Shown piece by piece: positions 1-64,000 of a DNA stretch of 64,000 bases (within the stretch, counting starts at the first letter, position 1; each line of letters starts with the position of its first letter). Source of the stretch: Flavobacterium arcticum (GTDB taxonomy: Bacteria; Bacteroidota; Bacteroidia; Flavobacteriales; Flavobacteriaceae); NCBI RefSeq assembly GCF_003344925.1, contig NZ_CP031188.1:2463001-2527000 (forward strand). The letters are read 5' to 3'. Both the position numbers and the translations under genes were made by a program. Below the pieces are notes generated by a model. It did no database searches and was not told the DNA's origin. It saw only the letters and a list, made by a program, of their open reading frames with translations.

Positions 1-24
1 TTTTGTAAATTATAATATAATTGT

Positions 25-1362
25 ATGAACGATTCATTCACATTCGGTAGCGTTTGCTCTGGAATAGAAGCAGCACAACTTGCGTTTAACCCTTTAAATT
101 TCAAACAAATATGGAGTTCTGAAATTGCTACTTTCCCTTCAAAAGTTTTAGAACATCATTATCCATATGTACCGAACATTGGGGATATGAATAGTATTAC
201 TGAATATATAATTCAACAAAAAATTGATAGTCCTGATATTTTTTGCGGTGGTACGCCATGCCAGGCTTTTTCTTTAGCAGGATGGAAAAATGGTCTCACT
301 GACGAAAGAGGGTTACTTACAATGAAATTTATAGAAATAGCTGATGCTATTGATAAAGTTAGAACCAGTCTTAAAAAAAAGCCATCAATAATTCTATGGG
401 AAAATGTGGAAGGAGTTTTAAATGATAAAACAAATGCTTTTGGAAATTTTATAGCTGGATTAGCAGGCTTTGATCAAGAAATAAAAGTTAAAAAATGGTC
501 AAAATCTGGTATCCTTTATGGAAAATCTAGAAACGTTGCATGGAGGGTTTTAGATGCAAAATACTTCGGTTTACCTCAACAAAGAAAACGATTATATGTA
601 ATTGCTGGTGGCAAAGACATCAAGCCTGAAAAAATACTTTTCGAATTGAACTCAATAAATGTCTTAAGAAGTATAAAATTCAAGAAAAGCACTTTAAAAA
701 CTATACCTACTTTATTTGACTTCAAAGAAACTGATCCTGTTATCGCAAAATTAATTTATAAAAAAAATAATAATAAATTTCAATTCTTTAGAGAATATAC
801 CGATTGCTTATATTCAGCATATGGAACAAAATGGAATGGTAATGCCGCTGCATATAATGGTTCACTATATGTTGCACAAAATGATAAAATTAGAAGATTA
901 ACTCCATTGGAATGCGAACGTCTAATGGGAATTCCTGATAATTATACTTTAATTGAAGGCAATAGTGATACCAATAGATATCAGGCTATTGGCAACTCAT
1001 GGGCTGTACCAGTCGTTAATTGGATAGGAAAAAGAATTAAAGAATATGATTCAAGTAAAAATGATATCAAAATCTCATCAAATCTAAAAAAAACACAGAA
1101 TAATATAAACTCTGATTTATACTTATTGGATGATGTCACGAAAATAAACCATAATTTATATTTAAATACATCTTCCTCTTCTAATGAGCCTACAATTGGT
1201 AATATCTTCGATATTATTCAAAGTGAAGATATTCCCGATAAATTATTTTTATCTTCAAAAGCTTGCTACGGCATCTTACGTCGAAAATATGAACGAAATA
1301 TGAAAATGAATAACGAGCTAGAATACTTGATGGCATTATCTTGTGATTTCGAATTAGTATAA
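25..1362 (+). CDS. DNA (cytosine-5-)-methyltransferase, orphan
   Basis: C5-cytosine DNA methyltransferase, which transfers a methyl group from SAM to cytosine at a specific site. Visible motifs in order: SAM-binding FGSVCSGIEAA (motif I) at about residue 7; catalytic GGTPCQAFS with Cys79 (motif IV); ENVEG (motif VI); QQRKRLYVIA (motif VIII); RRLTPLECERLMG (motif IX); and RYQAIGNSWAVPVV (motif X). The stretch between motifs VIII and IX, which should carry the target-recognition region, is short. About 100 residues after motif X form an extension rich in Asn, Ser and Lys. No restriction endonuclease follows, so within this window it is an orphan; whatever lies before base 1 is not visible. The gene is more AT-rich than its neighbour ychF, which suggests acquired DNA (inference). 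Target sequence unknown. Confidence 0.93.
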   Translation: MNDSFTFGSVCSGIEAAQLAFNPLNFKQIWSSEIATFPSKVLEHHYPYVPNIGDMNSITEYIIQQKIDSPDIFCGGTPCQAFSLAGWKNGLTDERGLLTMKFIEIADAIDKVRTSLKKKPSIILWENVEGVLNDKTNAFGNFIAGLAGFDQEIKVKKWSKSGILYGKSRNVAWRVLDAKYFGLPQQRKRLYVIAGGKDIKPEKILFELNSINVLRSIKFKKSTLKTIPTLFDFKETDPVIAKLIYKKNNNKFQFFREYTDCLYSAYGTKWNGNAAAYNGSLYVAQNDKIRRLTPLECERLMGIPDNYTLIEGNSDTNRYQAIGNSWAVPVVNWIGKRIKEYDSSKNDIKISSNLKKTQNNINSDLYLLDDVTKINHNLYLNTSSSSNEPTIGNIFDIIQSEDIPDKLFLSSKACYGILRRKYERNMKMNNELEYLMALSCDFELV

Positions 1363-1396
1363 AGATGAATCCCGCTAGTTAGCGGGATTTATCTTT
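1361..1396. terminator. Bidirectional terminator between methyltransferase and ychF
   Basis: Near-perfect stem-loop with AATCCCGCT and AGCGGGATT arms around an AGTT loop. It is extended by AAAGAT/ATCTTT outer arms that give A/T tracts on both sides. It sits between two convergent genes and can end both. Confidence 0.85.
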
Positions 1397-1422
1397 ATAC
1401 TTAATGCTATTTATCTTACTAC

Positions 1423-2517
1423 TTAAACATTAAAGCGGAAGTGCATTACATCGCCATCTTTCACGATGTATTCTTTACCTTCTACACGTAGTTTACCCGC
1501 TTCTTTTACTTTGGCTTCACTACCAAACAAAACATAATCGTCATAAGCTATAACCTCAGCACGGATAAACCCTTTTTCAAAATCGGTATGGATAACACCC
1601 GCAGCCTGTGGTGCGGTGTCGCCTACTTGTATTGTCCAAGCGCGTACTTCTTTTACCCCTGCGGTAAAGTAGGTTTGTAAGTTTAATAATTTATATGCCG
1701 AACGTATTAATGCCGAAGCACCTGGTTCTTTAAGTCCTAAGTCTTCAAGAAACATTTGGCGTTCTTCATACGTTTCAAGCTCTGTAATATCTGCCTCAGT
1801 ACCTACGGCAAGTACAATAACTTCGGCGCTTTCATCTTTAACTAGTTCGCGTACTTTTTCTACATAGTCGTTACCTGTTGCAGCAGCACCTTCATCTACA
1901 TTACATACATACAGTACAGGTTTTGTAGTAATTAACTGAAATTCTTCTAGCAATTCTTCTTCATCCTGATTTTTAGCCTCTACTACCCTAGCCGATTTAC
2001 CTTGTAGTAATACTTCTCTTATTCTGTCTAAAAGAGCTTCTTCGGCCTGTGCTTCTTTATTACCTGTTTTGGCTGCTCTTTTTACCTTTTCTAGGCGTTT
2101 TTCAACCGTTTCAAGGTCTTTTAGCTGTAGCTCTATATCTATAGTTTCTTTATCACGAATAGGGTTTACATTACCATCTACGTGTACTATATTATCATTA
2201 TCAAAACATCGTAGTACGTGTATAATAGCATTACACTCCCTAATGTTTCCTAAAAACTGGTTACCCAGCCCCTCGCCTTTACTTGCTCCTTTTACAAGAC
2301 CTGCAATATCTACAATATCTACTGTAGCAGGCTGTACACGCTCTGGGTTTACAAGCTCTTCGAGCTTTTCTAGTCTTGGGTCGGGTACGTTTACTACACC
2401 TATATTAGGTTCTATGGTACAAAAGGGAAAGTTTGCGCTTTGTGCCTTAGCATTAGACAAACAATTAAAAAGGGTCGATTTACCTACGTTTGGCAATCCT
2501 ACTATTCCTGCTTTCAT
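1423..2517 (-). CDS. ychF: Redox-regulated ATPase/GTPase YchF (Obg family)
   Basis: Universally conserved Obg-family P-loop NTPase associated with ribosomes. It prefers ATP because the usual NKxD base-specificity motif is altered, seen here as CNVDE. The P-loop GLPNVGKST is at residues 7-15 and DIAGLVKGAS forms the G3 region. An alpha-helical coiled-coil insert spans about 125-200, and a TGS domain fills the C-terminus (about 280-364), ending in the family-typical DGDVMHFRFNV. Length 364 is normal. It is monocistronic: a -7 box lies about 20 bp upstream and a terminator is shared with the methyltransferase. The identification is firm; its exact cellular role remains debated for the family. 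Confidence 0.97.
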   Translation of the reverse strand: MKAGIVGLPNVGKSTLFNCLSNAKAQSANFPFCTIEPNIGVVNVPDPRLEKLEELVNPERVQPATVDIVDIAGLVKGASKGEGLGNQFLGNIRECNAIIHVLRCFDNDNIVHVDGNVNPIRDKETIDIELQLKDLETVEKRLEKVKRAAKTGNKEAQAEEALLDRIREVLLQGKSARVVEAKNQDEEELLEEFQLITTKPVLYVCNVDEGAAATGNDYVEKVRELVKDESAEVIVLAVGTEADITELETYEERQMFLEDLGLKEPGASALIRSAYKLLNLQTYFTAGVKEVRAWTIQVGDTAPQAAGVIHTDFEKGFIRAEVIAYDDYVLFGSEAKVKEAGKLRVEGKEYIVKDGDVMHFRFNV

Positions 2518-2538
2518 TACTACTGTATTTTAAGGGTG

Positions 2539-2546
2539 CAAATATA
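2539..2546 (-). promoter_or_regulatory. ychF promoter -7 box
   Basis: TATATTTG on the minus strand matches the Bacteroidota -7 consensus TAnnTTTG, 21 bases before the ychF start. No clear -33 TTTG is seen. Confidence 0.45.
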
Positions 2547-2609
2547 AGTTTTTGAATTTAAAAAAAGGGTCTGCTTAATTGTATAAAGCATTGTATTATA
2601 AAATAAGTT

Positions 2610-3053
2610 TTATTTTTTACTATCGCGTAGGATATAAATAAACCTATGTATCGAGGATATTAATGCCCATGGAAGCAAAATGAGAAATATTTGATAGGTT
2701 TCTAAAAAATACCAAAAAGAATAAATACGAGCATTCTCTCTATTATATTTTTCTTCGGCAACCTCTACTTTATCTCCTACCTCATGTAAGATGCCAAATA
2801 AGTTTTTTCTATGCTCAGTAAAAGAAATAGTGTCATTATCCCTAATATATTGCACTGTTGGTTGATAAATATAATCATATCCTCCTCTATACCTGCCTGC
2901 TCCTCCTACCTTTACACGAACAACATCTATTGTTGTAATTTTCCCTTTATAATAGTCATATTCTCGTAATTCGACTCTTTTAGAAATCAAAAAAGGGACT
3001 AATAAAGCCCCTAATACTATTAAACTAAATCTAATATTCTTCTTTTTACTCAT
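2610..3053 (-). CDS. DUF3592-like small membrane protein
   Basis: A 147-residue protein with an N-terminal membrane segment (about residues 9-24), a beta-rich soluble part (about 35-105) and a C-terminal membrane segment (about 118-140). The pattern of a K-G-x-I/V start, a P-x-V-x-Y strand and a [12 protein letters not shown] strand resembles DUF3592 proteins. No catalytic motif is seen and the function is unknown. Its start overlaps the last 8 bases of the upstream ferredoxin gene, so the two are probably co-transcribed and perhaps translationally coupled. The family assignment rests on pattern resemblance only. Confidence 0.6.
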
Positions 3054-3396
3054 TATGTAAAAAAGCCTGTCTGTTTAGTAATGTTTCATCACTTTCTACA
3101 TGATTATCGTCGGGCACACAACAATCTACTGGGCATACTGCCGCACATTGTGGCTCGTCATGAAAACCTTTGCATTCGGTACATTTATCAGGTACTATAT
3201 AATAAAGATCGTCAGATATAGGTGTATGCGGTGTATCGGCATCTACTTCCTCACCCGATGGCAAAACAACTTTACCCGTTAATTTAGTTCCATCTTTATA
3301 TCTCCAATCATCTGCACCCTCATATATTGCGGTGTTTGGGCATTCTGGTTCACAAGCACCACAGTTTATACATTCATCTGTTATAATGATAGCCAT
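3046..3396 (-). CDS. 2[4Fe-4S] ferredoxin
   Basis: A 116-residue electron carrier with two four-cysteine cluster motifs. The first is [12 protein letters not shown] at residues 10-21 (C-x2-C-x2-C-x3-CP). The second begins CTECKGF and has a longer spacing (C-x2-C-x8-C-x3-CP), as in Allochromatium-type ferredoxins with an extended C-terminus. An insertion of about 50 residues separates the clusters. It is transcribed divergently from the acyl-CoA reductase gene across 68 bp, and the promoters overlap. That arrangement suggests a shared redox role, but this is inference; the physiological partner is not evident from the sequence. Confidence 0.93.
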
Positions 3397-3418
3397 AGCT
3401 TATTTTATTTTAATAACG

Positions 3419-3426
3419 TAAATTTG
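3419..3426 (+). promoter_or_regulatory. Acyl-CoA reductase promoter -7 box
   Basis: TAAATTTG on the plus strand matches TAnnTTTG, 38 bases before the reductase ATG. Only 2 bases separate it from the opposing ferredoxin -7 box. Confidence 0.45.
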
Positions 3427-3428
3427 CA

Positions 3429-3460
3429 CAAAATTACGTCCAAATCCATTCATAAACAAA
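3429..3460 (-). promoter_or_regulatory. Ferredoxin promoter (-33 TTTG, -7 TAATTTTG)
   Basis: On the minus strand a TTTG (3460-3457) lies 20 bases before TAATTTTG (3436-3429). Both elements of the Bacteroidota promoter are therefore present at plausible spacing, 32 bases before the ferredoxin start. Confidence 0.55.
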
Positions 3461-3464
3461 CATA

Positions 3465-4523
3465 ATGACGTTAACAGAAACAAAAAAAGCATTCGCAACA
3501 TTAGGAAAATTTCTTAGTCAATTTTCTGAAGGCAACACTATAAAAAATGAAAGCGTACCGCATAACGATACCTTTTTTGACGATTTTGTAAATCTTATCC
3601 AACTATCGCAATCGCATAACGGATGGTTTACACCAGAGCAGGTCTATTTTGCCACACAATCTTGGGCAGAAGCACTTACCGAAGATAACCTTGATAAATG
3701 GTTAAGTAATTACATCATCAACTATACCGAGCCTAAAACTGTAGGGCTTGTACTTGCTGGTAATATACCGTTGGTTGGTTTTCACGATTTTTTATCGGTA
3801 TTAATTACAGGTAACAAAACATTAGTTAAAGCATCGTCTAACGACCAGCACTTACTACCCTTTTTAGCGAAGTACCTTGTTACTATTGAGCCCAAACTTG
3901 CCAACAGAATAAAACTTACCGAAGGTAAACTAGAAAACTTTGATGCTGTTATCGCTACAGGTAGTAACAACACGGCACGCTATTTTGAGTATTACTTTAA
4001 AGATAAGCCTGCTATAATTCGCAAAAACAGAAACTCGGCAGCCATACTTACAGGTAATGAAACCAAAGACGATTTAATTGCTTTGGGCGAAGATATATTC
4101 CGATATTTTGGGTTAGGGTGTCGTAACGTTTCTAAGCTATTTGTACCGCAAGGGTATGACTTTAAAGAGTTTTTTGAAGCGATATTTACCTATGGCGATG
4201 TTATTCATTATGAAAAATATGCCAATAACTACGACTATAACAAAGCCGTGTTCCTGATGAGTAACTTTAAGCTACTCGATAATGAATTTATGACACTAAA
4301 AGAGGACACGAGCTATGCCTCGCCTATCTCCTCTGTATTTTATGAATATTATAGTGATTTAGATAGTTTACAACAAAAACTAGAAGCCGAAAACGAACAG
4401 TTACAATGTATTGTAAGTAATGGGCTAATTGAAAACAGTATTCCGTTTGGACAAACCCAAAAACCTGCATTGTGGGATTATGCCGATAATGTAGATACTA
4501 TTTCATTTTTATTAGAAATATAG
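3465..4523 (+). CDS. Acyl-CoA reductase (LuxC-like, aldehyde dehydrogenase superfamily)
   Basis: A 352-residue protein resembling the LuxC acyl-CoA/acyl-protein reductase family, which reduces fatty acyl thioesters to aldehydes with NAD(P)H. Supporting features are the GLVLAGNIPLVGFHDF nucleotide-binding segment near residue 90, the VIATGSNNTARYF segment near 165, RKNRNSAAIL near 185, and GLGCRNVSKLFVP near 215, whose cysteine is the candidate nucleophile. It is shorter than bacterial luciferase-operon LuxC (about 480 residues). No other lux genes are nearby. It lies directly upstream of serC-serA (77 bp gap) and divergent from a ferredoxin. The substrate in this organism is unknown. Confidence 0.8.
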   Translation: MTLTETKKAFATLGKFLSQFSEGNTIKNESVPHNDTFFDDFVNLIQLSQSHNGWFTPEQVYFATQSWAEALTEDNLDKWLSNYIINYTEPKTVGLVLAGNIPLVGFHDFLSVLITGNKTLVKASSNDQHLLPFLAKYLVTIEPKLANRIKLTEGKLENFDAVIATGSNNTARYFEYYFKDKPAIIRKNRNSAAILTGNETKDDLIALGEDIFRYFGLGCRNVSKLFVPQGYDFKEFFEAIFTYGDVIHYEKYANNYDYNKAVFLMSNFKLLDNEFMTLKEDTSYASPISSVFYEYYSDLDSLQQKLEAENEQLQCIVSNGLIENSIPFGQTQKPALWDYADNVDTISFLLEI

Positions 4524-4600
4524 CCGAATAATTAGCAAGTTTCTTTGTGCCTTTTTGATTTATAATTAGGAAATTTGTAATTCACTTCAACACGCTTATA

Positions 4601-5674
4601 ATGAAAAAGCATAATTTCAGCGCAGGACCTTCTATCCTGCCACAGGAAGTATTGGATAAAGCAGCGCAGGCAGTACTTAACTATAACAATTCAGGGCTTT
4701 CTATACTAGAAATATCCCACCGTAGTAAAGACTTTGTTGCCATCATGGAAGAGGCTCGCACATTGGCTTTAGAACTGCTAGGACTTGAAGGTAAAGGCTA
4801 CCAAGCACTTTTCCTTTCGGGTGGCGCAAGTATGGAGTTTGTACGTGTACCTTATAGCTTATTAAAACAAAATGGCAAAGCTGCCTACCTTGATACGGGA
4901 ACTTGGGCGGCAGGCGCTATTAAACAAGCTGAAAAATTTGGAGAAACTATAGTTGTGGCATCATCCAAGTCTGACAATTATAGTTATATCCCAAAAGAAT
5001 ATAGCATCCCTACAGATGCCAGTTACTTTCATTGTACAAGTAACAACACTATATTTGGTACACAAATGCAAGATTTCCCTGAAACCGATGTACCCATTGT
5101 ATGCGATATGAGTTCAGATATCTTTTCGAGAGAAATTGACTTTTCTAAATTCGGGATTATATATGCTGGAGCACAAAAAAATATGGGGCCTGCTGGTACA
5201 ACGCTTGTAGTTGTTAAAGAAGAACTATTAGGTAAGACAGATAGGGTTACTCCTGATATTCTCGATTATTCAGCACATATAGCTAAAGATAGTATGTATA
5301 ATACGCCTCCTGTTTTTGCGGTTTATGCCTCTATGCTTACTTTGCAATGGGTTAAAGCCAATGGTGGTGTAGCTGCAATGGAAAAGAAAAACAATGAAAA
5401 AGCAGCATTGCTATACAACGAAATAGAAAGAAACCTACTATTTAAAGGCGTAGCAAAGCTAGAAGATCGTTCTAAAATGAATGTTACCTTCATTCTTGTA
5501 AATGAAGCTCATAAAGAACAGTTTGACAAAATGTGGAAAGCTGCCAACATAAGCGGATTAAACGGACATAGGTCTGTAGGTGGGTATCGTGCTTCTATAT
5601 ACAATGCTATGTCTATAGAAAGTGTACAAGTACTAGTAGATGTAATGCAAGAGTTTGAGAAAACTATACAGTAA
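4601..5674 (+). CDS. serC: 3-phosphoserine aminotransferase
   Basis: A PLP-dependent class V aminotransferase that converts 3-phosphohydroxypyruvate and glutamate to phosphoserine, the second step of serine synthesis; it can also act in the PLP synthesis route. The N-terminal NFSAGPSILP motif, FLSGGASMEF, and the lysine motif AGAQKNMGPAG with Lys193 as the PLP Schiff base are all present. The 357-residue length is typical. serA follows 50 bp downstream on the same strand, so the two form a serine-synthesis operon. Confidence 0.97.
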   Translation: MKKHNFSAGPSILPQEVLDKAAQAVLNYNNSGLSILEISHRSKDFVAIMEEARTLALELLGLEGKGYQALFLSGGASMEFVRVPYSLLKQNGKAAYLDTGTWAAGAIKQAEKFGETIVVASSKSDNYSYIPKEYSIPTDASYFHCTSNNTIFGTQMQDFPETDVPIVCDMSSDIFSREIDFSKFGIIYAGAQKNMGPAGTTLVVVKEELLGKTDRVTPDILDYSAHIAKDSMYNTPPVFAVYASMLTLQWVKANGGVAAMEKKNNEKAALLYNEIERNLLFKGVAKLEDRSKMNVTFILVNEAHKEQFDKMWKAANISGLNGHRSVGGYRASIYNAMSIESVQVLVDVMQEFEKTIQ

Positions 5675-5724
5675 CCCCTCTTAGTATTCAATAAATAAAA
5701 TAGATAATCTTTAAAGAATAAAGA

Positions 5725-6687
5725 ATGAAAATATTAGCCAATGACGGTATTTCGCCAAGTGGTGTTATAGCCCTTGAAGATAACGGATTTGAAGTAATAA
5801 CCACAAAAGTAGCTCAGGAACAAGTAGCCAATTATATAAATAAAAATGAAATAACCGTATTACTGGTACGCAGTGCCACCAAAGTACGTAAAGATATTAT
5901 AGACAATTGTCCTACACTTAAAATAATAGGTCGTGGTGGTGTAGGTATGGATAATATAGATGTAGAATATGCTCGCGAAAAAGGTATTCACGTTATTAAT
6001 ACCCCTGCTTCATCATCAGATTCGGTTGCCGAACTAGTGTTTGCTCACTTGTTTACAGGAGTGCGTTTCTTGCACGATGCTAACCGCCTTATGCCTCTTG
6101 AAGGAGAAGCTAGTTTTAATGAACTAAAAAAAGCTTATGCTAACGGTAGCGAGCTAAGAGGTAAAACACTTGGTATTATTGGTTTCGGGCGCATTGGTCG
6201 TGCTGTAGCACGAATAGCGCTTGGGCTAGGTATGCGTGTTATAGCATCGGATAAATTTGTAGGAACTTCCGAAATTAGAATAGACTTTTATAACGGACAG
6301 TTTATAAATGTAGAAATTACTACTGAGCCTACTGAAGAGATTTTTAAACATGCCGATTTTATATCACTACACGTCCCTTCGCAAGATGGTTACCTTATCA
6401 GTACTAAAGAATTTGAAATGATGAAAGATGGGGTAGGTATTGTTAATGCCGCTCGTGGTGGTGTACTTGACGAAGTTGCACTTGTTGAAGCACTAGATTC
6501 GGGTAAAGTTGCCTTTGCAGGGCTTGATGTTTTTGAGGAAGAACCTAAGCCCGCCATACAGGTGTTAATGAACCCTAAGGTATCGCTTACACCACACATT
6601 GGCGCAGCAACGCTGGAAGCGCAAGACCGTATAGGACTTGAACTTGCCGAACAGATAGTAAGTATTTTAAAGACTGAAAAAGCATAA
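5725..6687 (+). CDS. serA: D-3-phosphoglycerate dehydrogenase, short form
   Basis: An NAD-dependent D-2-hydroxyacid dehydrogenase oxidising 3-phosphoglycerate, the first committed serine step. The Rossmann motif GIIGFGRIGRAVA begins near residue 150. The catalytic region NAARGGVLDE (Arg) is near 242, and HIGAATLEAQ carries the catalytic His near 292. At 320 residues it is the short form lacking a C-terminal ACT domain, so allosteric inhibition by serine through ACT is not expected. It follows serC in an operon and ends at a strong terminator. Confidence 0.93.
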   Translation: MKILANDGISPSGVIALEDNGFEVITTKVAQEQVANYINKNEITVLLVRSATKVRKDIIDNCPTLKIIGRGGVGMDNIDVEYAREKGIHVINTPASSSDSVAELVFAHLFTGVRFLHDANRLMPLEGEASFNELKKAYANGSELRGKTLGIIGFGRIGRAVARIALGLGMRVIASDKFVGTSEIRIDFYNGQFINVEITTEPTEEIFKHADFISLHVPSQDGYLISTKEFEMMKDGVGIVNAARGGVLDEVALVEALDSGKVAFAGLDVFEEEPKPAIQVLMNPKVSLTPHIGAATLEAQDRIGLELAEQIVSILKTEKA

Positions 6688-6691
6688 TATA

Positions 6692-6723
6692 AAAATGGCA
6701 TCTATTTAAGATGCCATTTTTTA
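6692..6723. terminator. Terminator after serA
   Basis: Perfect 12-bp stem (AAAATGGCATCT with AGATGCCATTTT) around a 5-base loop, followed by T-rich sequence. It lies between convergent serA and the YciO-type gene and probably serves both. Confidence 0.88.
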
Positions 6724-6741
6724 TTAAGTTAATATTTTTTT

Positions 6742-7362
6742 CTAAAATATATCTGGGTCGCCTTTACCTTCTCTTATTACTTCTGGTTCATCGCCAGAAA
6801 GATCTATAATAGTCGAGGCTTGGTTATCACCATATCCGCCATCTATAACCGCATCTACAAGGTTTTGCCATTTCTCAAATATCAGTTCAGGATCGGTAGA
6901 ATATTCCAGTACCTCATCATCATCATGTATAGAAGTAGATACAATAGGGTTGCCTAACTGCCTAACTATTTCGAGTGCAATATTATTATCGGGTACACGA
7001 ATACCTACTGTAGTTTTCTTTTTAAACTCTTTAGGCAAACTATTATTACCTGGTAATATAAACGTATAAGGTCCCGGCAAAGAGCGTTTCAGTATTTTAA
7101 ACGTACTCGTATCTATCTGCTTTACGTAATCAGATAGATTACTAAGGTCATGACATATAAATGAGAAATTAGCTTTATCGAGCTTAATACCTTTAATACG
7201 TGCTATACGCTCCAAGGCTTTAGTGTTCGTTATATCGCAACCCAAACCATATACCGTATCAGTAGGATAAATTATCAATCCGCCATCGCGTAATATTTTT
7301 ATTACTTTGGCAATCTCCTTTTCATTAGGATTTTCAGGATATATTTTTATAAATTGTGCCAT
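6742..7362 (-). CDS. Sua5/YciO/YrdC family threonylcarbamoyl-AMP synthase homologue, YciO subtype
   Basis: A YrdC-fold protein of 206 residues. The family makes threonylcarbamoyl-AMP, the activated intermediate for t6A37 in tRNAs reading ANN codons. Seen: the nucleotide-binding YPTDTVYGLGCDI near residue 33, a KxR-like basic strand, STSIHDDDEV near 142, and the C-terminus VIREGKGDPDIF. The N-terminal FIKIYPENP and the C-terminal EGxGD signature resemble E. coli YciO more than TsaC/YrdC. The longer Sua5 C-terminal domain is absent. The true t6A enzyme may therefore be encoded elsewhere. TsaD, which uses this intermediate, is at 47.7 kb. Confidence 0.85.
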   Translation of the reverse strand: MAQFIKIYPENPNEKEIAKVIKILRDGGLIIYPTDTVYGLGCDITNTKALERIARIKGIKLDKANFSFICHDLSNLSDYVKQIDTSTFKILKRSLPGPYTFILPGNNSLPKEFKKKTTVGIRVPDNNIALEIVRQLGNPIVSTSIHDDDEVLEYSTDPELIFEKWQNLVDAVIDGGYGDNQASTIIDLSGDEPEVIREGKGDPDIF

Positions 7363-7388
7363 AGTAAAAGTGTGTAATATTAGAAATA

Positions 7389-7396
7389 CAAAGTTA
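7389..7396 (-). promoter_or_regulatory. -7 box of the YciO-type gene
   Basis: TAACTTTG on the minus strand, 26 bases before the start, matches TAnnTTTG. Confidence 0.4.
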
Positions 7397-7430
7397 CGCC
7401 TTTTAAACCAAATTCATAAACCATTACCTA

Positions 7431-8090
7431 ATGAGAGAAACAATACATAAAATTAAAGTTCCCGAAAATGAAACTTTTGAAAGTATTATACAACAAAAAG
7501 ACAGTGGAGGAAAATTTGTGTTTTATGAATACCTAATACCCCGACCTCTTATAGCTCCAGGGCGAGGAGCATCTAAAATATTTTTTATTAAAAAAGGAGA
7601 AAAGACAAAACATCATATTAAATATAATATAATAACGCTCTTATGGGGTTGGTGGGGACTCCCTTTTGGTCTTTTATATATACCTAAAACTATTAGAAAT
7701 AATAAAACAGGTATTGATGTTACAGAAGATGTTTATAATAACATTACTAAAGAAGACTTTAACCAAGGTCAAGTGATAATAAAAAATATAGCAACTGCTT
7801 TTATACCAATTGATAAATCTTCTTTAAAAGAACTTACTAAGTGCTTTAAAAAATATGAAAAGTATAAAAAGGCATTTACCACTGCACCTATCACTGCTAT
7901 ATATATTGACACTTATGACCCTATTATTACAATAGGGCTTTTTGAAGATGATATGATAAAAGTAGATGAGTTAAAAAAAGAGATTTATAAATACTTTTTT
8001 GCCAATATTCAGTTCAAGTTCATAAATCTTGACGATGATACAGAGCTAAGTGCCAAACTAAAAAAGCAAGGAGAGTCTATACAACTGTAA
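7431..8090 (+). CDS. Conserved hypothetical protein with a GWWGLPFG membrane motif
   Basis: A 219-residue protein of unknown function. There is no signal peptide. One short hydrophobic stretch near residues 68-86 contains the Trp-rich motif WGWWGLPFGLLY, followed by IPKTIRNNKTGIDVTEDV. Similar WWG-P-G motifs mark membrane-associated regions in several uncharacterised bacterial proteins. The rest is mixed charged sequence without recognisable catalytic residues. The next gene on the same strand starts 39 bp later, so the two are probably co-expressed. Confidence 0.65.
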   Translation: MRETIHKIKVPENETFESIIQQKDSGGKFVFYEYLIPRPLIAPGRGASKIFFIKKGEKTKHHIKYNIITLLWGWWGLPFGLLYIPKTIRNNKTGIDVTEDVYNNITKEDFNQGQVIIKNIATAFIPIDKSSLKELTKCFKKYEKYKKAFTTAPITAIYIDTYDPIITIGLFEDDMIKVDELKKEIYKYFFANIQFKFINLDDDTELSAKLKKQGESIQL

Positions 8091-8129
8091 ACAAATACAA
8101 CTCTGCGTATAGAAAACAATTACTATAAA

Positions 8130-8666
8130 ATGTTTAAACCAAAACTAGAATATAACACATTAGTTCGCCAATTTTTACTTCTTTTCGTGGGCATTCTAAT
8201 GATTATAATAGCAGTTAGTGAATTAATTGTTTCATTTACGCCAAAATCAAGTCTTATACCTATAAAAGGAACAGTTAGATATACCGATATTTATAATACG
8301 ACTGCAAGAACCAGCCGTACAGGTAAAACACAGTATATATCAAACTTAGTTTTTTATATTAACCAAAGTAGAAAAGAGTTTAAACTTGTTGATCATGAAA
8401 AATATTCCGAAAAACATCGGGAAATAGCACGAGGTCTCAATCAAGCAGATTCTGTAACTATATGGATAAAGAAAAGCGAAGTAAAAAATTACAACCCTGA
8501 AGTTTTTGGTATAGATACTGATAGAAAAACACTGCTTTCATTTGAAGAGGTAAAAACCGAAAATGGTTATTTATTTATATTTACATCACTTTTGGGTATG
8601 ATATCAATTCTATATTTTTTCTATTTGCGGTATCCTGAAAAGTTTAAAAAACTATTTTACGATTAA
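8130..8666 (+). CDS. Hypothetical two-TM membrane protein
   Basis: A 178-residue protein with a membrane segment at about 13-33 (FLLLFVGILMIIIAVSELIV), a polar central domain of about 110 residues beginning KGTVRYTDIYN, and a second membrane segment near 148-167 before a basic tail. The layout resembles DUF3592-like proteins such as the one at 2610-3053, but I see no convincing sequence match. It probably forms an operon with the preceding unknown gene. Function unknown. Confidence 0.6.
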   Translation: MFKPKLEYNTLVRQFLLLFVGILMIIIAVSELIVSFTPKSSLIPIKGTVRYTDIYNTTARTSRTGKTQYISNLVFYINQSRKEFKLVDHEKYSEKHREIARGLNQADSVTIWIKKSEVKNYNPEVFGIDTDRKTLLSFEEVKTENGYLFIFTSLLGMISILYFFYLRYPEKFKKLFYD

Positions 8667-8725
8667 ACAGATTCTTCACTACATTACATTCTGTTTATAA
8701 TGAAATACTTTGTAAAGTTATGCTC

Positions 8726-8792
8726 TGTCATTCTGAAAGTAGCGAAGCGTATTGAAGAATCTAATTGAGATTCTTCCTTTGTCAAAATGACA
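8726..8792. repeat. REP-like palindromic intergenic repeat (CATTCTGA type)
   Basis: An imperfect long palindrome with outer arms TGTCATT/AATGACA and a perfect inner stem, GAAGAATCT with AGATTCTTC around AATTG. It contains the phrase GTCATTCTGA and a GCGAAGCG core, as in dispersed intergenic elements common in Bacteroidota genomes. It lies between two convergent genes and may also help termination. Confidence 0.7.
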
Positions 8793-8830
8793 AACAGCCT
8801 CCTTTTCATATATAAATAACAGAATAGTAA

Positions 8831-11167
8831 TTATCCTATTACATCTAGTTTTGCAAAGCGAAGCAATAGTTTTTTAATACCGCCTACTTCAAATTTTATC
8901 TCGGCTTTTTTATCGCCTCCTACCCCTTCTAGGTTAAGTACTTGCCCTTTACCAAAACGCTCGTGCATTACTACATTACCTATAGCAAGTTTAGTATCTG
9001 GTGTATTACTACTCTGTGTAGTAGGTCGCGATACCGGTTTTAGTCTGCGTATGTTAGCATCGGGCTTAGGGTCGTTATCTGTAATCCATTTGGGTGGTGT
9101 ACCACTTGTTGGTTTTACCTGTCGTAACTTCGACTTATCTACATCGCCAAAAATATCTGTATTAATTCTCGGTTTATACTTATAACCTGTTTCTATAGGA
9201 GTAAGGTATTCCAAATAGCTATCGGTTATCTCCTCAATAAATCGCGAAGGCTCACTATCTACCAGTTTACCCCAACGGTAGCGCGACTGTGCATAGGTCA
9301 AGTATGCCTGATGCTCGGCACGGGTAAGTGCTACATAAAACAAACGGCGTTCTTCTTCCAGTTCGCTACGGGTACTCATACTCATTCCACTTGGAAATAA
9401 ATCTTCCTCCATTCCTACAATAAACACATATGGGAATTCCAGTCCCTTTGCTAAGTGAATAGTCATTAAAGCTACCCTGTCATCATCGCCAGTATCTTTA
9501 TCTAGGTCGGTAGCAAGAGCTACATCTTCCAAAAATTCTGATAATGCACCACGTGCGCCATCTACCTCTTTTTGCCCTTCAATAAAATCTTTAATACCGT
9601 TTAGTAGCTCCTCTATATTTTCAATACGAGCAATACCTTCGGGGGTAGCATCTTTTTTAAGTTCCTGTATAAGTCCCGTTTTTTTGGTAATGTGTTCGGC
9701 TAAATAAAAAGCATCATACGATTGATCAATCACTTGGAAACTTTTTATCATAGTCACAAAATCTTGCAGCTTATTTTTAGTCCCCGAGTTAAGTTTAAGG
9801 TCTATCCTGTCGAGGTTTTCCATTACATCAAATACCGTGCGTCCATAATGATTGGCTGCAACGGTAAGTTTTTCAAGCGTAGTTCCCCCTATTCCCCTTG
9901 CCGGGTAGTTAATAACCCGCATTAACGCCTCTTCATCTTTCGGGTTGATTACCAGCCTTAAATAAGCAAGTACATCTTTAATCTCTTTACGTTGGTAAAA
10001 TGACAATCCTCCATATATCCTGTACGGAATATCACGTTTACGCAAAGCATCCTCCATAGCACGCGATTGCGCATTGGTTCGATACAATATGGCAAAACTT
10101 CCGTTTTTTAACTGCTCGCGCATTTTATGCTCAAAAATGGTACTTGCCACAAAACGTCCCTCTTCGCCATCGGTAAGGCTGCGGTGCACTTTTATTTTTG
10201 GTCCTTCGTCATTGGCTGTCCAAACTACTTTGTCAAGCTTGGTTTGGTTTTTATCTATAATAGAGTTAGCTGCCTCTACAATGTTTTTTGTAGAACGGTA
10301 GTTTTGCTCCAGTCGGTACATTTGTACATTATCATAATCCTTCTGGAAGTTCAAAATGTTATTAATATTTGCACCCCTAAAAGCATAAATACTCTGTGCA
10401 TCATCACCTACCACACATATATTCTGGAACCGATCGCTCAAAGCACGTACTATTAAGTACTGTGAATGGTTAGTATCCTGATACTCATCTACCAATATGT
10501 ATTTAAAACGGTTTTGGTACTTCATCAATACCTCTGGAAAACGATTTAATAATTCATTGGTACGCAGCAATAAATCATCAAAATCCATTGCACCTGCTTT
10601 AAAACAACGCTCTACATAGTGTTCATAAATTTCGCCTAGTCGTGGTTTTTTAGACATTGCATCGGCTTCCTGAAGTTCAGGGTCGTTATAATATGCTTTT
10701 ACGGTAATTAAGCTATTTTTATAACTCGATATACGGCTAAGTACTTGTTTGGGCTTATAAACATCCCTATCAAGCTGCATTTCTTTTATAATAGAACTTA
10801 TAAGCCTTACACTATCTTGCGTATCATATATCGTAAAATTGGAAGGAAAGCCCAATTTTTCACCTTCAAAACGCAATATTTTTGCAAATATAGAGTGAAA
10901 TGTTCCCATCCAAAGGTTCTTCACTTCAGATGAACCTACAATATCGGCAATACGTGTTTTCATTTCGCGCGCTGCCTTGTTGGTAAAGGTTAGCGAAAGT
11001 ATATTAAAAGCATCTACCCCTTGACTCATCAAGTAGGCAATACGCATAGTAAGTACACGGGTTTTACCCGATCCTGCACCCGCTATCACTATCATAGGAC
11101 CATCTTTTTGGAGTGTAGGTGCTTGTTGTGCTTCGTTTAACTGACTTATATATTTTTGGATTTCCAT
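8831..11167 (-). CDS. ATP-dependent DNA helicase UvrD/PcrA
   Basis: A superfamily 1A 3'-5' helicase of 778 residues acting in nucleotide-excision and mismatch repair and in clearing replication or transcription conflicts. Motifs in order: Walker A AGAGSGKT (about 29-36); TFTNKAAREM (Ia); DEYQDTN (Walker B, about 227); GDDAQSIYAFRGA (III); LEQNYRST (IV); TIHLAKGLEFPYVF (V); and VALTRAEH (VI). A low-complexity linker leads to a C-terminal Tudor-like segment, VMHERFGKGQVLNLEG, as in PcrA/UvrD where it contacts RNA polymerase. It has its own -7 box. Confidence 0.95.
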   Translation of the reverse strand: MEIQKYISQLNEAQQAPTLQKDGPMIVIAGAGSGKTRVLTMRIAYLMSQGVDAFNILSLTFTNKAAREMKTRIADIVGSSEVKNLWMGTFHSIFAKILRFEGEKLGFPSNFTIYDTQDSVRLISSIIKEMQLDRDVYKPKQVLSRISSYKNSLITVKAYYNDPELQEADAMSKKPRLGEIYEHYVERCFKAGAMDFDDLLLRTNELLNRFPEVLMKYQNRFKYILVDEYQDTNHSQYLIVRALSDRFQNICVVGDDAQSIYAFRGANINNILNFQKDYDNVQMYRLEQNYRSTKNIVEAANSIIDKNQTKLDKVVWTANDEGPKIKVHRSLTDGEEGRFVASTIFEHKMREQLKNGSFAILYRTNAQSRAMEDALRKRDIPYRIYGGLSFYQRKEIKDVLAYLRLVINPKDEEALMRVINYPARGIGGTTLEKLTVAANHYGRTVFDVMENLDRIDLKLNSGTKNKLQDFVTMIKSFQVIDQSYDAFYLAEHITKKTGLIQELKKDATPEGIARIENIEELLNGIKDFIEGQKEVDGARGALSEFLEDVALATDLDKDTGDDDRVALMTIHLAKGLEFPYVFIVGMEEDLFPSGMSMSTRSELEEERRLFYVALTRAEHQAYLTYAQSRYRWGKLVDSEPSRFIEEITDSYLEYLTPIETGYKYKPRINTDIFGDVDKSKLRQVKPTSGTPPKWITDNDPKPDANIRRLKPVSRPTTQSSNTPDTKLAIGNVVMHERFGKGQVLNLEGVGGDKKAEIKFEVGGIKKLLLRFAKLDVIG

Positions 11168-11183
11168 AGTAATTGCAAAGTAG

Positions 11184-11191
11184 CAAAAATA
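11184..11191 (-). promoter_or_regulatory. uvrD/pcrA promoter -7 box
   Basis: TATTTTTG on the minus strand, 16 bases before the helicase start and directly after the upstream gene's stop. It implies a very short leader. Confidence 0.5.
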
Positions 11192-11192
11192 A

Positions 11193-11606
11193 CTATTTTA
11201 AGCGAGAAACCCTTTGTGATATGCGATTGTAAATAAACAAATAATCAACAGTTGCCGCAGCCAATATTCCTATAAAATAAGCCAACAAATCGCTATATAA
11301 AAAACCTGAACCTAAAATTAGTTTTCCCAGTAGCGTTTGTCGTATAATATTAAGCCATTCTGCTTGATATAGTTGACTTAGCTCAATAGTATAACAAATA
11401 AGTAACCCTGTTATAGCTCTAAACGTTATGTTCTTCTTTATGAATATAAAACAAACAACGTAATACATCATAAAAGCATACAATACATCACCTGCATATA
11501 AATTAACCACATCGGGAAACCACATTTTTTTACTGCGTACAAATAATCCTGAAACAATAGTAAGTACTATAGCAAGTATATAAATAAGTCTTTTTTTATT
11601 TTTCAT
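11193..11606 (-). CDS. DUF2809 family membrane protein
   Basis: A 137-residue integral membrane protein with about four to five hydrophobic segments (near 6-24, 40-56, 61-75 and 100-122). The polar pattern YAGDVLYAFMMYY, ELSQLYQAEWLN and SGFLYSDLLAYFIG matches the VanZ-like DUF2809 family. No biochemical role is known for it. Its own -7 box lies 17 bases upstream. The helicase gene follows 25 bp later on the same strand but has a separate promoter box. Confidence 0.75.
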   Translation of the reverse strand: MKNKKRLIYILAIVLTIVSGLFVRSKKMWFPDVVNLYAGDVLYAFMMYYVVCFIFIKKNITFRAITGLLICYTIELSQLYQAEWLNIIRQTLLGKLILGSGFLYSDLLAYFIGILAAATVDYLFIYNRISQRVSRLK

Positions 11607-11623
11607 AACCTCTGCAAGTATGC

Positions 11624-11631
11624 CAAATATA
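11624..11631 (-). promoter_or_regulatory. DUF2809 gene promoter -7 box
   Basis: TATATTTG on the minus strand, 17 bases before the start codon. Confidence 0.45.
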
Positions 11632-11747
11632 ATTGTTAATTATTTTGTGTGTGCCTTTATTCATTAAAGTTTATTACTATTTTAGCTCTTCACAATTTTT
11701 ATTAAAGTAACCTCGTTACAACATACAATAACCTAAACACTACCTTA

Positions 11748-12281
11748 ATGGATACTGACAGAATTTTAGATCTTTTATTTTATGTACTTGCTGGAGTTTT
11801 ACCTGCAATTATAACAGGTCTTGTTGCCTACTACTTTTTTAAAATGCATACGGCTAATGAGGAAGGTCGTCGTCGTTACCTCATCCATAAAGAGGGTCAA
11901 AAAAATGCGATGCCTATTCGCCTACAAGCTTATGAGAGATTAGTGTTATTTTTAGAACGCATCAACCCTTCTAGCCTGCTTATCAGGGTAGCCCCACAAT
12001 CGTCTAATAAAAAAGACTATGAAGACTACCTCATCAGTCAGATTGAGCAAGAATATGAGCATAACTTAACACAACAAATATATGTTTCGGCTGAGAGTTG
12101 GGACATTATTACAACTACAAAAAATGCTACAATACAACTAATACGAAAATCGAATATAGACGATACTATTGATACCGCCGATAAACTACGTGAGGTAATA
12201 CTTACTGACCTTTTTGACAAGCAAAGCCCCAGTAATGTGGCTGTTGCCTATCTAAAAAATGAGGTGGGAGAAATGTGGTAA
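11748..12281 (+). CDS. Hypothetical membrane-anchored protein
   Basis: A 177-residue protein with one N-terminal transmembrane segment (about 9-31) and then a mostly helical cytoplasmic domain. The juxtamembrane region is strongly charged (HTANEEGRRRYLIHKEGQKN), suggesting an Nout-Cin orientation. No family with a known function is recognised. Conserved-looking features are YERLVLFLERINP and LISQIEQEYEHNLTQQIYV. It is single-gene, with a strong terminator 39 bp after the stop. Confidence 0.65.
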   Translation: MDTDRILDLLFYVLAGVLPAIITGLVAYYFFKMHTANEEGRRRYLIHKEGQKNAMPIRLQAYERLVLFLERINPSSLLIRVAPQSSNKKDYEDYLISQIEQEYEHNLTQQIYVSAESWDIITTTKNATIQLIRKSNIDDTIDTADKLREVILTDLFDKQSPSNVAVAYLKNEVGEMW

Positions 12282-12319
12282 ACATTATAAAACAAAACTA
12301 CTTTTATAGTACGGTATAG

Positions 12320-12351
12320 AAAAGATACTTAATTATTAAGTGTCTTTTTTT
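12320..12351 (+). terminator. Terminator after the 11748-12281 gene
   Basis: A 12-bp stem (AAAAGATACTTA with TAAGTGTCTTTT, one T-G wobble), a 5-base loop and a run of seven T. Confidence 0.8.
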
Positions 12352-12354
12352 GAT

Positions 12355-12362
12355 TATGTTTG
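12355..12362 (+). promoter_or_regulatory. -7 box of the secreted protein gene at 12379
   Basis: TATGTTTG matches TAnnTTTG and ends 16 bases before the ATG at 12379. This supports that start over an in-frame GTG at 12340, which lies inside the preceding terminator. Confidence 0.5.
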
Positions 12363-12378
12363 TAACTCAAACAAGGTT

Positions 12379-12984
12379 ATGAAACAACTTATTCTCACAT
12401 TTTTACTACTCAATATCGTAACATCTTTTGCACAAAGGCGATTTGAAAATAAAACATTCGGTTTCTCCATGCAAGAACCTATGGGGTGGATATGGGGAAA
12501 TGAAGATGACCTTGCCCGCAACTTGGATAAGCTAGATATTGACGAAGAGAAGCTTTTAAAAATAATTAAAGAACACGAAGGCTCTGTACTCATATTATCT
12601 GTTTATAAATATAACCCGCAAACGCATAAAGGTCTTGTACCCGCTATACAAATAAACGTTCGTGAAAGGAATAATGATGATTTTGGTGCTTTTAAATCTG
12701 ACATCATCAGGAGTGCAAGGAGTTTTGACGGACTATATGACGATTTTGAGTTTATAGAAGAACCTAAGAATATAAAAATATCGCATATAAAGAGCATATA
12801 CTTCGTGACTAAGTTTACCATGCATACCGAAAATGGGCAAACACACAGAGTACGCAGCAGGATATACGTTATTCCTTGGAAACACTACTACTTTCAGATA
12901 AACATGACCGACGACCTTATGGGTGAAGATTGCAGTAAAGAATTTTTACGACTGATAAAAACTATAAAAATTAAGAGAAAGTAA
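12379..12984 (+). CDS. Secreted protein with a PsbP/DcrB-like pattern
   Basis: A 201-residue exported protein. The start at 12379 gives a clean Sec signal peptide (MKQLILTFLLLNIVTSFAQ); an in-frame GTG 39 bases earlier lies within a terminator and is rejected. The mature part begins FENKTFGFSMQEPMGWIW, the 'F-x-I/M-x-x-P-x-G-W' opening seen in PsbP/DcrB-like folds. It ends in a strand-rich section with WKHYYFQINMT. No catalytic motif is visible and the role is unknown. It converges with the M1 peptidase gene, with only 9 bp between stops. Confidence 0.65.
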   Translation: MKQLILTFLLLNIVTSFAQRRFENKTFGFSMQEPMGWIWGNEDDLARNLDKLDIDEEKLLKIIKEHEGSVLILSVYKYNPQTHKGLVPAIQINVRERNNDDFGAFKSDIIRSARSFDGLYDDFEFIEEPKNIKISHIKSIYFVTKFTMHTENGQTHRVRSRIYVIPWKHYYFQINMTDDLMGEDCSKEFLRLIKTIKIKRK

Positions 12985-12993
12985 TTACTCTAG

Positions 12994-15120
12994 TTACTCA
13001 TCTAATAATTGTTGTAACTTCTTCTGTTCTGCCTGTGGTAATCCTGACATAATCCCTTCAAAAAAGGCACGGTAGCCATCACGTTTTAATAATGTACGGA
13101 TGCTTTCACGACCAAACTTGGCAAACTGCCACTTGTGGTGCAGCGTAGCATTAACAAGGTTAGCCCATACCACAGGGTCAGGTTTATTTATATATAACAA
13201 ATTCGTAAGTGCATTTTGGCGTACTGTACTCTCATATCGAGGTGAAGCATACCCTTGTAATTCAGCATAAATTTCAGGTTTTTCAGCTTCACGATACTCA
13301 GGTGTGGCATAAGCAAGTGTTAGCCAAAGTATGCGTAAGTTTTTATCGTTAAAACCTACCCAACCATCCGATAAATCCAATAACTCAGGGCGTTTTTCAG
13401 GATAACGGCTATACAAAACATTCAACGCTATTTCGCGAGTAATGTAGGACTTGTCCTGTAATAACGATTTATACTCTTCATAGAATGTATCAGGAAAAGT
13501 AGTAACCGTTCGGGCTATTGCCTGTCGTAATTTAATATCGCCACTTGCCATAGCGAGCTGTATTAATTCTGCTTTATCATCAAACGGTACATCAGCCATT
13601 TGCAGTAATACTTCTTCCTTTACAGGATAGTACATATCCGATTGTAATATTTGTTTAAATGTCGGCTTTTTCTCACCAAAACGTTTGTCTTGTAACTCGC
13701 CCAATTTAAAATACAGTTGTATAAACTCATTTTTATTAAGTAGTGCAATAGCTTCTTGCACTTCAAAACCTCCTTTTTCTAGCCAACGTTCTTTGAAAGC
13801 TGTAGTATCATAATCTGATACTTTATTAATTTCGGCTAAAAAATCGTCGGTAGTGACATTACTATAGGCATATTTTTCGAGATAATTTTTTACTGCCGCT
13901 CGGAAAGCCTCATGCCCTACTCCTTCGCGCAATACGTGTAGTGCCCAAGCTCCTTTTTGATAAAACGTAAGCGAACTTGCCTTTTCGTTCAGTATTGGTA
14001 TCGTGTCAGTTTTAGCAAAACGTTGCAGGCGTTCTGCCATTTCATATAATTCATAATTAAAATGATCATCGCCAAAAAGCTCCTGTTCGGCAAGTAAGGC
14101 ATAATACGTTGCAAACCCCTCCTGTAGCCAATGATGCTTACCCGATTTTGCCGTAATAAGATCGCCAAACCATTGATGAGCAAGCTCATGTGCATTGACA
14201 TTAATATAGGTTTTATCATTAAAGCCTATGGAATCGACTACAAAATCCTGCGAAAAAATAGTCGAAGTAGTATTTTCCATACCGGCATATAAAAAGTCTT
14301 GCACAGGCACTTGTCGGTACACGCCCCAAGCATACGGAACGTCAATTGCTGACTCAAAAAAATCAAATATCTGCTTACTGTAACGATACGTAGGTTCTCG
14401 TTTATCTTTATCTTCTGGGTGGTAATAAAATTCGAGTGGTGTTCCAGATGCGGTAATACTCGTTTGTTTTTCAAACTTACCTATAGCTAACATTACCAGA
14501 TAGCTACTCATAGGGTGTTGCATACTATAACTAACAGTATATAAGCTACTATCATTTTTATCTATAGTACTAGTATGTTCCCCATTAGCTAATACTGTAT
14601 AGTTTTTATCAAAATCAACAGAAAGATTAAAAATCACCTTCTCGTTCATATCATCAAAACTAGGTAACCAATGACTTGTATATTTACCCTGCCCCTGTGT
14701 CCATATTTGTATATCTTTTTCCTCGCTGGCATCTGTGATACTAAGCGAAGTCGAAGCATCTGTATCTAACACTACAAAATAGAGTGCTTTTTTAGGTTGT
14801 ACCGAGTAACTGAATGTTACTGTATTATTCCCTTTTTTATAACCTTTATACAGCTTTAATGCAGATGCTGAATTTACCCAACCTGCTTTTTTACCGTTAA
14901 TGGTAACATTAGTAAACTGCATATTACGGGCATCAATATATATAGTATCTGTTTTTTTGTCCAATACCTCAAAAGTATAGGTTACCGTACCTATTACTTT
15001 TTGCTGCGGTACATCAAAACTAATAGCTGCATTGCAGGTTTTAAAATCTACCTTTTGTACTTGTTGAGCAAAAGATAAAGAGGTTATAAAGAGGGAAAGG
15101 AGAAATATATAGAGTTTCAT
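12994..15120 (-). CDS. M1 family aminopeptidase, secreted
   Basis: A 708-residue zinc aminopeptidase that removes N-terminal residues from peptides. A signal peptide occupies residues 1-18 (ending SLSFAQ). The exopeptidase motif appears as AGMENTTS (the family's GAMEN loop). Zinc ligands are H311-E312-x2-H315 in NAHELAHQWFG, with the third ligand E334 in WLQEGFATYY at the standard 18-residue spacing. The C-terminal 250 residues are helical and HEAT-like. The beta-strand N-terminal domain is complete. It is probably periplasmic; no sorting domain is seen. A decayed copy of its promoter and first codons lies at about 16.1 kb. Confidence 0.94.
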   Translation of the reverse strand: MKLYIFLLSLFITSLSFAQQVQKVDFKTCNAAISFDVPQQKVIGTVTYTFEVLDKKTDTIYIDARNMQFTNVTINGKKAGWVNSASALKLYKGYKKGNNTVTFSYSVQPKKALYFVVLDTDASTSLSITDASEEKDIQIWTQGQGKYTSHWLPSFDDMNEKVIFNLSVDFDKNYTVLANGEHTSTIDKNDSSLYTVSYSMQHPMSSYLVMLAIGKFEKQTSITASGTPLEFYYHPEDKDKREPTYRYSKQIFDFFESAIDVPYAWGVYRQVPVQDFLYAGMENTTSTIFSQDFVVDSIGFNDKTYINVNAHELAHQWFGDLITAKSGKHHWLQEGFATYYALLAEQELFGDDHFNYELYEMAERLQRFAKTDTIPILNEKASSLTFYQKGAWALHVLREGVGHEAFRAAVKNYLEKYAYSNVTTDDFLAEINKVSDYDTTAFKERWLEKGGFEVQEAIALLNKNEFIQLYFKLGELQDKRFGEKKPTFKQILQSDMYYPVKEEVLLQMADVPFDDKAELIQLAMASGDIKLRQAIARTVTTFPDTFYEEYKSLLQDKSYITREIALNVLYSRYPEKRPELLDLSDGWVGFNDKNLRILWLTLAYATPEYREAEKPEIYAELQGYASPRYESTVRQNALTNLLYINKPDPVVWANLVNATLHHKWQFAKFGRESIRTLLKRDGYRAFFEGIMSGLPQAEQKKLQQLLDE

Positions 15121-15137
15121 TACTTTTATACTTTCTG

Positions 15138-15145
15138 CAAATATA
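15138..15145 (-). promoter_or_regulatory. M1 aminopeptidase promoter -7 box
   Basis: TATATTTG on the minus strand, 17 bases before the ATG. Confidence 0.5.
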
Positions 15146-15196
15146 AGTAAAAGCTACCCTTCCTTAAAGTAAGTATAATGACTACAATTATTATAA

Positions 15197-16015
15197 TTAT
15201 TTCCTGAATTTTATAAATAAGTCTTTAAAGGCTATACCTACCCTTAATCGTTGTGTATCTTGATTGTAGTTTATTAAGTCTTCTGAGTAGCCTAAAAAAT
15301 ATTGTAGATAAATATACTGATTACTTGTTTTAGAAATTCGGAAATTTAGCCCCAATAGCATACTTCCTTTCCAATCGAGACTATATGCCTTTCTAAATTC
15401 ACTTTCAAAAATAAAGGAATTATTTAATTTATAATCTAGTTCTAACTGTTGAAAACCTCTATAGTCAGTAATATCACTATTACCATCTAAATTCCCTACA
15501 GGTAGCCATACTTTTATTTTACCCGTTAATCTATCCGATAAAAAACGCATGTATGATAGCGATACATAATTCCAGCTTCTGGAATTTTCTAAATCTCTAC
15601 CGTTTGATTGGTGTTCAAACTGAAACATTAAAATTTCATTAAGTCTTGAATTTTTAAAAAATGGTTTCATAATAGCAAAACCAGGATTATAATTAATTTC
15701 TCTAAAGGGGACTGATTCCTTATAAATATCCCAAAAGGCTATTTGTCTGTAAGTAAAAAACGCATAAGTATTCCATGGCAATGCCGAGTTGGTAAGGCGT
15801 TGTTTAAAACCTATTTGAAATTTAGCATCGCTATTATCAGAGTCTGGTGTTTTTCCTAGTGTACTACCTGTTATAAGATAATTATCGCCATAAATGGTAA
15901 AAGAAGGCATCTCTTTAATTATATTTTTAAAAGAAATACTATCAGTTACTAGCTTGTTTTGTGCTGAAATTTTACAAACAAATAATAACAGCATAAGAAG
16001 TGGAGCTTTTTTCAT
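15197..16015 (-). CDS. pldA: Outer-membrane phospholipase A (OMPLA)
   Basis: A 272-residue beta-barrel phospholipase that hydrolyses misplaced outer-leaflet phospholipids. The signal peptide ends KISAQ. The catalytic triad is present at conserved spacing: His135 and Ser137 in FEHQSNGRD, and Asn149 in SRSWNYV (14 residues after the His, as in E. coli). Other family marks are YLITGS near the N-terminus, the YTQ-like FTYRQIAFWDIY, and the E-R-Y-like PFREINYNPG segment. It lies 76 bp downstream of the M1 peptidase promoter region but has its own -7 box. In the outer membrane it should be active only as a calcium-dependent dimer (family knowledge). Confidence 0.9.
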   Translation of the reverse strand: MKKAPLLMLLLFVCKISAQNKLVTDSISFKNIIKEMPSFTIYGDNYLITGSTLGKTPDSDNSDAKFQIGFKQRLTNSALPWNTYAFFTYRQIAFWDIYKESVPFREINYNPGFAIMKPFFKNSRLNEILMFQFEHQSNGRDLENSRSWNYVSLSYMRFLSDRLTGKIKVWLPVGNLDGNSDITDYRGFQQLELDYKLNNSFIFESEFRKAYSLDWKGSMLLGLNFRISKTSNQYIYLQYFLGYSEDLINYNQDTQRLRVGIAFKDLFIKFRK

Positions 16016-16057
16016 TGGAATAGAAAGTCAATAATGATTCTTACGTAAAGTAAAACA

Positions 16058-16065
16058 CAAATATA
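16058..16065 (-). promoter_or_regulatory. pldA promoter -7 box
   Basis: TATATTTG on the minus strand, 42 bases before the pldA ATG. Confidence 0.45.
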
Positions 16066-16088
16066 GTATCTTTTAAACCTCCTTATAT

Positions 16089-16148
16089 AAAGAAATATAT
16101 ATAGGTTTCATTATTGTTATTATGCTTTCTGTAGATATAATTAAAAGC
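16089..16148 (-). pseudogene. Decayed copy of the M1 aminopeptidase promoter and start
   Basis: About 57 bases align with 15101-15155 (the -7 region, leader and first codons of the M1 peptidase gene) at roughly 85% identity by hand alignment, with a few small gaps. On the minus strand the copy reads MKPIYISLYKEV and then stop, against MKLYIFLLSLF in the intact gene. Its -7 box is mutated from TATATTTG to TATATCTA. No further aminopeptidase sequence follows; pldA does. This looks like a fragment left by duplication and deletion (inference). Confidence 0.55.
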
Positions 16149-16237
16149 AATATTTCTACTATATACCATTTATTTTGAAAAAACATTTAAAATTTACTTA
16201 ATTTGTATTTCAATTTTTAACTAAAATTTATTAAACA

Positions 16238-16585
16238 ATGAAAAAAAGTTACATTTATATTGTAGTAATAATGATTGCTATCTTAGGTGCTTATATTTAT
16301 AATCTATCAACAACTACTAAAAGAAATGAGATAGAAATAATACATATGAAACAACAAGAACGTTTAAAAGAAGTTGAAGCTAAACTAGAAACTGCTAGAG
16401 AAAACTTTAAACTAGCAGAAAAACAACTACAGGATTCTAAAAATTTTAAACTTTTACGTACACCAAATGAAAAAGCTCTACAGGTAAAAGCTGCAACCGA
16501 CATATATAATAACTGGAAAGAACAAGTTGAATATTTAGAAAACCAACGGCTAATGCTTAAAAATATTTTAACTAAAAATTACTAA
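16238..16585 (+). CDS. Small membrane-anchored coiled-coil protein
   Basis: A 115-residue protein. Residues 4-22 (YIYIVVIMIAILGAYIYNL) form an uncleaved signal anchor, and about 30-110 are a highly charged helix (KQQERLKEVEAKLETARENF) predicted by eye as coiled coil. There is no catalytic feature and no family recognised. It stands alone 52 bp before recG on the same strand. Low-complexity Lys/Glu content makes homology hard to judge. Confidence 0.6.
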   Translation: MKKSYIYIVVIMIAILGAYIYNLSTTTKRNEIEIIHMKQQERLKEVEAKLETARENFKLAEKQLQDSKNFKLLRTPNEKALQVKAATDIYNNWKEQVEYLENQRLMLKNILTKNY

Positions 16586-16637
16586 TTATAATAAATATTT
16601 TAATATAGCTTGATCTATTTTAGGTAGCCTAAATAAA

Positions 16638-18740
16638 ATGAACAACCCGCTTGAAACTCCCATAGAATACCTTAAAGGCGTAGGTCCTGCACGTGGCGAA
16701 TTGCTGCGCAAAGAGTTGGGCATTCATAAATATGCCGATTTACTACATCTTTTCCCTAACCGATACATAGACCGTACCCGTTACTATAAAATTAACGAAC
16801 TGCAAAATAGTAATGCCGAAGTACAGGTAGTAGGTAAGGTAATCAATATAAAAACGGTAGAACAAAAACGGGGAAAACGACTGGTAGCAAAGTTTGTAGA
16901 TGATACAGGCGAAATTGAGCTGGTATGGTTTCAGGGACAGAAATGGATACGCGAAAACCTTAAAGTTAATGTACCTTATGTAATATTTGGGAAGTGTACC
17001 TCGTTTAACGGAGTTTTTAATATGGCACACCCCGAAACGGAATTGCTAACCGAGCATGAGCAAAGCCTGCGTAGTGCCATGCAACCCATATACCCCAGTA
17101 CCGAAAAACTGACACAACGGGGCATTACCAATAAGGTAATGAACAAAATGGTACAACAACTGTTTGTAGAAACACAGGCAAAGTTTGGCGAGGTGTTACC
17201 TCCTACCCTTTTGCAGGAATTACAGCTTATCCCGAAAAATGCAGCGTTGTTTAATATCCATTTCCCAAAGAGTAATGACTTATTGGCAAAGGCTCAGTTT
17301 CGGTTAAAGTTTGAGGAACTGTTTTTTATACAACTGCAACTCATTACTAAAAACCTCATTCGTAAGCATAAAATAAAAGGACATCCGTTTAATAGCGTAG
17401 GTAACTATTTTAATGATTTCTATCAAAATCATTTACCATTTGAGCTAACCAATGCGCAAAAAAGGGTAATTAAAGAAATCAGGAACGATATGGGGCATCC
17501 TGCCCAAATGAACCGCCTGTTGCAAGGCGACGTGGGGTCAGGTAAAACCATTGTGGCATTTATGAGTATGCTGTTGGCATTAGATAACGGTTTTCAAGCG
17601 TGCCTCATGGCACCTACAGAGATACTTGCCAATCAGCATTATGCAGGATTAAGTGAACTTGCCGAGCCTATGGGTATCAATGTGAAAATACTTACAGGCT
17701 CTACTAAAACTGCCGAACGAAAAGTAATACATGAAGCACTCGAAAATGGTTCGCTGCACATCATTATTGGTACACATGCCTTATTAGAAGACAAAGTACA
17801 GTTTAAAAACCTTGGGCTTGCTATTATTGACGAACAACACCGCTTTGGGGTAGAACAGCGCAGTAAACTATGGCGTAAAAATGAAATTCCGCCACACGTG
17901 CTGGTCATGACAGCAACACCCATTCCGCGTACGCTTGCTATGAGCTTATATGGCGATTTAGACGTGTCGGTTATCGATGAATTACCACCAGGGCGTAAAC
18001 CTATAAAAACCGTACACAGGTTTGACAGCAACCGCCTAAAAGTATGGGCTTTCCTTAAAGAAGAAATTGCCAAAGGCAGGCAGGTATATATTGTATATCC
18101 GCTAATTGAGGAAAGCGACAAAATGGACTATAAAGACCTGATGGATGGTTACGAAAGTATTTCGCGCGACTTTCCGTTACCGCAATACAGTGTAAGCATT
18201 GTGCACGGGCGTATGAAACCCGCCGATAAAGACAGCGAGATGGAACGTTTTGCAGCAGGTAAAACTAATATTATGGTCGCTACTACCGTAATAGAGGTAG
18301 GTGTAAATGTACCTAACGCTAGCGTTATGGTTATAGAAAGTGCCGAACGCTTTGGATTGAGCCAACTACACCAATTGCGCGGACGCGTGGGGCGTGGTGC
18401 CGAACAGAGCTATTGTATATTGATGACGAGCCACAAACTGAGTAACGATAGTAAAACTCGTATGGAAACTATGGTGCGCACTAATGATGGTTTTGAAATT
18501 GCCGAAGTCGACCTTAAACTACGTGGTCCTGGCGACATTATGGGTAAACAACAAAGCGGTGTACTCAACCTTCAAATAGCTGACTTGGTTAAAGACCGCG
18601 ATATACTCTCGCTAGCGCGCCATCATGCTATTAAATTACTAAAAGAAGATGCCCCGTTGTCTAAACCCGAACATGCTGCTCTAAAACACGCATTTATAGA
18701 AATGAGTAAAAAGAAAAGTATTTGGAATTATATATCCTAA
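16638..18740 (+). CDS. recG: ATP-dependent DNA helicase RecG
   Basis: A 700-residue superfamily 2 helicase that regresses stalled replication forks and branch-migrates Holliday junctions. The N-terminal wedge/OB domain covers about 1-230, with PIEYLKGVGPARGELL at the start. Helicase motifs: GDVGSGKT (Walker A, near residue 295), IIDEQHRFGVEQR (II), VMTATPIPRTLAMSLYGD (III), TTVIEVGVNVPNA (V), and QLRGRVGRG (VI). The TRG-like motif follows. Length and order are normal for RecG. Confidence 0.97.
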   Translation: MNNPLETPIEYLKGVGPARGELLRKELGIHKYADLLHLFPNRYIDRTRYYKINELQNSNAEVQVVGKVINIKTVEQKRGKRLVAKFVDDTGEIELVWFQGQKWIRENLKVNVPYVIFGKCTSFNGVFNMAHPETELLTEHEQSLRSAMQPIYPSTEKLTQRGITNKVMNKMVQQLFVETQAKFGEVLPPTLLQELQLIPKNAALFNIHFPKSNDLLAKAQFRLKFEELFFIQLQLITKNLIRKHKIKGHPFNSVGNYFNDFYQNHLPFELTNAQKRVIKEIRNDMGHPAQMNRLLQGDVGSGKTIVAFMSMLLALDNGFQACLMAPTEILANQHYAGLSELAEPMGINVKILTGSTKTAERKVIHEALENGSLHIIIGTHALLEDKVQFKNLGLAIIDEQHRFGVEQRSKLWRKNEIPPHVLVMTATPIPRTLAMSLYGDLDVSVIDELPPGRKPIKTVHRFDSNRLKVWAFLKEEIAKGRQVYIVYPLIEESDKMDYKDLMDGYESISRDFPLPQYSVSIVHGRMKPADKDSEMERFAAGKTNIMVATTVIEVGVNVPNASVMVIESAERFGLSQLHQLRGRVGRGAEQSYCILMTSHKLSNDSKTRMETMVRTNDGFEIAEVDLKLRGPGDIMGKQQSGVLNLQIADLVKDRDILSLARHHAIKLLKEDAPLSKPEHAALKHAFIEMSKKKSIWNYIS

Positions 18741-18793
18741 AAAATAATATTTTTCATTAAATTGCTTCTTATTCAACTTCAATTTTACTAAAA

Positions 18794-19333
18794 ATGAAAC
18801 AATACACAAATGCCAAAAAACCAACGACTCTTCAGTCAGTGGCAAATGTCCCAATACAGCGTAAAAACAGGGAAAACAGCTTCCATTTAATAGACAACAG
18901 ACCTCAAACTACAATCCAAAGAAAATTACAACAGTCAAATACGCTTCCAATTCAATTTGTAAAAGAAGGAGAAGCACCAAAAGTGAGTGATATTTTTGGT
19001 ATGGCAAGGGGCTTTTTCGGTAAACAAGGCTCTCCGCAAATTGCAGCACTCCATCAGCAAATGCAAAGCAGCGGGCATTCACTCCTTTCAGAGCCTGCGG
19101 GTATCATGTCGGGCTGGCAAGCCGGTAGACACGAAACAAGTGAATTAGCAAAATTCCCTCCCTCTGATGATTATCGTGATAAAATAGCAAAGAGCTTACC
19201 TGCTTCGATATTCAGACCTTTTGCAGCCGCAGCCGCAGGAGGAATGTTAAAATCAGGACATGAACATCATAGAATGATGATGACCCCTGATTCTTATAAT
19301 CCTTCACGCGACCCATTCAACCCAAACTTTTAA
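18794..19333 (+). CDS. Orphan protein with an eCIS/DUF4157-toxin-like N-terminus
   Basis: A 179-residue protein with no signal peptide. Residues about 29-47 read FHLIDNRPQTTIQRKLQQ and are preceded by VPIQRKN. This 'DNRP-x-x-x-x-QRKLQ' motif recurs in the disordered N-terminal region of Bacteroidota polymorphic toxins and DUF4157 ('eCIS core') proteins (from memory of those families). Residues 64-179 are not recognised; they contain an Ala-rich helix (FRPFAAAAAGGMLKSG) and a His/Met cluster (HEHHRMMMTPD). No sheath, tube or baseplate genes and no DUF4157 HEXXH segment are nearby. It may be a small effector, an immunity-type partner or a truncated toxin; the function is open. Confidence 0.55.
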   Translation: MKQYTNAKKPTTLQSVANVPIQRKNRENSFHLIDNRPQTTIQRKLQQSNTLPIQFVKEGEAPKVSDIFGMARGFFGKQGSPQIAALHQQMQSSGHSLLSEPAGIMSGWQAGRHETSELAKFPPSDDYRDKIAKSLPASIFRPFAAAAAGGMLKSGHEHHRMMMTPDSYNPSRDPFNPNF

Positions 19334-19422
19334 ACAGTTATTGTAACGGTTAAAAAGTACTGCATAGCTTACTTTTCGGCATTAATTACTACTTTAGCAC
19401 CTAAAGTAACACAAGTATTATT

Positions 19423-20337
19423 ATGAATTTTGACATTAGCAACATATCCGATTTATTGACTGAAAAATTGACAAAATGGGTAGAGGGACTTATAGGTATA
19501 CTCCCTAATTTGGTTTTAGCAGCAATAGTAATTGCTATCGGTTTTTTTATTGCAAAATGGGTGAAAAAATGGTCATTCCGATTTATAAATAGAGTATCCC
19601 ATAATGTTACTTTAAATAATCTTTTCACATCTGTAATCTACTTTATATTTATAGGTATTGTGCTTTTTACAGCACTTAATATTCTAAATCTCGACCAAAC
19701 AGTAACCTCTATGCTTGCAGGAGCAGGTATATTAGGTTTGGCATTAGCTTTTGCTTTTCAGGATATTGCTGCCAACTTTATGTCGGGTATTTTCATTTCT
19801 TTTAGAAAACCCATTAAAATAGGAGATATTGTAAATATAAAAGACTATATGGGTAAAGTTGTAGATGTAAACTTGCGCGATACTGTTATTAACACCTTTG
19901 GTGGGCAAACCGTTATAATACCCAATAAAGAAGTTTTCCAGAGCCCTATAGAAAATTACTCTTATATGGGTCAGAGAAGATTCGACCTAGAGGTTGGTGT
20001 ATCCTATGGCGAAAACTTAGAACGCGTAAGGCAAATAACTCTTGATGCCGTTAAAGGCATAGAAGAAATATCTAAAGATAAAGAAACGACTTTCTTTTAT
20101 GAAGGTTTTGGCGATAGCTCGATTAACTTTACCATACGTATGTGGATAGACACTGCCGACCAACTGGTTTATAAAAAAGTAGGTAGCGAAGCCATTATAG
20201 CCATTAAAAAAGCCTATGATGCTAACGATATCATGATACCATTCCCTATCCGTACACTAGATTTTGGTATTAAAGGCGGCGAAAAACTAAGTGAAATGCA
20301 GGTAAACGTTGCTAACGGTAAGGGTTTAGATAGTTAG
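19423..20337 (+). CDS. MscS-family mechanosensitive channel
   Basis: A 304-residue small-conductance mechanosensitive channel releasing solutes on hypo-osmotic shock. Three N-terminal membrane segments are at about 25-45, 66-85 and 95-125. The pore-lining TM3 has the Gly/Ala-rich MLAGAGILGLALAFAFQDIAA pattern (shown here only in part: AGILGLALAFAFQDI). The MscS signature FRKPIKIGDIV follows, then a beta domain and a cytoplasmic alpha/beta cage ending FPIRTLDFG. The next gene, a bestrophin, starts 77 bp later on the same strand. Confidence 0.93.
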   Translation: MNFDISNISDLLTEKLTKWVEGLIGILPNLVLAAIVIAIGFFIAKWVKKWSFRFINRVSHNVTLNNLFTSVIYFIFIGIVLFTALNILNLDQTVTSMLAGAGILGLALAFAFQDIAANFMSGIFISFRKPIKIGDIVNIKDYMGKVVDVNLRDTVINTFGGQTVIIPNKEVFQSPIENYSYMGQRRFDLEVGVSYGENLERVRQITLDAVKGIEEISKDKETTFFYEGFGDSSINFTIRMWIDTADQLVYKKVGSEAIIAIKKAYDANDIMIPFPIRTLDFGIKGGEKLSEMQVNVANGKGLDS

Positions 20338-20414
20338 ATACTATTGCTTATTTATAGCTATATCCATATTTAAAAACTCATTATATTTAGTACGATTAAC
20401 TTTTAATATACTCC

Positions 20415-21281
20415 ATGATATCCTACAACCCTAAAGAATGGTTTTCATTTATTTTTCGTTTTCATAAAGCCGATACTGTACGTAAGCTTTTCCCTTTAAT
20501 GATAGGTATAGCAGCATATTCGGCATTAGTAGGTTATCTCGAAATGGAGTATTGGCAACTATCAAAAAAAGATTATATAAGTAATGTAACTATTATGCAC
20601 TCTATGTTAGGGTTTGTAATATCGTTATTACTGGTTTTTCGCACCAACACGGCTTACGATCGCTGGTGGGAAGGGCGCAAAATATGGGGAGCACTAGTAA
20701 ACAATAGCCGTAACCTTGCACTAAAAATTGCCGTAATGCTCGACGATAAAGAGGATAAAGCCATAATGCGAAGGCTAATTCCTGCTTATGCTCATGTACT
20801 GAGCCTGCACTTAAAAAATGAGGATATTAGTCACGAATTATTTGATGACGCTACACTTGCCCCAGACCATTATAACCACAAGCCCAACCAAATTGCCAAA
20901 ACTATTATGGCAAAGGTTAACGACTTGTATAAAGAAGAAAAAATTACAGGCGACCAGCTTATTATACTCAATGCCGAAGTACAATCGCTTACTGATATTT
21001 GTGGTGCTTGCGAACGGATTAAAAACACGCCTATACCCTATTCTTATAGTGCTTTTATAAAAAAGTTTATATTCTTTTATGTAATGACCTTACCTTTAGG
21101 CTATTCCTTTCAGTTAAGCTATTATGTTATTCCTGTAGTAGTATTTATTTTTTATGTACTTGCTAGTCTAGAACTTATTGCCGAAGAGATAGAAGACCCC
21201 TTTGGTACAGATGCCAATGACTTACCTTTAGACAAAATTGCCGATAACATCAGGAAAAATGTAGAGGAATTAATTTATTAA
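20415..21281 (+). CDS. Bestrophin-family ion channel
   Basis: A 288-residue bestrophin/UPF0187 protein; bacterial members form pentameric ion channels. It shows four hydrophobic segments (about 26-45, 55-72, 215-235 and 238-260) and the family signature FRTNTAYDRWWEGRKIWG, followed by NNSRNLA. The C-terminal DPFGTDANDLPLD matches the conserved acidic calcium-clasp-like region of the family. It is downstream of mscS; both would act in osmotic or ionic balance, though co-transcription is not proven. Confidence 0.93.
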   Translation: MISYNPKEWFSFIFRFHKADTVRKLFPLMIGIAAYSALVGYLEMEYWQLSKKDYISNVTIMHSMLGFVISLLLVFRTNTAYDRWWEGRKIWGALVNNSRNLALKIAVMLDDKEDKAIMRRLIPAYAHVLSLHLKNEDISHELFDDATLAPDHYNHKPNQIAKTIMAKVNDLYKEEKITGDQLIILNAEVQSLTDICGACERIKNTPIPYSYSAFIKKFIFFYVMTLPLGYSFQLSYYVIPVVVFIFYVLASLELIAEEIEDPFGTDANDLPLDKIADNIRKNVEELIY

Positions 21282-21418
21282 TATCATACTCAAAAGCCCA
21301 TATCACAAAAATATTGGCTCTATTTTTGATTATCAATAAATACCAAACAAAAACGTTATTCGTTATATATTGTAAGTCAGGTATTTTTTGTTATTTTGTT
21401 TCTATGATACAACGCTTT

Positions 21419-22066
21419 ATGAGAAAGATATTTATTCTTTTATTTATCGTTTTTACAACCGTTACTGCTCAAGCACAGTTTGATAGTAATACGGGCAGTA
21501 TATCTGTACCTAAAGGCAATACTACCAGTACCGATACGCCATCGTTAAGCACTACGAGCCCATTTACAGTTACACCACCAAAGCCTACGGTATCTAATCC
21601 GTATCAGGTAGGAGCAAATAGCGATAGTAACTTTAGTATGTACCAAAAAGACGAATTTGTGAGTCGCAGTAGCGAATATATGGATCGTGTACAAGTAAAA
21701 GTGCGTGAAAGCGAATCGAACGAGCCCTATAGAGGTAATATTGATTTTGGGGTTATAAAAACAAAATCTCCTTACATTGTATTAATGGCACGCGATTTTG
21801 GCGCTGAAGATGGAGACCGAGTAAAAGTAACTGTAAACAGTAAAATAATTGTTGCAAACGTTACACTTACTAATAGAGGAGCTGCAATAATGATTACACT
21901 ATCCGAAGGTTTTAACAATATACAAATAGAGGCTTTAAACCAAGGCACAAGTGGACCTAATACCGCTGATTTTGGTGTAAAAGACAATGAAGAAAAAATG
22001 CTAGCCCGAAATGAATGGAATTTGGCAACAGGGTTTTATGCAAAATTTATAGTTGTTAAAGAATAA
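21419..22066 (+). CDS. Secreted protein of unknown function
   Basis: About 215 residues. ATG at 21419 starts a good signal peptide (MRKIFILLFIVFTTVTAQAQ); an ATG at 21404 and a TTG at 21314 are in frame but give a poorer leader. The mature N-terminus is a Ser/Thr/Pro-rich linker (about 22-75). The C-terminal half is beta-rich with RGNIDFGVIKTKSPYIVL and a repeating V-x-V-N pattern, ending in LATGFYAKFIVVKE. I recognise it only as a conserved-looking secreted flavobacterial type. The start of the next gene is 19 bp after the stop. Confidence 0.6.
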   Translation: MRKIFILLFIVFTTVTAQAQFDSNTGSISVPKGNTTSTDTPSLSTTSPFTVTPPKPTVSNPYQVGANSDSNFSMYQKDEFVSRSSEYMDRVQVKVRESESNEPYRGNIDFGVIKTKSPYIVLMARDFGAEDGDRVKVTVNSKIIVANVTLTNRGAAIMITLSEGFNNIQIEALNQGTSGPNTADFGVKDNEEKMLARNEWNLATGFYAKFIVVKE

Positions 22067-22069
22067 TTA

Positions 22070-22077
22070 TATATTTG
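22070..22077 (+). promoter_or_regulatory. -7 box of the 22085 gene, implying a near-leaderless mRNA
   Basis: TATATTTG matches TAnnTTTG and ends only 7 bases before the ATG at 22085. If used, the transcript would begin at or within a few bases of the start codon. Confidence 0.4.
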
Positions 22078-22084
22078 TGCTGTT

Positions 22085-22699
22085 ATGAGTACAAAAATTA
22101 TAATTACCTTATTTATACTACTTACTACAAGTATACTTTTTGCACAAGAATACGAAGCTACAATTTATTTTCATGACGGCGTTTCGCTATCAGGATATGC
22201 CGAAATAAAAGAAGACAAAAATGTATATAGGGAACGTCTGAATAACAAAATACTTTTCAGGTTAACCAAAAATGATGAACCTGACGTATGGGACGGTATT
22301 ATGATAGACCGAATTGTGTTTGAAGATTTTGGAATTGATGCAACTTATCAATATGTAGAAATTATTTCTCGAAATTCAGTCGAAAAGTATCTTTTTGAAA
22401 TAATAACCGAGGGTGAAGTAACTTTATACTATGAATATACTAATAATTGGACATTCTATACTGATATGAATAATCAACCTATGGGAGGATATAATGATAT
22501 AGATAGAACCCTATGGCTAAAAAGAAAAGGTGAAAAAGAATTGACTACGATTGGTAGAAACAAAGTAAAAATAGCAGAATATTTTGACCAATGTCCGGGT
22601 ATTGTAAAAAAACTAAAAACGAATGAGTTTGGTTATAATAACTTAAAAGATATAGTAGAATACTACAATGATATTTGCGCAGGATATGATGATTACTAA
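22085..22699 (+). CDS. Secreted protein of unknown function
   Basis: 204 residues with a clear signal peptide (MSTKIIITLFILLTTSILFAQ). The mature part is rich in acidic and aromatic residues with alternating beta-strand pattern (YEATIYFHDGVSLSGYAEI, YQYVEIISRNSVEKYLFEI). No motif or family is recognised. It contains one cysteine pair candidate near the C-terminus (DQCPGI and DICAGY). It ends at a strong terminator shared with rho. Confidence 0.6.
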   Translation: MSTKIIITLFILLTTSILFAQEYEATIYFHDGVSLSGYAEIKEDKNVYRERLNNKILFRLTKNDEPDVWDGIMIDRIVFEDFGIDATYQYVEIISRNSVEKYLFEIITEGEVTLYYEYTNNWTFYTDMNNQPMGGYNDIDRTLWLKRKGEKELTTIGRNKVKIAEYFDQCPGIVKKLKTNEFGYNNLKDIVEYYNDICAGYDDY

Positions 22700-22700
22700 A

Positions 22701-22738
22701 AAACAAAGCCCGCTTAAAATTAAGCGGGCTTTGTTTTT
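22701..22738. terminator. Bidirectional terminator between the 22085 gene and rho
   Basis: Perfect 16-bp stem (AAACAAAGCCCGCTTA and TAAGCGGGCTTTGTTT) with an AAAT loop and A/T tracts on both sides. The genes are convergent. Confidence 0.92.
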
Positions 22739-22752
22739 ATATATTTATTCTA

Positions 22753-24612
22753 CTAACCGTTATTCATAGATAATAGAAATTCTTCATTATTTTTCGTTTT
22801 TCTAAAACGATCATTAATAAAGTCCATAGCTTCTACAGGGTTCATATCAGCAAGATATTTACGCATTATCCACATACGCTGTATTGTTTTATCATCGAGT
22901 AATAAATCATCTCTACGTGTGCTTGATGATGTAAGGTCGATAGCAGGGAAAATACGTCGGTTAGCAATTTTTCTATCCAACTGTAATTCCATATTACCTG
23001 TACCTTTAAACTCTTCAAAGATAACTTCATCCATTTTAGACCCCGTATCTGTAAGTGCTGTTGCAATTATACTAAGCGAACCTCCGCCTTCTATATTACG
23101 CGCTGCACCAAAGAAACGTTTTGGTTTTTGTAATGCATTAGCATCTACACCACCACTCAATACTTTACCAGATGCAGGCTGTACTGTGTTATAAGCTCGT
23201 GCAAGGCGAGTAATAGAGTCTAGCAGTATCACTACATCGTGACCACACTCTACAAGTCGCTTAGCTTTTTCGAGCACTATATTTGCCACTTTTACATGAC
23301 GATCGGCAGGTTCATCAAAAGTAGAGGCTATAACCTCTCCTCTCACACTTCGCTGCATATCGGTAACCTCTTCAGGGCGTTCATCTATCAATAATACAAT
23401 AAGGTATACCTCAGGATGATTTGCTGCTATAGAGTTAGCAATATCTTTCAGTAACATTGTTTTACCCGTTTTGGGTTGTGCTACTATCATACCACGTTGT
23501 CCTTTTCCTATTGGAGAGAACAAATCGATAATACGAGTAGATATAGTACTTTGCCTATCGGCAAGGTTAAATTTTTCTTCTGGGAAAAGTGGTGTAAGGT
23601 GTTCAAAAGATACTCTATCGCGCACTACACGTGGGTCATGACCATTTATTTTGAGTACTCTTACTAGAGGAAAGTATTTTTCACCTTCTTTTGGTGGGCG
23701 TACAACTCCTTTAACGGTATCTCCCGTTTTTAATCCGAAAAGACGTATTTGTGAATTAGAAAGATAAATATCATCTGGCGAAGCCAAATAGTTATAATCT
23801 GATGAGCGGAGAAAACCATATCCATCAGGCATCATTTCTAGCACACCTTCACTCTCTATAATACCATCAAACTCATAATCAGGTTCGCGATAATTTTGTT
23901 TTCGCTGTTGCTGATTGTTTTGTGCAGGTGGATTATTCTGAGTATTATTATTTTGTGGTTTTTTATAACTTGGATGATTAGGGTTATTAGCATTAGCTCT
24001 TTCTATCTGTGCTAAACGCTCCTCTTCAGTAAGTCTTGCTTTTTTACTCTCAACAGATTCTGCTTTTTGCTGATTGTTATCTCTGGCAGGAATTACTTTT
24101 CGTTTGTTATCTTTTTTTACAGGCTCTTTATCTTTAGCTTGTATTACTTCTTTTTTTACAGGTACTGGTGCATCTTTTGCTACATCTTTAGTTTCTTCAT
24201 CAGAAGTAGTTATTTCGGCTGACTTAGGTGCATCTTTAGTAACTCTTGGTCTGCGTGAAACTGGTTTATCCTGATTAGTTGATTTTACATCAACATTCTC
24301 TTTTTCATTTGTAGTAGGCTGTATAGCTGCTACTTTCTTTTCCGTTTGTTTTTCTGTAGTGGGTGCAAGCTTTGTAGTCTTTGCTGTTTTTACAGTTTTT
24401 TTAGATGCTGTATCATCTGTAGCTGTCTTACTATCAGTATTTTCATCACTAAAAAGTGGTTTTATAACTTCTGGTGCAGCAGCTTGTCGGTCTAAAATTT
24501 GGTAAATTAAATCATCTTTTTTTAAACCTCTATACTTGCTAATCTTAGCTTTTTTAGCAATTTCTTGAAGCTCAGGAAGCTTCATTTCTTTTAATTCAGA
24601 AATATCGAACAT
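22753..24612 (-). CDS. rho: Transcription termination factor Rho with long disordered insert
   Basis: A hexameric RNA-dependent ATPase that ends transcription. The 619 residues begin with a Rho_N helical domain (about 1-45; [19 protein letters not shown]). A low-complexity region of about 200 residues follows, Lys/Thr/Asp-rich first and then Asn/Gln-rich. The RNA-binding cold-shock domain covers about 247-320, with [15 protein letters not shown]. The ATPase core has QPKTGKT (Walker A), [14 protein letters not shown], and [15 protein letters not shown] near the end. E. coli Rho is 419 residues; the extra length is the insert, typical of Bacteroidota. In Bacteroides this kind of Rho insert drives phase separation (published family knowledge). 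Confidence 0.97.
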
Positions 24613-24770
24613 TTATATTTTTAGTTATGTTAGAGTGGTGACTTCAAAATGTGGAGGGTATGTCTTTTTTTGGAGATATAATACTTCGCAGAATGAAGTA
24701 GTTATGAATAAGTCCTGCAATATTACAAAATTTATTTTTAGTTACAATAGTATTTCTTAAAAAGAAACCA

Positions 24771-24778
24771 TATTTTTG
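24771..24778 (+). promoter_or_regulatory. DUF4293 gene promoter -7 box
   Basis: TATTTTTG ends 18 bases before the ATG at 24797. The TTG inside it would extend the open frame but cannot be the start if this is the promoter. Confidence 0.5.
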
Positions 24779-24796
24779 TGCAGCAAATATGCAACA

Positions 24797-25219
24797 ATGT
24801 TACAGAGAATACAAACAATATACTTATTAATAGCTTTTATAGCAACAGGAGTGTTGCCATTCGTGTTCCCTTTATGGAGCAACGAAAATGGGATTGAATA
24901 TTATTTTGTAAACAATCTTGCTTTTATAGCCCTATTTGGCGGAAGCACAACATTATCATTATTAAGTATTATATCATTTAAAAAGAGAAAAAATCAGTTT
25001 GTAATGGGCAGGCTGAATATAATATTGAATTTAATTTTATTAGGATTATTTATATACAGGTTGCTAAATTTATCCGGAGAAACAGATCCTGAGAAGGTGG
25101 TTTCAGAGAAGGGTATTGGGATGATTCTTCCTATTGTTTCTATCGTTTTTATAAGCCTTGCCAATAAGGCTATCAAGAAAGATGAAGATCTCGTAAAATC
25201 AGTTGACCGACTACGATAA
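24797..25219 (+). CDS. DUF4293 family membrane protein
   Basis: About 140 residues with four membrane segments (about 6-24, 36-54, 67-83 and 100-118 from the ATG at 24797). It starts MLQRIQTIYLLIAFIA, the opening typical of the Bacteroidota DUF4293 family. The start is chosen because a promoter-like -7 box lies just upstream and covers the alternative TTG. Function unknown. It is divergent from rho, an arrangement I believe is common in Flavobacteriaceae, and is followed by a strong terminator. Confidence 0.8.
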   Translation: MLQRIQTIYLLIAFIATGVLPFVFPLWSNENGIEYYFVNNLAFIALFGGSTTLSLLSIISFKKRKNQFVMGRLNIILNLILLGLFIYRLLNLSGETDPEKVVSEKGIGMILPIVSIVFISLANKAIKKDEDLVKSVDRLR

Positions 25220-25245
25220 ACCTTTTAACTTAGTTTATTAGTGCG

Positions 25246-25276
25246 AAAAAAAACCGAGCTTAGGCTCGGTTTTTTT
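25246..25276 (+). terminator. Terminator after the DUF4293 gene
   Basis: CCGAGC-TTAG-GCTCGG stem flanked by eight A and seven T, a classic intrinsic terminator. Confidence 0.9.
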
Positions 25277-25315
25277 ATTTAAAATTATTAAATGTCAATA
25301 TCAAAAATATTTCTT

Positions 25316-25323
25316 TAAATTTG
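25316..25323 (+). promoter_or_regulatory. -7 box of the 25349 gene
   Basis: TAAATTTG, 25 bases before the ATG. Confidence 0.4.
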
Positions 25324-25348
25324 ATAGTAATCAAAAACATCCAACATT

Positions 25349-25669
25349 ATGAGCATTACCTATCATTACGCAACTGTATCTATAGCTATAAATGAACTTA
25401 GAGAAAAAGGGTTTGATAAAGATTTTAATCTTAAAGACAACCTACTGATATGTAATCTTGGAAATCAATATGATCATGATGAGTTTGAGATTTCTGATAT
25501 TTATTTCTATGAAGGAGAATCAGACCCAGCAGACGAAGCTACTGTATATGGCATTGAATCGACATCAGGAATAAAAGGTGTTTTAGTCACTGGTGACGAA
25601 AGTTTTTCTGACCCGATGTCAAATAAAATTATCGAAAAACTATTAGTACACAGAAAAAACAACCAATAA
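25349..25669 (+). CDS. Small conserved cytosolic protein
   Basis: 106 residues, acidic, without a signal or membrane segment. The pattern YATVSIAINELREKGFDKDF followed by a beta-rich acidic half resembles a Bacteroidota family often labelled 'phosphoribosylpyrophosphate synthetase'. That label cannot be right for a protein of this size: no PRPP-binding loop is visible. Function unknown. It is monocistronic with its own -7 box and terminator. Confidence 0.65.
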   Translation: MSITYHYATVSIAINELREKGFDKDFNLKDNLLICNLGNQYDHDEFEISDIYFYEGESDPADEATVYGIESTSGIKGVLVTGDESFSDPMSNKIIEKLLVHRKNNQ

Positions 25670-25737
25670 TTAGTATCTATTTTTTACACTTACATACTAT
25701 AACACAAGGGTGTTTTAGATAGAAAAAAACTTAATAT

Positions 25738-25777
25738 AAAAAAGAACAGGATGCCAATAGGCATCCTGTTCTTTTTT
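25738..25777. terminator. Bidirectional terminator at 25.75 kb
   Basis: Perfect stem (AAAGAACAGGATGCC with GGCATCCTGTTCTTT) around AATA, with A and T tracts on both sides, between convergent genes. Confidence 0.92.
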
Positions 25778-25798
25778 ATAACTTATTTATATAGCCAT

Positions 25799-26278
25799 CT
25801 ATTCTCTACGCAACTTACTCGTAGTAAAACTAGATTTAATATACTGTACATCTATCTTTTCTGTTTTAGGAATAACCGCTAAACAATAAGGCGCTGTTAA
25901 AGCCATAGTAATTACTTCTCCTGCTTTCGGTTTAGTAGTCTTAACCAAAATTGTTGCGGTATCTCCTGTACCTGCTACAGGTACTACTTTTTCGATAGTT
26001 ATACTGTAACCTCCACTTCTTTTTTGTCCCATAAATACAGCTACCACATTATTTTTATCAAAGTCTACTTTTTGAGCATCTTTTATACCTAATTCAGTTG
26101 TTAACGCTGTATAGTCTTTATTATTGGTAATAAACTCATGCGAATCTATTTCACGTCCGCCATAAGCACTTTCTTTCAGTATGGTAAAATTTTCGCCTCC
26201 ATCTACTGTTGCCGCTTTTTTAGATTTACAACTTACCGCCATTATTACTAAAAGACTTAATGTTATTATTTTTTTCAT
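25799..26278 (-). CDS. Lipoprotein with PrcB-like domain
   Basis: 159 residues. The signal peptide has a lipobox ending VSC (MKKIITLSLLVIMAVSC), so it is probably membrane-anchored. The central MGQKRSGGYSITIEKVVP with a following acidic strand matches the C-terminal domain of PrcB, the partner of the Treponema dentilisin protease complex. No protease gene adjoins. Its start overlaps the last 4 bases of bshA, so the two are probably translationally coupled, although a link to bacillithiol is not obvious. Confidence 0.7.
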   Translation of the reverse strand: MKKIITLSLLVIMAVSCKSKKAATVDGGENFTILKESAYGGREIDSHEFITNNKDYTALTTELGIKDAQKVDFDKNNVVAVFMGQKRSGGYSITIEKVVPVAGTGDTATILVKTTKPKAGEVITMALTAPYCLAVIPKTEKIDVQYIKSSFTTSKLRRE

Positions 26279-27408
26279 ACTAATTGTTTTAAAGCTTTTT
26301 TATAAAGATTTTCATATAATGGCATCACATTTTTTATATCAAATTCCTGTGCCACCTTTAATGCATTCGATTTAAATTCATACAATACTTTATCGTCAGA
26401 TAGTATTGATATTGCTTTTTCTGCCATATACTCTACATCTCCTACATTACCAAGGTAACCCGAATACCCCTCACGGTTTACTTCAGGAAGCCCACCACTA
26501 TTAGTAGATATTACAGGAACACCACACGCCATAGCTTCGAGCGCAGCAAGACCAAAACTCTCGGTTTCTGATGGCAATAAAAATAAATCTGTATAACAAA
26601 GTATTTTATCTATCTCGCTACTGTTCCCAAAAAATATTACTTTATCGGTTATACCTAGTTCTTCACATAGCTCTTCGGCAGCTGCCTTTTCAGGACCATC
26701 GCCCACCATCATTAATTTGGCAGGTATTGTTTTTTGAATGCCATAAAATATCTTAATAACATCTGGAATACGTTTTACCTTTCTAAAGTTACTAATGTGT
26801 GTTACTATCTTTTGTGTATCTGTAGCCATCATAGAACGGTGACACTCTGATGTTGTGTCCATCTTTTTCTTATCAAGCTCAATAAAGTTAGGAATTACCG
26901 TAATATCTCGCTTTATATCAAAAAGTCTATAGGTTTCTTCTTTTAAATCCTGAGATACCGATGTTACTACATCCGAATGATTTATACTAAAACTCACCGC
27001 TGGTTTATAGGTTGGGTGATTACCCACTAGTGTAATATCTGTACCGTGCAAGGTGGTAACCATTGGTATTTTGATGCCTTGCTCTTTCAGCATTTTTTTA
27101 GCCATATAACCCGCATAAGCATGCGGAATAGCATAATGCACGTGTAGCAATTCTATACCATGTAGTTTTACCATATCTACCAACTTACTCGATAAAGCAA
27201 GCTCATAGGGCTGATAATGAAACAAAGGATATTCTGGTACGTGTACTTCGTGATAATATATATTAGGGCTTAATAATGCCAAACGCACAGGCTGGCTGTA
27301 GGTTATAAAGTGTATTTCGTGTCCCCTGCGTGCCAACTCTAAACCTAATTCAGTAGCGACTACGCCACTACCGCCAAAGGTGGGGTAACATACTATTGCG
27401 ATTTTCAT
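26275..27408 (-). CDS. bshA: N-acetyl-alpha-D-glucosaminyl L-malate synthase
   Basis: A family-4 glycosyltransferase (GT-B fold) of 377 residues that joins UDP-GlcNAc and L-malate, the first step of bacillithiol synthesis. The N-terminal IVCYPTFGGSGVVATELG contains the GGSG loop typical of BshA. HVHYAIPHAYAGYMAK and the donor-site E-x7-E motif ESFGLAALEAMACGVPV near residue 290 are present. bshB and bshC are not in the window. A hairpin separates it from the upstream gene, and a TAAATTCG box (one mismatch to the -7 consensus) lies about 20 bases before the start. Confidence 0.92.
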   Translation of the reverse strand: MKIAIVCYPTFGGSGVVATELGLELARRGHEIHFITYSQPVRLALLSPNIYYHEVHVPEYPLFHYQPYELALSSKLVDMVKLHGIELLHVHYAIPHAYAGYMAKKMLKEQGIKIPMVTTLHGTDITLVGNHPTYKPAVSFSINHSDVVTSVSQDLKEETYRLFDIKRDITVIPNFIELDKKKMDTTSECHRSMMATDTQKIVTHISNFRKVKRIPDVIKIFYGIQKTIPAKLMMVGDGPEKAAAEELCEELGITDKVIFFGNSSEIDKILCYTDLFLLPSETESFGLAALEAMACGVPVISTNSGGLPEVNREGYSGYLGNVGDVEYMAEKAISILSDDKVLYEFKSNALKVAQEFDIKNVMPLYENLYKKALKQLV

Positions 27409-27441
27409 AAATTGTAAAAATGAGATAACGAATTTAAATAA

Positions 27442-27466
27442 AAAAAACAGGCTATACCTGTTTTTT
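27442..27466 (-). terminator. Terminator after the DUF1801 gene
   Basis: AAAAAACAGG and CCTGTTTTTT arms around a 5-base loop, between the DUF1801 stop and the bshA start. Confidence 0.75.
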
Positions 27467-27490
27467 GCATGAAATTAACGTATGTATGTA

Positions 27491-27946
27491 CTATCGTTTT
27501 AAATTCGATTCATAAGTAGCAATCCATTGCTCTGGAGTAATTTTAGCTACCAGTTCACCTATCAACTCAAACGGGATAGCATCGGGCTTTTTAAAACGGA
27601 TACAACTTTTACCCATATCTAGCTTATACTTACTATGTTTAGGAAATTCGGTTACAAACCAGTCATATAACTCTTTACTCCCATAAACACCCATATGGTA
27701 TACTGCTATAAAGTTTTTTTGCGATGCTACATTTAAAAACGGTAGTGGTATTTTTGGATCGCAATGATAACCCGCAGGGTATAATGAATGAGGCACTACA
27801 TAGCCTAGCATACCATAAGCCATACATTCTTGAAATCCATCGGGTAGGTTCTCTAAAATAACATTACGCAGTTTTTCCATAGCTGGCTTTCTGTCTTCTG
27901 GTAGAGAATCCATGTATTCTTTTGGTGTAGTGGCTGTAGATTGCAT
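27491..27946 (-). CDS. DUF1801 domain protein (YdhG/YjbR-like)
   Basis: 151 residues without signal or membrane segments. The sequence contains the DUF1801 hallmarks: MEKLRNVILENLPDGFQECM near the N-terminus, FIAVYHMGVYG in the middle, and DMGKSCIRFKKPDAIPFELI toward the end. Structures of the family show a small alpha/beta fold with no agreed function. It follows the GH3 fusion gene after only 6 bp, so they share a transcript, and it is cut off from bshA by a terminator. Confidence 0.85.
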   Translation of the reverse strand: MQSTATTPKEYMDSLPEDRKPAMEKLRNVILENLPDGFQECMAYGMLGYVVPHSLYPAGYHCDPKIPLPFLNVASQKNFIAVYHMGVYGSKELYDWFVTEFPKHSKYKLDMGKSCIRFKKPDAIPFELIGELVAKITPEQWIATYESNLKR

Positions 27947-27952
27947 TTACAA

Positions 27953-30907
27953 TTATTTATTTAAAGTTGCTGTATTGCTTACATTACCTGATGGTAACTC
28001 GTCTTCTAATATAGACTCTTGAATTATTTTTTGTATATCTTCTCTTATATTGTTTCTTGAGAGCCTATTCTCCCCTGCTTCGGGGTACGTTCTGTTAGAA
28101 AGAAAAATATATACAATTCCCGATTCAGGATCTGCCCATGCCATAGTACCTGTAAAACCTGTATGTCCGAAACTACTGTAAGAAACACAATCGCACGTTG
28201 GTCCAGGTTTATCTCTCTGTGGCTTATCTAAACCAAGCCCACGCCTGTTACCGTCTTTACAAGCATAACAAGTATTAAAGGTATTAAATGTTTTTTCAGA
28301 AAAATAACGTTTTCCTCCATACGTACCTTTATTAAGATATAGCTGCATTATTTTGGCGACATCCATACTGTTAGAAAATATCCCCGCATGTCCACCAACA
28401 CCATCTTCCATAGCGGCTCCCATATCGTGTACATATCCTTGTATCACCTGATAACGGAAATAATTATCTATCTCTGTAGGCGGAATAATACTCATATCAA
28501 ACTTACGTAGCGGGTTGTATGTAGTATAAGATGCTCCAAGTGGTTTGTAAAAAGCTTCCTCACTCAATACATCTAATGATTTTCCTGTTTTATTCTCAAG
28601 ATATTTTTTTAATAAAATAAAAGTAAAATCGCTGTATTTATATTCTTTTTTAGGCAATAATTTACTCTCGGCAATACGTGCAATTATAGTATCGGGATAA
28701 TCTTTTCTTATATATAAGTTTTCGGCGACTTGATAAGGAAATGCAGTACTATATGTTTTTCTATAATATAAAGAATCAGGATGATTAGTACTATCCAACG
28801 TCGCTTTATAAAAAGGCATCCAAGGCTGAAAACGTGCTTGGTGCAATAACATATCATGTAAAGTAATATTCTTTTTATCTGTACGCGAAAATTCGCGGAG
28901 CATTTTGCCTAGCTTAGTATCTTGCTTTATCTCTCCTTTATCATAAAGCTGCATCAGGTTAGGTAATGTCGAGAGTATCTTGGTAAGCGAAGCTACATCA
29001 TAAATATCGGTATTTTTTACTGGCATATCTTCCTCGTAGGTATGATAGCCAAACGATTTTTGATAAAACACTTTACCTTTACGCGCTACCAATACCTGAA
29101 GTCCAGGTGTCATTTTTTCATTAATCGCTCTTTGAGCAATCAAGTCAATATTAGTAAGCATAGCAGCACTCATCCCTACATTATGTGGTGTAGTAAAGCC
29201 CATTCTGCCCAGTTCTTCGGTAGCTATACCGTCGTTTACAGTAAAAGCATTATTTATAGAAACGGGAATTTTTCCTTTAGCTCCCAGAGCACCAAAAACA
29301 ACTTCGGCTGCCACTGTTTGAGCAATAGTATTATTTTGATATGCCAATACAAGCCCTTCGATAGCACTAAAATCTTTAATAGGCATAAGCGCATAAGGTT
29401 TTGCAAATACTGTTAGTATTACTCTTTTTCGTTTAGCTATAGCATCAAGCCAAGTCAACTCTTTTTGAGTAAAATCATGATTTTTCCATGCGCCATCAGC
29501 TTTATGAAAACCTATAATTACAGTACTGTAAGACTTAAGCTCCTCCATTAGTAATTCTAGAGTCTCCTCATTTACTTCGGTAATGGCTGTATATTTTTGA
29601 AGCGTAGTTAAGTAATCTGAACCATCATCATCACCCATTTTCACATAGGCTATTTTTTCATCCTCTAAGTTAGCAATGGGTATAATTTCCTGTTTATTTT
29701 TAAGTACTGTAACTGCATTTTCATAGAGTTTGTAGTTTAGGTCTTCAAACTCATGTGCATTCAGGTCATTATACAGGTTATCTAGCTTAATAGGTTTATA
29801 GTTATTAAGCCCTGCTCTATGCTTATATGCTAATATTTTTTTTACAGAATAAGCCAGCCGTTCTTCTGATAATATACAGCTTTCATCATACGCCTCTCGT
29901 AAGCGTTCTACTGCTACAGGTACATTCTCTGTAAACAGCAACACATCGTTACCTGCCAAAAAAGCTTCAAGATCTATATCTCCAGGCTGCATAAAACTGC
30001 TAGCTGCTTTCATGTTTAATGCATCGGTAAAAATAAGTCCTTTAAAGCCTAACTCATTCTGTACAATATTAGTAACCACATTATAGGATAATGAGGTCGG
30101 GTAATTAGGTGTTGGTTCTATACTCGGCACATTCAGATGCGCCACCATAATACTCGCAAGCCCTTCGTTAAATAGTTTTCTATAAGGATAAAACTCAATG
30201 CTCTCCAGTCTATCTTTAGTAAAAGACAAATAAGGCAAGGCATAATGCGAATCGGTAGCCGTATCGCCATGACCAGGAAAGTGCTTACCTGTTGCATATA
30301 CTCCCTGACTTTGCACACCGCGCATCATAGCCAAAGCACGCTCGGTAACGTTTATTTTGTCTTCTCCAAAAGAGCGATTACCAATAATAGGATTCAACGG
30401 GTTAGTATTTACATCTAATACAGGAGCAAAATTAAAATGAATTCCCATACGGTTAGATTGTATCCCCATTTGCTCCCCCATAGTTTCTATAAGGCTCATA
30501 TCTTGCACTGCACCAAGTGTCATATTCCATGGGTAGCGATATGTAGAATCAAGACGCATACTAAGCCCCCATTCGGCATCAATACCTATAAATAAAGGTA
30601 TTTTAGATTCTGCCTGATAACGGTTAGTTAGTTTTGCTTGACGTACAGGACCTCCCTGAAAAAAAATAAGTCCGCCTATTTTGTTTTCAGCTATAAGCTT
30701 ATCAATAGTTTTTATATGTGCAGCGTCTTTATTAGAGTATGCCGCTACCATAAACAACTGCCCTACTTTTTCTTCAAAAGATAGTTCGTTATAAAGACTA
30801 TCTACCCATTTTTTTTCTTCAGGAGTTTTATAATCATTAAAGACTTGGTCTGGCTGTGCAGCAATAAACTGAAAACATAGAAGAAAAAATAGTATGGATA
30901 ATCGCAT
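27953..30907 (-). CDS. GH3 beta-N-acetylglucosaminidase (NagZ-like) fused to beta-lactamase-fold serine hydrolase
   Basis: A 984-residue two-enzyme fusion with a signal peptide (ending FIAAQ). Residues about 30-370 are a GH3 domain with the NagZ motif KHFPGHGDTATDSH and the Asp nucleophile in LIFTDALNMKA; this subfamily cleaves GlcNAc from muropeptides. A GH3 C-terminal-like domain follows (to about 570). Residues about 600-965 are a class-C beta-lactamase/penicillin-binding fold with S640-L-T-K643 (SxxK), KYSDF in place of YxN, and GHTGFTG (HTG). The second half could be a D-Ala carboxypeptidase or esterase; the substrate is unproven. Together they suggest periplasmic peptidoglycan recycling. 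Confidence 0.92.
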   Translation of the reverse strand: MRLSILFFLLCFQFIAAQPDQVFNDYKTPEEKKWVDSLYNELSFEEKVGQLFMVAAYSNKDAAHIKTIDKLIAENKIGGLIFFQGGPVRQAKLTNRYQAESKIPLFIGIDAEWGLSMRLDSTYRYPWNMTLGAVQDMSLIETMGEQMGIQSNRMGIHFNFAPVLDVNTNPLNPIIGNRSFGEDKINVTERALAMMRGVQSQGVYATGKHFPGHGDTATDSHYALPYLSFTKDRLESIEFYPYRKLFNEGLASIMVAHLNVPSIEPTPNYPTSLSYNVVTNIVQNELGFKGLIFTDALNMKAASSFMQPGDIDLEAFLAGNDVLLFTENVPVAVERLREAYDESCILSEERLAYSVKKILAYKHRAGLNNYKPIKLDNLYNDLNAHEFEDLNYKLYENAVTVLKNKQEIIPIANLEDEKIAYVKMGDDDGSDYLTTLQKYTAITEVNEETLELLMEELKSYSTVIIGFHKADGAWKNHDFTQKELTWLDAIAKRKRVILTVFAKPYALMPIKDFSAIEGLVLAYQNNTIAQTVAAEVVFGALGAKGKIPVSINNAFTVNDGIATEELGRMGFTTPHNVGMSAAMLTNIDLIAQRAINEKMTPGLQVLVARKGKVFYQKSFGYHTYEEDMPVKNTDIYDVASLTKILSTLPNLMQLYDKGEIKQDTKLGKMLREFSRTDKKNITLHDMLLHQARFQPWMPFYKATLDSTNHPDSLYYRKTYSTAFPYQVAENLYIRKDYPDTIIARIAESKLLPKKEYKYSDFTFILLKKYLENKTGKSLDVLSEEAFYKPLGASYTTYNPLRKFDMSIIPPTEIDNYFRYQVIQGYVHDMGAAMEDGVGGHAGIFSNSMDVAKIMQLYLNKGTYGGKRYFSEKTFNTFNTCYACKDGNRRGLGLDKPQRDKPGPTCDCVSYSSFGHTGFTGTMAWADPESGIVYIFLSNRTYPEAGENRLSRNNIREDIQKIIQESILEDELPSGNVSNTATLNK

Positions 30908-30997
30908 TGAATATATCTGTTTTATAAATAGTAAATCATCATTATTGCCGAGCCTTAATGATGATTTTTAAATTTTTATGGTAAATAGAATGCTCGC

Positions 30998-31480
30998 TTA
31001 AAAGAAACGGCTATGCCAACTTTCTCCCGCAGGAACTTCCCAAAAATCCTGCCATTCTCCTACTGTATTTACAAGATTATTAAATACAATAGTATCAGCA
31101 TTAACGGCTTTATCTTTAGCCATCTTTTTAAAGTCGAGCAATGACTTATGAGCAATGTATTCACCAGACTTAAAAGTTACGTTCATTTTGTCTAACAAAG
31201 AGACATCATACTTGTTTTCAAGCTCTTGTATAAAGTGTACTGAAGCATCTATAGAGCAGCCTGTTGCTGGCTGTGTATCTTGATTTATAGCAAGAATAAT
31301 AAAACGATTGTATTTAATAACAAAAGATGCTTCAAGTCCTGTACCATGAGCAGCCCAGTTTTCTACAAATTCTTTTAGGGCATTTTCAATATCTATTATT
31401 TCGGTATCCGAGAATTTACGATTAGATTGGTATATCCAAATACGAGATTCTTCGGGTAATGTATCAAAAGGAACGTACAT
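30998..31480 (-). CDS. Conserved hypothetical protein (often mislabelled ABC transporter ATPase)
   Basis: 160 residues, soluble. It begins MYVPFDTLPEESRIWIYQSNR and ends WEVPAGESWHSRFF; both ends look strongly conserved. I recall this flavobacterial family carrying the label 'ABC transporter ATPase', but no Walker A, Walker B or signature motif exists here. It starts 10 bp after the CCG-domain Fe-S gene, closing that operon. A single Cys lies in the centre (TGCSIDASVHF). The alternating strand/helix pattern suggests a compact alpha/beta fold. Function unknown. Confidence 0.7.
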   Translation of the reverse strand: MYVPFDTLPEESRIWIYQSNRKFSDTEIIDIENALKEFVENWAAHGTGLEASFVIKYNRFIILAINQDTQPATGCSIDASVHFIQELENKYDVSLLDKMNVTFKSGEYIAHKSLLDFKKMAKDKAVNADTIVFNNLVNTVGEWQDFWEVPAGESWHSRFF

Positions 31481-31490
31481 AAATTATTTT

Positions 31491-32285
31491 TTATAAATCC
31501 TGAGCATTAGCAATCAATTCCGCAACATCTAGCACTTTAACATCCGCCTCTCTGTCTTTAGCTTTTACTCCATCGGTTAGCATAGTATTACAAAAAGGAC
31601 ATCCCGCTGCTATAATTTCAGGTTGTGTTTCTAGCGCTTCTTCTGTTCTTTCTACATTTACATCCTTATCTCCTGCTTCTGGCTCTTTAAACATTTGTGC
31701 ACCACCAGCACCACAGCAAAGACCATTTCGGCGCGAACGCTTCATTTCTACTAATTCGGCATCAAGCTTTTGTATTAAATCACGCGGTGCTTCATAAACG
31801 TTATTAGCACGCCCAAGGTAGCAGGGATCATGAAAGGTTATTTTTTTACCTTTAAACTGACCGCCTTCTATACTAAGTCTACCATCGTCTAACAACGATT
31901 TTAAAAACTCAGTATGGTGTACTACTTCATATTTTCCGCCTAAACCTGGGTACTCATTTTTTATAGTATTAAAACAGTGTGGGCAAGCCGTTACTATCTT
32001 TTTTACTTCATAACCATCAAGCACCTGAATATTCATCATTGCTTGCATTTGGAACAAGAACTCATTTCCGGCTCGCTTAGCAGGGTCACCCGTACAACCT
32101 TCTTCTGTACCTAATACTGCAAAAGGTACATTAGCACGGTTTAATATTCGTACAAATGCTTTTGTTATTCTCTTGGCTCTATCATCAAAGCTACCAGAAC
32201 AACCTACCCAGAATAATACTTCTGGTTGTTGTCCTTGTGCCATCATTTCGGCCATTGTAGGGACTTTTAATTCTTCCTGAGTCAT
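31491..32285 (-). CDS. CCG-domain (Fe-S)-binding protein, HdrB-like
   Basis: About 264 residues with a cysteine-rich CCG module as in heterodisulfide reductase B, GlpC and LutA proteins. Visible: VGCSGSFDDRAKR, TACPHCFNTIKNEYP, FHDPCYLGRANN, GLCCGAGGAQMF (CCGxGG) and AGCPFCNTM. These cysteines bind an Fe-S cluster and pass electrons to or from an organic acid or disulfide. An in-frame ATG at 32345 would overlap the upstream HAD gene by 50 bases. The ATG at 32285 lies 10 bases after that gene's stop and gives the conserved-looking start MTQEELKVPTMAEMMAQG, so it is preferred. The partner is probably the membrane Fe-S protein upstream. Confidence 0.85.
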   Translation of the reverse strand: MTQEELKVPTMAEMMAQGQQPEVLFWVGCSGSFDDRAKRITKAFVRILNRANVPFAVLGTEEGCTGDPAKRAGNEFLFQMQAMMNIQVLDGYEVKKIVTACPHCFNTIKNEYPGLGGKYEVVHHTEFLKSLLDDGRLSIEGGQFKGKKITFHDPCYLGRANNVYEAPRDLIQKLDAELVEMKRSRRNGLCCGAGGAQMFKEPEAGDKDVNVERTEEALETQPEIIAAGCPFCNTMLTDGVKAKDREADVKVLDVAELIANAQDL

Positions 32286-32295
32286 ATCGTATAAA

Positions 32296-32742
32296 TCATT
32301 CGTGTTTACCATCATCAAAAACTTGAATGGTAACCTCTTTATCAATTAAATCTGTAAATTTACCTCTATATCGTGTTGCTTTTACCAAGTGGTTATCTAC
32401 CCAGTGGTAATTGCCTCCACGAGGTTTACCCATTAGCATACCATGATATTTAAATCCATGTTTATTGAGCCACCCTTCGGTAATTTCTCTATGTGCTTCT
32501 GTACGCGATGTAAAGAAATATATTATATGTCCTTCTTCATACCACTTATTTAACGTTACCAATGCATCAGGGTATACCTCTGCTGTAGCCATACGCTCTG
32601 GCTCTTCGTTAGGTATATCATCACAAATAGTACCATCTATATCTATCAGGTAATTTTTTATACCTTCAGGTAATGCAGGACTTATATGCTCACCATTATG
32701 GGTAAGTGGTAACAAGTTTTTATCTTTTTGCTCCTCTTTCAT
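32296..32742 (-). CDS. HAD-superfamily phosphatase-like protein
   Basis: 148 residues. NYLIDIDGTICDD near residue 31 is HAD motif I with both catalytic aspartates, and YFFTSRTEAHREITEGWL is motif II (Ser/Thr). A lysine in MGKPRGGNYHWVDNH and the terminal VFDDGKH (DD, motif IV-like) complete the set. Similar proteins are sometimes called 'phosphoheptose isomerase', but no SIS domain is present. The gene is embedded between two Fe-S redox genes, overlapping the upstream one by one base, so its expression is tied to theirs. Substrate unknown. Confidence 0.8.
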   Translation of the reverse strand: MKEEQKDKNLLPLTHNGEHISPALPEGIKNYLIDIDGTICDDIPNEEPERMATAEVYPDALVTLNKWYEEGHIIYFFTSRTEAHREITEGWLNKHGFKYHGMLMGKPRGGNYHWVDNHLVKATRYRGKFTDLIDKEVTIQVFDDGKHE

Positions 32743-34073
32743 TATTGTTCATCTTTCCAGTTTAACCTATCCATTTGGTTATACTGCCATGGTGCGCCAT
32801 TATTCTCTATATTTGTCATCATCCCGTTAAGTTCTGTAGGTGCAGCACTCTGCTCCATTACAAGATACTTTCTCATGTCCATAATAATAGAAAGTGGGTC
32901 GATGTTAACAGGACATGCCTCTACACAACCATTACACGTGGTACAAGCCCATAGCTCTTCGGGTGTTATATAATCGTTTAATAACGACTTACCGTCATCT
33001 ACAAATACACCTTTGTTTTTATCTATATTTTTACCCACTTCTTCAAGCCTGTCACGGGTATCCATCATAATTTTTCGTGGCGATAATTTTTTACCTGTAA
33101 GGTTAGCAGGACAAGATGATGTACATCTTCCGCACTCTGTACAAGTATAAGCATTCATAAGCTGTACCCAGTTTAAATCCTGTACATCGCTTGCTCCAAA
33201 TTTCTCTGGTACTGCTCCTTCTTCCGCAGGAGGTGCTGCTGCAAATGGGTCGGCATTAGGATCCATCATTAACTTAACCTCGTTAGTTACTGACTCTAAG
33301 TTTTCAAACTGTCCTTTAGGTTTCAGGTTAGCAAAATAGGTGTTAGGGAAAGCCAATAATATATGTAGGTGTTTAGAGAAGTACAGGTAATTCATAAAAA
33401 TTAAAATACCTATAATATGTAACCACCATGTTGTTCGTTCTATTAGTATTACTGTACCTTCTGTCATACCTTCAAAAAGAGGCGATATAAACCCTGATAT
33501 AGGGAAAGCTCCCGCTTGTATATAATGGTGCGCTCCTACTATTTGCAAATGATGATCGGCAGCATTCATTGTTAAAAACAAACACATAAGTACTACTTCA
33601 AAATATAATATATAGTTAGCATCGTTATGCGGCCAACCTTTAAGATCGCCATGTGCAAAACGCCATAATTTTATTACATTTCTTCTTATCCAGAATATTG
33701 TTACGGCAACAAGTACCGAAAAAGCTAGAACTTCAAAGAATCCTATAAGAAAGCTGTAAAAGCCTCCCATAAAAGCAAAAACTCTATGTGTACCAAATAT
33801 ACCATCGATTATAATTTCTAATAATTCGATATTAATAATTACAAACCCCACATAAACAATAATGTGTAGGAAACCTGACACAGGTCTTCTTACCATTTTA
33901 GATTGCCCTAAAGCAATCATAGCCATATTTTTCCAGCGTGCACTAGGGTTATCATTACGATCTACACCTTTACCCAACTTAATGTTGCGTGCTAGTTTTT
34001 TTACATTTAATGCAAAATACCCAAAGCCTGCTGCGAGGACTAAAACAAATAAAATATTATCAATATAACTCAT
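32742..34073 (-). CDS. Membrane-bound 4Fe-4S oxidoreductase subunit (HdrE/HdrC-like fusion)
   Basis: 443 residues. The N-terminal half has five membrane segments (about 5-23, 63-85, 105-127, 153-170 and 212-232) with paired histidines in membrane-adjacent positions (GFLHIIVYVG, WLHIIGI, SKHLHIL), a NarI/HdrE-like haem-b arrangement. The C-terminal half carries two 4Fe-4S motifs: CTECGRCTSSCP near residue 312 and CTTCNGCVEACP near 386. With the downstream CCG protein it should pass electrons between the quinone pool and an unknown partner (inference). The operon order is amidase, MlaD, this gene, HAD, CCG protein. Confidence 0.87.
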   Translation of the reverse strand: MSYIDNILFVLVLAAGFGYFALNVKKLARNIKLGKGVDRNDNPSARWKNMAMIALGQSKMVRRPVSGFLHIIVYVGFVIINIELLEIIIDGIFGTHRVFAFMGGFYSFLIGFFEVLAFSVLVAVTIFWIRRNVIKLWRFAHGDLKGWPHNDANYILYFEVVLMCLFLTMNAADHHLQIVGAHHYIQAGAFPISGFISPLFEGMTEGTVILIERTTWWLHIIGILIFMNYLYFSKHLHILLAFPNTYFANLKPKGQFENLESVTNEVKLMMDPNADPFAAAPPAEEGAVPEKFGASDVQDLNWVQLMNAYTCTECGRCTSSCPANLTGKKLSPRKIMMDTRDRLEEVGKNIDKNKGVFVDDGKSLLNDYITPEELWACTTCNGCVEACPVNIDPLSIIMDMRKYLVMEQSAAPTELNGMMTNIENNGAPWQYNQMDRLNWKDEQ

Positions 34074-34112
34074 ATAAATACAAAATAGTAGGTTGTACTA
34101 CTTACAAATTTA

Positions 34113-35048
34113 TTATTCCTTTTCGACATATGGCGTATTCTTTTTGCCAAAAACTGAAAAATGTATATATCTTTTAGGATTATTTTTAATATCTGCCAAT
34201 AATTCTTTCAATTCTTTAGATGCATCTGTAAGATTATTATACATAGCCTCGTCTTTAAGTAATTTACCCATAGTACCCTTGCCAGACTCTAAATCACCTA
34301 ATATATTATCTACATTAGTCATTGTGTTTTCTAACTTACGTACTGTTTCTGCTAAATTAACCGAATTTATAGAATCGGTTATTTGAGCAAGGTTAGCGGT
34401 AGTTTTATTCATATTATCAAATGTACCGTCTATTTTAGTTTTATTATCTGTCAACATTGTATTAACAGCACTAGTAGCCTTGCTAAACTCTTTCATAGTT
34501 TTGCTTAAATCGGCAATAGTAGTGCGTAAATTCTCTTGTGTTTGCTTATCGAAAATATTATTCAAATTATTTAATAAACTATCTGCCGATACTACTGTAG
34601 CTTCTACTTTATTTTGCAATGGTGTTAATTGTTGCCCAACAGTAGAAAGCATTCCTGGCTCTTCTGTACCTGTAAGATAACTACCATCTTCAGCCGCACT
34701 ACTTTCAAAGTCAGATTTAATAGCTATTTGTTTACCTCCTACTAAATCTGGCTTATGTAAAACAGCATGGCTTTTTTTAGATATAAAAACCTCATCATTA
34801 CTCACTTGTAGTTCAACCACTAGGTGTCCTTCTTTTGCTGGTTTAATAGAATTTACTTTACCTATTACCAAACCACTATAGGTTATTGGAGCAGACGGCG
34901 AAAGCCCCTCTACGTTTTCATATATTACATAAAAAGTTTTATAGGAATTAAACAAATCCCTACCTTTTAAAAAACTGTATCCCCATATAAATACTAATAT
35001 GGAACCTATTACTAATATTGCTGTTTTAGCTTCTCTTGTTATTTTCAA
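34113..35048 (-). CDS. MlaD/MCE-domain lipid transport protein
   Basis: 311 residues. One N-terminal signal anchor (about 9-27) is followed by an MCE domain (about 37-115: FYVIYENVEGLSPSAPITYS, GLVIGKVNSI). A long helical region (about 135-290) contains repeated Asn/Thr/Leu heptads. MCE proteins form hexameric rings that move phospholipids between the membranes (MlaD) or form longer tunnels. The MlaE permease and MlaF ATPase are not adjacent here. The Fe-S membrane gene starts 39 bp downstream. It has its own -7 box after the amidase gene. Confidence 0.92.
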   Translation of the reverse strand: MKITREAKTAILVIGSILVFIWGYSFLKGRDLFNSYKTFYVIYENVEGLSPSAPITYSGLVIGKVNSIKPAKEGHLVVELQVSNDEVFISKKSHAVLHKPDLVGGKQIAIKSDFESSAAEDGSYLTGTEEPGMLSTVGQQLTPLQNKVEATVVSADSLLNNLNNIFDKQTQENLRTTIADLSKTMKEFSKATSAVNTMLTDNKTKIDGTFDNMNKTTANLAQITDSINSVNLAETVRKLENTMTNVDNILGDLESGKGTMGKLLKDEAMYNNLTDASKELKELLADIKNNPKRYIHFSVFGKKNTPYVEKE

Positions 35049-35067
35049 AATCTGATTATTTATTTAA

Positions 35068-35075
35068 CAAATGTA
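35068..35075 (-). promoter_or_regulatory. mlaD-like gene promoter -7 box
   Basis: TACATTTG on the minus strand, 19 bases before the start. A possible -33 TTG at 35101-35099 gives a 23-base spacer. Confidence 0.5.
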
Positions 35076-35103
35076 GGACAATAAAATTATTATTGTATCA
35101 ATA

Positions 35104-36264
35104 TTATTTTTTTAAAGCGTCTTGTATAGAAATCTTTTTCCCATTACGGAAAGCAACCACAAAGGCAGAATCGAACCCTTTATCTCTGGCTTGTTGCTTT
35201 AATTTATTAGCTTCATCATAGCTTTTAGTTTCTCCATAAAAATACTTTATCAGCTTAGCATTACTTTCATCTTTAGATATAGATGTAAGTCCTTTAAAGT
35301 TAGAAGGTGTCGTTTCTAAATTTCTTCCACTTGCCGATATTTGTACTTTAAAAATAACCCCATCAGCAACGCTTTCTTTTGTATCCTTAGTCTCTTCTTT
35401 AACAACCTCAACCTTAGCAGGAATTACAGGTGTAACTTCTGGTTCAGTTTTTTGCTCTTTTACTGGGGCAGGTTTTACTGTAGATTGAATTATAGGTATA
35501 TAAAACTCTTTTTTATAATTTAATATAGCATCAGCAATAGATTTTGCTAACTTATCTTGTCCCGCTTCCGAGTTAAGATATTGTCCTTCGGGTTTATGTG
35601 ATAAAAACCCTAGCTCTATTAGTATTCTAGGCATATATATGTTTCTAAGCACCAAAAAGCCTGCTTGTTTTACACCCCTACTCTTTCTTTTTAATCCGTA
35701 AGTAAAACCATCTTGTACTTTACTGGCTAGATCTATACTTTGATCTAAATACTCTTCTTGCTGTATTTGTAACCCAATCATAGATTCAGGTTTATCAGGA
35801 TCATATCCTTTATATTTAACTTTATAATCTTCCTCTAGATACATTACAGCATTCTCCTTTTTGGCAACCTCAAGGTTAGAAGCATTACGGGTAAGCCCCA
35901 TCACAAAAGTTTCTGTACCATAAGCAGAGTGATTTACAGCACCATTACAGTGAATAGATATAAATATACTGGCATTAGCATTGTTAGCTATATTAGCACG
36001 CTCATTAAGTTCTATAAAAACATCTGTTTTTCTAGTATATATAACTTCTATATCACGTTCTTTCTCTAGTATTTTACCTACTTTATTAGATACATTTAAT
36101 GCAATGTTCTTTTCTATAAATCCATAATAATTAGCTCCATAATCTTTGCCACCATGCCCAGGATCTAGTACTACCCTAAACTTTTGGCTGCTCTGACCGA
36201 AAGATGCACTGCAAAATATAATAAAAATTAAGAAAGCAAGTTTTAAATTCGGGTTCAATGTCAT
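35104..36264 (-). CDS. N-acetylmuramoyl-L-alanine amidase (Amidase_3) with C-terminal SPOR-like domain
   Basis: 386 residues. The signal peptide ends SASFGQ. The zinc amidase domain (about 27-240) shows VVLDPGHGGKDYG (first zinc His), a glutamate in FIEKNIALNV, ISIHCNGAVN (zinc His) and RILIELGFLSH (catalytic Glu). A Pro/Glu/Lys-rich linker covers about 250-300. The last 85 residues (VIFKVQISASGRNLE, then YGETKSYDEANKLKQQARDKGF) look like a SPOR-type glycan-binding domain that would target septal peptidoglycan. It cleaves the amide between MurNAc and the stem peptide, as in cell separation. Confidence 0.93.
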   Translation of the reverse strand: MTLNPNLKLAFLIFIIFCSASFGQSSQKFRVVLDPGHGGKDYGANYYGFIEKNIALNVSNKVGKILEKERDIEVIYTRKTDVFIELNERANIANNANASIFISIHCNGAVNHSAYGTETFVMGLTRNASNLEVAKKENAVMYLEEDYKVKYKGYDPDKPESMIGLQIQQEEYLDQSIDLASKVQDGFTYGLKRKSRGVKQAGFLVLRNIYMPRILIELGFLSHKPEGQYLNSEAGQDKLAKSIADAILNYKKEFYIPIIQSTVKPAPVKEQKTEPEVTPVIPAKVEVVKEETKDTKESVADGVIFKVQISASGRNLETTPSNFKGLTSISKDESNAKLIKYFYGETKSYDEANKLKQQARDKGFDSAFVVAFRNGKKISIQDALKK

Positions 36265-36322
36265 TGCAATATATGTTATTATTTTGTCTAAGTGTTAAAT
36301 TGTAATATGTGATTAAATTTGG

Positions 36323-36330
36323 CAAAAATA
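36323..36330 (-). promoter_or_regulatory. Amidase promoter -7 box
   Basis: TATTTTTG on the minus strand, 58 bases before the amidase start. It is back-to-back with the lptD -7 box, 3 bases apart. Confidence 0.4.
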
Positions 36331-36333
36331 TTG

Positions 36334-36341
36334 TAAGTTTG
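36334..36341 (+). promoter_or_regulatory. lptD promoter -7 box
   Basis: TAAGTTTG on the plus strand. An in-frame stop overlaps it at 36340-36342, so the lptD start must lie downstream. Confidence 0.45.
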
Positions 36342-36390
36342 ACACTCCAAAAAAATAAGCCATATTTTTACAAAAATAGTATTAAAACCG

Positions 36391-39096
36391 TTGCGTACAA
36401 ACTTATTTCATATCGTTTTATCAGCAATTTTCCTAACAATGGGAAGTTCAATAGCATCGGCACAGGATACACCTATAAAATCAATAACCGTACCAGCCGA
36501 AAAAGACAAAGATACTCTTCCTGAAACTACTGATAGTCAAATAATTGATACAGTAAAAAAATCTATAAAGGAAGCAGTAATAAAACCAAATGATACCGTT
36601 AAAAAAAAATCGGGGCTTGATGGTATTATAAAGCGCCTCGCCCAAGACTATGAAGAGCTTGATCAAGAAACCAAAAAACTTACATTATACAACAAAGCAG
36701 AACTCTATTATAAAGATTTTGAGCTGAAAGGTGGCATAATTGTTATGAATTATGAAACAAATGAAGTTTTTGCTGGGCGTATAAAAGATTCTACAGGCAA
36801 CTACACACAAATGCCTTATTTTAAACAAGGAAACAATGTGGTTGAAGCCGACTCTATACATTTTAATACCGAAAGTAAAAAAGCTCGTATATGGAACTCA
36901 CGCTCTGACCAAGGCGAATTTAGAGTTAAAGGTGAAATAACAAAAAAAGAAAACGACTCTGTTTATTATATAAAAGGTGCTCGTTTTACTACCTCTAAAG
37001 ATATAGACAACCCCGAATATTATTTTTATACTAAAAAAATAAAACTTGTACCTGGTAAAAAAGTAATTGTAGGCTTTACCAATATGGTTATTGCCGATGT
37101 GCCTACACCGCTTGCAATACCTTTTGCCTTTTTCCCTATGACGGATGAGGCCGAATCTGGTTTTATAGTACCTACTTTTGGAGACAATAACAGCCAAGGG
37201 TATTTTTTACAAAATGGTGGATATTATTTTGCCCTTAGCGACTATTATGATCTTGCTGTACTGGGTGACTATTATACTAATGGTAGCTATGGGCTACGGT
37301 TTCAATCATCTTATGCTAAGCGATATAAATTTAGAGGTAATTTAAATCTTAGATTTGAAAACAATGTGCAAAGTGAGAGAGGTTTCCCAGATTATGTTCG
37401 TTCTAAACAATACAACATACAATGGTCGCACAATCAAGACTCTAAAGCCAATCCTAATTCTAGATTTTCGGCGAGTGTAAACTTAGGCTCAAGCCAGTAC
37501 TATAGACAGTCACAAAGTCTTAGTAATGTAGGTGCAAGACTAAATAACACATTACAATCATCTATATCCTATTCTAAAACATTCCAAACTGTACCGCAGG
37601 TAAATATATCGTTAAGTGCTACCCATAGCCAAAACACAAATACCGAAACGATAAACATGACATTACCTACACTACAAGCCAGTGTAGACAGAATATTCCC
37701 ATTTGCATCTGATGATGCACCTAAAAAAGGGATTATAAAAAATGTTAACCTACAATACAACCTTCGCGGCGAAAATAGAATTGCTACTACCGACTCGCTT
37801 TTCTTTAAGCCTCAAATGTTTCGTGATGCAAAGTCAGGTTTACAACACACTATACCGCTAAGCACTAACTTTAAAATATTTAAACACTTTAGTGTTTCGG
37901 CAGGAACTAACTTTCAGGAAACATGGGTAATGAACACCATAGATCGTTATTATAACACTAATACTAACGAAGAAGAAACACGCGACATAAAAGGTTTTGA
38001 ATCATACCGTACTTACAATTTCTCATCAAGTATAGGTACTACAATATATGGTACTTTTAACTTTGGAGAAGATAAAAAAATACAAGCCATTCGTCACGTA
38101 ATACGTCCATCGGTATCTTATACCTACACACCAAGTTTTGAACAGTATTATGACACCTACCAAATTGACGAAACAGGAACGGCTTATGAAGATTACACAA
38201 AATTTGAAGGCGGATTGTTTGGTTCTCCTGGTAAAAACCTATCTAATAACATAGGCTTATCTGTAAACAACACATTTGAAGCTAAGGTAAGAAATGATGA
38301 TGAACCAGACGAAGAGCCTAAAAAAATAACGTTGCTTAATAACCTAAATCTTAGCACCAGTTATAATATGGCTGCCGATTCGCTGGCATGGTCACCATTA
38401 AGAGTTACCGCAGGTACTAACCTCTTTAAGCAAAAAATGAACATTAACTTTGGTACTACCTTAGACCCCTACGCTATAGATAATGGAGGAGACAGAATAG
38501 ATACTTATAATATAAACAATGGCGGAAGTCTTTTTAGAATGACGAGTGCCAATGTAACGGTTAACTATTCCTTTTCGAGTAAAGATGGTGAAGGTGATAA
38601 AGGTAAGAGCGACGACCAAACATCTAGAAATGGTGGACGTGAAGATGATCTTTTTGGCACAGCTACTGATATGAGCGACAGACGTAAAAGTATGTTTGAA
38701 GATGAGGATGAAGACACTAAGAAAAGTAATAAAACGGACGGTGGTTTTTTTAATGCCAAGATACCTTGGGATTTGCGTCTAGCCTACTCCTTAACTTACT
38801 CTAACAGTAATAGACAGCGAAAAATAACAGGGAACTCTATAATGATGTCGGGTAATGTAGATTTAACCCCACGATGGAAAATGGGCTTCTCGTCAGGTTA
38901 CGATTTTGTACAAAAAGGGGTTACATTTACCCAATTGCGTTTTGAGAGAGATTTACTTAGCTGGCGAATGGATTTTAACTGGGTTCCTTTTGGCGACAAT
39001 ACCTATTGGGGCTTTTTCATAGGAATTAAATCATCTGTACTTAGCGATATTAAATATGATAAACGCCAAGTGCCAGACAGGGTATTAGGAAACTAA
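36391..39096 (+). CDS. lptD: LPS-assembly outer-membrane protein LptD-like
   Basis: About 900 residues. The signal peptide (FHIVLSAIFLTMGSSIASAQ) is followed by a periplasmic OstA-like jelly-roll (about 90-240; YKDFELKGGIIVMNYETNEV, IHFNTESKKARIWN) and a large beta-barrel C-terminus of aromatic-terminated strands. It inserts LPS into the outer leaflet with LptE. No ATG occurs between the in-frame stop at 36340 and residue 18. Position 36391 is TTG; other possible starts are ATA/ATT codons at 36355-36376, so the start is uncertain. An acidic Ser/Asp-rich loop near residues 730-785 is unusual. ridA follows after 15 bp. Confidence 0.88.
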   Translation: MRTNLFHIVLSAIFLTMGSSIASAQDTPIKSITVPAEKDKDTLPETTDSQIIDTVKKSIKEAVIKPNDTVKKKSGLDGIIKRLAQDYEELDQETKKLTLYNKAELYYKDFELKGGIIVMNYETNEVFAGRIKDSTGNYTQMPYFKQGNNVVEADSIHFNTESKKARIWNSRSDQGEFRVKGEITKKENDSVYYIKGARFTTSKDIDNPEYYFYTKKIKLVPGKKVIVGFTNMVIADVPTPLAIPFAFFPMTDEAESGFIVPTFGDNNSQGYFLQNGGYYFALSDYYDLAVLGDYYTNGSYGLRFQSSYAKRYKFRGNLNLRFENNVQSERGFPDYVRSKQYNIQWSHNQDSKANPNSRFSASVNLGSSQYYRQSQSLSNVGARLNNTLQSSISYSKTFQTVPQVNISLSATHSQNTNTETINMTLPTLQASVDRIFPFASDDAPKKGIIKNVNLQYNLRGENRIATTDSLFFKPQMFRDAKSGLQHTIPLSTNFKIFKHFSVSAGTNFQETWVMNTIDRYYNTNTNEEETRDIKGFESYRTYNFSSSIGTTIYGTFNFGEDKKIQAIRHVIRPSVSYTYTPSFEQYYDTYQIDETGTAYEDYTKFEGGLFGSPGKNLSNNIGLSVNNTFEAKVRNDDEPDEEPKKITLLNNLNLSTSYNMAADSLAWSPLRVTAGTNLFKQKMNINFGTTLDPYAIDNGGDRIDTYNINNGGSLFRMTSANVTVNYSFSSKDGEGDKGKSDDQTSRNGGREDDLFGTATDMSDRRKSMFEDEDEDTKKSNKTDGGFFNAKIPWDLRLAYSLTYSNSNRQRKITGNSIMMSGNVDLTPRWKMGFSSGYDFVQKGVTFTQLRFERDLLSWRMDFNWVPFGDNTYWGFFIGIKSSVLSDIKYDKRQVPDRVLGN

Positions 39097-39111
39097 CATA
39101 GTATAAAAGAT

Positions 39112-39492
39112 ATGAAAAAAATTATTTTTACTGATAAGGCTCCTGCTCCTATAGGTCCTTATAACCAAGCTGTACTTACAGGTAACACACTTTATACATC
39201 TGGACAAATTGCATTGCACCCTGAGACAGGTGAACTTATTACAAGCGACATTGAAACAGAAACTAAACAGGTTATGAAAAACATGAAAGCGGTACTAGAA
39301 GCTGCTGGAATGAATTTTGAAAATGTTATAAAGGCTACTATTTTTATTAGTAACATGGGCGACTTTGCAAAAATAAACAGTGTTTATGGCACTTATTTTA
39401 ACGAAAAAACCGCTCCTGCAAGAGAAACGGTTCAAGTGGCTTGTTTGCCTAAAAATGTAAATATTGAAATATCTATGATTGCTGTACTGTAA
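39112..39492 (+). CDS. ridA: RidA family enamine/imine deaminase
   Basis: 126 residues, a trimeric Rid protein that hydrolyses reactive 2-aminoacrylate-type imines released by PLP enzymes. Signature elements: APAPIGPYNQAV near the N-terminus, LYTSGQIALHPETGEL, NVIKATIFISNMGDF, and PARETVQVACLPKN with the substrate-binding arginine. It sits 15 bp behind lptD. Its last 20 bases overlap the 3' end of the convergent methylglyoxal synthase gene. Confidence 0.93.
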   Translation: MKKIIFTDKAPAPIGPYNQAVLTGNTLYTSGQIALHPETGELITSDIETETKQVMKNMKAVLEAAGMNFENVIKATIFISNMGDFAKINSVYGTYFNEKTAPARETVQVACLPKNVNIEISMIAVL

Positions 39493-39850
39493 TAGCTTGT
39501 AGCAATAATTCTGCTGTAGCAGAATTAGTTGCTAAGGGTACATTATGCACATCACACACACGCATTAACATATTAATATCTGCTTCATGCGGGTGGTTCG
39601 CCAAAGGGTCCTTAAAAAAGAACACCATATTTGTTTTACCTTCCGCTACGCGAGCGGCAATTTGTGCATCGCCTCCCATAGGACCCGAAAGCATTTTAGT
39701 AACTGTAAAACCTGCTTTCTCGGCCTTACTACCTGTAGTACCTGTTGCAACAAGATTGATATCCTCTTTAGCGAGAATATCCTTATTCTTGTTTAAAAAC
39801 TGTACCATTTCGGCTTTCATACCATCATGAGCTATAATAGCAATTTCCAT
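39473..39850 (-). CDS. mgsA: Methylglyoxal synthase
   Basis: 125 residues. It converts dihydroxyacetone phosphate to methylglyoxal and phosphate, a glycolytic bypass when phosphate is scarce. Seen: IAIIAHDGMKAEMVQF at the start, ATGTTGSK (phosphate loop), LSGPMGGDAQIAARV with the catalytic Asp, and FFKDPLANHPHEADI followed by VPLATNSATAELL. It is shorter than the E. coli enzyme (152) at both ends, as in many Gram-positive and Bacteroidota homologues. It follows the N-acetylglucosamine-kinase-like gene by 8 bp. Confidence 0.94.
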   Translation of the reverse strand: MEIAIIAHDGMKAEMVQFLNKNKDILAKEDINLVATGTTGSKAEKAGFTVTKMLSGPMGGDAQIAARVAEGKTNMVFFFKDPLANHPHEADINMLMRVCDVHNVPLATNSATAELLLQAITVQQS

Positions 39851-39858
39851 ATCAAGTA

Positions 39859-40707
39859 TTAGTTTAATTCGTGGTACTCTATTAATCCATCTATAGGACG
39901 TCGCAATACATTACCTAATTTAAGATTGTTTTTACCTAATACTTCTGCTAGTTCAGCTTTTAAGTAAAATGCTATAGACCCTACAAAGTGTACTGGTACT
40001 TCGTGAGCATTATCATATTGTGTAATATAGTTATCTACAAATACCTGCATGGCATCTGTTATCAATCCTTTTATAAAAGTATTATCTTTATGTTGTATTA
40101 AGAACTTTGCAAAAGTAGCCAAATAAGCATTTGGGTTAGGTTCTTTATACAAGTTATGCTTTATAACATCTGGATCTAGCTTATACTCTTTTTCAAATTT
40201 TGTAGCTAGTTCCTGTGGCATTTTATTAAAGTAGTAAGCCCTGATTAAGTCTCTACCAAAACGGTTACCACTACAATCATCCATAGCAATATAGCCTAAA
40301 GATTGTACTTTTTGGTGTAGTTCTTCGCCATCAAAATAGCTACAATTAGAACCTGTACCTAATATACATATTATCGCTTTTTCATTGGTAGGATTAGTAG
40401 CATAAGCTGCTGCATAAGTATCTTCTTTTACAGAAACCTCAGCATTAGGAAAAAACTCCTGAAAAACCTCAGTCATAAATTTTTTCATTCTATCAGTACC
40501 ACAACCTGCTCCGTAAAAAAATAAACTAGATACTTCGTTACGGTTATTGTATATATCAAAGCGCGCTTCAAGACGCTCTATAGCTTCTTCTTTGTTTATA
40601 ACTTCGGGGCTAAGACCTAAGGTTTGAGTTGTAAAAAGCCTATCGCCGTTTTCATTCAGCGCAATCCAGTCGGCTTTAGTAGCACCACTGTCAACTAATA
40701 ATTTCAT
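39859..40707 (-). CDS. BadF/BadG-type ATPase, N-acetylglucosamine-kinase-like
   Basis: 282 residues of the ASKHA (actin-like) fold. LLVDSGATKADWIAL is the phosphate-1 loop, CILGTGSNCSYFDG the phosphate-2 loop, and PVHFVGSIAFYLK the adenosine region. Such proteins phosphorylate N-acetylglucosamine or related amino sugars. The sequence DDCSGNRFGRDLIRAYY matches the conserved GS-G/G-x-x-L region of that group. The position between gap and mgsA places it in a sugar-phosphate neighbourhood. The exact substrate is not evident. Confidence 0.85.
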   Translation of the reverse strand: MKLLVDSGATKADWIALNENGDRLFTTQTLGLSPEVINKEEAIERLEARFDIYNNRNEVSSLFFYGAGCGTDRMKKFMTEVFQEFFPNAEVSVKEDTYAAAYATNPTNEKAIICILGTGSNCSYFDGEELHQKVQSLGYIAMDDCSGNRFGRDLIRAYYFNKMPQELATKFEKEYKLDPDVIKHNLYKEPNPNAYLATFAKFLIQHKDNTFIKGLITDAMQVFVDNYITQYDNAHEVPVHFVGSIAFYLKAELAEVLGKNNLKLGNVLRRPIDGLIEYHELN

Positions 40708-40806
40708 AATAAATAGAGTTAGTTTTTAGTTAAGTTTTGTTCGGTATATTAAGTTTGATATTTGTGGGGGTTATCATTAAGTTAATATGGTGTTGTATAA
40801 AAAAAT

Positions 40807-40844
40807 AAAATCCCGCCTTTTCTATATGAAAAAAGACGGGATTT
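40807..40844 (-). terminator. Terminator after gap
   Basis: AAATCCCG...CGGGATTT hairpin with an extended A/T-rich stem; on the minus strand it ends in a T-rich tract. It lies just downstream of gap. Confidence 0.8.
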
Positions 40845-40855
40845 ACTAAAATTTA

Positions 40856-42872
<2,017 letters not shown>

Positions 42873-42957
42873 TTTTTAATATTTAATTGTAAAACTAATA
42901 ATTTAATATCATAAATTAATTTATAAATAGAATCTATTAATAATTCCTTAAGATTTC

Positions 42958-42970
42958 AAACGTTTTCGTT
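42958..42970. promoter_or_regulatory. Palindromic operator-like site upstream of pfkA
   Basis: The stretch AAACGTTTTCGTT contains a perfect 8-base palindrome, AAACGTTT, and an overlapping AACG-TTTT-CGTT inverted repeat. It is about 90 bases before the pfkA start and resembles LacI-family half-sites. It could be chance in AT-rich DNA. Confidence 0.2.
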
Positions 42971-43003
42971 AATAAGTTTTTTCAATTCTTAGCTTTTAGT
43001 AAT

Positions 43004-43044
43004 AAAAAAAGTAGCCTGTTTTTATAAAAACAGGCTACTTTTTT
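43004..43044 (-). terminator. Terminator after tamB
   Basis: Perfect stem with arms AAAAAAAGTAGCCTGTTTTT and its complement around a short loop, followed by T. It is 36 bp after the tamB stop and may also insulate pfkA. Confidence 0.9.
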
Positions 43045-43079
43045 AGATATATAAAAATTATCTCCTTAAAAATTATCGA

Positions 43080-46000
43080 TTAATCAGTTTCAGGTATCGG
43101 TTCAGGAGCATTATCCTCGGTATTCGTTTTTTTCTTATTTCTATCTTCAGAAAATTTTATATAATCAGGCGAAAATTCCGAGTCTGGTATTTCATTTCCT
43201 TCATTATTATTTTCCTTTTCATCCTCTTTCTTTTTTGCTATTTTTCGCCACAATTCACCAAGTGTATTAAAATCTACTTCATAGGTTAGTCCTATACCTT
43301 GTGTATAACCAATTCCTTCGCCTAAAAAGTTAATACTATTCTCACGATTAAAAACTCTTGCTTTTAATGAATTCTCTTTATTTAATCGAACTTGAGCCTC
43401 TACATTCCCTACTACGCTCGACTGATTAACACCACCCACAGGCACTCCTACCTGACCATTTATAGTTATCCTATCACTTATTTGAGTAGATAAAGTTAGT
43501 CCTAGCTGCGAATTAGTTTCTGCATAGGGGTTACTAACTCCTTGCACATAGTTTACCCCTACTTTTAATTTACTATCATCCTCAGAGAAAAAATCGTTAA
43601 CGAGCCCTGTAGCTGTTTCTAACAATGGTGCAACTGCCATTGAATTAGCACTCGTAGGACTTAAAAATGATCGCTGAGCTAATAATGATAATGCCTGTTT
43701 TTGACGTGTATCTGCATCGCTAAGACGGTATTCTAAATCTGATTTTAATACTGAATTAGCACGAGGGAAATTAATTTGAAACTCATGTTCAGGTTTCATT
43801 AGGTTACCGTTAAGCTGTATAACTACCTCTACAGGAATATTACTATTATAAGATGCATTCTCTAAAAGTACAGAAGGGTTAGCCTGAAGCTCATATACTG
43901 CTTCAAGGTTAAGGTTTGCCTCAGTAGGATCGCCTTCCCAATTAATATATCCTCCTTGCTTTGCCGTAAGTTCTTTATTAATAAGTCCTCCGTATTTAAA
44001 ATTATATATTCCTTCGATTATGGAAAAATCTCCCCACATATTAAACTTACCGAGTGTATTAATCTCTAAAAGCATATTACCATTACCTCTAGCCGATAGA
44101 CCATGCCCTGTATTTTTATCTATAATTATTTCAATCTTAGCATCTTTATCTATATCTAAGTCAAACTTCATTTCTAGCCCTTTATAACTTCGTGTATTTA
44201 CGACTCTTCCTTCGGTATCTTGATTTTCTTTTTCCTTAGGGCTTAGAAAATGAATATATGGGTTACTACTTGCAGACCCTGTATTATTTATTGGTATTTT
44301 TATATCTGTTCCTTCTTCCGACTCTGCCTCTGCTTTTATGAGTAAAGCAGTAGTAGGACCACTAATACTAGCAGTACCTTTTATAAAAGCTGTACCATAA
44401 AAAAGTGCATCATCAGAGTCTTTTGTATCTAACACCAATAATCTGTCTGATTGTATGTTTAGATCAAGTCCCCAGTTTTTAAACATATCATGCGTCACTT
44501 TACCTTCAAGATACCCCGAAGTTCCATGCACTACATCAGTAAGCTTTGGCTTTCTAAATACTATACTGTTTTCGGTAAGGTCTAGTATTGAGTTTTGTTC
44601 AAAATTATAATCAGTATTCAAATAGCCTACTTTTAATCCTGCATCTCTAAGGTAGAAAATAGCATCTATCTCTGGTTTTTTAACATTACCTACAATAGCA
44701 GCACGCCCTGTTGCTGTTCCTCTGATATCTGGGAAAACCGATTTCAAAAATATTTCGAGAAAACTAATATCAAACTCTGTAAAATCAGCATCTAGTGATA
44801 GCTGTGTTTGTTTATTAACAATATCTATAGTACCCGATGTATATAACCTTTCTTCATCATCTTTAAATATAGTAGAGCTCAGGTTAAAGCGTTTTAACTT
44901 ACGGTCACCATATATTTGTAAGTCAAGGTCACCCAGCTCATAACTATTCATTCTAAGATTATTTATGGTAAGCATAGATTGTGGCTGATATTCATCACGA
45001 TTTTGTTTTAGTGTTATATCGCCATTAATCTTACCTCCAAACTCTAAACTGTCGAGAGAAGGTGTTATTTTTTCGAGCGCCACATCATTAAATGATAATT
45101 TAATGTCTTTATAGGTAGAGTCGCGTATTACACCAACCAACTCTACCTTTTGATCGTTATGCGACATACTAATCTTATCAATAGTAAAATCAGTAAGTTT
45201 TTTATTAAAAACAACCTTATTATCGTTATTACCTTTCTCGTTTATATACCACAGGTAATCTTTAATATTAATTTCTGATTTCTTAAACCCTACTACAGAT
45301 TTGTTATCTTTATCAATAGTGTGATATAAATTTATATTAAAATAATCTTGGTCTTTATTTCCTCCCTTAAACTCTGAACGTAAAAATAAAGTATCGTTTT
45401 GTGTTACATTAACAAGGCTAAAATCAGATACTTTATAGGCGTTAGTACGAAGACTATCAACACTAATATATGTATTATATAGTGGGTTTTTATTATTAAT
45501 ATCTACTGCTATATTAGTAAAATAATTATCTTTTAAAGCAATATTAGGCGAATCGAAATTAAATACAAAATCACCCTCATCGGCATTAATTCGCCCTCTA
45601 ACTGTGGTGTTTTGCCCCAATACAACATCAGGCATTACTATATCTACAATTTTATTATATATCGTAAAATTAAAGTTGACAAATTGCCCGCCTTTTAACT
45701 TATGTGGCGAGTAGTTTGTATAAAGACTACCTAAAGCATTCTCTACAAGTTTTGGCATTTGGTTAACATCAAACTTACCCACTACACGTCCTTCTATAAT
45801 ATCAGTAGAATTAAAAGTAACAGTCCTTACATTATCTCGATCAAAAGAAGAATTAATATAGAAATCTTCAAAATAATAACTATCACGACTGTTTTGGTAT
45901 GACAATCGAGACATTTGTAATGTTCCTGCCACATCATTTACCGTACTTCCTTTAGCTGAAAGTACTAGGTCTCCTTTAAAGATAGAAATAGTATCGTTTT

Positions 46001-47636
46001 TAATAATATTAAGCGCCACAAGATTAGCATAATCTACCTGTGCATGAAAATCGAACTTATTAGTCTTTTTACTCATGTCTACCAGTCCATTAAAAGACAT
46101 CAGTAAATTAGGGTCATTACTATTTATAATCCCTTTAAAATAAGGCCACTTCATTCTACCATCTACATCAATATTGGTATAAGCATACTTGTTAAATACT
46201 AATTTTCTAATATCACCTTTTAAGCTAGTGTTGAGCGACTCTTTATTAAAGCCTACCCCGTTTACAGCAAAATGTGCTGTGGTACTACCCACATCAGTAC
46301 TGCCTACTAAAGCCCCTATATTAAACCTTTGTAAATCGACTATACCCTCATATGCAGCAATATCTGGTTTATTGAAGTCTTTTATTGATACCTTAGCATC
46401 AACCTCACCTAACTCAGAAGCAATGTATAAATTGGTATCCAAGTCTTTTTTAGTAAGTATTACATGACCCACAAGATTTACCTGTCCTAGCTTATCTAAC
46501 TCTTTGGGTAAACCATTTCCTAATATACGTGGCATTATATACGTTAAATTACTATAAGTAGAAGCAATACGATCAAAATCACCATTCATATAAAACCCTG
46601 GTCCTTCTTTATCAAAAAGATTCTTAAAGTTTATTTTACCAATTATTTCACTTTGCTCACCATCAACTAAATTTAAATCGTTTAAAACAAAATCATTAAG
46701 TGGCCCTGTTAGTCTTGTAGAAAGATAAAAGTTTTGATTTTCGCCAAATTCGTTATAAAAATAATTAAGCTCGTTAGAAGATATTGTCGCCTTAGCCACA
46801 TTAAAATCAAAATCAACCTTATTAATAAAGTCTTTCATATCATCGCCAGAGTAGCTCAACTTTACATCGCCCTCTAATGATGATTCAGTGGTTTTTAAAT
46901 TAAGATTATCTAAAATAATATTAGACTTAGTATAGGTAAAGTCTCCCTCAAGATTCTCAACAAATAAGCCTCTATGATCAAGCATAGAGAGTTCATTTAT
47001 TTTTGCTGTTATCTGTGGTCCTTTAATATTAAAATCTTCTAGCTCACCATTTAACTTAGTAAAATCGAGCGCTACTGGTGTCGATACATTTTCGTTGGTT
47101 AATCGATATCTTCCATTAGTTACATACAATTCATCAGCTTTGAGGCGAAAAGAACCGTCTCCTGGCTTACCCGTGTCAAACGATTTCACAAAAACATCAA
47201 GGCTGCTCGTTGTTTCGCCCTTATATGTTTTCATATGAAAATTAAGCGCTTCAGCGCGAATAGTACCAAATTCAAAACTATTTTTAGTAAGCTGTTTAAA
47301 GCTTAGTATATTAGTTTGTATGCGGTCTGCAGCTATTAGTGTATCGTTATGATGATCCAATATCAAGATACCTTTTAGCTTTACATTACCGAAAAAAGAT
47401 ATCGCCACCTTATCTACCTGTATATGCGTGCCTAAGTCTTCATTAATTTTATCAGTAGCATAATGAGCAATTTTAGTTTGCACAAAAGGTAACGATAAAG
47501 CTATGGCAAGCAGTAGTAAAAACAGGAGGATTCCTATTACTATACGGATAAGTATTTTTTTATATTTTTTGATACTGCTAATTGTTTTAAATTTGTCGAA
47601 CGGCAGCTGCTGCAATTTTTGAACAAATGTAGGCAA
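43080..47636 (-). CDS. tamB: TamB-like AsmA/DUF490 envelope protein
   Basis: About 1500 residues. A single N-terminal membrane anchor lies at about 28-49 (IRIVIGILLFLLLLAIALSL), followed by a very long repetitive beta-rich region. The C-terminal DUF490/TamB domain covers about 1100-1450, with DLDIDKDAKIEIIIDKNTG and FNMWGDFSIIEGIYNF. TamB-type proteins form bridge-like beta-taco tubes spanning the periplasm and carry phospholipid to the outer membrane or assist barrel assembly. The last 60 residues are charged and disordered. No ATG exists near the start: 47636 is TTG and lies upstream of a -7 box, so translation probably begins at a TTG/CTG/ATT codon between 47615 and 47582. No BamA/TamA gene adjoins. 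Confidence 0.87.
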   Translation of the reverse strand: MPTFVQKLQQLPFDKFKTISSIKKYKKILIRIVIGILLFLLLLAIALSLPFVQTKIAHYATDKINEDLGTHIQVDKVAISFFGNVKLKGILILDHHNDTLIAADRIQTNILSFKQLTKNSFEFGTIRAEALNFHMKTYKGETTSSLDVFVKSFDTGKPGDGSFRLKADELYVTNGRYRLTNENVSTPVALDFTKLNGELEDFNIKGPQITAKINELSMLDHRGLFVENLEGDFTYTKSNIILDNLNLKTTESSLEGDVKLSYSGDDMKDFINKVDFDFNVAKATISSNELNYFYNEFGENQNFYLSTRLTGPLNDFVLNDLNLVDGEQSEIIGKINFKNLFDKEGPGFYMNGDFDRIASTYSNLTYIMPRILGNGLPKELDKLGQVNLVGHVILTKKDLDTNLYIASELGEVDAKVSIKDFNKPDIAAYEGIVDLQRFNIGALVGSTDVGSTTAHFAVNGVGFNKESLNTSLKGDIRKLVFNKYAYTNIDVDGRMKWPYFKGIINSNDPNLLMSFNGLVDMSKKTNKFDFHAQVDYANLVALNIIKNDTISIFKGDLVLSAKGSTVNDVAGTLQMSRLSYQNSRDSYYFEDFYINSSFDRDNVRTVTFNSTDIIEGRVVGKFDVNQMPKLVENALGSLYTNYSPHKLKGGQFVNFNFTIYNKIVDIVMPDVVLGQNTTVRGRINADEGDFVFNFDSPNIALKDNYFTNIAVDINNKNPLYNTYISVDSLRTNAYKVSDFSLVNVTQNDTLFLRSEFKGGNKDQDYFNINLYHTIDKDNKSVVGFKKSEINIKDYLWYINEKGNNDNKVVFNKKLTDFTIDKISMSHNDQKVELVGVIRDSTYKDIKLSFNDVALEKITPSLDSLEFGGKINGDITLKQNRDEYQPQSMLTINNLRMNSYELGDLDLQIYGDRKLKRFNLSSTIFKDDEERLYTSGTIDIVNKQTQLSLDADFTEFDISFLEIFLKSVFPDIRGTATGRAAIVGNVKKPEIDAIFYLRDAGLKVGYLNTDYNFEQNSILDLTENSIVFRKPKLTDVVHGTSGYLEGKVTHDMFKNWGLDLNIQSDRLLVLDTKDSDDALFYGTAFIKGTASISGPTTALLIKAEAESEEGTDIKIPINNTGSASSNPYIHFLSPKEKENQDTEGRVVNTRSYKGLEMKFDLDIDKDAKIEIIIDKNTGHGLSARGNGNMLLEINTLGKFNMWGDFSIIEGIYNFKYGGLINKELTAKQGGYINWEGDPTEANLNLEAVYELQANPSVLLENASYNSNIPVEVVIQLNGNLMKPEHEFQINFPRANSVLKSDLEYRLSDADTRQKQALSLLAQRSFLSPTSANSMAVAPLLETATGLVNDFFSEDDSKLKVGVNYVQGVSNPYAETNSQLGLTLSTQISDRITINGQVGVPVGGVNQSSVVGNVEAQVRLNKENSLKARVFNRENSINFLGEGIGYTQGIGLTYEVDFNTLGELWRKIAKKKEDEKENNNEGNEIPDSEFSPDYIKFSEDRNKKKTNTEDNAPEPIPETD
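47624..47631 (-). promoter_or_regulatory. Candidate tamB promoter -7 box
   Basis: TACATTTG on the minus strand matches TAnnTTTG. It overlaps the first codons of the maximal tamB frame, arguing that the true start is downstream. Confidence 0.4.
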
Positions 47637-47696
47637 TTTTGTTATTTGTTAAAATTGAAGGAGCTACTTTTTGCTATTCAAATACCGTGCCTTATT

Positions 47697-48719
47697 ATGA
47701 CAGAAAAACCTTTATATATATTAGCCATAGAAAGTTCTTGCGACGATACCGCTGCTGCGGTACTAGAAAACGCCAAAGTACTATCTAATGTTGTGGCACA
47801 ACAAGCCATACACGAAGAGTATGGTGGTGTAGTGCCTGAGCTTGCTTCGCGAGCGCACCAGCAAAACATTGTACCAGTAATAGATGTAGCACTAAAAAAA
47901 GCAAACATAGACCGTTCGCAGCTTAGCGCAATCGCTTTTACACAAGGTCCAGGACTTATGGGGTCGTTGTTAGTAGGGAGTTCATTTGCTAAGTCAATAG
48001 CATTGGCACTCAATATACCACTAATAGCTGTAAACCATATGCAGGCACATATACTAGCACATTTTATAGATGAGGAAGGTTTTGAGAAACCAACATTTCC
48101 GTTTTTAGGAATGACTATAAGCGGTGGACATACCCAAATTGTAAAAGTGAATGACTACTTTGATATGGAAGTTATTGGCGAAACTACCGATGATGCGGTG
48201 GGTGAAGCCTTTGATAAAAGTGCTAAAATATTAGGGTTACCCTACCCTGGTGGACCACTTATAGATAAATATGCCCAACTGGGCAACCCAAAGGCATTCC
48301 AATTTACTAAGCCCAAAGTACCTGGGTTAAACTTTAGTTTTAGCGGGCTAAAAACACAAATATTATATTTTGTACAGAAAAAAGTAGCCGAAAATCCTGA
48401 TTTTGTAAAAGAAAACCTCAACGATATTTGTGCTTCTATACAGCACACCATCATTAATATATTGATGGATAAGCTGAAACTGGCTGTAAAAGAAACTGGC
48501 ATTACTCAAATAGCAATAGGTGGTGGTGTATCGGCAAATAGTGGTATTAGAAATACACTTACAGAGGCACAAAAAAAATATGGCTGGACTTGTTTTATAC
48601 CAAAATTTGAATACACTACCGATAATGCAGCAATGATAGGTATAGTAGGTTACCACAAATACCGAAAACAACTTTTTAACGATGCTTCTGTAGTATCTAA
48701 AGCTCGAATAGCACTATAA
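47697..48719 (+). CDS. tsaD: tRNA N6-adenosine threonylcarbamoyltransferase
   Basis: 340 residues from the ATG at 47697 (the longer frame to 47619 adds a non-conserved 26 residues overlapping tamB). It transfers the threonylcarbamoyl group to A37 of tRNAs reading ANN codons. The ASKHA loop ILAIESSCDDTAAAV, the metal-binding NHMQAHILAH (HxxxH), GGHTQIVKV, and GGVSANSGIR are all present. It works with TsaB and TsaE, which are not in the window. rsmE follows after 4 bases in an operon. Confidence 0.96.
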   Translation: MTEKPLYILAIESSCDDTAAAVLENAKVLSNVVAQQAIHEEYGGVVPELASRAHQQNIVPVIDVALKKANIDRSQLSAIAFTQGPGLMGSLLVGSSFAKSIALALNIPLIAVNHMQAHILAHFIDEEGFEKPTFPFLGMTISGGHTQIVKVNDYFDMEVIGETTDDAVGEAFDKSAKILGLPYPGGPLIDKYAQLGNPKAFQFTKPKVPGLNFSFSGLKTQILYFVQKKVAENPDFVKENLNDICASIQHTIINILMDKLKLAVKETGITQIAIGGGVSANSGIRNTLTEAQKKYGWTCFIPKFEYTTDNAAMIGIVGYHKYRKQLFNDASVVSKARIAL

Positions 48720-48723
48720 CAGT

Positions 48724-49428
48724 ATGCAATTATTTTACAACCCCGATATAAACAGCAACGATACTACTTTTACTTTTGATAGAGAAGAAAGCCGACACAT
48801 TGTAAAAGTACTCCGCAAAAAAGAAGGCGACATCATACAACTTACCAATGGTAAAGGCATTGTATTTACTGCCGAAGTAACTTTTGCTGCTGATAAAAAA
48901 TGTGTAGTAACTATTACAGATGAGACAACATCCGAACCACTACCCTATTACCTGCACCTTGCTGTAGCTCCTACCAAGATGAACGATCGCTACGAGTGGT
49001 TTCTTGAAAAGGCTACTGAAATAGGCATCAGCGAAATTACACCGCTTATTTGCGATCATAGCGAACGTACCTCTTTTAAAGCGGAGCGTTTCGAGAAAAT
49101 ATTACAAAGTGCCATGAAGCAGTCGTTGCAATACTACCTACCAAAACTAAATGCACCAACCTCGTTTAAAGATTTTGTAAATCAAGAGCACGAAGGAGCG
49201 TTATTTATAGCACACTGCGAAGAAACCGATAAAAAACTACTTAAAAACGAGTTACAACCCTTACAAAGAACAACCATACTTATAGGTCCTGAAGGCGATT
49301 TCTCTACCAAAGAAATAGAACTTGCCTTACAGCGCAACTATGTACCTGTATCGTTAGGCAATACCCGCCTACGTACCGAAACTGCTGCGATTATGGCAGC
49401 GCATAGTGTAGCATTTGTTAATGAGTAA
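48724..49428 (+). CDS. rsmE: 16S rRNA (uracil(1498)-N(3))-methyltransferase
   Basis: 234 residues of the SPOUT class. It methylates U1498 of 16S rRNA. The N-terminal PUA-like domain (about 1-70) contains FDREESRHIVKVLRKKEGD. The knot region has VAPTKMNDRYEWFLEKATEIG, IGPEGDFSTKEIELA and LGNTRLRTETAAIMA, the conserved SAM-binding motifs. It follows tsaD at 4 bp. Confidence 0.95.
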   Translation: MQLFYNPDINSNDTTFTFDREESRHIVKVLRKKEGDIIQLTNGKGIVFTAEVTFAADKKCVVTITDETTSEPLPYYLHLAVAPTKMNDRYEWFLEKATEIGISEITPLICDHSERTSFKAERFEKILQSAMKQSLQYYLPKLNAPTSFKDFVNQEHEGALFIAHCEETDKKLLKNELQPLQRTTILIGPEGDFSTKEIELALQRNYVPVSLGNTRLRTETAAIMAAHSVAFVNE

Positions 49429-49444
49429 CTTTAAAAAAAATTAA

Positions 49445-49524
49445 ATTGCCACGTCGTTCCTCCTTGCAATGACAAATAGAAATGATATGTTTTCATGTTA
49501 TGTCATCGCGAGGTACGAAGCGAT
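49445..49524. repeat. REP-like inverted repeat (CATTGCGAGG type)
   Basis: The left arm (49445-49474) reads ATTGCC..CGTTCCTCC..GCAATGACA. The right arm (49501-49524) is its inverted, diverged partner beginning TGTCATCGCGAGG and ending GAAGCGAT, with a 26-base spacer. The GTCATTGCGAGGnACGAAGCAATC core is a dispersed intergenic element in many Bacteroidota. It differs from the repeat at 8.7 kb. Confidence 0.75.
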
Positions 49525-49573
49525 CTTAACTCAAATAATTACTTATATTTACATTTATAATTCAATACTCTAA

Positions 49574-50212
49574 ATGAAAAAACTCCTATATATATTGTTA
49601 CTCGCTCCTGCCCTACTTATGGCACAGGAAATAGCAGTCCTTAAATACTCGGGTGGTGGCGACTGGTATGGTAACCCTACCTCGTTACCTAACCTTGCTA
49701 AATTCTGCAATCAGAACATTAACACTAAGCTGAACCCTAAAACGGCTACAGTAGAGGTTGGTAGCCCTGATTTATTCTCTTACCCTTTTGTACACATGAC
49801 GGGGCATGGTAATGTAGTGTTTAGTGATAATGATGTTACTAACCTGCGTAATTACCTTACATCAGGTGGTTTTTTACATATAGATGATAACTACGGTATG
49901 GATAAGTACATCCGTAAAGAGATACAAAAAGTTTTCCCTGATAAAGAGTTGGTACAAATACCATCGAATCACGAAATTTTTAAAGGTCCTTATGCTTTTC
50001 CACAGGGAATGCCCAAAATTCATGAGCATGACAATAAAGCACCACAGGCATGGGGTATTTTTGTAGAAGGCAGACTGGTATTACTATATACTTTAGAAAG
50101 TGATCTTGGTGATGGCTGGGAAGATCAAGAAGTACATAACGACCCACGTGAGGTGCGCGAAAAAGCATTAAAAATGGGAGCTAATATTGTTAACTACGCT
50201 TTTAAAAACTAA
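49574..50212 (+). CDS. DUF4159 domain secreted protein
   Basis: 212 residues. The signal peptide (MKKLLYILLLAPALLMAQE) is followed by a DUF4159 domain. Characteristic segments are LKYSGGGDWYGNPTSL, FVHMTGHGNVVFSDND, LTSGGFLHIDDNYGMD and IPSNHEIF. The fold resembles class-I glutamine amidotransferase-like domains, but no nucleophilic Cys is evident, so it may be non-catalytic. Its stop codon overlaps the start of the trmH-type gene by one base, implying coupled translation. Confidence 0.88.
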   Translation: MKKLLYILLLAPALLMAQEIAVLKYSGGGDWYGNPTSLPNLAKFCNQNINTKLNPKTATVEVGSPDLFSYPFVHMTGHGNVVFSDNDVTNLRNYLTSGGFLHIDDNYGMDKYIRKEIQKVFPDKELVQIPSNHEIFKGPYAFPQGMPKIHEHDNKAPQAWGIFVEGRLVLLYTLESDLGDGWEDQEVHNDPREVREKALKMGANIVNYAFKN

Positions 50213-50721
50213 TGTCGCAACAGCTTACTCATAACGAAACTACTTTTAGCAAACATACATTTCCTATCACTTTAATTTGCGATAATATTATCTATCAACC
50301 CAATATAGGTTCGCTATTTCGCATTTGTGAAGCCTTTGGAGTACAAAAAATTATTTTTATAGGAGAAGACGTTGCGCTTACCCCAAGAAAAATAAACCGT
50401 ACTTCACGCAGTACACATCTCCATGTACCACATCAGGTTATACCAAATACGACTGACGCATTGCAATACTTACAAGAAAATGATTTTGAAATTGTGGCTC
50501 TCGAAATTACCGATAATAGCGTTCCGTTACAATCATTAAATTTAACCTCAAAAAAACCTATCGCTTTAATTGCGGGTAGCGAGGTATATGGCATATCAAA
50601 TGAGCTTTTGCAAACAGCACATCATACAACTCACATAACTATGTATGGCGAAAACAGCAGCATGAATGTAGTAAATGCTGTAGCTGTGGCACTGTACGAC
50701 ATTACTGGTAAAATATCATAA
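50212..50721 (+). CDS. TrmH/SpoU-family RNA 2'-O-methyltransferase
   Basis: 169 residues of SPOUT fold. Motif 1 is NIGSLFRICEAFGV near residue 31, motif 2 LIAGSEVYGISNELL near 120, and motif 3 NSSMNVVNAVAVALYD near 145. This gives ribose 2'-O-methylation of tRNA or rRNA; lacking extra N- or C-terminal domains, its target (for example position 18 of tRNA) cannot be assigned. It is the second gene after the DUF4159 gene. Confidence 0.88.
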   Translation: MSQQLTHNETTFSKHTFPITLICDNIIYQPNIGSLFRICEAFGVQKIIFIGEDVALTPRKINRTSRSTHLHVPHQVIPNTTDALQYLQENDFEIVALEITDNSVPLQSLNLTSKKPIALIAGSEVYGISNELLQTAHHTTHITMYGENSSMNVVNAVAVALYDITGKIS

Positions 50722-50727
50722 TCTTAA

Positions 50728-50746
50728 CTAACACTAATTGTGTTAG
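50728..50746 (+). other. Perfect 7-bp inverted repeat upstream of the AI-2E family gene
   Basis: CTAACAC-TAATT-GTGTTAG lies just after the trmH-type stop and before a TACATTCG box at 50759-50766 (one mismatch to the -7 consensus). It could be a weak terminator or an operator. No T-run of terminator quality follows immediately. Confidence 0.4.
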
Positions 50747-50785
50747 CAATATTTTTCATACATTCGATACATAAAACATCCTACC

Positions 50786-51877
50786 ATGATTACATCTAAA
50801 ATTATAGCTAACGGAATATTAAGAGCATTAGGAGTTATTGTTGCCATAGCTGTACTAGTACTATTCCTAAACAAAATACAATCGGTAATTGTATATCTTT
50901 TTATAGCCCTACTACTTAGTATGATGGCTAGCCCAATAGTTAAGTTTCTTAAAACCAAACTAAAATTTCCTCATGTAGTCGCTGTTATAACAACCTTATT
51001 TCTATTTATATGTCTTTTGGCTGGGTTTATAATGCTATTTGTTCCGCTTATCATCACACAAAGTGAAAACTTATCGCTATTAGATACTGCTAAATTAGAA
51101 CAGAACGTAAACGATCTAATAACACAGATAAACGGTTATTTTTCTAACCATGATATAGATACAGGAAAACTGGTAAAAGAGGCAGACCTTACCTCTAAGC
51201 TTAATTTTAATTTTATACCCGATTTTATCAATTCGTTAGTTAATATACTTAGTGGGTTTGGTATTGGCTTAGGCTCTGTACTATTTATATCATTCTTCTT
51301 CATGAAAGATCAAAAAGGTATGGATACTGCTTTTAGAAAACTACTACCTGATGCACATGAAGAAAAAATACTTAGTTCACTTCGTAAAATAGACCACCTA
51401 CTTAGTCGATATTTTATAGGGCTTATTTTACAAATAACAGTACTTTTTGTCATGTACCTTATAGTATTATTAATATTTGGAGTAGAAAATGCACTAATTA
51501 TAGCTTTCATTACAGCCTTACTAAATATTATTCCCTATATCGGTCCGCTTATTGCAACTGTACTGGTTATAGTACTTACTATGCTAGGACTAATGGGACC
51601 AGAAACACAAGGCGAAATGTTATCTACCACACTTTACGTGGTTATTGGTTATAGTATTGCACAAATTATAGATAATAATGTGAGTACCCCTCTTATATTC
51701 TCGAATAGTGTAAAATCGCACCCGCTAGAAATTTTCCTTGTAATACTAATTAGCGGATTGGTTTTTGGCATACTAGGTATGATAGTTGCCGTGCCTATAT
51801 ATACTGCTATAAAAGTAGTTGCTAAAGAGTTTCTTCCGCAAAATCTTTTTGTACGAATGTTAACGAAAGACTTATAA
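50786..51877 (+). CDS. AI-2E family transporter (TqsA/YdiK-like)
   Basis: 363 residues with about seven to eight membrane segments. Family signatures are LYLF-like LLSMMASPIVKFL near residue 48, the SFFFMKDQ loop near 170, and the C-terminal pair ALLNIIPYIGPLIAT and NNVSTPLIFSNSVKSHPL. The family includes Na+/H+ antiporters and exporters; 'AI-2' export is proven for only a few members, so the substrate is unknown. The downstream methyltransferase starts one base after the stop. Confidence 0.9.
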   Translation: MITSKIIANGILRALGVIVAIAVLVLFLNKIQSVIVYLFIALLLSMMASPIVKFLKTKLKFPHVVAVITTLFLFICLLAGFIMLFVPLIITQSENLSLLDTAKLEQNVNDLITQINGYFSNHDIDTGKLVKEADLTSKLNFNFIPDFINSLVNILSGFGIGLGSVLFISFFFMKDQKGMDTAFRKLLPDAHEEKILSSLRKIDHLLSRYFIGLILQITVLFVMYLIVLLIFGVENALIIAFITALLNIIPYIGPLIATVLVIVLTMLGLMGPETQGEMLSTTLYVVIGYSIAQIIDNNVSTPLIFSNSVKSHPLEIFLVILISGLVFGILGMIVAVPIYTAIKVVAKEFLPQNLFVRMLTKDL

Positions 51878-51878
51878 A

Positions 51879-53054
51879 TTGAACCCAAAGTTATTAGAAA
51901 CCGAAATACAACAGTTTATAATAGAAAATACAGGCAAGCCTATAGCTAAACTTGCCTTAATGAAAAACCCTTTCCCGTATATCGAATGGCGTGAGGTGGT
52001 AAACCAAGTAGCTGCACGTGAAAAAGCGAAGGACAAGCTACCCACATGGTTTAATACCAACAATATTATATATCCCGAAAAAATATCGATAGAGCAAACG
52101 TCATCTGAAACGGCAGCACAATACAAAGCTAGCCTTGTTTCGGGCGAAAGTCTTATTGACCTTACCGGTGGTTTTGGTATTGATGATTATTATTTTGCCA
52201 AAAACATAAATAAGGTTTCGCACTGTGAGCTCAATTTAGAGCTCTCGGCTGTCGCTGCACATAATTTCCAGCTACTAGGTGCCAACGGTATCGAATGCGT
52301 ACCTGGCGACAGCACAGAGGCATTAAAACTACTTGAGCGACACTGGGACTGGATGTATATAGACCCATCGCGCAGGAGCAACATAAAGGGAAAAGTGTTT
52401 CTCTTAAAAGACTGTTTGCCTAATGTACCTGAACAGTTAGATTTTTATTTTAAATTCAGTAGAAACATTATGATAAAAACGGCTCCACTACTCGATATTT
52501 TGGCTGGATTATCTGAGTTGCACTCTGTTAAGGCTATACACATAGTAGCATTAAATAATGAGGTTAAGGAGTTACTTTGGATATTAGAAAAGGACTATAC
52601 AGAAACACCTATTATAGAAGCAGTAGCCATAAATAAAGAAGAAACTTCTTCATTTGTTACCCAATGGGGAAATAATACTGAAGCTACGTATGCTCTACCT
52701 AAAAAACATCTGTATGAGCCTAATAGTGCCGTAATGAAATCAGGTGCTTTTGATGCAGTAAGTACTCATTTTAAGATTGATAAACTGCATAAACATTCAC
52801 AACTATACACCTCTGATAACTTAGTAGCATTTACAGGCAGGCGATTTATTATTAATAATATATTGCCTTATCAAAAAAACGAAATGAAACAGCATATAGA
52901 AGGAAATAAAATGAACGTAACAGTAAGGAACTTTCCGCAAACAGTTGCAGACATACAAAAAAAGTGGAAAATAAAAGACGGTGGCGACACTTATGCTTTT
53001 TTCACAACCAATTTACAAAATGAGAAAATAGTGTTACTTTGCGCCAAAATATAA
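51879..53054 (+). CDS. SAM-dependent methyltransferase with THUMP-like domain
   Basis: 391 residues. The central class-I methyltransferase fold has motif I LIDLTGGFGIDDYYFA near residue 90 and MYIDPSRRSNIKGKVF (motif IV-like) near 165. The C-terminal part (about 300-391) contains FTGRRFIINNILPY, matching the THUMP-like domain of this family. An RNA substrate is likely but unproven. The start is TTG at 51879, one base after the AI-2E gene stop; no better ATG lies near. The next secreted-protein gene starts 4 bases after it ends. Confidence 0.85.
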   Translation: MNPKLLETEIQQFIIENTGKPIAKLALMKNPFPYIEWREVVNQVAAREKAKDKLPTWFNTNNIIYPEKISIEQTSSETAAQYKASLVSGESLIDLTGGFGIDDYYFAKNINKVSHCELNLELSAVAAHNFQLLGANGIECVPGDSTEALKLLERHWDWMYIDPSRRSNIKGKVFLLKDCLPNVPEQLDFYFKFSRNIMIKTAPLLDILAGLSELHSVKAIHIVALNNEVKELLWILEKDYTETPIIEAVAINKEETSSFVTQWGNNTEATYALPKKHLYEPNSAVMKSGAFDAVSTHFKIDKLHKHSQLYTSDNLVAFTGRRFIINNILPYQKNEMKQHIEGNKMNVTVRNFPQTVADIQKKWKIKDGGDTYAFFTTNLQNEKIVLLCAKI

Positions 53055-53058
53055 CGAA

Positions 53059-53628
53059 ATGAAAAAATTATTTATACTATTTCTAATAGCTGTAAGTACT
53101 GCTACTATGGCTCAAACAGATTGTAACTATACTGTTGAAAACACAGAGGATGGTAATGAGCTAAAAACTACAGAAGATTACATGATGTATGAAAAAGTAT
53201 TTGGCGGTAGTTCGCAATTCATTTTCTTTTCACTTACCAATAGTGGTGGCACTCCGTTATTAAATTTTCAACTTTTATCAAAAAGTAAAGATTTCCCTCA
53301 ATTATATTGCCTTGATAAAACGTCCAAAATACACATCCAATTAACTAACGGTAACGTAGTAACTTTAATAAATGCTCTCGATAATCAATGCGCAGGACTT
53401 GTATATGATAACTCCGAAAAAAACAATATAAGGATACTTTCAAGTACTTTTCTATTCACAAAAGGCTCGTTAGAAGAATTAGAAAAATCGACAATAACAT
53501 TTATAAGAGTAAAATATACCACAGAAACCGTAGACTATCCGATTCGAAGAGAATTGAATAGCGAAACGATGAAAAAACAATATTTTCCCGAAAAATATTT
53601 TATAAATTACCTAAAGTGCATGCAATAA
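53059..53628 (+). CDS. Secreted protein of unknown function
   Basis: 189 residues with a clear signal peptide (MKKLFILFLIAVSTATMAQ). The mature part has Cys residues at about 22, 95, 114 and 187, a beta-rich middle (FIFFSLTNSGGTPLLNFQL) and a basic C-terminus. No family is recognised. It is 4 bp behind the THUMP-like methyltransferase gene and likely co-transcribed, though the functional link is unclear. Confidence 0.6.
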   Translation: MKKLFILFLIAVSTATMAQTDCNYTVENTEDGNELKTTEDYMMYEKVFGGSSQFIFFSLTNSGGTPLLNFQLLSKSKDFPQLYCLDKTSKIHIQLTNGNVVTLINALDNQCAGLVYDNSEKNNIRILSSTFLFTKGSLEELEKSTITFIRVKYTTETVDYPIRRELNSETMKKQYFPEKYFINYLKCMQ

Positions 53629-53714
53629 AGCATTTTTACATGAAGTGTAGTGCATTGACTGTTAAAGACTTTAAGTAAACGTTGTAAAAAAATTAAAAAA
53701 ACCTTCATAAATAG

Positions 53715-53746
53715 TTGCAATTAATTGAATAAATAAGTTACATTTG
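53715..53746 (+). promoter_or_regulatory. Promoter of the tRNA operon (TTG, TACATTTG)
   Basis: TACATTTG at 53739-53746 exactly matches TAnnTTTG. A TTG at 53715-53717 gives a 21-base spacer. It lies 32 bases before tRNA-Ser. Confidence 0.6.
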
Positions 53747-53778
53747 CAACCGCAAAAAGGGTAAGACTTTTTTCAGAA

Positions 53779-53862
53779 GGAGAGGTGCCGGAGTGGTAAC
53801 GGAGCAGATTGCTAATCTGTCGACGGGTAACCGTCGCCAGGGTTCGAGTCCCTGTCTCTCCG
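53779..53862 (+). tRNA. tRNA-Ser (GCT)
   Basis: An 84-base class II tRNA with the long variable arm CGACGGGTAACCGTCG. The acceptor stem GGAGAGG pairs with TCTCTCC (one G-U). The T-loop is GGTTCGAGTCC. The anticodon loop TTGCTAA gives GCT at 53811-53813, reading AGC/AGU. Discriminator G; CCA is not encoded. It is a t6A37 substrate class, relevant to tsaD. Confidence 0.96.
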
Positions 53863-53871
53863 CTTCTTTTT

Positions 53872-53946
53872 CGGGGTGTAGCGTAGCCCGGTCATCGCGC
53901 CTGCTTTGGGAGCAGGAGGTCGCAGGTTCGAATCCTGCCACCCCGA
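53872..53946 (+). tRNA. tRNA-Pro (TGG)
   Basis: The acceptor stem CGGGGTG/CACCCCG is perfect. The anticodon stem is CCTGC/GCAGG and the loop TTTGGGA gives TGG at 53907-53909. The T-loop GGTTCGAATCC is canonical. Discriminator A; CCA is not encoded. It is 9 bases after tRNA-Ser in the same operon. Confidence 0.97.
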
Positions 53947-53987
53947 CAAAAAAAGAAACAATAATACTTAAATCTATTACGATTTAG

Positions 53988-54061
<74 letters not shown>

Positions 54062-54067
54062 CTACTT

Positions 54068-54095
54068 AAAACCACTGATACACAGTGGTTTTTTT
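54068..54095 (+). terminator. Terminator of the tRNA operon
   Basis: AAACCACTG and CAGTGGTTT arms with a 5-base loop and a T-run, starting a few bases after tRNA-Arg. Confidence 0.85.
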
Positions 54096-54184
54096 GGTTT
54101 TAGACTTTTTTATTCCCCTAATTTTATACATTTACCGATGTATTTCGAGGGTAAAACGTACTTAAAAAAAGTAGCATTAAAAAG

Positions 54185-54952
54185 ATGAACAAAGTTCTAA
54201 TTTTATTTTTTTTAATATTCTTAATTGGTTGTTCTAATAAACCAAAATCACTGGATAATGGGCTTACTAAAAAAGCTTCTAAAATTACTGAGTACATAAT
54301 CAATGTAAAAAAAGATTCTTTAGGCAACGAGATTAAGGATACTCTATCAATTATCGAAAAAAAGTATAATGGTAATAATCAAATAATTAATAGAGTTGAG
54401 CAATATTTATACTCTAACGAAAGTATGCAGATCAAATACGATTATAATGAAAATGAAAAGCTTAGAAGAGAAATCGTAAAACTTTCAAACGATAGCACGA
54501 GTATTATAGTTAATTACTTCTACAAAGACACTTTACTTCTTAAAACGCTTTCAGAAACTAAAAACAATGCATTTTACTATAAACAAATTGGAAGGTATAA
54601 ATATAATACTGAAAACACTTTAAAACAATTGTCTTTATTCCAATATTTTATAGATGTAGAGTCTAATGACACTATTGCAAAGACAATTGAAGTTAATAAC
54701 TATGATAAGAAGAAACTTTTAACAAAATCTATATTATCGAACTTTACAGAACCTGAAAAAAGTAGGACAACCAAATATGAATATGATTCTAGAACTTTAA
54801 TAAAAACAAGAGAATTTAATAGTAAAGATTCGTTGATTTTAGAAACAGTTTACAAATATGAATTTGATGAGTTTAAAAATTGGATTAGAAAAGAAGCATT
54901 TGAAAATGATATATTAAATTATATTAATACGAGGAAAATAGAGTATAAATAA
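54185..54952 (+). CDS. Lipoprotein with YD-repeat-like beta segments
   Basis: 255 residues. The lipoprotein signal MNKVLILFFLIFLIGC has a lipobox LIGC. The rest alternates strands of the type 'K-Y-E-Y-D-x-x' (TKYEYDSRTLIKTREF, TVYKYEFDEFKNWIRKEAF), which resembles the YD/RHS-like repeats in many Bacteroidota secreted proteins, without any enzyme motif. Function unknown. An inverted repeat (ATACAT-6-ATGTAT at 54126-54143) lies upstream; its meaning is not known. Confidence 0.6.
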   Translation: MNKVLILFFLIFLIGCSNKPKSLDNGLTKKASKITEYIINVKKDSLGNEIKDTLSIIEKKYNGNNQIINRVEQYLYSNESMQIKYDYNENEKLRREIVKLSNDSTSIIVNYFYKDTLLLKTLSETKNNAFYYKQIGRYKYNTENTLKQLSLFQYFIDVESNDTIAKTIEVNNYDKKKLLTKSILSNFTEPEKSRTTKYEYDSRTLIKTREFNSKDSLILETVYKYEFDEFKNWIRKEAFENDILNYINTRKIEYK

Positions 54953-55247
54953 TATAACTTCTCTCCTATTTCACCAGAAATAAAAAACCTACATTTATCA
55001 TGCGTAACGATTTTTTACATATCGATTATTAAAATTAACTCTTACTTAAAACAAGCTTCAGTTCTTTTATTAATATTATTATTTACTACTATTGTTTATA
55101 CTTTTTTAGAGCTACTCCCAACCTTTTAAAGAATAATATACTCTATACTACTAGACACCTAATTATAGGTAATAAAATATTCTACAGGTACTATCCTATC
55201 TAAAAAACAAATAGTATTATATTGTAACACCAATCTAACCTACTAAC
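54953..55247. other. 295-bp intergenic region before the macroglobulin gene
   Basis: Very AT-rich. I see only a short inverted repeat (ACCTA-ATTA-TAGGT, 55157-55170). There is no terminator of standard form, no RNA gene, and no exact TAnnTTTG box in the correct position. Confidence 0.5.
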
Positions 55248-58200
55248 ATGAGAAAAATTTCATACTTATTCGCCTTATTATTTTCTCTCACCGCCATTGC
55301 TCAAGACTATACTGAACAATGGGAAAAAGTACTAGAATATGAAACCTACGGCAGGGTTAAACCTGCCAATGAAGAAGTAGAAAAAATATATGCTTTAGCC
55401 AAAAAAGACAAAAACGAACCACAAATTATAAAGACTTTCTTTTTCCTTTCACGGTATTCACTTGCATTGGAAGAAGAAGCGCATACAAAAATATTAAGCC
55501 GATTAAAGACGGAAAATAAAAATGCTTCAGTCCCTACAAAAGCACTTTTAGAAAGTATTTATGCTGAATTATTACAAAATATTTACAATAAACATTCATA
55601 CGATATACGCAGAAGATCAATAATAGATACCCCTACCCTTAAAAATATTGGTGAATGGGGAGGAAAAAATTATTTAACTGAAATAGACAGTGCAAGCCAA
55701 AGGAGTATATCTGATTGGGAAGTTCTCTATAACACTCCGCTCAGCAACTATGCTGCAGTAATAGATATTAATAAAGTTTATAAAAACACAAATCGTTCAC
55801 TTTATGATTTTCTTGCAGAGCGCAGATTAGAATTTATTGTCAATAGAGGTTATTTTGAAAGTTATAATCTTAATAAAGAAGATCTTTTATTAAAGGATAC
55901 TCCCTACTTTTTAGAATATAAAATTCCCGACAGCATTAACGACCCGCTTAAAGAAAAGGTTGAGTTATATCAAAAACTGGAAGGGCTTTACAGTAGTAAA
56001 AATGATACTTATGCCTTGCAACGTGCTGTGCTAAGGAGGTTAGAGTTTATGAGTGAGAAACTCCGTTATGACGAAAGACAAAGTATTTATCTGGAGACCA
56101 TTAATCACTATACCAAAACATGGGATAAAAAAAGTCCTTTTCTTGAAGAAGTAAAGCTGAAACAAATACAGCTTTATGAAAAATTAGCCAATAAAAAAGA
56201 GAATAAAGAATATCATATAAAAGCAGTTGCGCTATGTAATGATATTATCGAAAACTCAAATCGTAAAGATATAATATCGGAGGTAAATGCAATAAAAGAA
56301 GCTATTATACAGTCTTTGGCAAAAATAACAACAGAAAAATATACAACACCGAATAAACCTATACTTGCAAAAGTTAATTACAAAAACACCGATTCAGTAA
56401 ACATAAAAATATACCGAGTATATTACGGTAATGATTTGGTTTTAGACCATCAATCAGGGAAATATATGGATATTGCAAATACGCAAAAACCCTTGTTTGA
56501 TAAAAATTATGTTTTACCCAATAATTATGGGTATTTTGAATATGAAACCGAAATTATACTTCCGTCACTCAGTAATGGTGTATATCTGGCTTCTATTGAG
56601 CCCATCGATAATAGTGAATTATCTGATGGAAAAAAATCATTTTTCATACTACAAACAACAGATGTAGCGCTATTAGAAGAAAGTTATTATAATACTTATA
56701 CTGTTGTAAACAGAGTAAACGGTAAGCCTATAAAAAGAGCGAAAATAATTCATGATAATATAACTACCTATACAGATAGGAACGGAAAAGCAAATATAAC
56801 CACAAAAGAATATGGGAATCAAGCTATCACTGTTACTTATAGTAAAGATACGCTTAATGCGAACGGATATTTATACACCTATAACAATGAGCTGGCTACT
56901 ACTAAAAATACCGAAAGTTCATATGCTACTACACAAATATATTTGGACAGAGCAATATACAGACCTGGGCAAACGGTTTATTTTAAAGGTATAGTTACAG
57001 AAGAAATAACAAAATCTAATGGTCAAAAATCAGCTAGCGTTGTCCCTGATATTTACATAAATATTAAAATTGAAGATAATGACTATGAGATAATGAAAAC
57101 AATGCGAATCAAAACAAATGAATTTGGTTCTTTTACAAGTGAATTTACCATACCACGCAATGTAATGACAGGTAGGTTCACCATAAATATATTAGAAGAT
57201 TATGATTATGAAGAAGATGAGCATCCGTTTTGGGATAAAGAAAATTTTTATTTTGAAGAGACTAGTGCCTCATTTCAAGTTGAAGAATACAAACGTCCCA
57301 CTTTCGAAGCTTCTTTTACTCCCTTTACAGATGTTGTAAAAATAAACGACAGTATTACTGTAAAAGGTAGCGCTAATGCTCTTAATGGCTCTCCCCTTAT
57401 TGGCGCAAAAGTCCGTTACAATATTTCAAGAACATCATACGGCTATTATAACTATCATTATAATAATAAGGATTATATAACTAAAGGTGAAGTGATTACA
57501 GATAGTAATGGAAATTTCAAGATTCCCTTCGTCGCTGTGGTTGATACTGCAATAGCCCCTGAAAAGCTACCAGTATTTACTTTTAGTATTAATTGCGAAG
57601 TGACTGATATTACAGGTGAGACACACGAATGTGATACTCGGGTATATGTAGGATATCATTCATTACAGTTAAATGTTACGAGTCCTGTTATGCTTAACTC
57701 TACAAGTGAAGAGGCTTCTATAATGATAAAAACCGAAAACCTTAATAATCAATTTGTACCTGCTGAGTGTGACGTTAAAATATACAAACTAACCAATAAC
57801 AACAGTAAAAGGATATTGCACCAAAGACCTTGGAGTGAGCCTGAAATACAGGCAATACCCGAATCAGAATTTATAGAAAAGTTTCCGCATACTACTTATA
57901 AAGAAGTTACCCGTAATGATTTACCCAGAGAAAAAATGGTTTTTTCGCGTACACTAATAACCAAAGAAAATGAGAAACTTAGCATAGAAAACTATAAAGA
58001 CTGGGAAACAGGAGAATATGAGCTATACGTTACTACCAAAGATTCATCGGGAAATATTTTTGAAGAAAAAACATATTTCAGCTTCAAGAAAGAAGAAGAT
58101 TTATCAGGACCATATGCAATGCTGTATGAAATTAAAAATACTGACTATAATAAAGACGGTTATGTGGCTTTACAGCTATATACTGCACTGCCCGAACTTT

Positions 58201-61200
58201 ATGTAAATATTAATACAATGTACAACAATGGGATTTTTTATACCGAATGGCATAAATTAACCAAAGGAAACAAAATAATTAAAATACCTATCAATAAAAA
58301 GTGGAAGGGAGAAGTTAGTTTATTTATAGAGTATATATGGGAAAATGAGTACGAAAAGAAAAAATTCGATATAAAAATTAATCCTGCTATAGAACCTATA
58401 ACTTTTCATACCAACGTAATAAATAACAAGTTGTTACCCGGTAAAAAAGAAACTTGGTCTTTTACACTTAAAAACAGTAATGAGCTGCCTGCCGAAGTAT
58501 TAGCCTCTATGTATGATGCATCGTTAGATGAGTTTGAATACAGCTATTGGAACAGTTCTTTAATTAATTACCGCTCAAATAATTATATCCCATACAAAAC
58601 ACTAAGCACTACAGGACTGGTAAGAACAAACTACATCTATTCTTATTTACCCAGAATAAATATAATAAAACCTCTTGATTTTATTAAAACATACGGTTTA
58701 GATATTAATAATAAAGAAATTGACTTCTATACTCAGGGAATTAAAAATGAAAAGGAGGTAATGAGTAACGGAGGCTTTATCCTTACAGGTACAGTTAGTG
58801 ATAAAATAGGTCCGTTACCCAGTGCCTCTGTTACTGTAAAGGGTACATTACGAAATGTACGAACCGATATAGATGGCAATTTTAGCATCCCTGTTGTTAT
58901 GGGAGAAACGTTAAATTTTGACTATGTTAGTTTTAACACTGTTACAATGGTAGTAAATAGCACTATGCCCGTAAACATAATACTGGAAGGTCAAGAACTC
59001 GAAATGGTAATAATTGATAAATACACATCTACCGTACAAAGATCAACCACTGCTGCTATAACAACAATATCCGTAGAAGACAGAGCTAATGCAAGTATAT
59101 TACAAAGTCTGCAAGGGCAAGTAGCTGGGCTTAATATTGGTACAGGTAGCGGTCAACCCGGAGCAGACAGTACTATTATACTAAGAGGAGTAGGCTCTAT
59201 AGATGGAAATGTTCAACCTTTATTTGTAGTAGATGGTATTCCGGTTGACGAAGATGGCTTTAGAAGTATCAGTGTAAATGATATAGGGTCATATAGTATT
59301 TTAAAAGATGCTGCTGCAACGTCTATATACGGTAACCGTGGAGCAAATGGTGTTATTATTATCACCACCTTAAAAGGTATGATAGAGCAATTAGACGAAT
59401 TAGGAAAAGTAGAGTCCCGTAAAAATTTACAGGAAACTGCTTTCTTTTACCCACAAATCCTGACCGACAAAGAAGGAAACTTCAATTTTACATTTACCTC
59501 GCCGGAGGCATTAACAAGCTGGAACTTTAGGCTTCTTGCACACAATAAAAAAGCACAATCAGGTTACTTTCAATATTTAGCATTAACACAAAAAGACCTA
59601 ATGATTATGCCGAATATGCCACGTTTTCTGAGAGAAGGAGATGAGATAACCATTACGGCAAAAGTTACCAATATGACAGCAGAAGTTAAAATAGGAAATG
59701 CTATGCTGCAACTGTATGATGCCGCAACCATGCAACCCATAGATGAAGAAGCATTGCAAACAGCGCAAGTACAACCTTTCAATTTGGGCGTTAAAGCAAA
59801 CACGACTGTAAGCTGGAAAATAAAAGTACCATTAGGATTACAAGGAGTACAATATAAAGTTGTTGCAAAATCGGGTGATTTTTCTGATGGAGAAGAAAGT
59901 ATCTTACCTGTATTTAGCAACAGAACATTGGTAACAGAGAGTATTCCGCTATGGGTAAAAGGTAACACAGTTAAAGAATATACACTCGAAAACCTTAAAA
60001 ACAATACTTCTTCTACCCTTGTACATCATGGCATAACATTAGAATATACCTCTAACCCAGCATGGATAGCTTTACAGTCACTTCCCTACCTCATGGAGTT
60101 TGAACATGAGTGTTCTGAGCAACTATTTTCGCGTTATTATGCCAATGCTATTGCTACACATATACTGGAAAGCAACCCTAAAATTGCCGAAGTATTTGGG
60201 TCATGGCGAAAAAGTGATAAATCACTATCTAAGCTAGAGCAAAATGAAGAATTAAAATCTATCATTATGGCTGAATCACCTTGGATGCTTGACAACCAAA
60301 GTGATGAAGAAAGAAAAAACAGAATTGCATTACTTTTTGAGCTGGATAAAATGAAAACAGCGTTAAAAATTAATTTAAATAAACTTGATAACAGACAAAT
60401 GGCTTCTGGGGGTTATGCTTGGTTTGAAGGCGGAAATGAAAACGAATATATTACTCGCCATATTATGGCAGGATTAGGACACATTAATAAACTGGGGATA
60501 GTTGATGAAGAAAACACTATTGACGGTATTACAAAAACAGGAGTTAAATTTATAGATGATTTATTCTGGAAAAGGTATAAAGAGAGAGAAAGGGATAAGA
60601 ATAAATCAAAATATAGCTTTATAGATTCTGCTAAAGAGCTTCATTATCATTATGCCCGTAGCTTTTACTTAGAGCAGTACCCTATGAATGATTCTCTTAA
60701 AAAAACTACACAAAAACATCTTGACATTTATAAAAAGAACTGGCTGAATTATTCCCTTTATGAAAAAGGACTTACAGCCCTTGTATTGCAACGCTATGGT
60801 GAAGAAGAAACCGCAAAGATAATAGTACAAAGCCTTAGAGATACCTCAGCCAATAATGACGAAAACGGAATGTATTGGCTGAGTAATAAAGCAGGCTGGC
60901 ATTGGTATAATTCACCTATAGAAACTCAGGCTTTACTGATAGAAGCATTTACCGAAATAGATAATGATACCAAAGCAGTAGATGGTATGAAGGTGTGGCT
61001 TATTAAAAACAAACAAAACAAAAACTGGCCTACTACCAAAAGTACTACTGAGGCTGTATATGCACTTATGATGACAGGTAGTGACTGGTTATCGGTTAAA
61101 GATAGTACAACCATAACATTAGGCAGCACTACTACATTCAATAAAAAAATGCAAGAAAATGAAAAAGAAGCAGGAACGGGCTATATAAAAATGCATTGGC

Positions 61201-61751
61201 AAGGTAGCGAAGTTACTAAAGATATGGCAGCACTTACTATTGAAAATAAAACCGAAGTACCAGGTTATGGAGGTTTATACTGGCAATATTTTGAAGATGC
61301 AGACAAAGTTAAAACAGTCCAAAAAGGTATAATGAACCTATCGAGAGAATTGTTTGTTAAAGTAACTACTACCAATGGCGTTAAACTTAAAAAAGTAACT
61401 GATGACAACCCTATGAAAATAGGTGATAAAGTAACTATGCGTTTGGTTTTAGATATAAAAGAGGATATGGAATATGTGCATCTTAAAGATGTTCGTGCGG
61501 CAGCTTTTGAGCCCGTTGATGTATTGTCTAAATATGAATATAAAGACGGACTAGGATACTATCGTAGTACTCGCGATGCTGCTACACATTTCTTTTTTGA
61601 TCGTATTAATAAGGGAACTTATGTATTAGAATATGATGTAAGGGTAAACAATATAGGAGAGTTTTCTAATGGTATAAGCACGATACAAAGTATGTATGCC
61701 CCTGAGTTTTCAGGACACTCCGAAGGAATAAGAGTAAAAACAGAAGAGTAA
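55248..61751 (+). CDS. Alpha-2-macroglobulin family protein with embedded SusC-like regulatory and TonB-plug domains
   Basis: 2167 residues. The signal peptide ends LTAIAQ; no lipobox is seen, unlike E. coli A2M. A helical N-terminus (about 20-350) precedes MG-type domains: MG1-like near 364, MG2 near 559-660 (YLDRAIYRPGQTVYFKG), MG3/4 near 673-800, and a bait-side domain ending near 1110 (PGKKETWSFTLKN, MYDASLDEFEYSYW). About 1177-1255 is a carboxypeptidase-regulatory domain (LTGTVSDKIGPLPSASVTVKG, DGNFSIPV). About 1262-1375 is a TonB-receptor plug (GQVAGLNIGTGSGQPG, PLFVVDGIPVDEDGF, ILKDAAATSIYGNRGANG). The A2M domain resumes at about 1392 (ETAFFYPQILTDKEGNF). The thioester motif C1622-S-E-Q1625 is intact. 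No beta-barrel follows the plug and no pbpC is adjacent. Probably a periplasmic protease trap; the role of the plug is unknown. Confidence 0.9.
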   Translation: MRKISYLFALLFSLTAIAQDYTEQWEKVLEYETYGRVKPANEEVEKIYALAKKDKNEPQIIKTFFFLSRYSLALEEEAHTKILSRLKTENKNASVPTKALLESIYAELLQNIYNKHSYDIRRRSIIDTPTLKNIGEWGGKNYLTEIDSASQRSISDWEVLYNTPLSNYAAVIDINKVYKNTNRSLYDFLAERRLEFIVNRGYFESYNLNKEDLLLKDTPYFLEYKIPDSINDPLKEKVELYQKLEGLYSSKNDTYALQRAVLRRLEFMSEKLRYDERQSIYLETINHYTKTWDKKSPFLEEVKLKQIQLYEKLANKKENKEYHIKAVALCNDIIENSNRKDIISEVNAIKEAIIQSLAKITTEKYTTPNKPILAKVNYKNTDSVNIKIYRVYYGNDLVLDHQSGKYMDIANTQKPLFDKNYVLPNNYGYFEYETEIILPSLSNGVYLASIEPIDNSELSDGKKSFFILQTTDVALLEESYYNTYTVVNRVNGKPIKRAKIIHDNITTYTDRNGKANITTKEYGNQAITVTYSKDTLNANGYLYTYNNELATTKNTESSYATTQIYLDRAIYRPGQTVYFKGIVTEEITKSNGQKSASVVPDIYINIKIEDNDYEIMKTMRIKTNEFGSFTSEFTIPRNVMTGRFTINILEDYDYEEDEHPFWDKENFYFEETSASFQVEEYKRPTFEASFTPFTDVVKINDSITVKGSANALNGSPLIGAKVRYNISRTSYGYYNYHYNNKDYITKGEVITDSNGNFKIPFVAVVDTAIAPEKLPVFTFSINCEVTDITGETHECDTRVYVGYHSLQLNVTSPVMLNSTSEEASIMIKTENLNNQFVPAECDVKIYKLTNNNSKRILHQRPWSEPEIQAIPESEFIEKFPHTTYKEVTRNDLPREKMVFSRTLITKENEKLSIENYKDWETGEYELYVTTKDSSGNIFEEKTYFSFKKEEDLSGPYAMLYEIKNTDYNKDGYVALQLYTALPELYVNINTMYNNGIFYTEWHKLTKGNKIIKIPINKKWKGEVSLFIEYIWENEYEKKKFDIKINPAIEPITFHTNVINNKLLPGKKETWSFTLKNSNELPAEVLASMYDASLDEFEYSYWNSSLINYRSNNYIPYKTLSTTGLVRTNYIYSYLPRINIIKPLDFIKTYGLDINNKEIDFYTQGIKNEKEVMSNGGFILTGTVSDKIGPLPSASVTVKGTLRNVRTDIDGNFSIPVVMGETLNFDYVSFNTVTMVVNSTMPVNIILEGQELEMVIIDKYTSTVQRSTTAAITTISVEDRANASILQSLQGQVAGLNIGTGSGQPGADSTIILRGVGSIDGNVQPLFVVDGIPVDEDGFRSISVNDIGSYSILKDAAATSIYGNRGANGVIIITTLKGMIEQLDELGKVESRKNLQETAFFYPQILTDKEGNFNFTFTSPEALTSWNFRLLAHNKKAQSGYFQYLALTQKDLMIMPNMPRFLREGDEITITAKVTNMTAEVKIGNAMLQLYDAATMQPIDEEALQTAQVQPFNLGVKANTTVSWKIKVPLGLQGVQYKVVAKSGDFSDGEESILPVFSNRTLVTESIPLWVKGNTVKEYTLENLKNNTSSTLVHHGITLEYTSNPAWIALQSLPYLMEFEHECSEQLFSRYYANAIATHILESNPKIAEVFGSWRKSDKSLSKLEQNEELKSIIMAESPWMLDNQSDEERKNRIALLFELDKMKTALKINLNKLDNRQMASGGYAWFEGGNENEYITRHIMAGLGHINKLGIVDEENTIDGITKTGVKFIDDLFWKRYKERERDKNKSKYSFIDSAKELHYHYARSFYLEQYPMNDSLKKTTQKHLDIYKKNWLNYSLYEKGLTALVLQRYGEEETAKIIVQSLRDTSANNDENGMYWLSNKAGWHWYNSPIETQALLIEAFTEIDNDTKAVDGMKVWLIKNKQNKNWPTTKSTTEAVYALMMTGSDWLSVKDSTTITLGSTTTFNKKMQENEKEAGTGYIKMHWQGSEVTKDMAALTIENKTEVPGYGGLYWQYFEDADKVKTVQKGIMNLSRELFVKVTTTNGVKLKKVTDDNPMKIGDKVTMRLVLDIKEDMEYVHLKDVRAAAFEPVDVLSKYEYKDGLGYYRSTRDAATHFFFDRINKGTYVLEYDVRVNNIGEFSNGISTIQSMYAPEFSGHSEGIRVKTEE

Positions 61752-61861
61752 AAGAAAATAGAAAAAATTATAGTCGTTCTATTTATTGCTTACACTTACG
61801 TGTTTAATCAACTGTTAACCATATACTACATTTAAAAATAATATTAATACAATTACAATAT

Positions 61862-61899
61862 AAAAGTCTAAAACGCTTATGGGTTTTAGACTTTTATTT
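61862..61899 (+). terminator. Terminator after the macroglobulin gene
   Basis: A 13-bp stem (AAAAGTCTAAAAC with GTTTTAGACTTTT), an 8-base loop, then T-rich sequence. Confidence 0.85.
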
Positions 61900-61952
61900 T
61901 TGCATACTATACTAATAAATAAATTGTATTAGGATACTTATATAATATTTTA

Positions 61953-61971
61953 AAAATCACGTAAAATCACG
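61953..61971 (+). repeat. Two phased AAAATCACG direct repeats
   Basis: AAAATCACG at 61953-61961 and again at 61963-61971, exactly 10 bases apart (one helical turn), 67 bases before the GH64-like start. This would suit an activator dimer binding one face of the DNA. The regulator is unknown. Confidence 0.4.
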
Positions 61972-62037
61972 GGGTTTTAATCTATTGCGTTTCAATAACT
62001 TAGCAAAACATTTATAACCAACTAAAAAATTACTATT

Positions 62038-63459
62038 ATGAAAAACAACTCAAATGGGGTAACCGGCACTCTGGAAGCTCAACTTATTATTGATTTAACA
62101 CAAACTGATTTACCCATAGGTACACCTGTTTATATTTATATTGTAGGCTTAGTAACTTCAACATTTTATTACATCGATAATAATGGAAATCCGAAAATAA
62201 TGAGCACTTCAGATAATACCATACCTGCACAAACATTTCCGGGTATGGATAAACTTAGTTCTGCTGCACAAAATGCTATTGCTCCTAACTATCCTTTACA
62301 TTGGGCAGATTATAGTATACCTGTACAAGTAGGTGGTAACTTAATTTTAAACTTAGGAAATATAAATACCACTACCATCCCAGGATTAGGGACGGGCACG
62401 TCGGCATTTAGTGGTAGGGTATATTTTTCAGTAGGAGTTCCAAAATTACCTTTCACAATTCAAAATAGCGGTTATACTGCACCCGTTTATGGAAATGGTT
62501 CAGGAGTTACAGGTTCTTTAACGCTGTATGATTGGATCGAATTTTCATATGATAGTGAAGGTAACTTTAACGGTAACACCACGCAAGTAAATCAATTTGG
62601 GTTTCCACTAACCCTTACTGGGACAGCGGTTGGAAAAGCCCCTTACCCAACGCAAGGTGCTTTAAATACATCTCGAAAAACAATATTAAGGACTATTGCC
62701 ACAGCAAATGCACCATTTGGGAATAACGGAGCAGTTGTGCCTGTAACAACTAATGCAGCTCCAGCTTACCCTGATAATATTAATTATTTAAGAGCTATAT
62801 CTCCAGTAACTATAAGTGGTGCAAATACTTCAATGAATACTTATTTTGATGCCAATATTGCAACTGCTTACACTGCTTGGCAAACAACACCATTAGTTAC
62901 ACATGATCCATCCACAAAGTATTACACAGGAGTTGTTTTCCCTGTTAATGGTGCTACAATAGCAACACCTGCTAAATACCCAGCAGGTAGCCTTGCTTTT
63001 TATAAAGGAAACTATGCCACAATGCAAGAATTAGCCACAGCTCTCAGTTCTAATACTCCGCCAAGTGTAGCATTTTTCTTAACAGGTTCTACTAATAATA
63101 TTATTACATCCAATGATATTTGGCAATGTGCAAATTCATTAGCAAGCGGAGATTCTGCTCAAAAAAATGTAGGCAAAATGATTGGTGCTGCATTTAATAG
63201 AGGGGTTGTAGTAAGTACAGATGGTACAGTAATTACAAACCTTAATGATAGTACCTGTTCAGGCTTAGTAAGTACTTTTTATTCAGCAGGAACAACATAT
63301 AACCAATGGGCAAAATGGTTTCATGAATACAACACTAACGGGTTAGCATATGGTTTCCCTTATGATGATGTATGTAACCAAAACCCATCTATACCGCCAT
63401 CGGGTAAAACATTAGTAGCAAGTTTTATACGTATTGCTTTAGGTAATTTTTTCAGTTAA
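62038..63459 (+). CDS. GH64/thaumatin-like (beta-1,3-glucanase-like) protein, no signal peptide
   Basis: 473 residues. The central segment FSGRVYFSVGVPKLPF, LYDWIEFSYD and NTTQVNQFGFPLTL matches the GH64/thaumatin-like superfamily of laminaripentaose-producing beta-1,3-glucanases. Glu168 aligns with the family's catalytic Glu. The usual Asp of the TQVD-x-FG motif is Asn185 here, which may reduce or abolish hydrolysis. The C-terminal part has IWQCANSLASGD, MIGAAFNRGV and the terminal GYxPFDD-like GFPYDDV. The start at 62038 is fixed by an in-frame stop at 62023; no signal peptide, lipobox or sorting domain exists. It has its own terminator. How or whether it is exported is unknown. Confidence 0.8.
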   Translation: MKNNSNGVTGTLEAQLIIDLTQTDLPIGTPVYIYIVGLVTSTFYYIDNNGNPKIMSTSDNTIPAQTFPGMDKLSSAAQNAIAPNYPLHWADYSIPVQVGGNLILNLGNINTTTIPGLGTGTSAFSGRVYFSVGVPKLPFTIQNSGYTAPVYGNGSGVTGSLTLYDWIEFSYDSEGNFNGNTTQVNQFGFPLTLTGTAVGKAPYPTQGALNTSRKTILRTIATANAPFGNNGAVVPVTTNAAPAYPDNINYLRAISPVTISGANTSMNTYFDANIATAYTAWQTTPLVTHDPSTKYYTGVVFPVNGATIATPAKYPAGSLAFYKGNYATMQELATALSSNTPPSVAFFLTGSTNNIITSNDIWQCANSLASGDSAQKNVGKMIGAAFNRGVVVSTDGTVITNLNDSTCSGLVSTFYSAGTTYNQWAKWFHEYNTNGLAYGFPYDDVCNQNPSIPPSGKTLVASFIRIALGNFFS

Positions 63460-63499
63460 CTAAAAACCATAAAAACTACTCATAGTAACCTTTTATTAC

Positions 63500-63533
63500 A
63501 ACACACTCGTCGACATACCGACGGGTGTGTTTT
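63500..63533 (+). terminator. Terminator after the GH64-like gene
   Basis: ACACACTCGTCG and CGACGGGTGTGT arms (one T-G wobble) around ACATAC, followed by T. Confidence 0.85.
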
Positions 63534-63735
63534 GCGAATAATCCTCTAGTAAACATTAAATACATTTTAATAATTCACCCTATTTGTTTACGCAAAAACT
63601 AAGCTATTGATTTTATTCTAAATAAAATTTTTAAAGTATATATGGATATAGTTTTAATATTGAGTAGTATGTCAGTATTCAAAAATATAAATCATTCACA
63701 ATATATTCCTTTATTTAACGAATATTTTTAAACAC

Positions 63736-63770
63736 TTTGGTTTCATAAACCGTAAAAATCATTAATTTCG
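63736..63770 (+). promoter_or_regulatory. Possible thiolase promoter
   Basis: TTTG at 63736-63739 and TAATTTCG at 63763-63770 (one mismatch to TAnnTTTG), with a 23-base spacer, 27 bases before the ATG. Confidence 0.35.
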
Positions 63771-63797
63771 CAATATCAACAAATAAAAGCATTAATA

Positions 63798-64000
63798 ATG
63801 GAAAATAAAAAAGTAGTAATTGTTTCGGCTGTACGTACACCAATAGGTAGCTTTATGGGTGCTTTATCAACAGTACCTGCTCCAATGCTTGGGGCTGCTG
63901 CTATAAAAGGAGCATTAGAAAAAATAAACCTTGACGGTAGTAAGGTTGATGAAGTTTTAATGGGTAACGTAGTACAAGCTGGTGTAGGGCAAGCTCCTGC
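63798..64000 (+). CDS. Acetyl-CoA C-acyltransferase (thiolase), N-terminal part only
   Basis: The first 67 codons of a thiolase, cut by the window end. The reading starts [19 protein letters not shown], and [16 protein letters not shown] is the conserved thiolase N-terminus. [19 protein letters not shown] and [11 protein letters not shown] follow the family pattern. The catalytic Cys would lie about 20 residues beyond the window. It condenses two acetyl-CoA or cleaves 3-ketoacyl-CoA; the direction cannot be told from this part. Confidence 0.9.

Follow-up and report, generated by a model that had tools for sequence, protein, structure and literature searches.

The window, i.e. the whole stretch of 64,000 nucleotides from Flavobacterium arcticum that was analysed, contains an alpha-2-macroglobulin (A2M) family gene made of a single uninterrupted ATG frame, in which the macroglobulin is interrupted by the front end of a SusC-type TonB-dependent transporter (Table 1). 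This much had been claimed in a preliminary description of the DNA, which placed a SusC-type carboxypeptidase-regulatory domain (CTD) and plug at 58769-59395, roughly residues 1174-1382, with no barrel after the plug. Pfam, NCBIfam and PDB matches now agree on this, and A2M domains follow the plug.

Table 1. Features of the A2M gene (nucleotide positions in the window, residues of the encoded protein)
Feature	Positions	Strand	Evidence
A2M family gene, 2167 aa	55248..61751	+	Single open frame, domains
Probable Sec signal peptide MRKISYLFALLFSLTAIAQ, residues 1-19, without lipobox cysteine	55248..55304	+	Read by eye
MG2 domain, residues 564-652	56937..57203	+	Pfam
Low-confidence, probably disordered stretch ahead of the module, residues 1095-1171	58530..58760	+	pLDDT, alignment
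SusC-type CTD (CarbopepD_reg_2), residues 1179-1252	58782..59003	+	Pfam, NCBIfam, PDB, pLDDT
Ton-box-like linker ELEMVIIDKYTSTVQRS	58995..59045	+	Sequence; pLDDT <50
SusC-type plug, residues 1265-1380, ending in KDAAATSIYGNRGANGVIIITTLKG, without barrel after it	59040..59387	+	Pfam, NCBIfam, PDB, pLDDT
PF00207 A2M domain, second half of the bait-bearing MG domain, residues 1397-1478	59436..59681	+	Pfam, profile alignment to L102
Thioester motif CSEQ, residues 1622-1625	60111..60122	+	Motif, alignment
bMG10 domain, residues 2031-2153	61338..61706	+	Pfam

Architecture of the gene

The domain scan that had been proposed called MG2, CarbopepD_reg_2 (the CTD), Plug, A2M (PF00207) and bMG10, each above its own gathering score, with the Plug match covering residues 1265-1369 (2.3e-12); A2M_BRD (PF07703) was not called in this Pfam scan. 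In NCBIfam, positions 3-209 of the 981 of TIGR04056 (SusC/RagA) match residues 1179-1380 with 194 bits, which is below the model's full-length cut-off of 368, and the SusC signature TIGR04057 is over its cut-off (50.6 vs 46.2). The 22-strand barrel is absent, the TIGR04056 match ending at position 209 of 981 with A2M domains coming next, and the module corresponds to the SusC region ahead of the barrel, which starts close to the mature N-terminus and runs to where the plug ends. The best PDB sequence matches, at about residues 1181-1381, are the SusC homologues 5t3r and 8aa4, and the module is therefore not a chance similarity. Both artefacts that the preliminary description had raised were dismissed: an assembly or sequencing error, or a split gene, is ruled out by orthologues in other genomes, which carry the module, and a chance likeness to an ordinary MG domain is ruled out by the Pfam, NCBIfam and PDB matches.

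With ECAM/YfhM (the A2M of E. coli) and SaA2M (type I), the window A2M has in common MG2, A2M and bMG10 domains, the CxEQ motif and the place of the bait slot, while about 200 more residues than in 5a42 precede the MG region that aligns (residue 436 vs 220). The thioester C1622-S-E-Q is where it had been reported, its C, E and Q being invariant across 15 aligned sequences, and CxEQ occurs in 194/194 sequences in which the thioester region was found (window included in both sets). The probable signal peptide, read by eye, suggests a periplasmic location. Unlike that of the ECAM type it has no lipobox, and lipoprotein anchoring to the inner membrane would thus not apply to the window A2M. By a crude regular expression the lipobox is absent in 191/191 sequences starting with M, window included, and this mode of anchoring may be an ECAM-type trait that does not necessarily define the family.

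Among the nearest ORFs, no SusD partner gene lies beside the A2M gene, the ORFs at 53059-53628 and 54185-54952 match no Pfam family, and the ORF directly downstream (62038-63459) is GH64 beta-1,3-glucanase-like.

The bait slot and its content across the A2M family

The insertion had been placed roughly where a bait region would sit, and profile alignments are more precise: the module lies in the bait slot, with one half of the bait-bearing MG domain on either side. The same genome encodes a second, ordinary YfhM-like A2M (L102:1811-7438, + strand), a 1876-residue frame with a CLEQ thioester and no plug. In hhalign, window VLASMYDASLDEF is aligned to TVAIVDDGLLDLTRF, the motif just ahead of the L102 bait, and the alignment resumes after the bait; L102 itself aligns across the bait region with Salmonella A2M (PDB 4u48). 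Together, these alignments put the SusC module in the bait slot, which is assigned by position only.

Among 15 class members, the slot (residues 1102-1390) has 0/289 invariant columns vs 41/170 in residues 1391-1560, and its first part (residues 1102-1178) has 0/77 invariant columns and a mean column identity of 0.34. In an AlphaFold2 model of residues 985-1560 (576 residues), which is of moderate quality (mean pLDDT 70, pTM 0.37), the CTD is predicted to be folded (pLDDT 90-95 per ten-residue block, residues 1175-1244), while an independent fold of the plug is less certain (pLDDT 46-82 by block). Stretches with pLDDT <50 are found at residues 1095-1140, 1157-1171 and 1251-1270, and 64/77 residues in 1095-1171 are below this value. 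A Foldseek search with the 576-residue model, which returned A2M and complement proteins among the first matches with a whole-model TM of at most 0.20 among the matches listed, adds little.

Plug-A2M fusions, whose existence in other Bacteroidota had been suspected, turned out to be common. A PF00207 search matched in 66 of 148 genomes from the phylum and in 45 of 60 from the family. It yielded 155 distinct matches apart from the window's own, 154 of which could be placed in a tree of the C-terminal part, by which classes were assigned. The window's class A (about 2000-2200 aa) has 58 members and class B (about 1510-1570 aa) has 6, leaving 91 in neither, including the unplaced sequence. Plugs, counted at 20 bits or more, are in the bait slot in 11/58 of class A, 5/6 of class B and 0/91 of the others. 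Slot content in class A is CTD and plug (8), plug only (3), CTD only (10), a plug remnant below 20 bits (2) or neither domain (35); in class B it is a plug (5) or neither (1). Outside the two classes, 90 of 91 sequences have neither domain; the exception is L132, truncated at a contig end and the one sequence missing from the tree, which has a CTD. Homologue lists add a group of about 1980 aa with CTD and plug at the same place (P0061, P0072). On these counts, fusion of SusC modules to A2M is common and slot content is fluid. Class B (P0050, P0087, P0107, P0110, L119, L223; about 1510-1580 aa with the homologue lists), which has a CFEQ thioester and a plug in the bait slot, has hosts that include Chryseobacterium, Psychroserpens and Flavobacterium. 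In genome G176, three class A genes (L138, L130, L140) lie within about 15 kb of contig C1 (at about 490239, 496541 and 504390), and their baits differ, with a CTD in two and neither domain in one, which suggests bait diversification.

Three roles had been guessed for the module, each of them a proposal: a bait cleaved by proteases, docking at an outer-membrane barrel and engagement of TonB. The first fits best, since the module is in the bait slot, evolves fast, has low-confidence flanks and belongs to a slot of variable content. That content (CTD and plug, plug only, CTD only or neither) also indicates that Ton box and plug are both dispensable.

The matched SusC and amino-acid matching within genomes

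The insert has the CTD, Ton-box region and plug of SusC/RagA (TIGR04056) proteins, from which it differs in being within a macroglobulin and in having neither a barrel nor a neighbouring SusD gene. Its identity to one SusC encoded in the same genome (L358; module G000:C1:193479-194087) is 73.8%, and to the A2M inserts compared it is at most 62.5%, unlike residues 1385-2167, which are 78% identical to those of the orthologue P0004 (Flavobacterium sp. MedPE-SWcel). At what we take to be the Ton box position of SusC, this same-genome SusC reads ELETVVVDKYRSTTQRS and the window A2M has the linker listed in Table 1. The linker is kept and resembles that of its own SusC (DKYTSTVQRS vs DKYRSTTQRS), as would be expected if TonB gripped it and pulled, so that the module unfolded and the trap was armed or released. 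We nevertheless regard such a TonB-driven trap as highly improbable: P0096 keeps the plug without a Ton-box region, P0154 keeps CTD and linker without a plug, and the other SusCs of the cell, which presumably use the same TonB system, do not match.

Downstream of the matched SusC gene, in its own genome, lie SusD and two lipoprotein-like genes, and SusD adjoins 8/8 related SusC loci with enough flank. That the matched SusC could be a subunit of the BAM complex was considered and dropped, since BamG, the BAM subunit in the outer membrane of F. johnsoniae, is FadL-like according to the excerpted text of a 2025 study (PMC12611786) and the best PDB matches of the matched SusC are SusC and RagA. 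The conserved SusC-SusD pair would suit a titration sensor, in which the module binds a chaperone or quality-control protease of SusC, unassembled SusC competes for this factor and A2M restrains the protease. This is very unlikely in our estimation, and we know of no such dedicated factor. High abundance of the transporter would also favour titration: the same study counts a SusCDE complex whose function is unknown as one of the two most abundant constituents of the F. johnsoniae outer membrane (PMC12611786). The SusC in question (Fjoh_0403) may or may not be an orthologue of the matched SusC.

The same module recurs in a third protein of the genome, which has 1015 residues (L359:615-3662, + strand) and has a cytoplasmic-looking N-terminus, a likely transmembrane segment (by eye), CTD, plug, VWA and YfbK_C, with a second plug match besides. 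Its plug is 94% identical in amino acids to that of its own SusC, with chance-level codon sharing. The gene is overlapped by an ECF sigma gene (L359:77-625, + strand), a similar sigma gene adjoins the VWA protein gene in 7/7 other genomes examined, and the VWA-YfbK_C protein is probably anti-sigma-like, judging from this arrangement. In another Flavobacteriaceae genome, a DUF4140/DUF4139 protein (L233:5077-6924, + strand) has a plug inside its DUF4139 span.

How the three proteins co-vary was analysed using quartets, i.e. two genomes each with SusC and a second host protein, whose sites were sorted into those favouring the same-genome pairing, the orthologue pairing or a third pairing, biologically meaningless and used as an internal control (counts are given in this order). 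For A2M and SusC in the window and 4 partner genomes (plug and upstream), amino acids gave 41/26/6 and synonymous third positions 14/40/16. In 4 genomes without Flavobacterium sp. MSM5, the counts were 73/39/11 and 20/56/17, the same-genome excess over the third pairing having p <5e-5 (0/20000) for amino acids and p 0.38 for synonymous sites in column-wise sign-flip tests, which were used because quartets share genomes and are not independent. For the VWA protein and SusC (plug only, 5 genomes), amino acids gave 56/10/5 (p 1e-4; 0.005 by sign-flip for the four closest genomes alone) and synonymous sites 18/104/35. Controls with other SusC paralogues gave 14/1104/16 against the matched SusC (32 orthologous pairs), 9/637/5 between paralogues (20 quartets), 7/385/6 against A2M (12 quartets) and 15/731/14 against the VWA protein (25 quartets); since these paralogues, at 39-50% identity to the matched SusC, are further apart than the tested pairs and offer fewer informative sites, what the controls show is an even balance of first and third pairings, not totals. 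The matching is therefore specific to one SusC, the other paralogues showing none.

In this close group, amino acids track the SusC of the same genome and synonymous sites gene orthology. Conversion would have dragged synonymous sites along, and their following orthology argues against recent conversion after the genomes split. Codon use concurs: identical plug residues use the same codon about as often as expected (.42 vs.41 in the window A2M,.39 vs.41 in the VWA protein), and codons are shared in 33/74 and 18/65 cells at matched sites, compared with 172/366 and 173/393 at other identical residues (A2M and VWA sets). Recent gene conversion as the sole cause is thus ruled out in the close group by synonymous sites and codon use, and protein-level matching without it is supported by the sequences for one Flavobacterium clade, with MSM5 as a possible exception. 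MSM5 has a plug change, ILSD, common to its A2M, SusC and VWA proteins (L182, L185, L218), against ILKD, VLKD, ILRD and the like in the other close genomes shown; its serine codon is AGT in two hosts and AGC in the third.

The matching is of uneven strength. The window A2M is not its strongest case, the closest plug to it in the set being that of the F. suaedae SusC (83% identity, vs 82% to its own SusC), and the quartet with the F. suaedae A2M favours orthology (1/7/1). Orthology is likewise favoured by A2M-VWA plug quartets in close genomes (5/14/1), and upstream of the plug the VWA sequences cluster by gene (16/48/5). A wider set consisted of 42 plug segments, picked by hand after being found by likeness to the window insert, with one SusC per genome. 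Its 23 non-SusC modules, from 20 genomes, resembled the partner in their genome more closely than they did the best module from the same host protein of any other genome in 17/22 testable cases (the raw tally is 18/23, but the DUF4139 module has no rival), and for 15/23 nothing in the set was closer than the same-genome partner, ties included. Summed identity to own SusC was 1631 vs a permuted mean of 1400 (sd 31), with 0/20000 permutations as high. Among these 42 segments, there was scarcely any matching, or none, in Winogradskyella, Psychroserpens, Ichthyenterobacterium and Nonlabens; a replicate attempted in Winogradskyella failed as a test, the A2M plugs found there being 95-97% identical from one species to the next. 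With all genomes included, A2M-SusC plug quartets gave 597/116/54 for amino acids and 187/184/105 for synonymous sites, and owing to this synonymous same-genome excess, matching and old recruitment are inseparable for distant genomes. Plug synonymous sites in four close genomes with MSM5 (25/30/13) also have some same-genome excess. Conversion or base composition thus plays a part where MSM5 or all genomes are included, and conversion may have acted in the MSM5 A2M and in distant genomes.

These exceptions bear on a rival explanation, that the bait is filler, i.e. that common SusC front ends were now and then recruited into a tolerant loop and that likeness comes from recruitment or conversion, not function. 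SusC front ends are the commonest modular sequence in these genomes, with 23 plug matches in the window genome and 22-87 in six relatives, inserts vary and decay across the A2M family, the MSM5 A2M shares codons with its own SusC above expectation (.53 vs.39), the all-genome synonymous excess of the same-genome over the third pairing (187 vs 105) points the same way, and old recruitment is possible for distant genomes. However, the close group without MSM5, in which synonymous sites follow orthology and amino acids follow genome, does not look like recruitment or conversion after the split, and the matching is confined to one SusC; we therefore consider filler unlikely.

Possible roles of the module

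What bacterial macroglobulins defend against is, to our knowledge, unsettled. According to the excerpted account of ECAM, its bait is largely disordered and cleavage causes a rearrangement that exposes the thioester (PMC4498604); by comparison with the same excerpt, the window bait is a SusC front-end module instead of a disordered loop. By analogy with ECAM and other A2Ms, cleavage within the window bait would spring the trap, and thioester formation and protease trapping are predicted from the sequence. The explanation that we favour, tentatively and at somewhat less than an even chance, is an integrated decoy, in which the bait imitates the periplasm-facing front end of the cell's own SusC, so that SusC's attacker springs the trap. 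A thioester protease trap in the periplasm would expose as bait an imitation of the CTD, Ton-box linker and plug of one own SusC; an agent attacking the SusC front end would also attack the bait, and cutting it would trigger the trap, with the thioester becoming exposed and the attacker being captured. Matching would then exist because one agent acts on both SusC and bait. The same module in the VWA protein, beside an ECF sigma factor, would be a parallel tripwire reporting to transcription. The larger proposal, a two-armed tripwire around one SusC, with trap and sigma-type sensor as look-alikes kept alike by selection without DNA exchange, we consider rather unlikely as a whole.

The integrated decoy explains where the module sits, the fluid slot content and the fast evolution, and why a single SusC is matched without DNA exchange. 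Against it, the trap does not need a SusC bait, since 35/58 class A members have neither domain, and known baits are disordered, whereas the CTD here is predicted to be folded. Similarity kept to a same-genome target, as a decoy should have, is apparent in one Flavobacterium clade only, with exceptions. Matching is also predicted by a dedicated chaperone or protease and by docking, in which the module pairs with the SusC front end (homotypically) or enters its barrel in trans, interface co-evolution giving the matching. Docking of this kind, like its extension that trap and VWA protein sit on SusC as guards, is decidedly unlikely in our view. It would account for the specificity for one SusC, and FhuA is reportedly reconstituted in vivo from separate plug and barrel; barrel entry alone would not lead one to expect the matching seen in the A2M CTD and linker (58/40/13, five genomes with MSM5). 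A precedent for docking comes from FoxA, whose signalling domain binds the anti-sigma factor FoxR and shields it from proteolysis, an STN domain of FoxR being named as required in the excerpted text (PMC11637429). The arrangement there, as far as this excerpt goes, likewise joins a sigma-pathway protein and the N-terminal part of a TonB-dependent receptor, yet it involves an STN signalling domain, whereas here a putative interaction would involve the CTD and plug, within a VWA-YfbK_C protein and an A2M.

That A2M proteins with plug domains exist is already known from domain calls and names in protein lists, and the host protein is of a known kind; what is new is the content of the bait and the amino-acid matching. 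A search of an open-licence library of papers (titles and abstract openings) found no functional account of an A2M with a SusC plug. The closest parallel to an integrated decoy is in plants, where a copy of what is presumed to be the target is incorporated into a defence protein, the NLR immune receptor, and retains its likeness. The differences are that the host here is a bacterial protease trap and that matching is known from sequence alone.

If the integrated decoy is true, a bait copying one transporter tells us which protein the trap guards, turning the defence question into one testable with defined substrates, and the TonB-plug annotations on other barrel-less proteins might acquire a role. 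Should matching without DNA exchange hold in more clades, it would be an unusual molecular co-evolution, and matching as such would offer a sequence-only route to decoy/target pairs in other bacteria. The two-armed tripwire, if true, would be a bacterial integrated-decoy system combined with protein-level concerted evolution of otherwise unrelated proteins.
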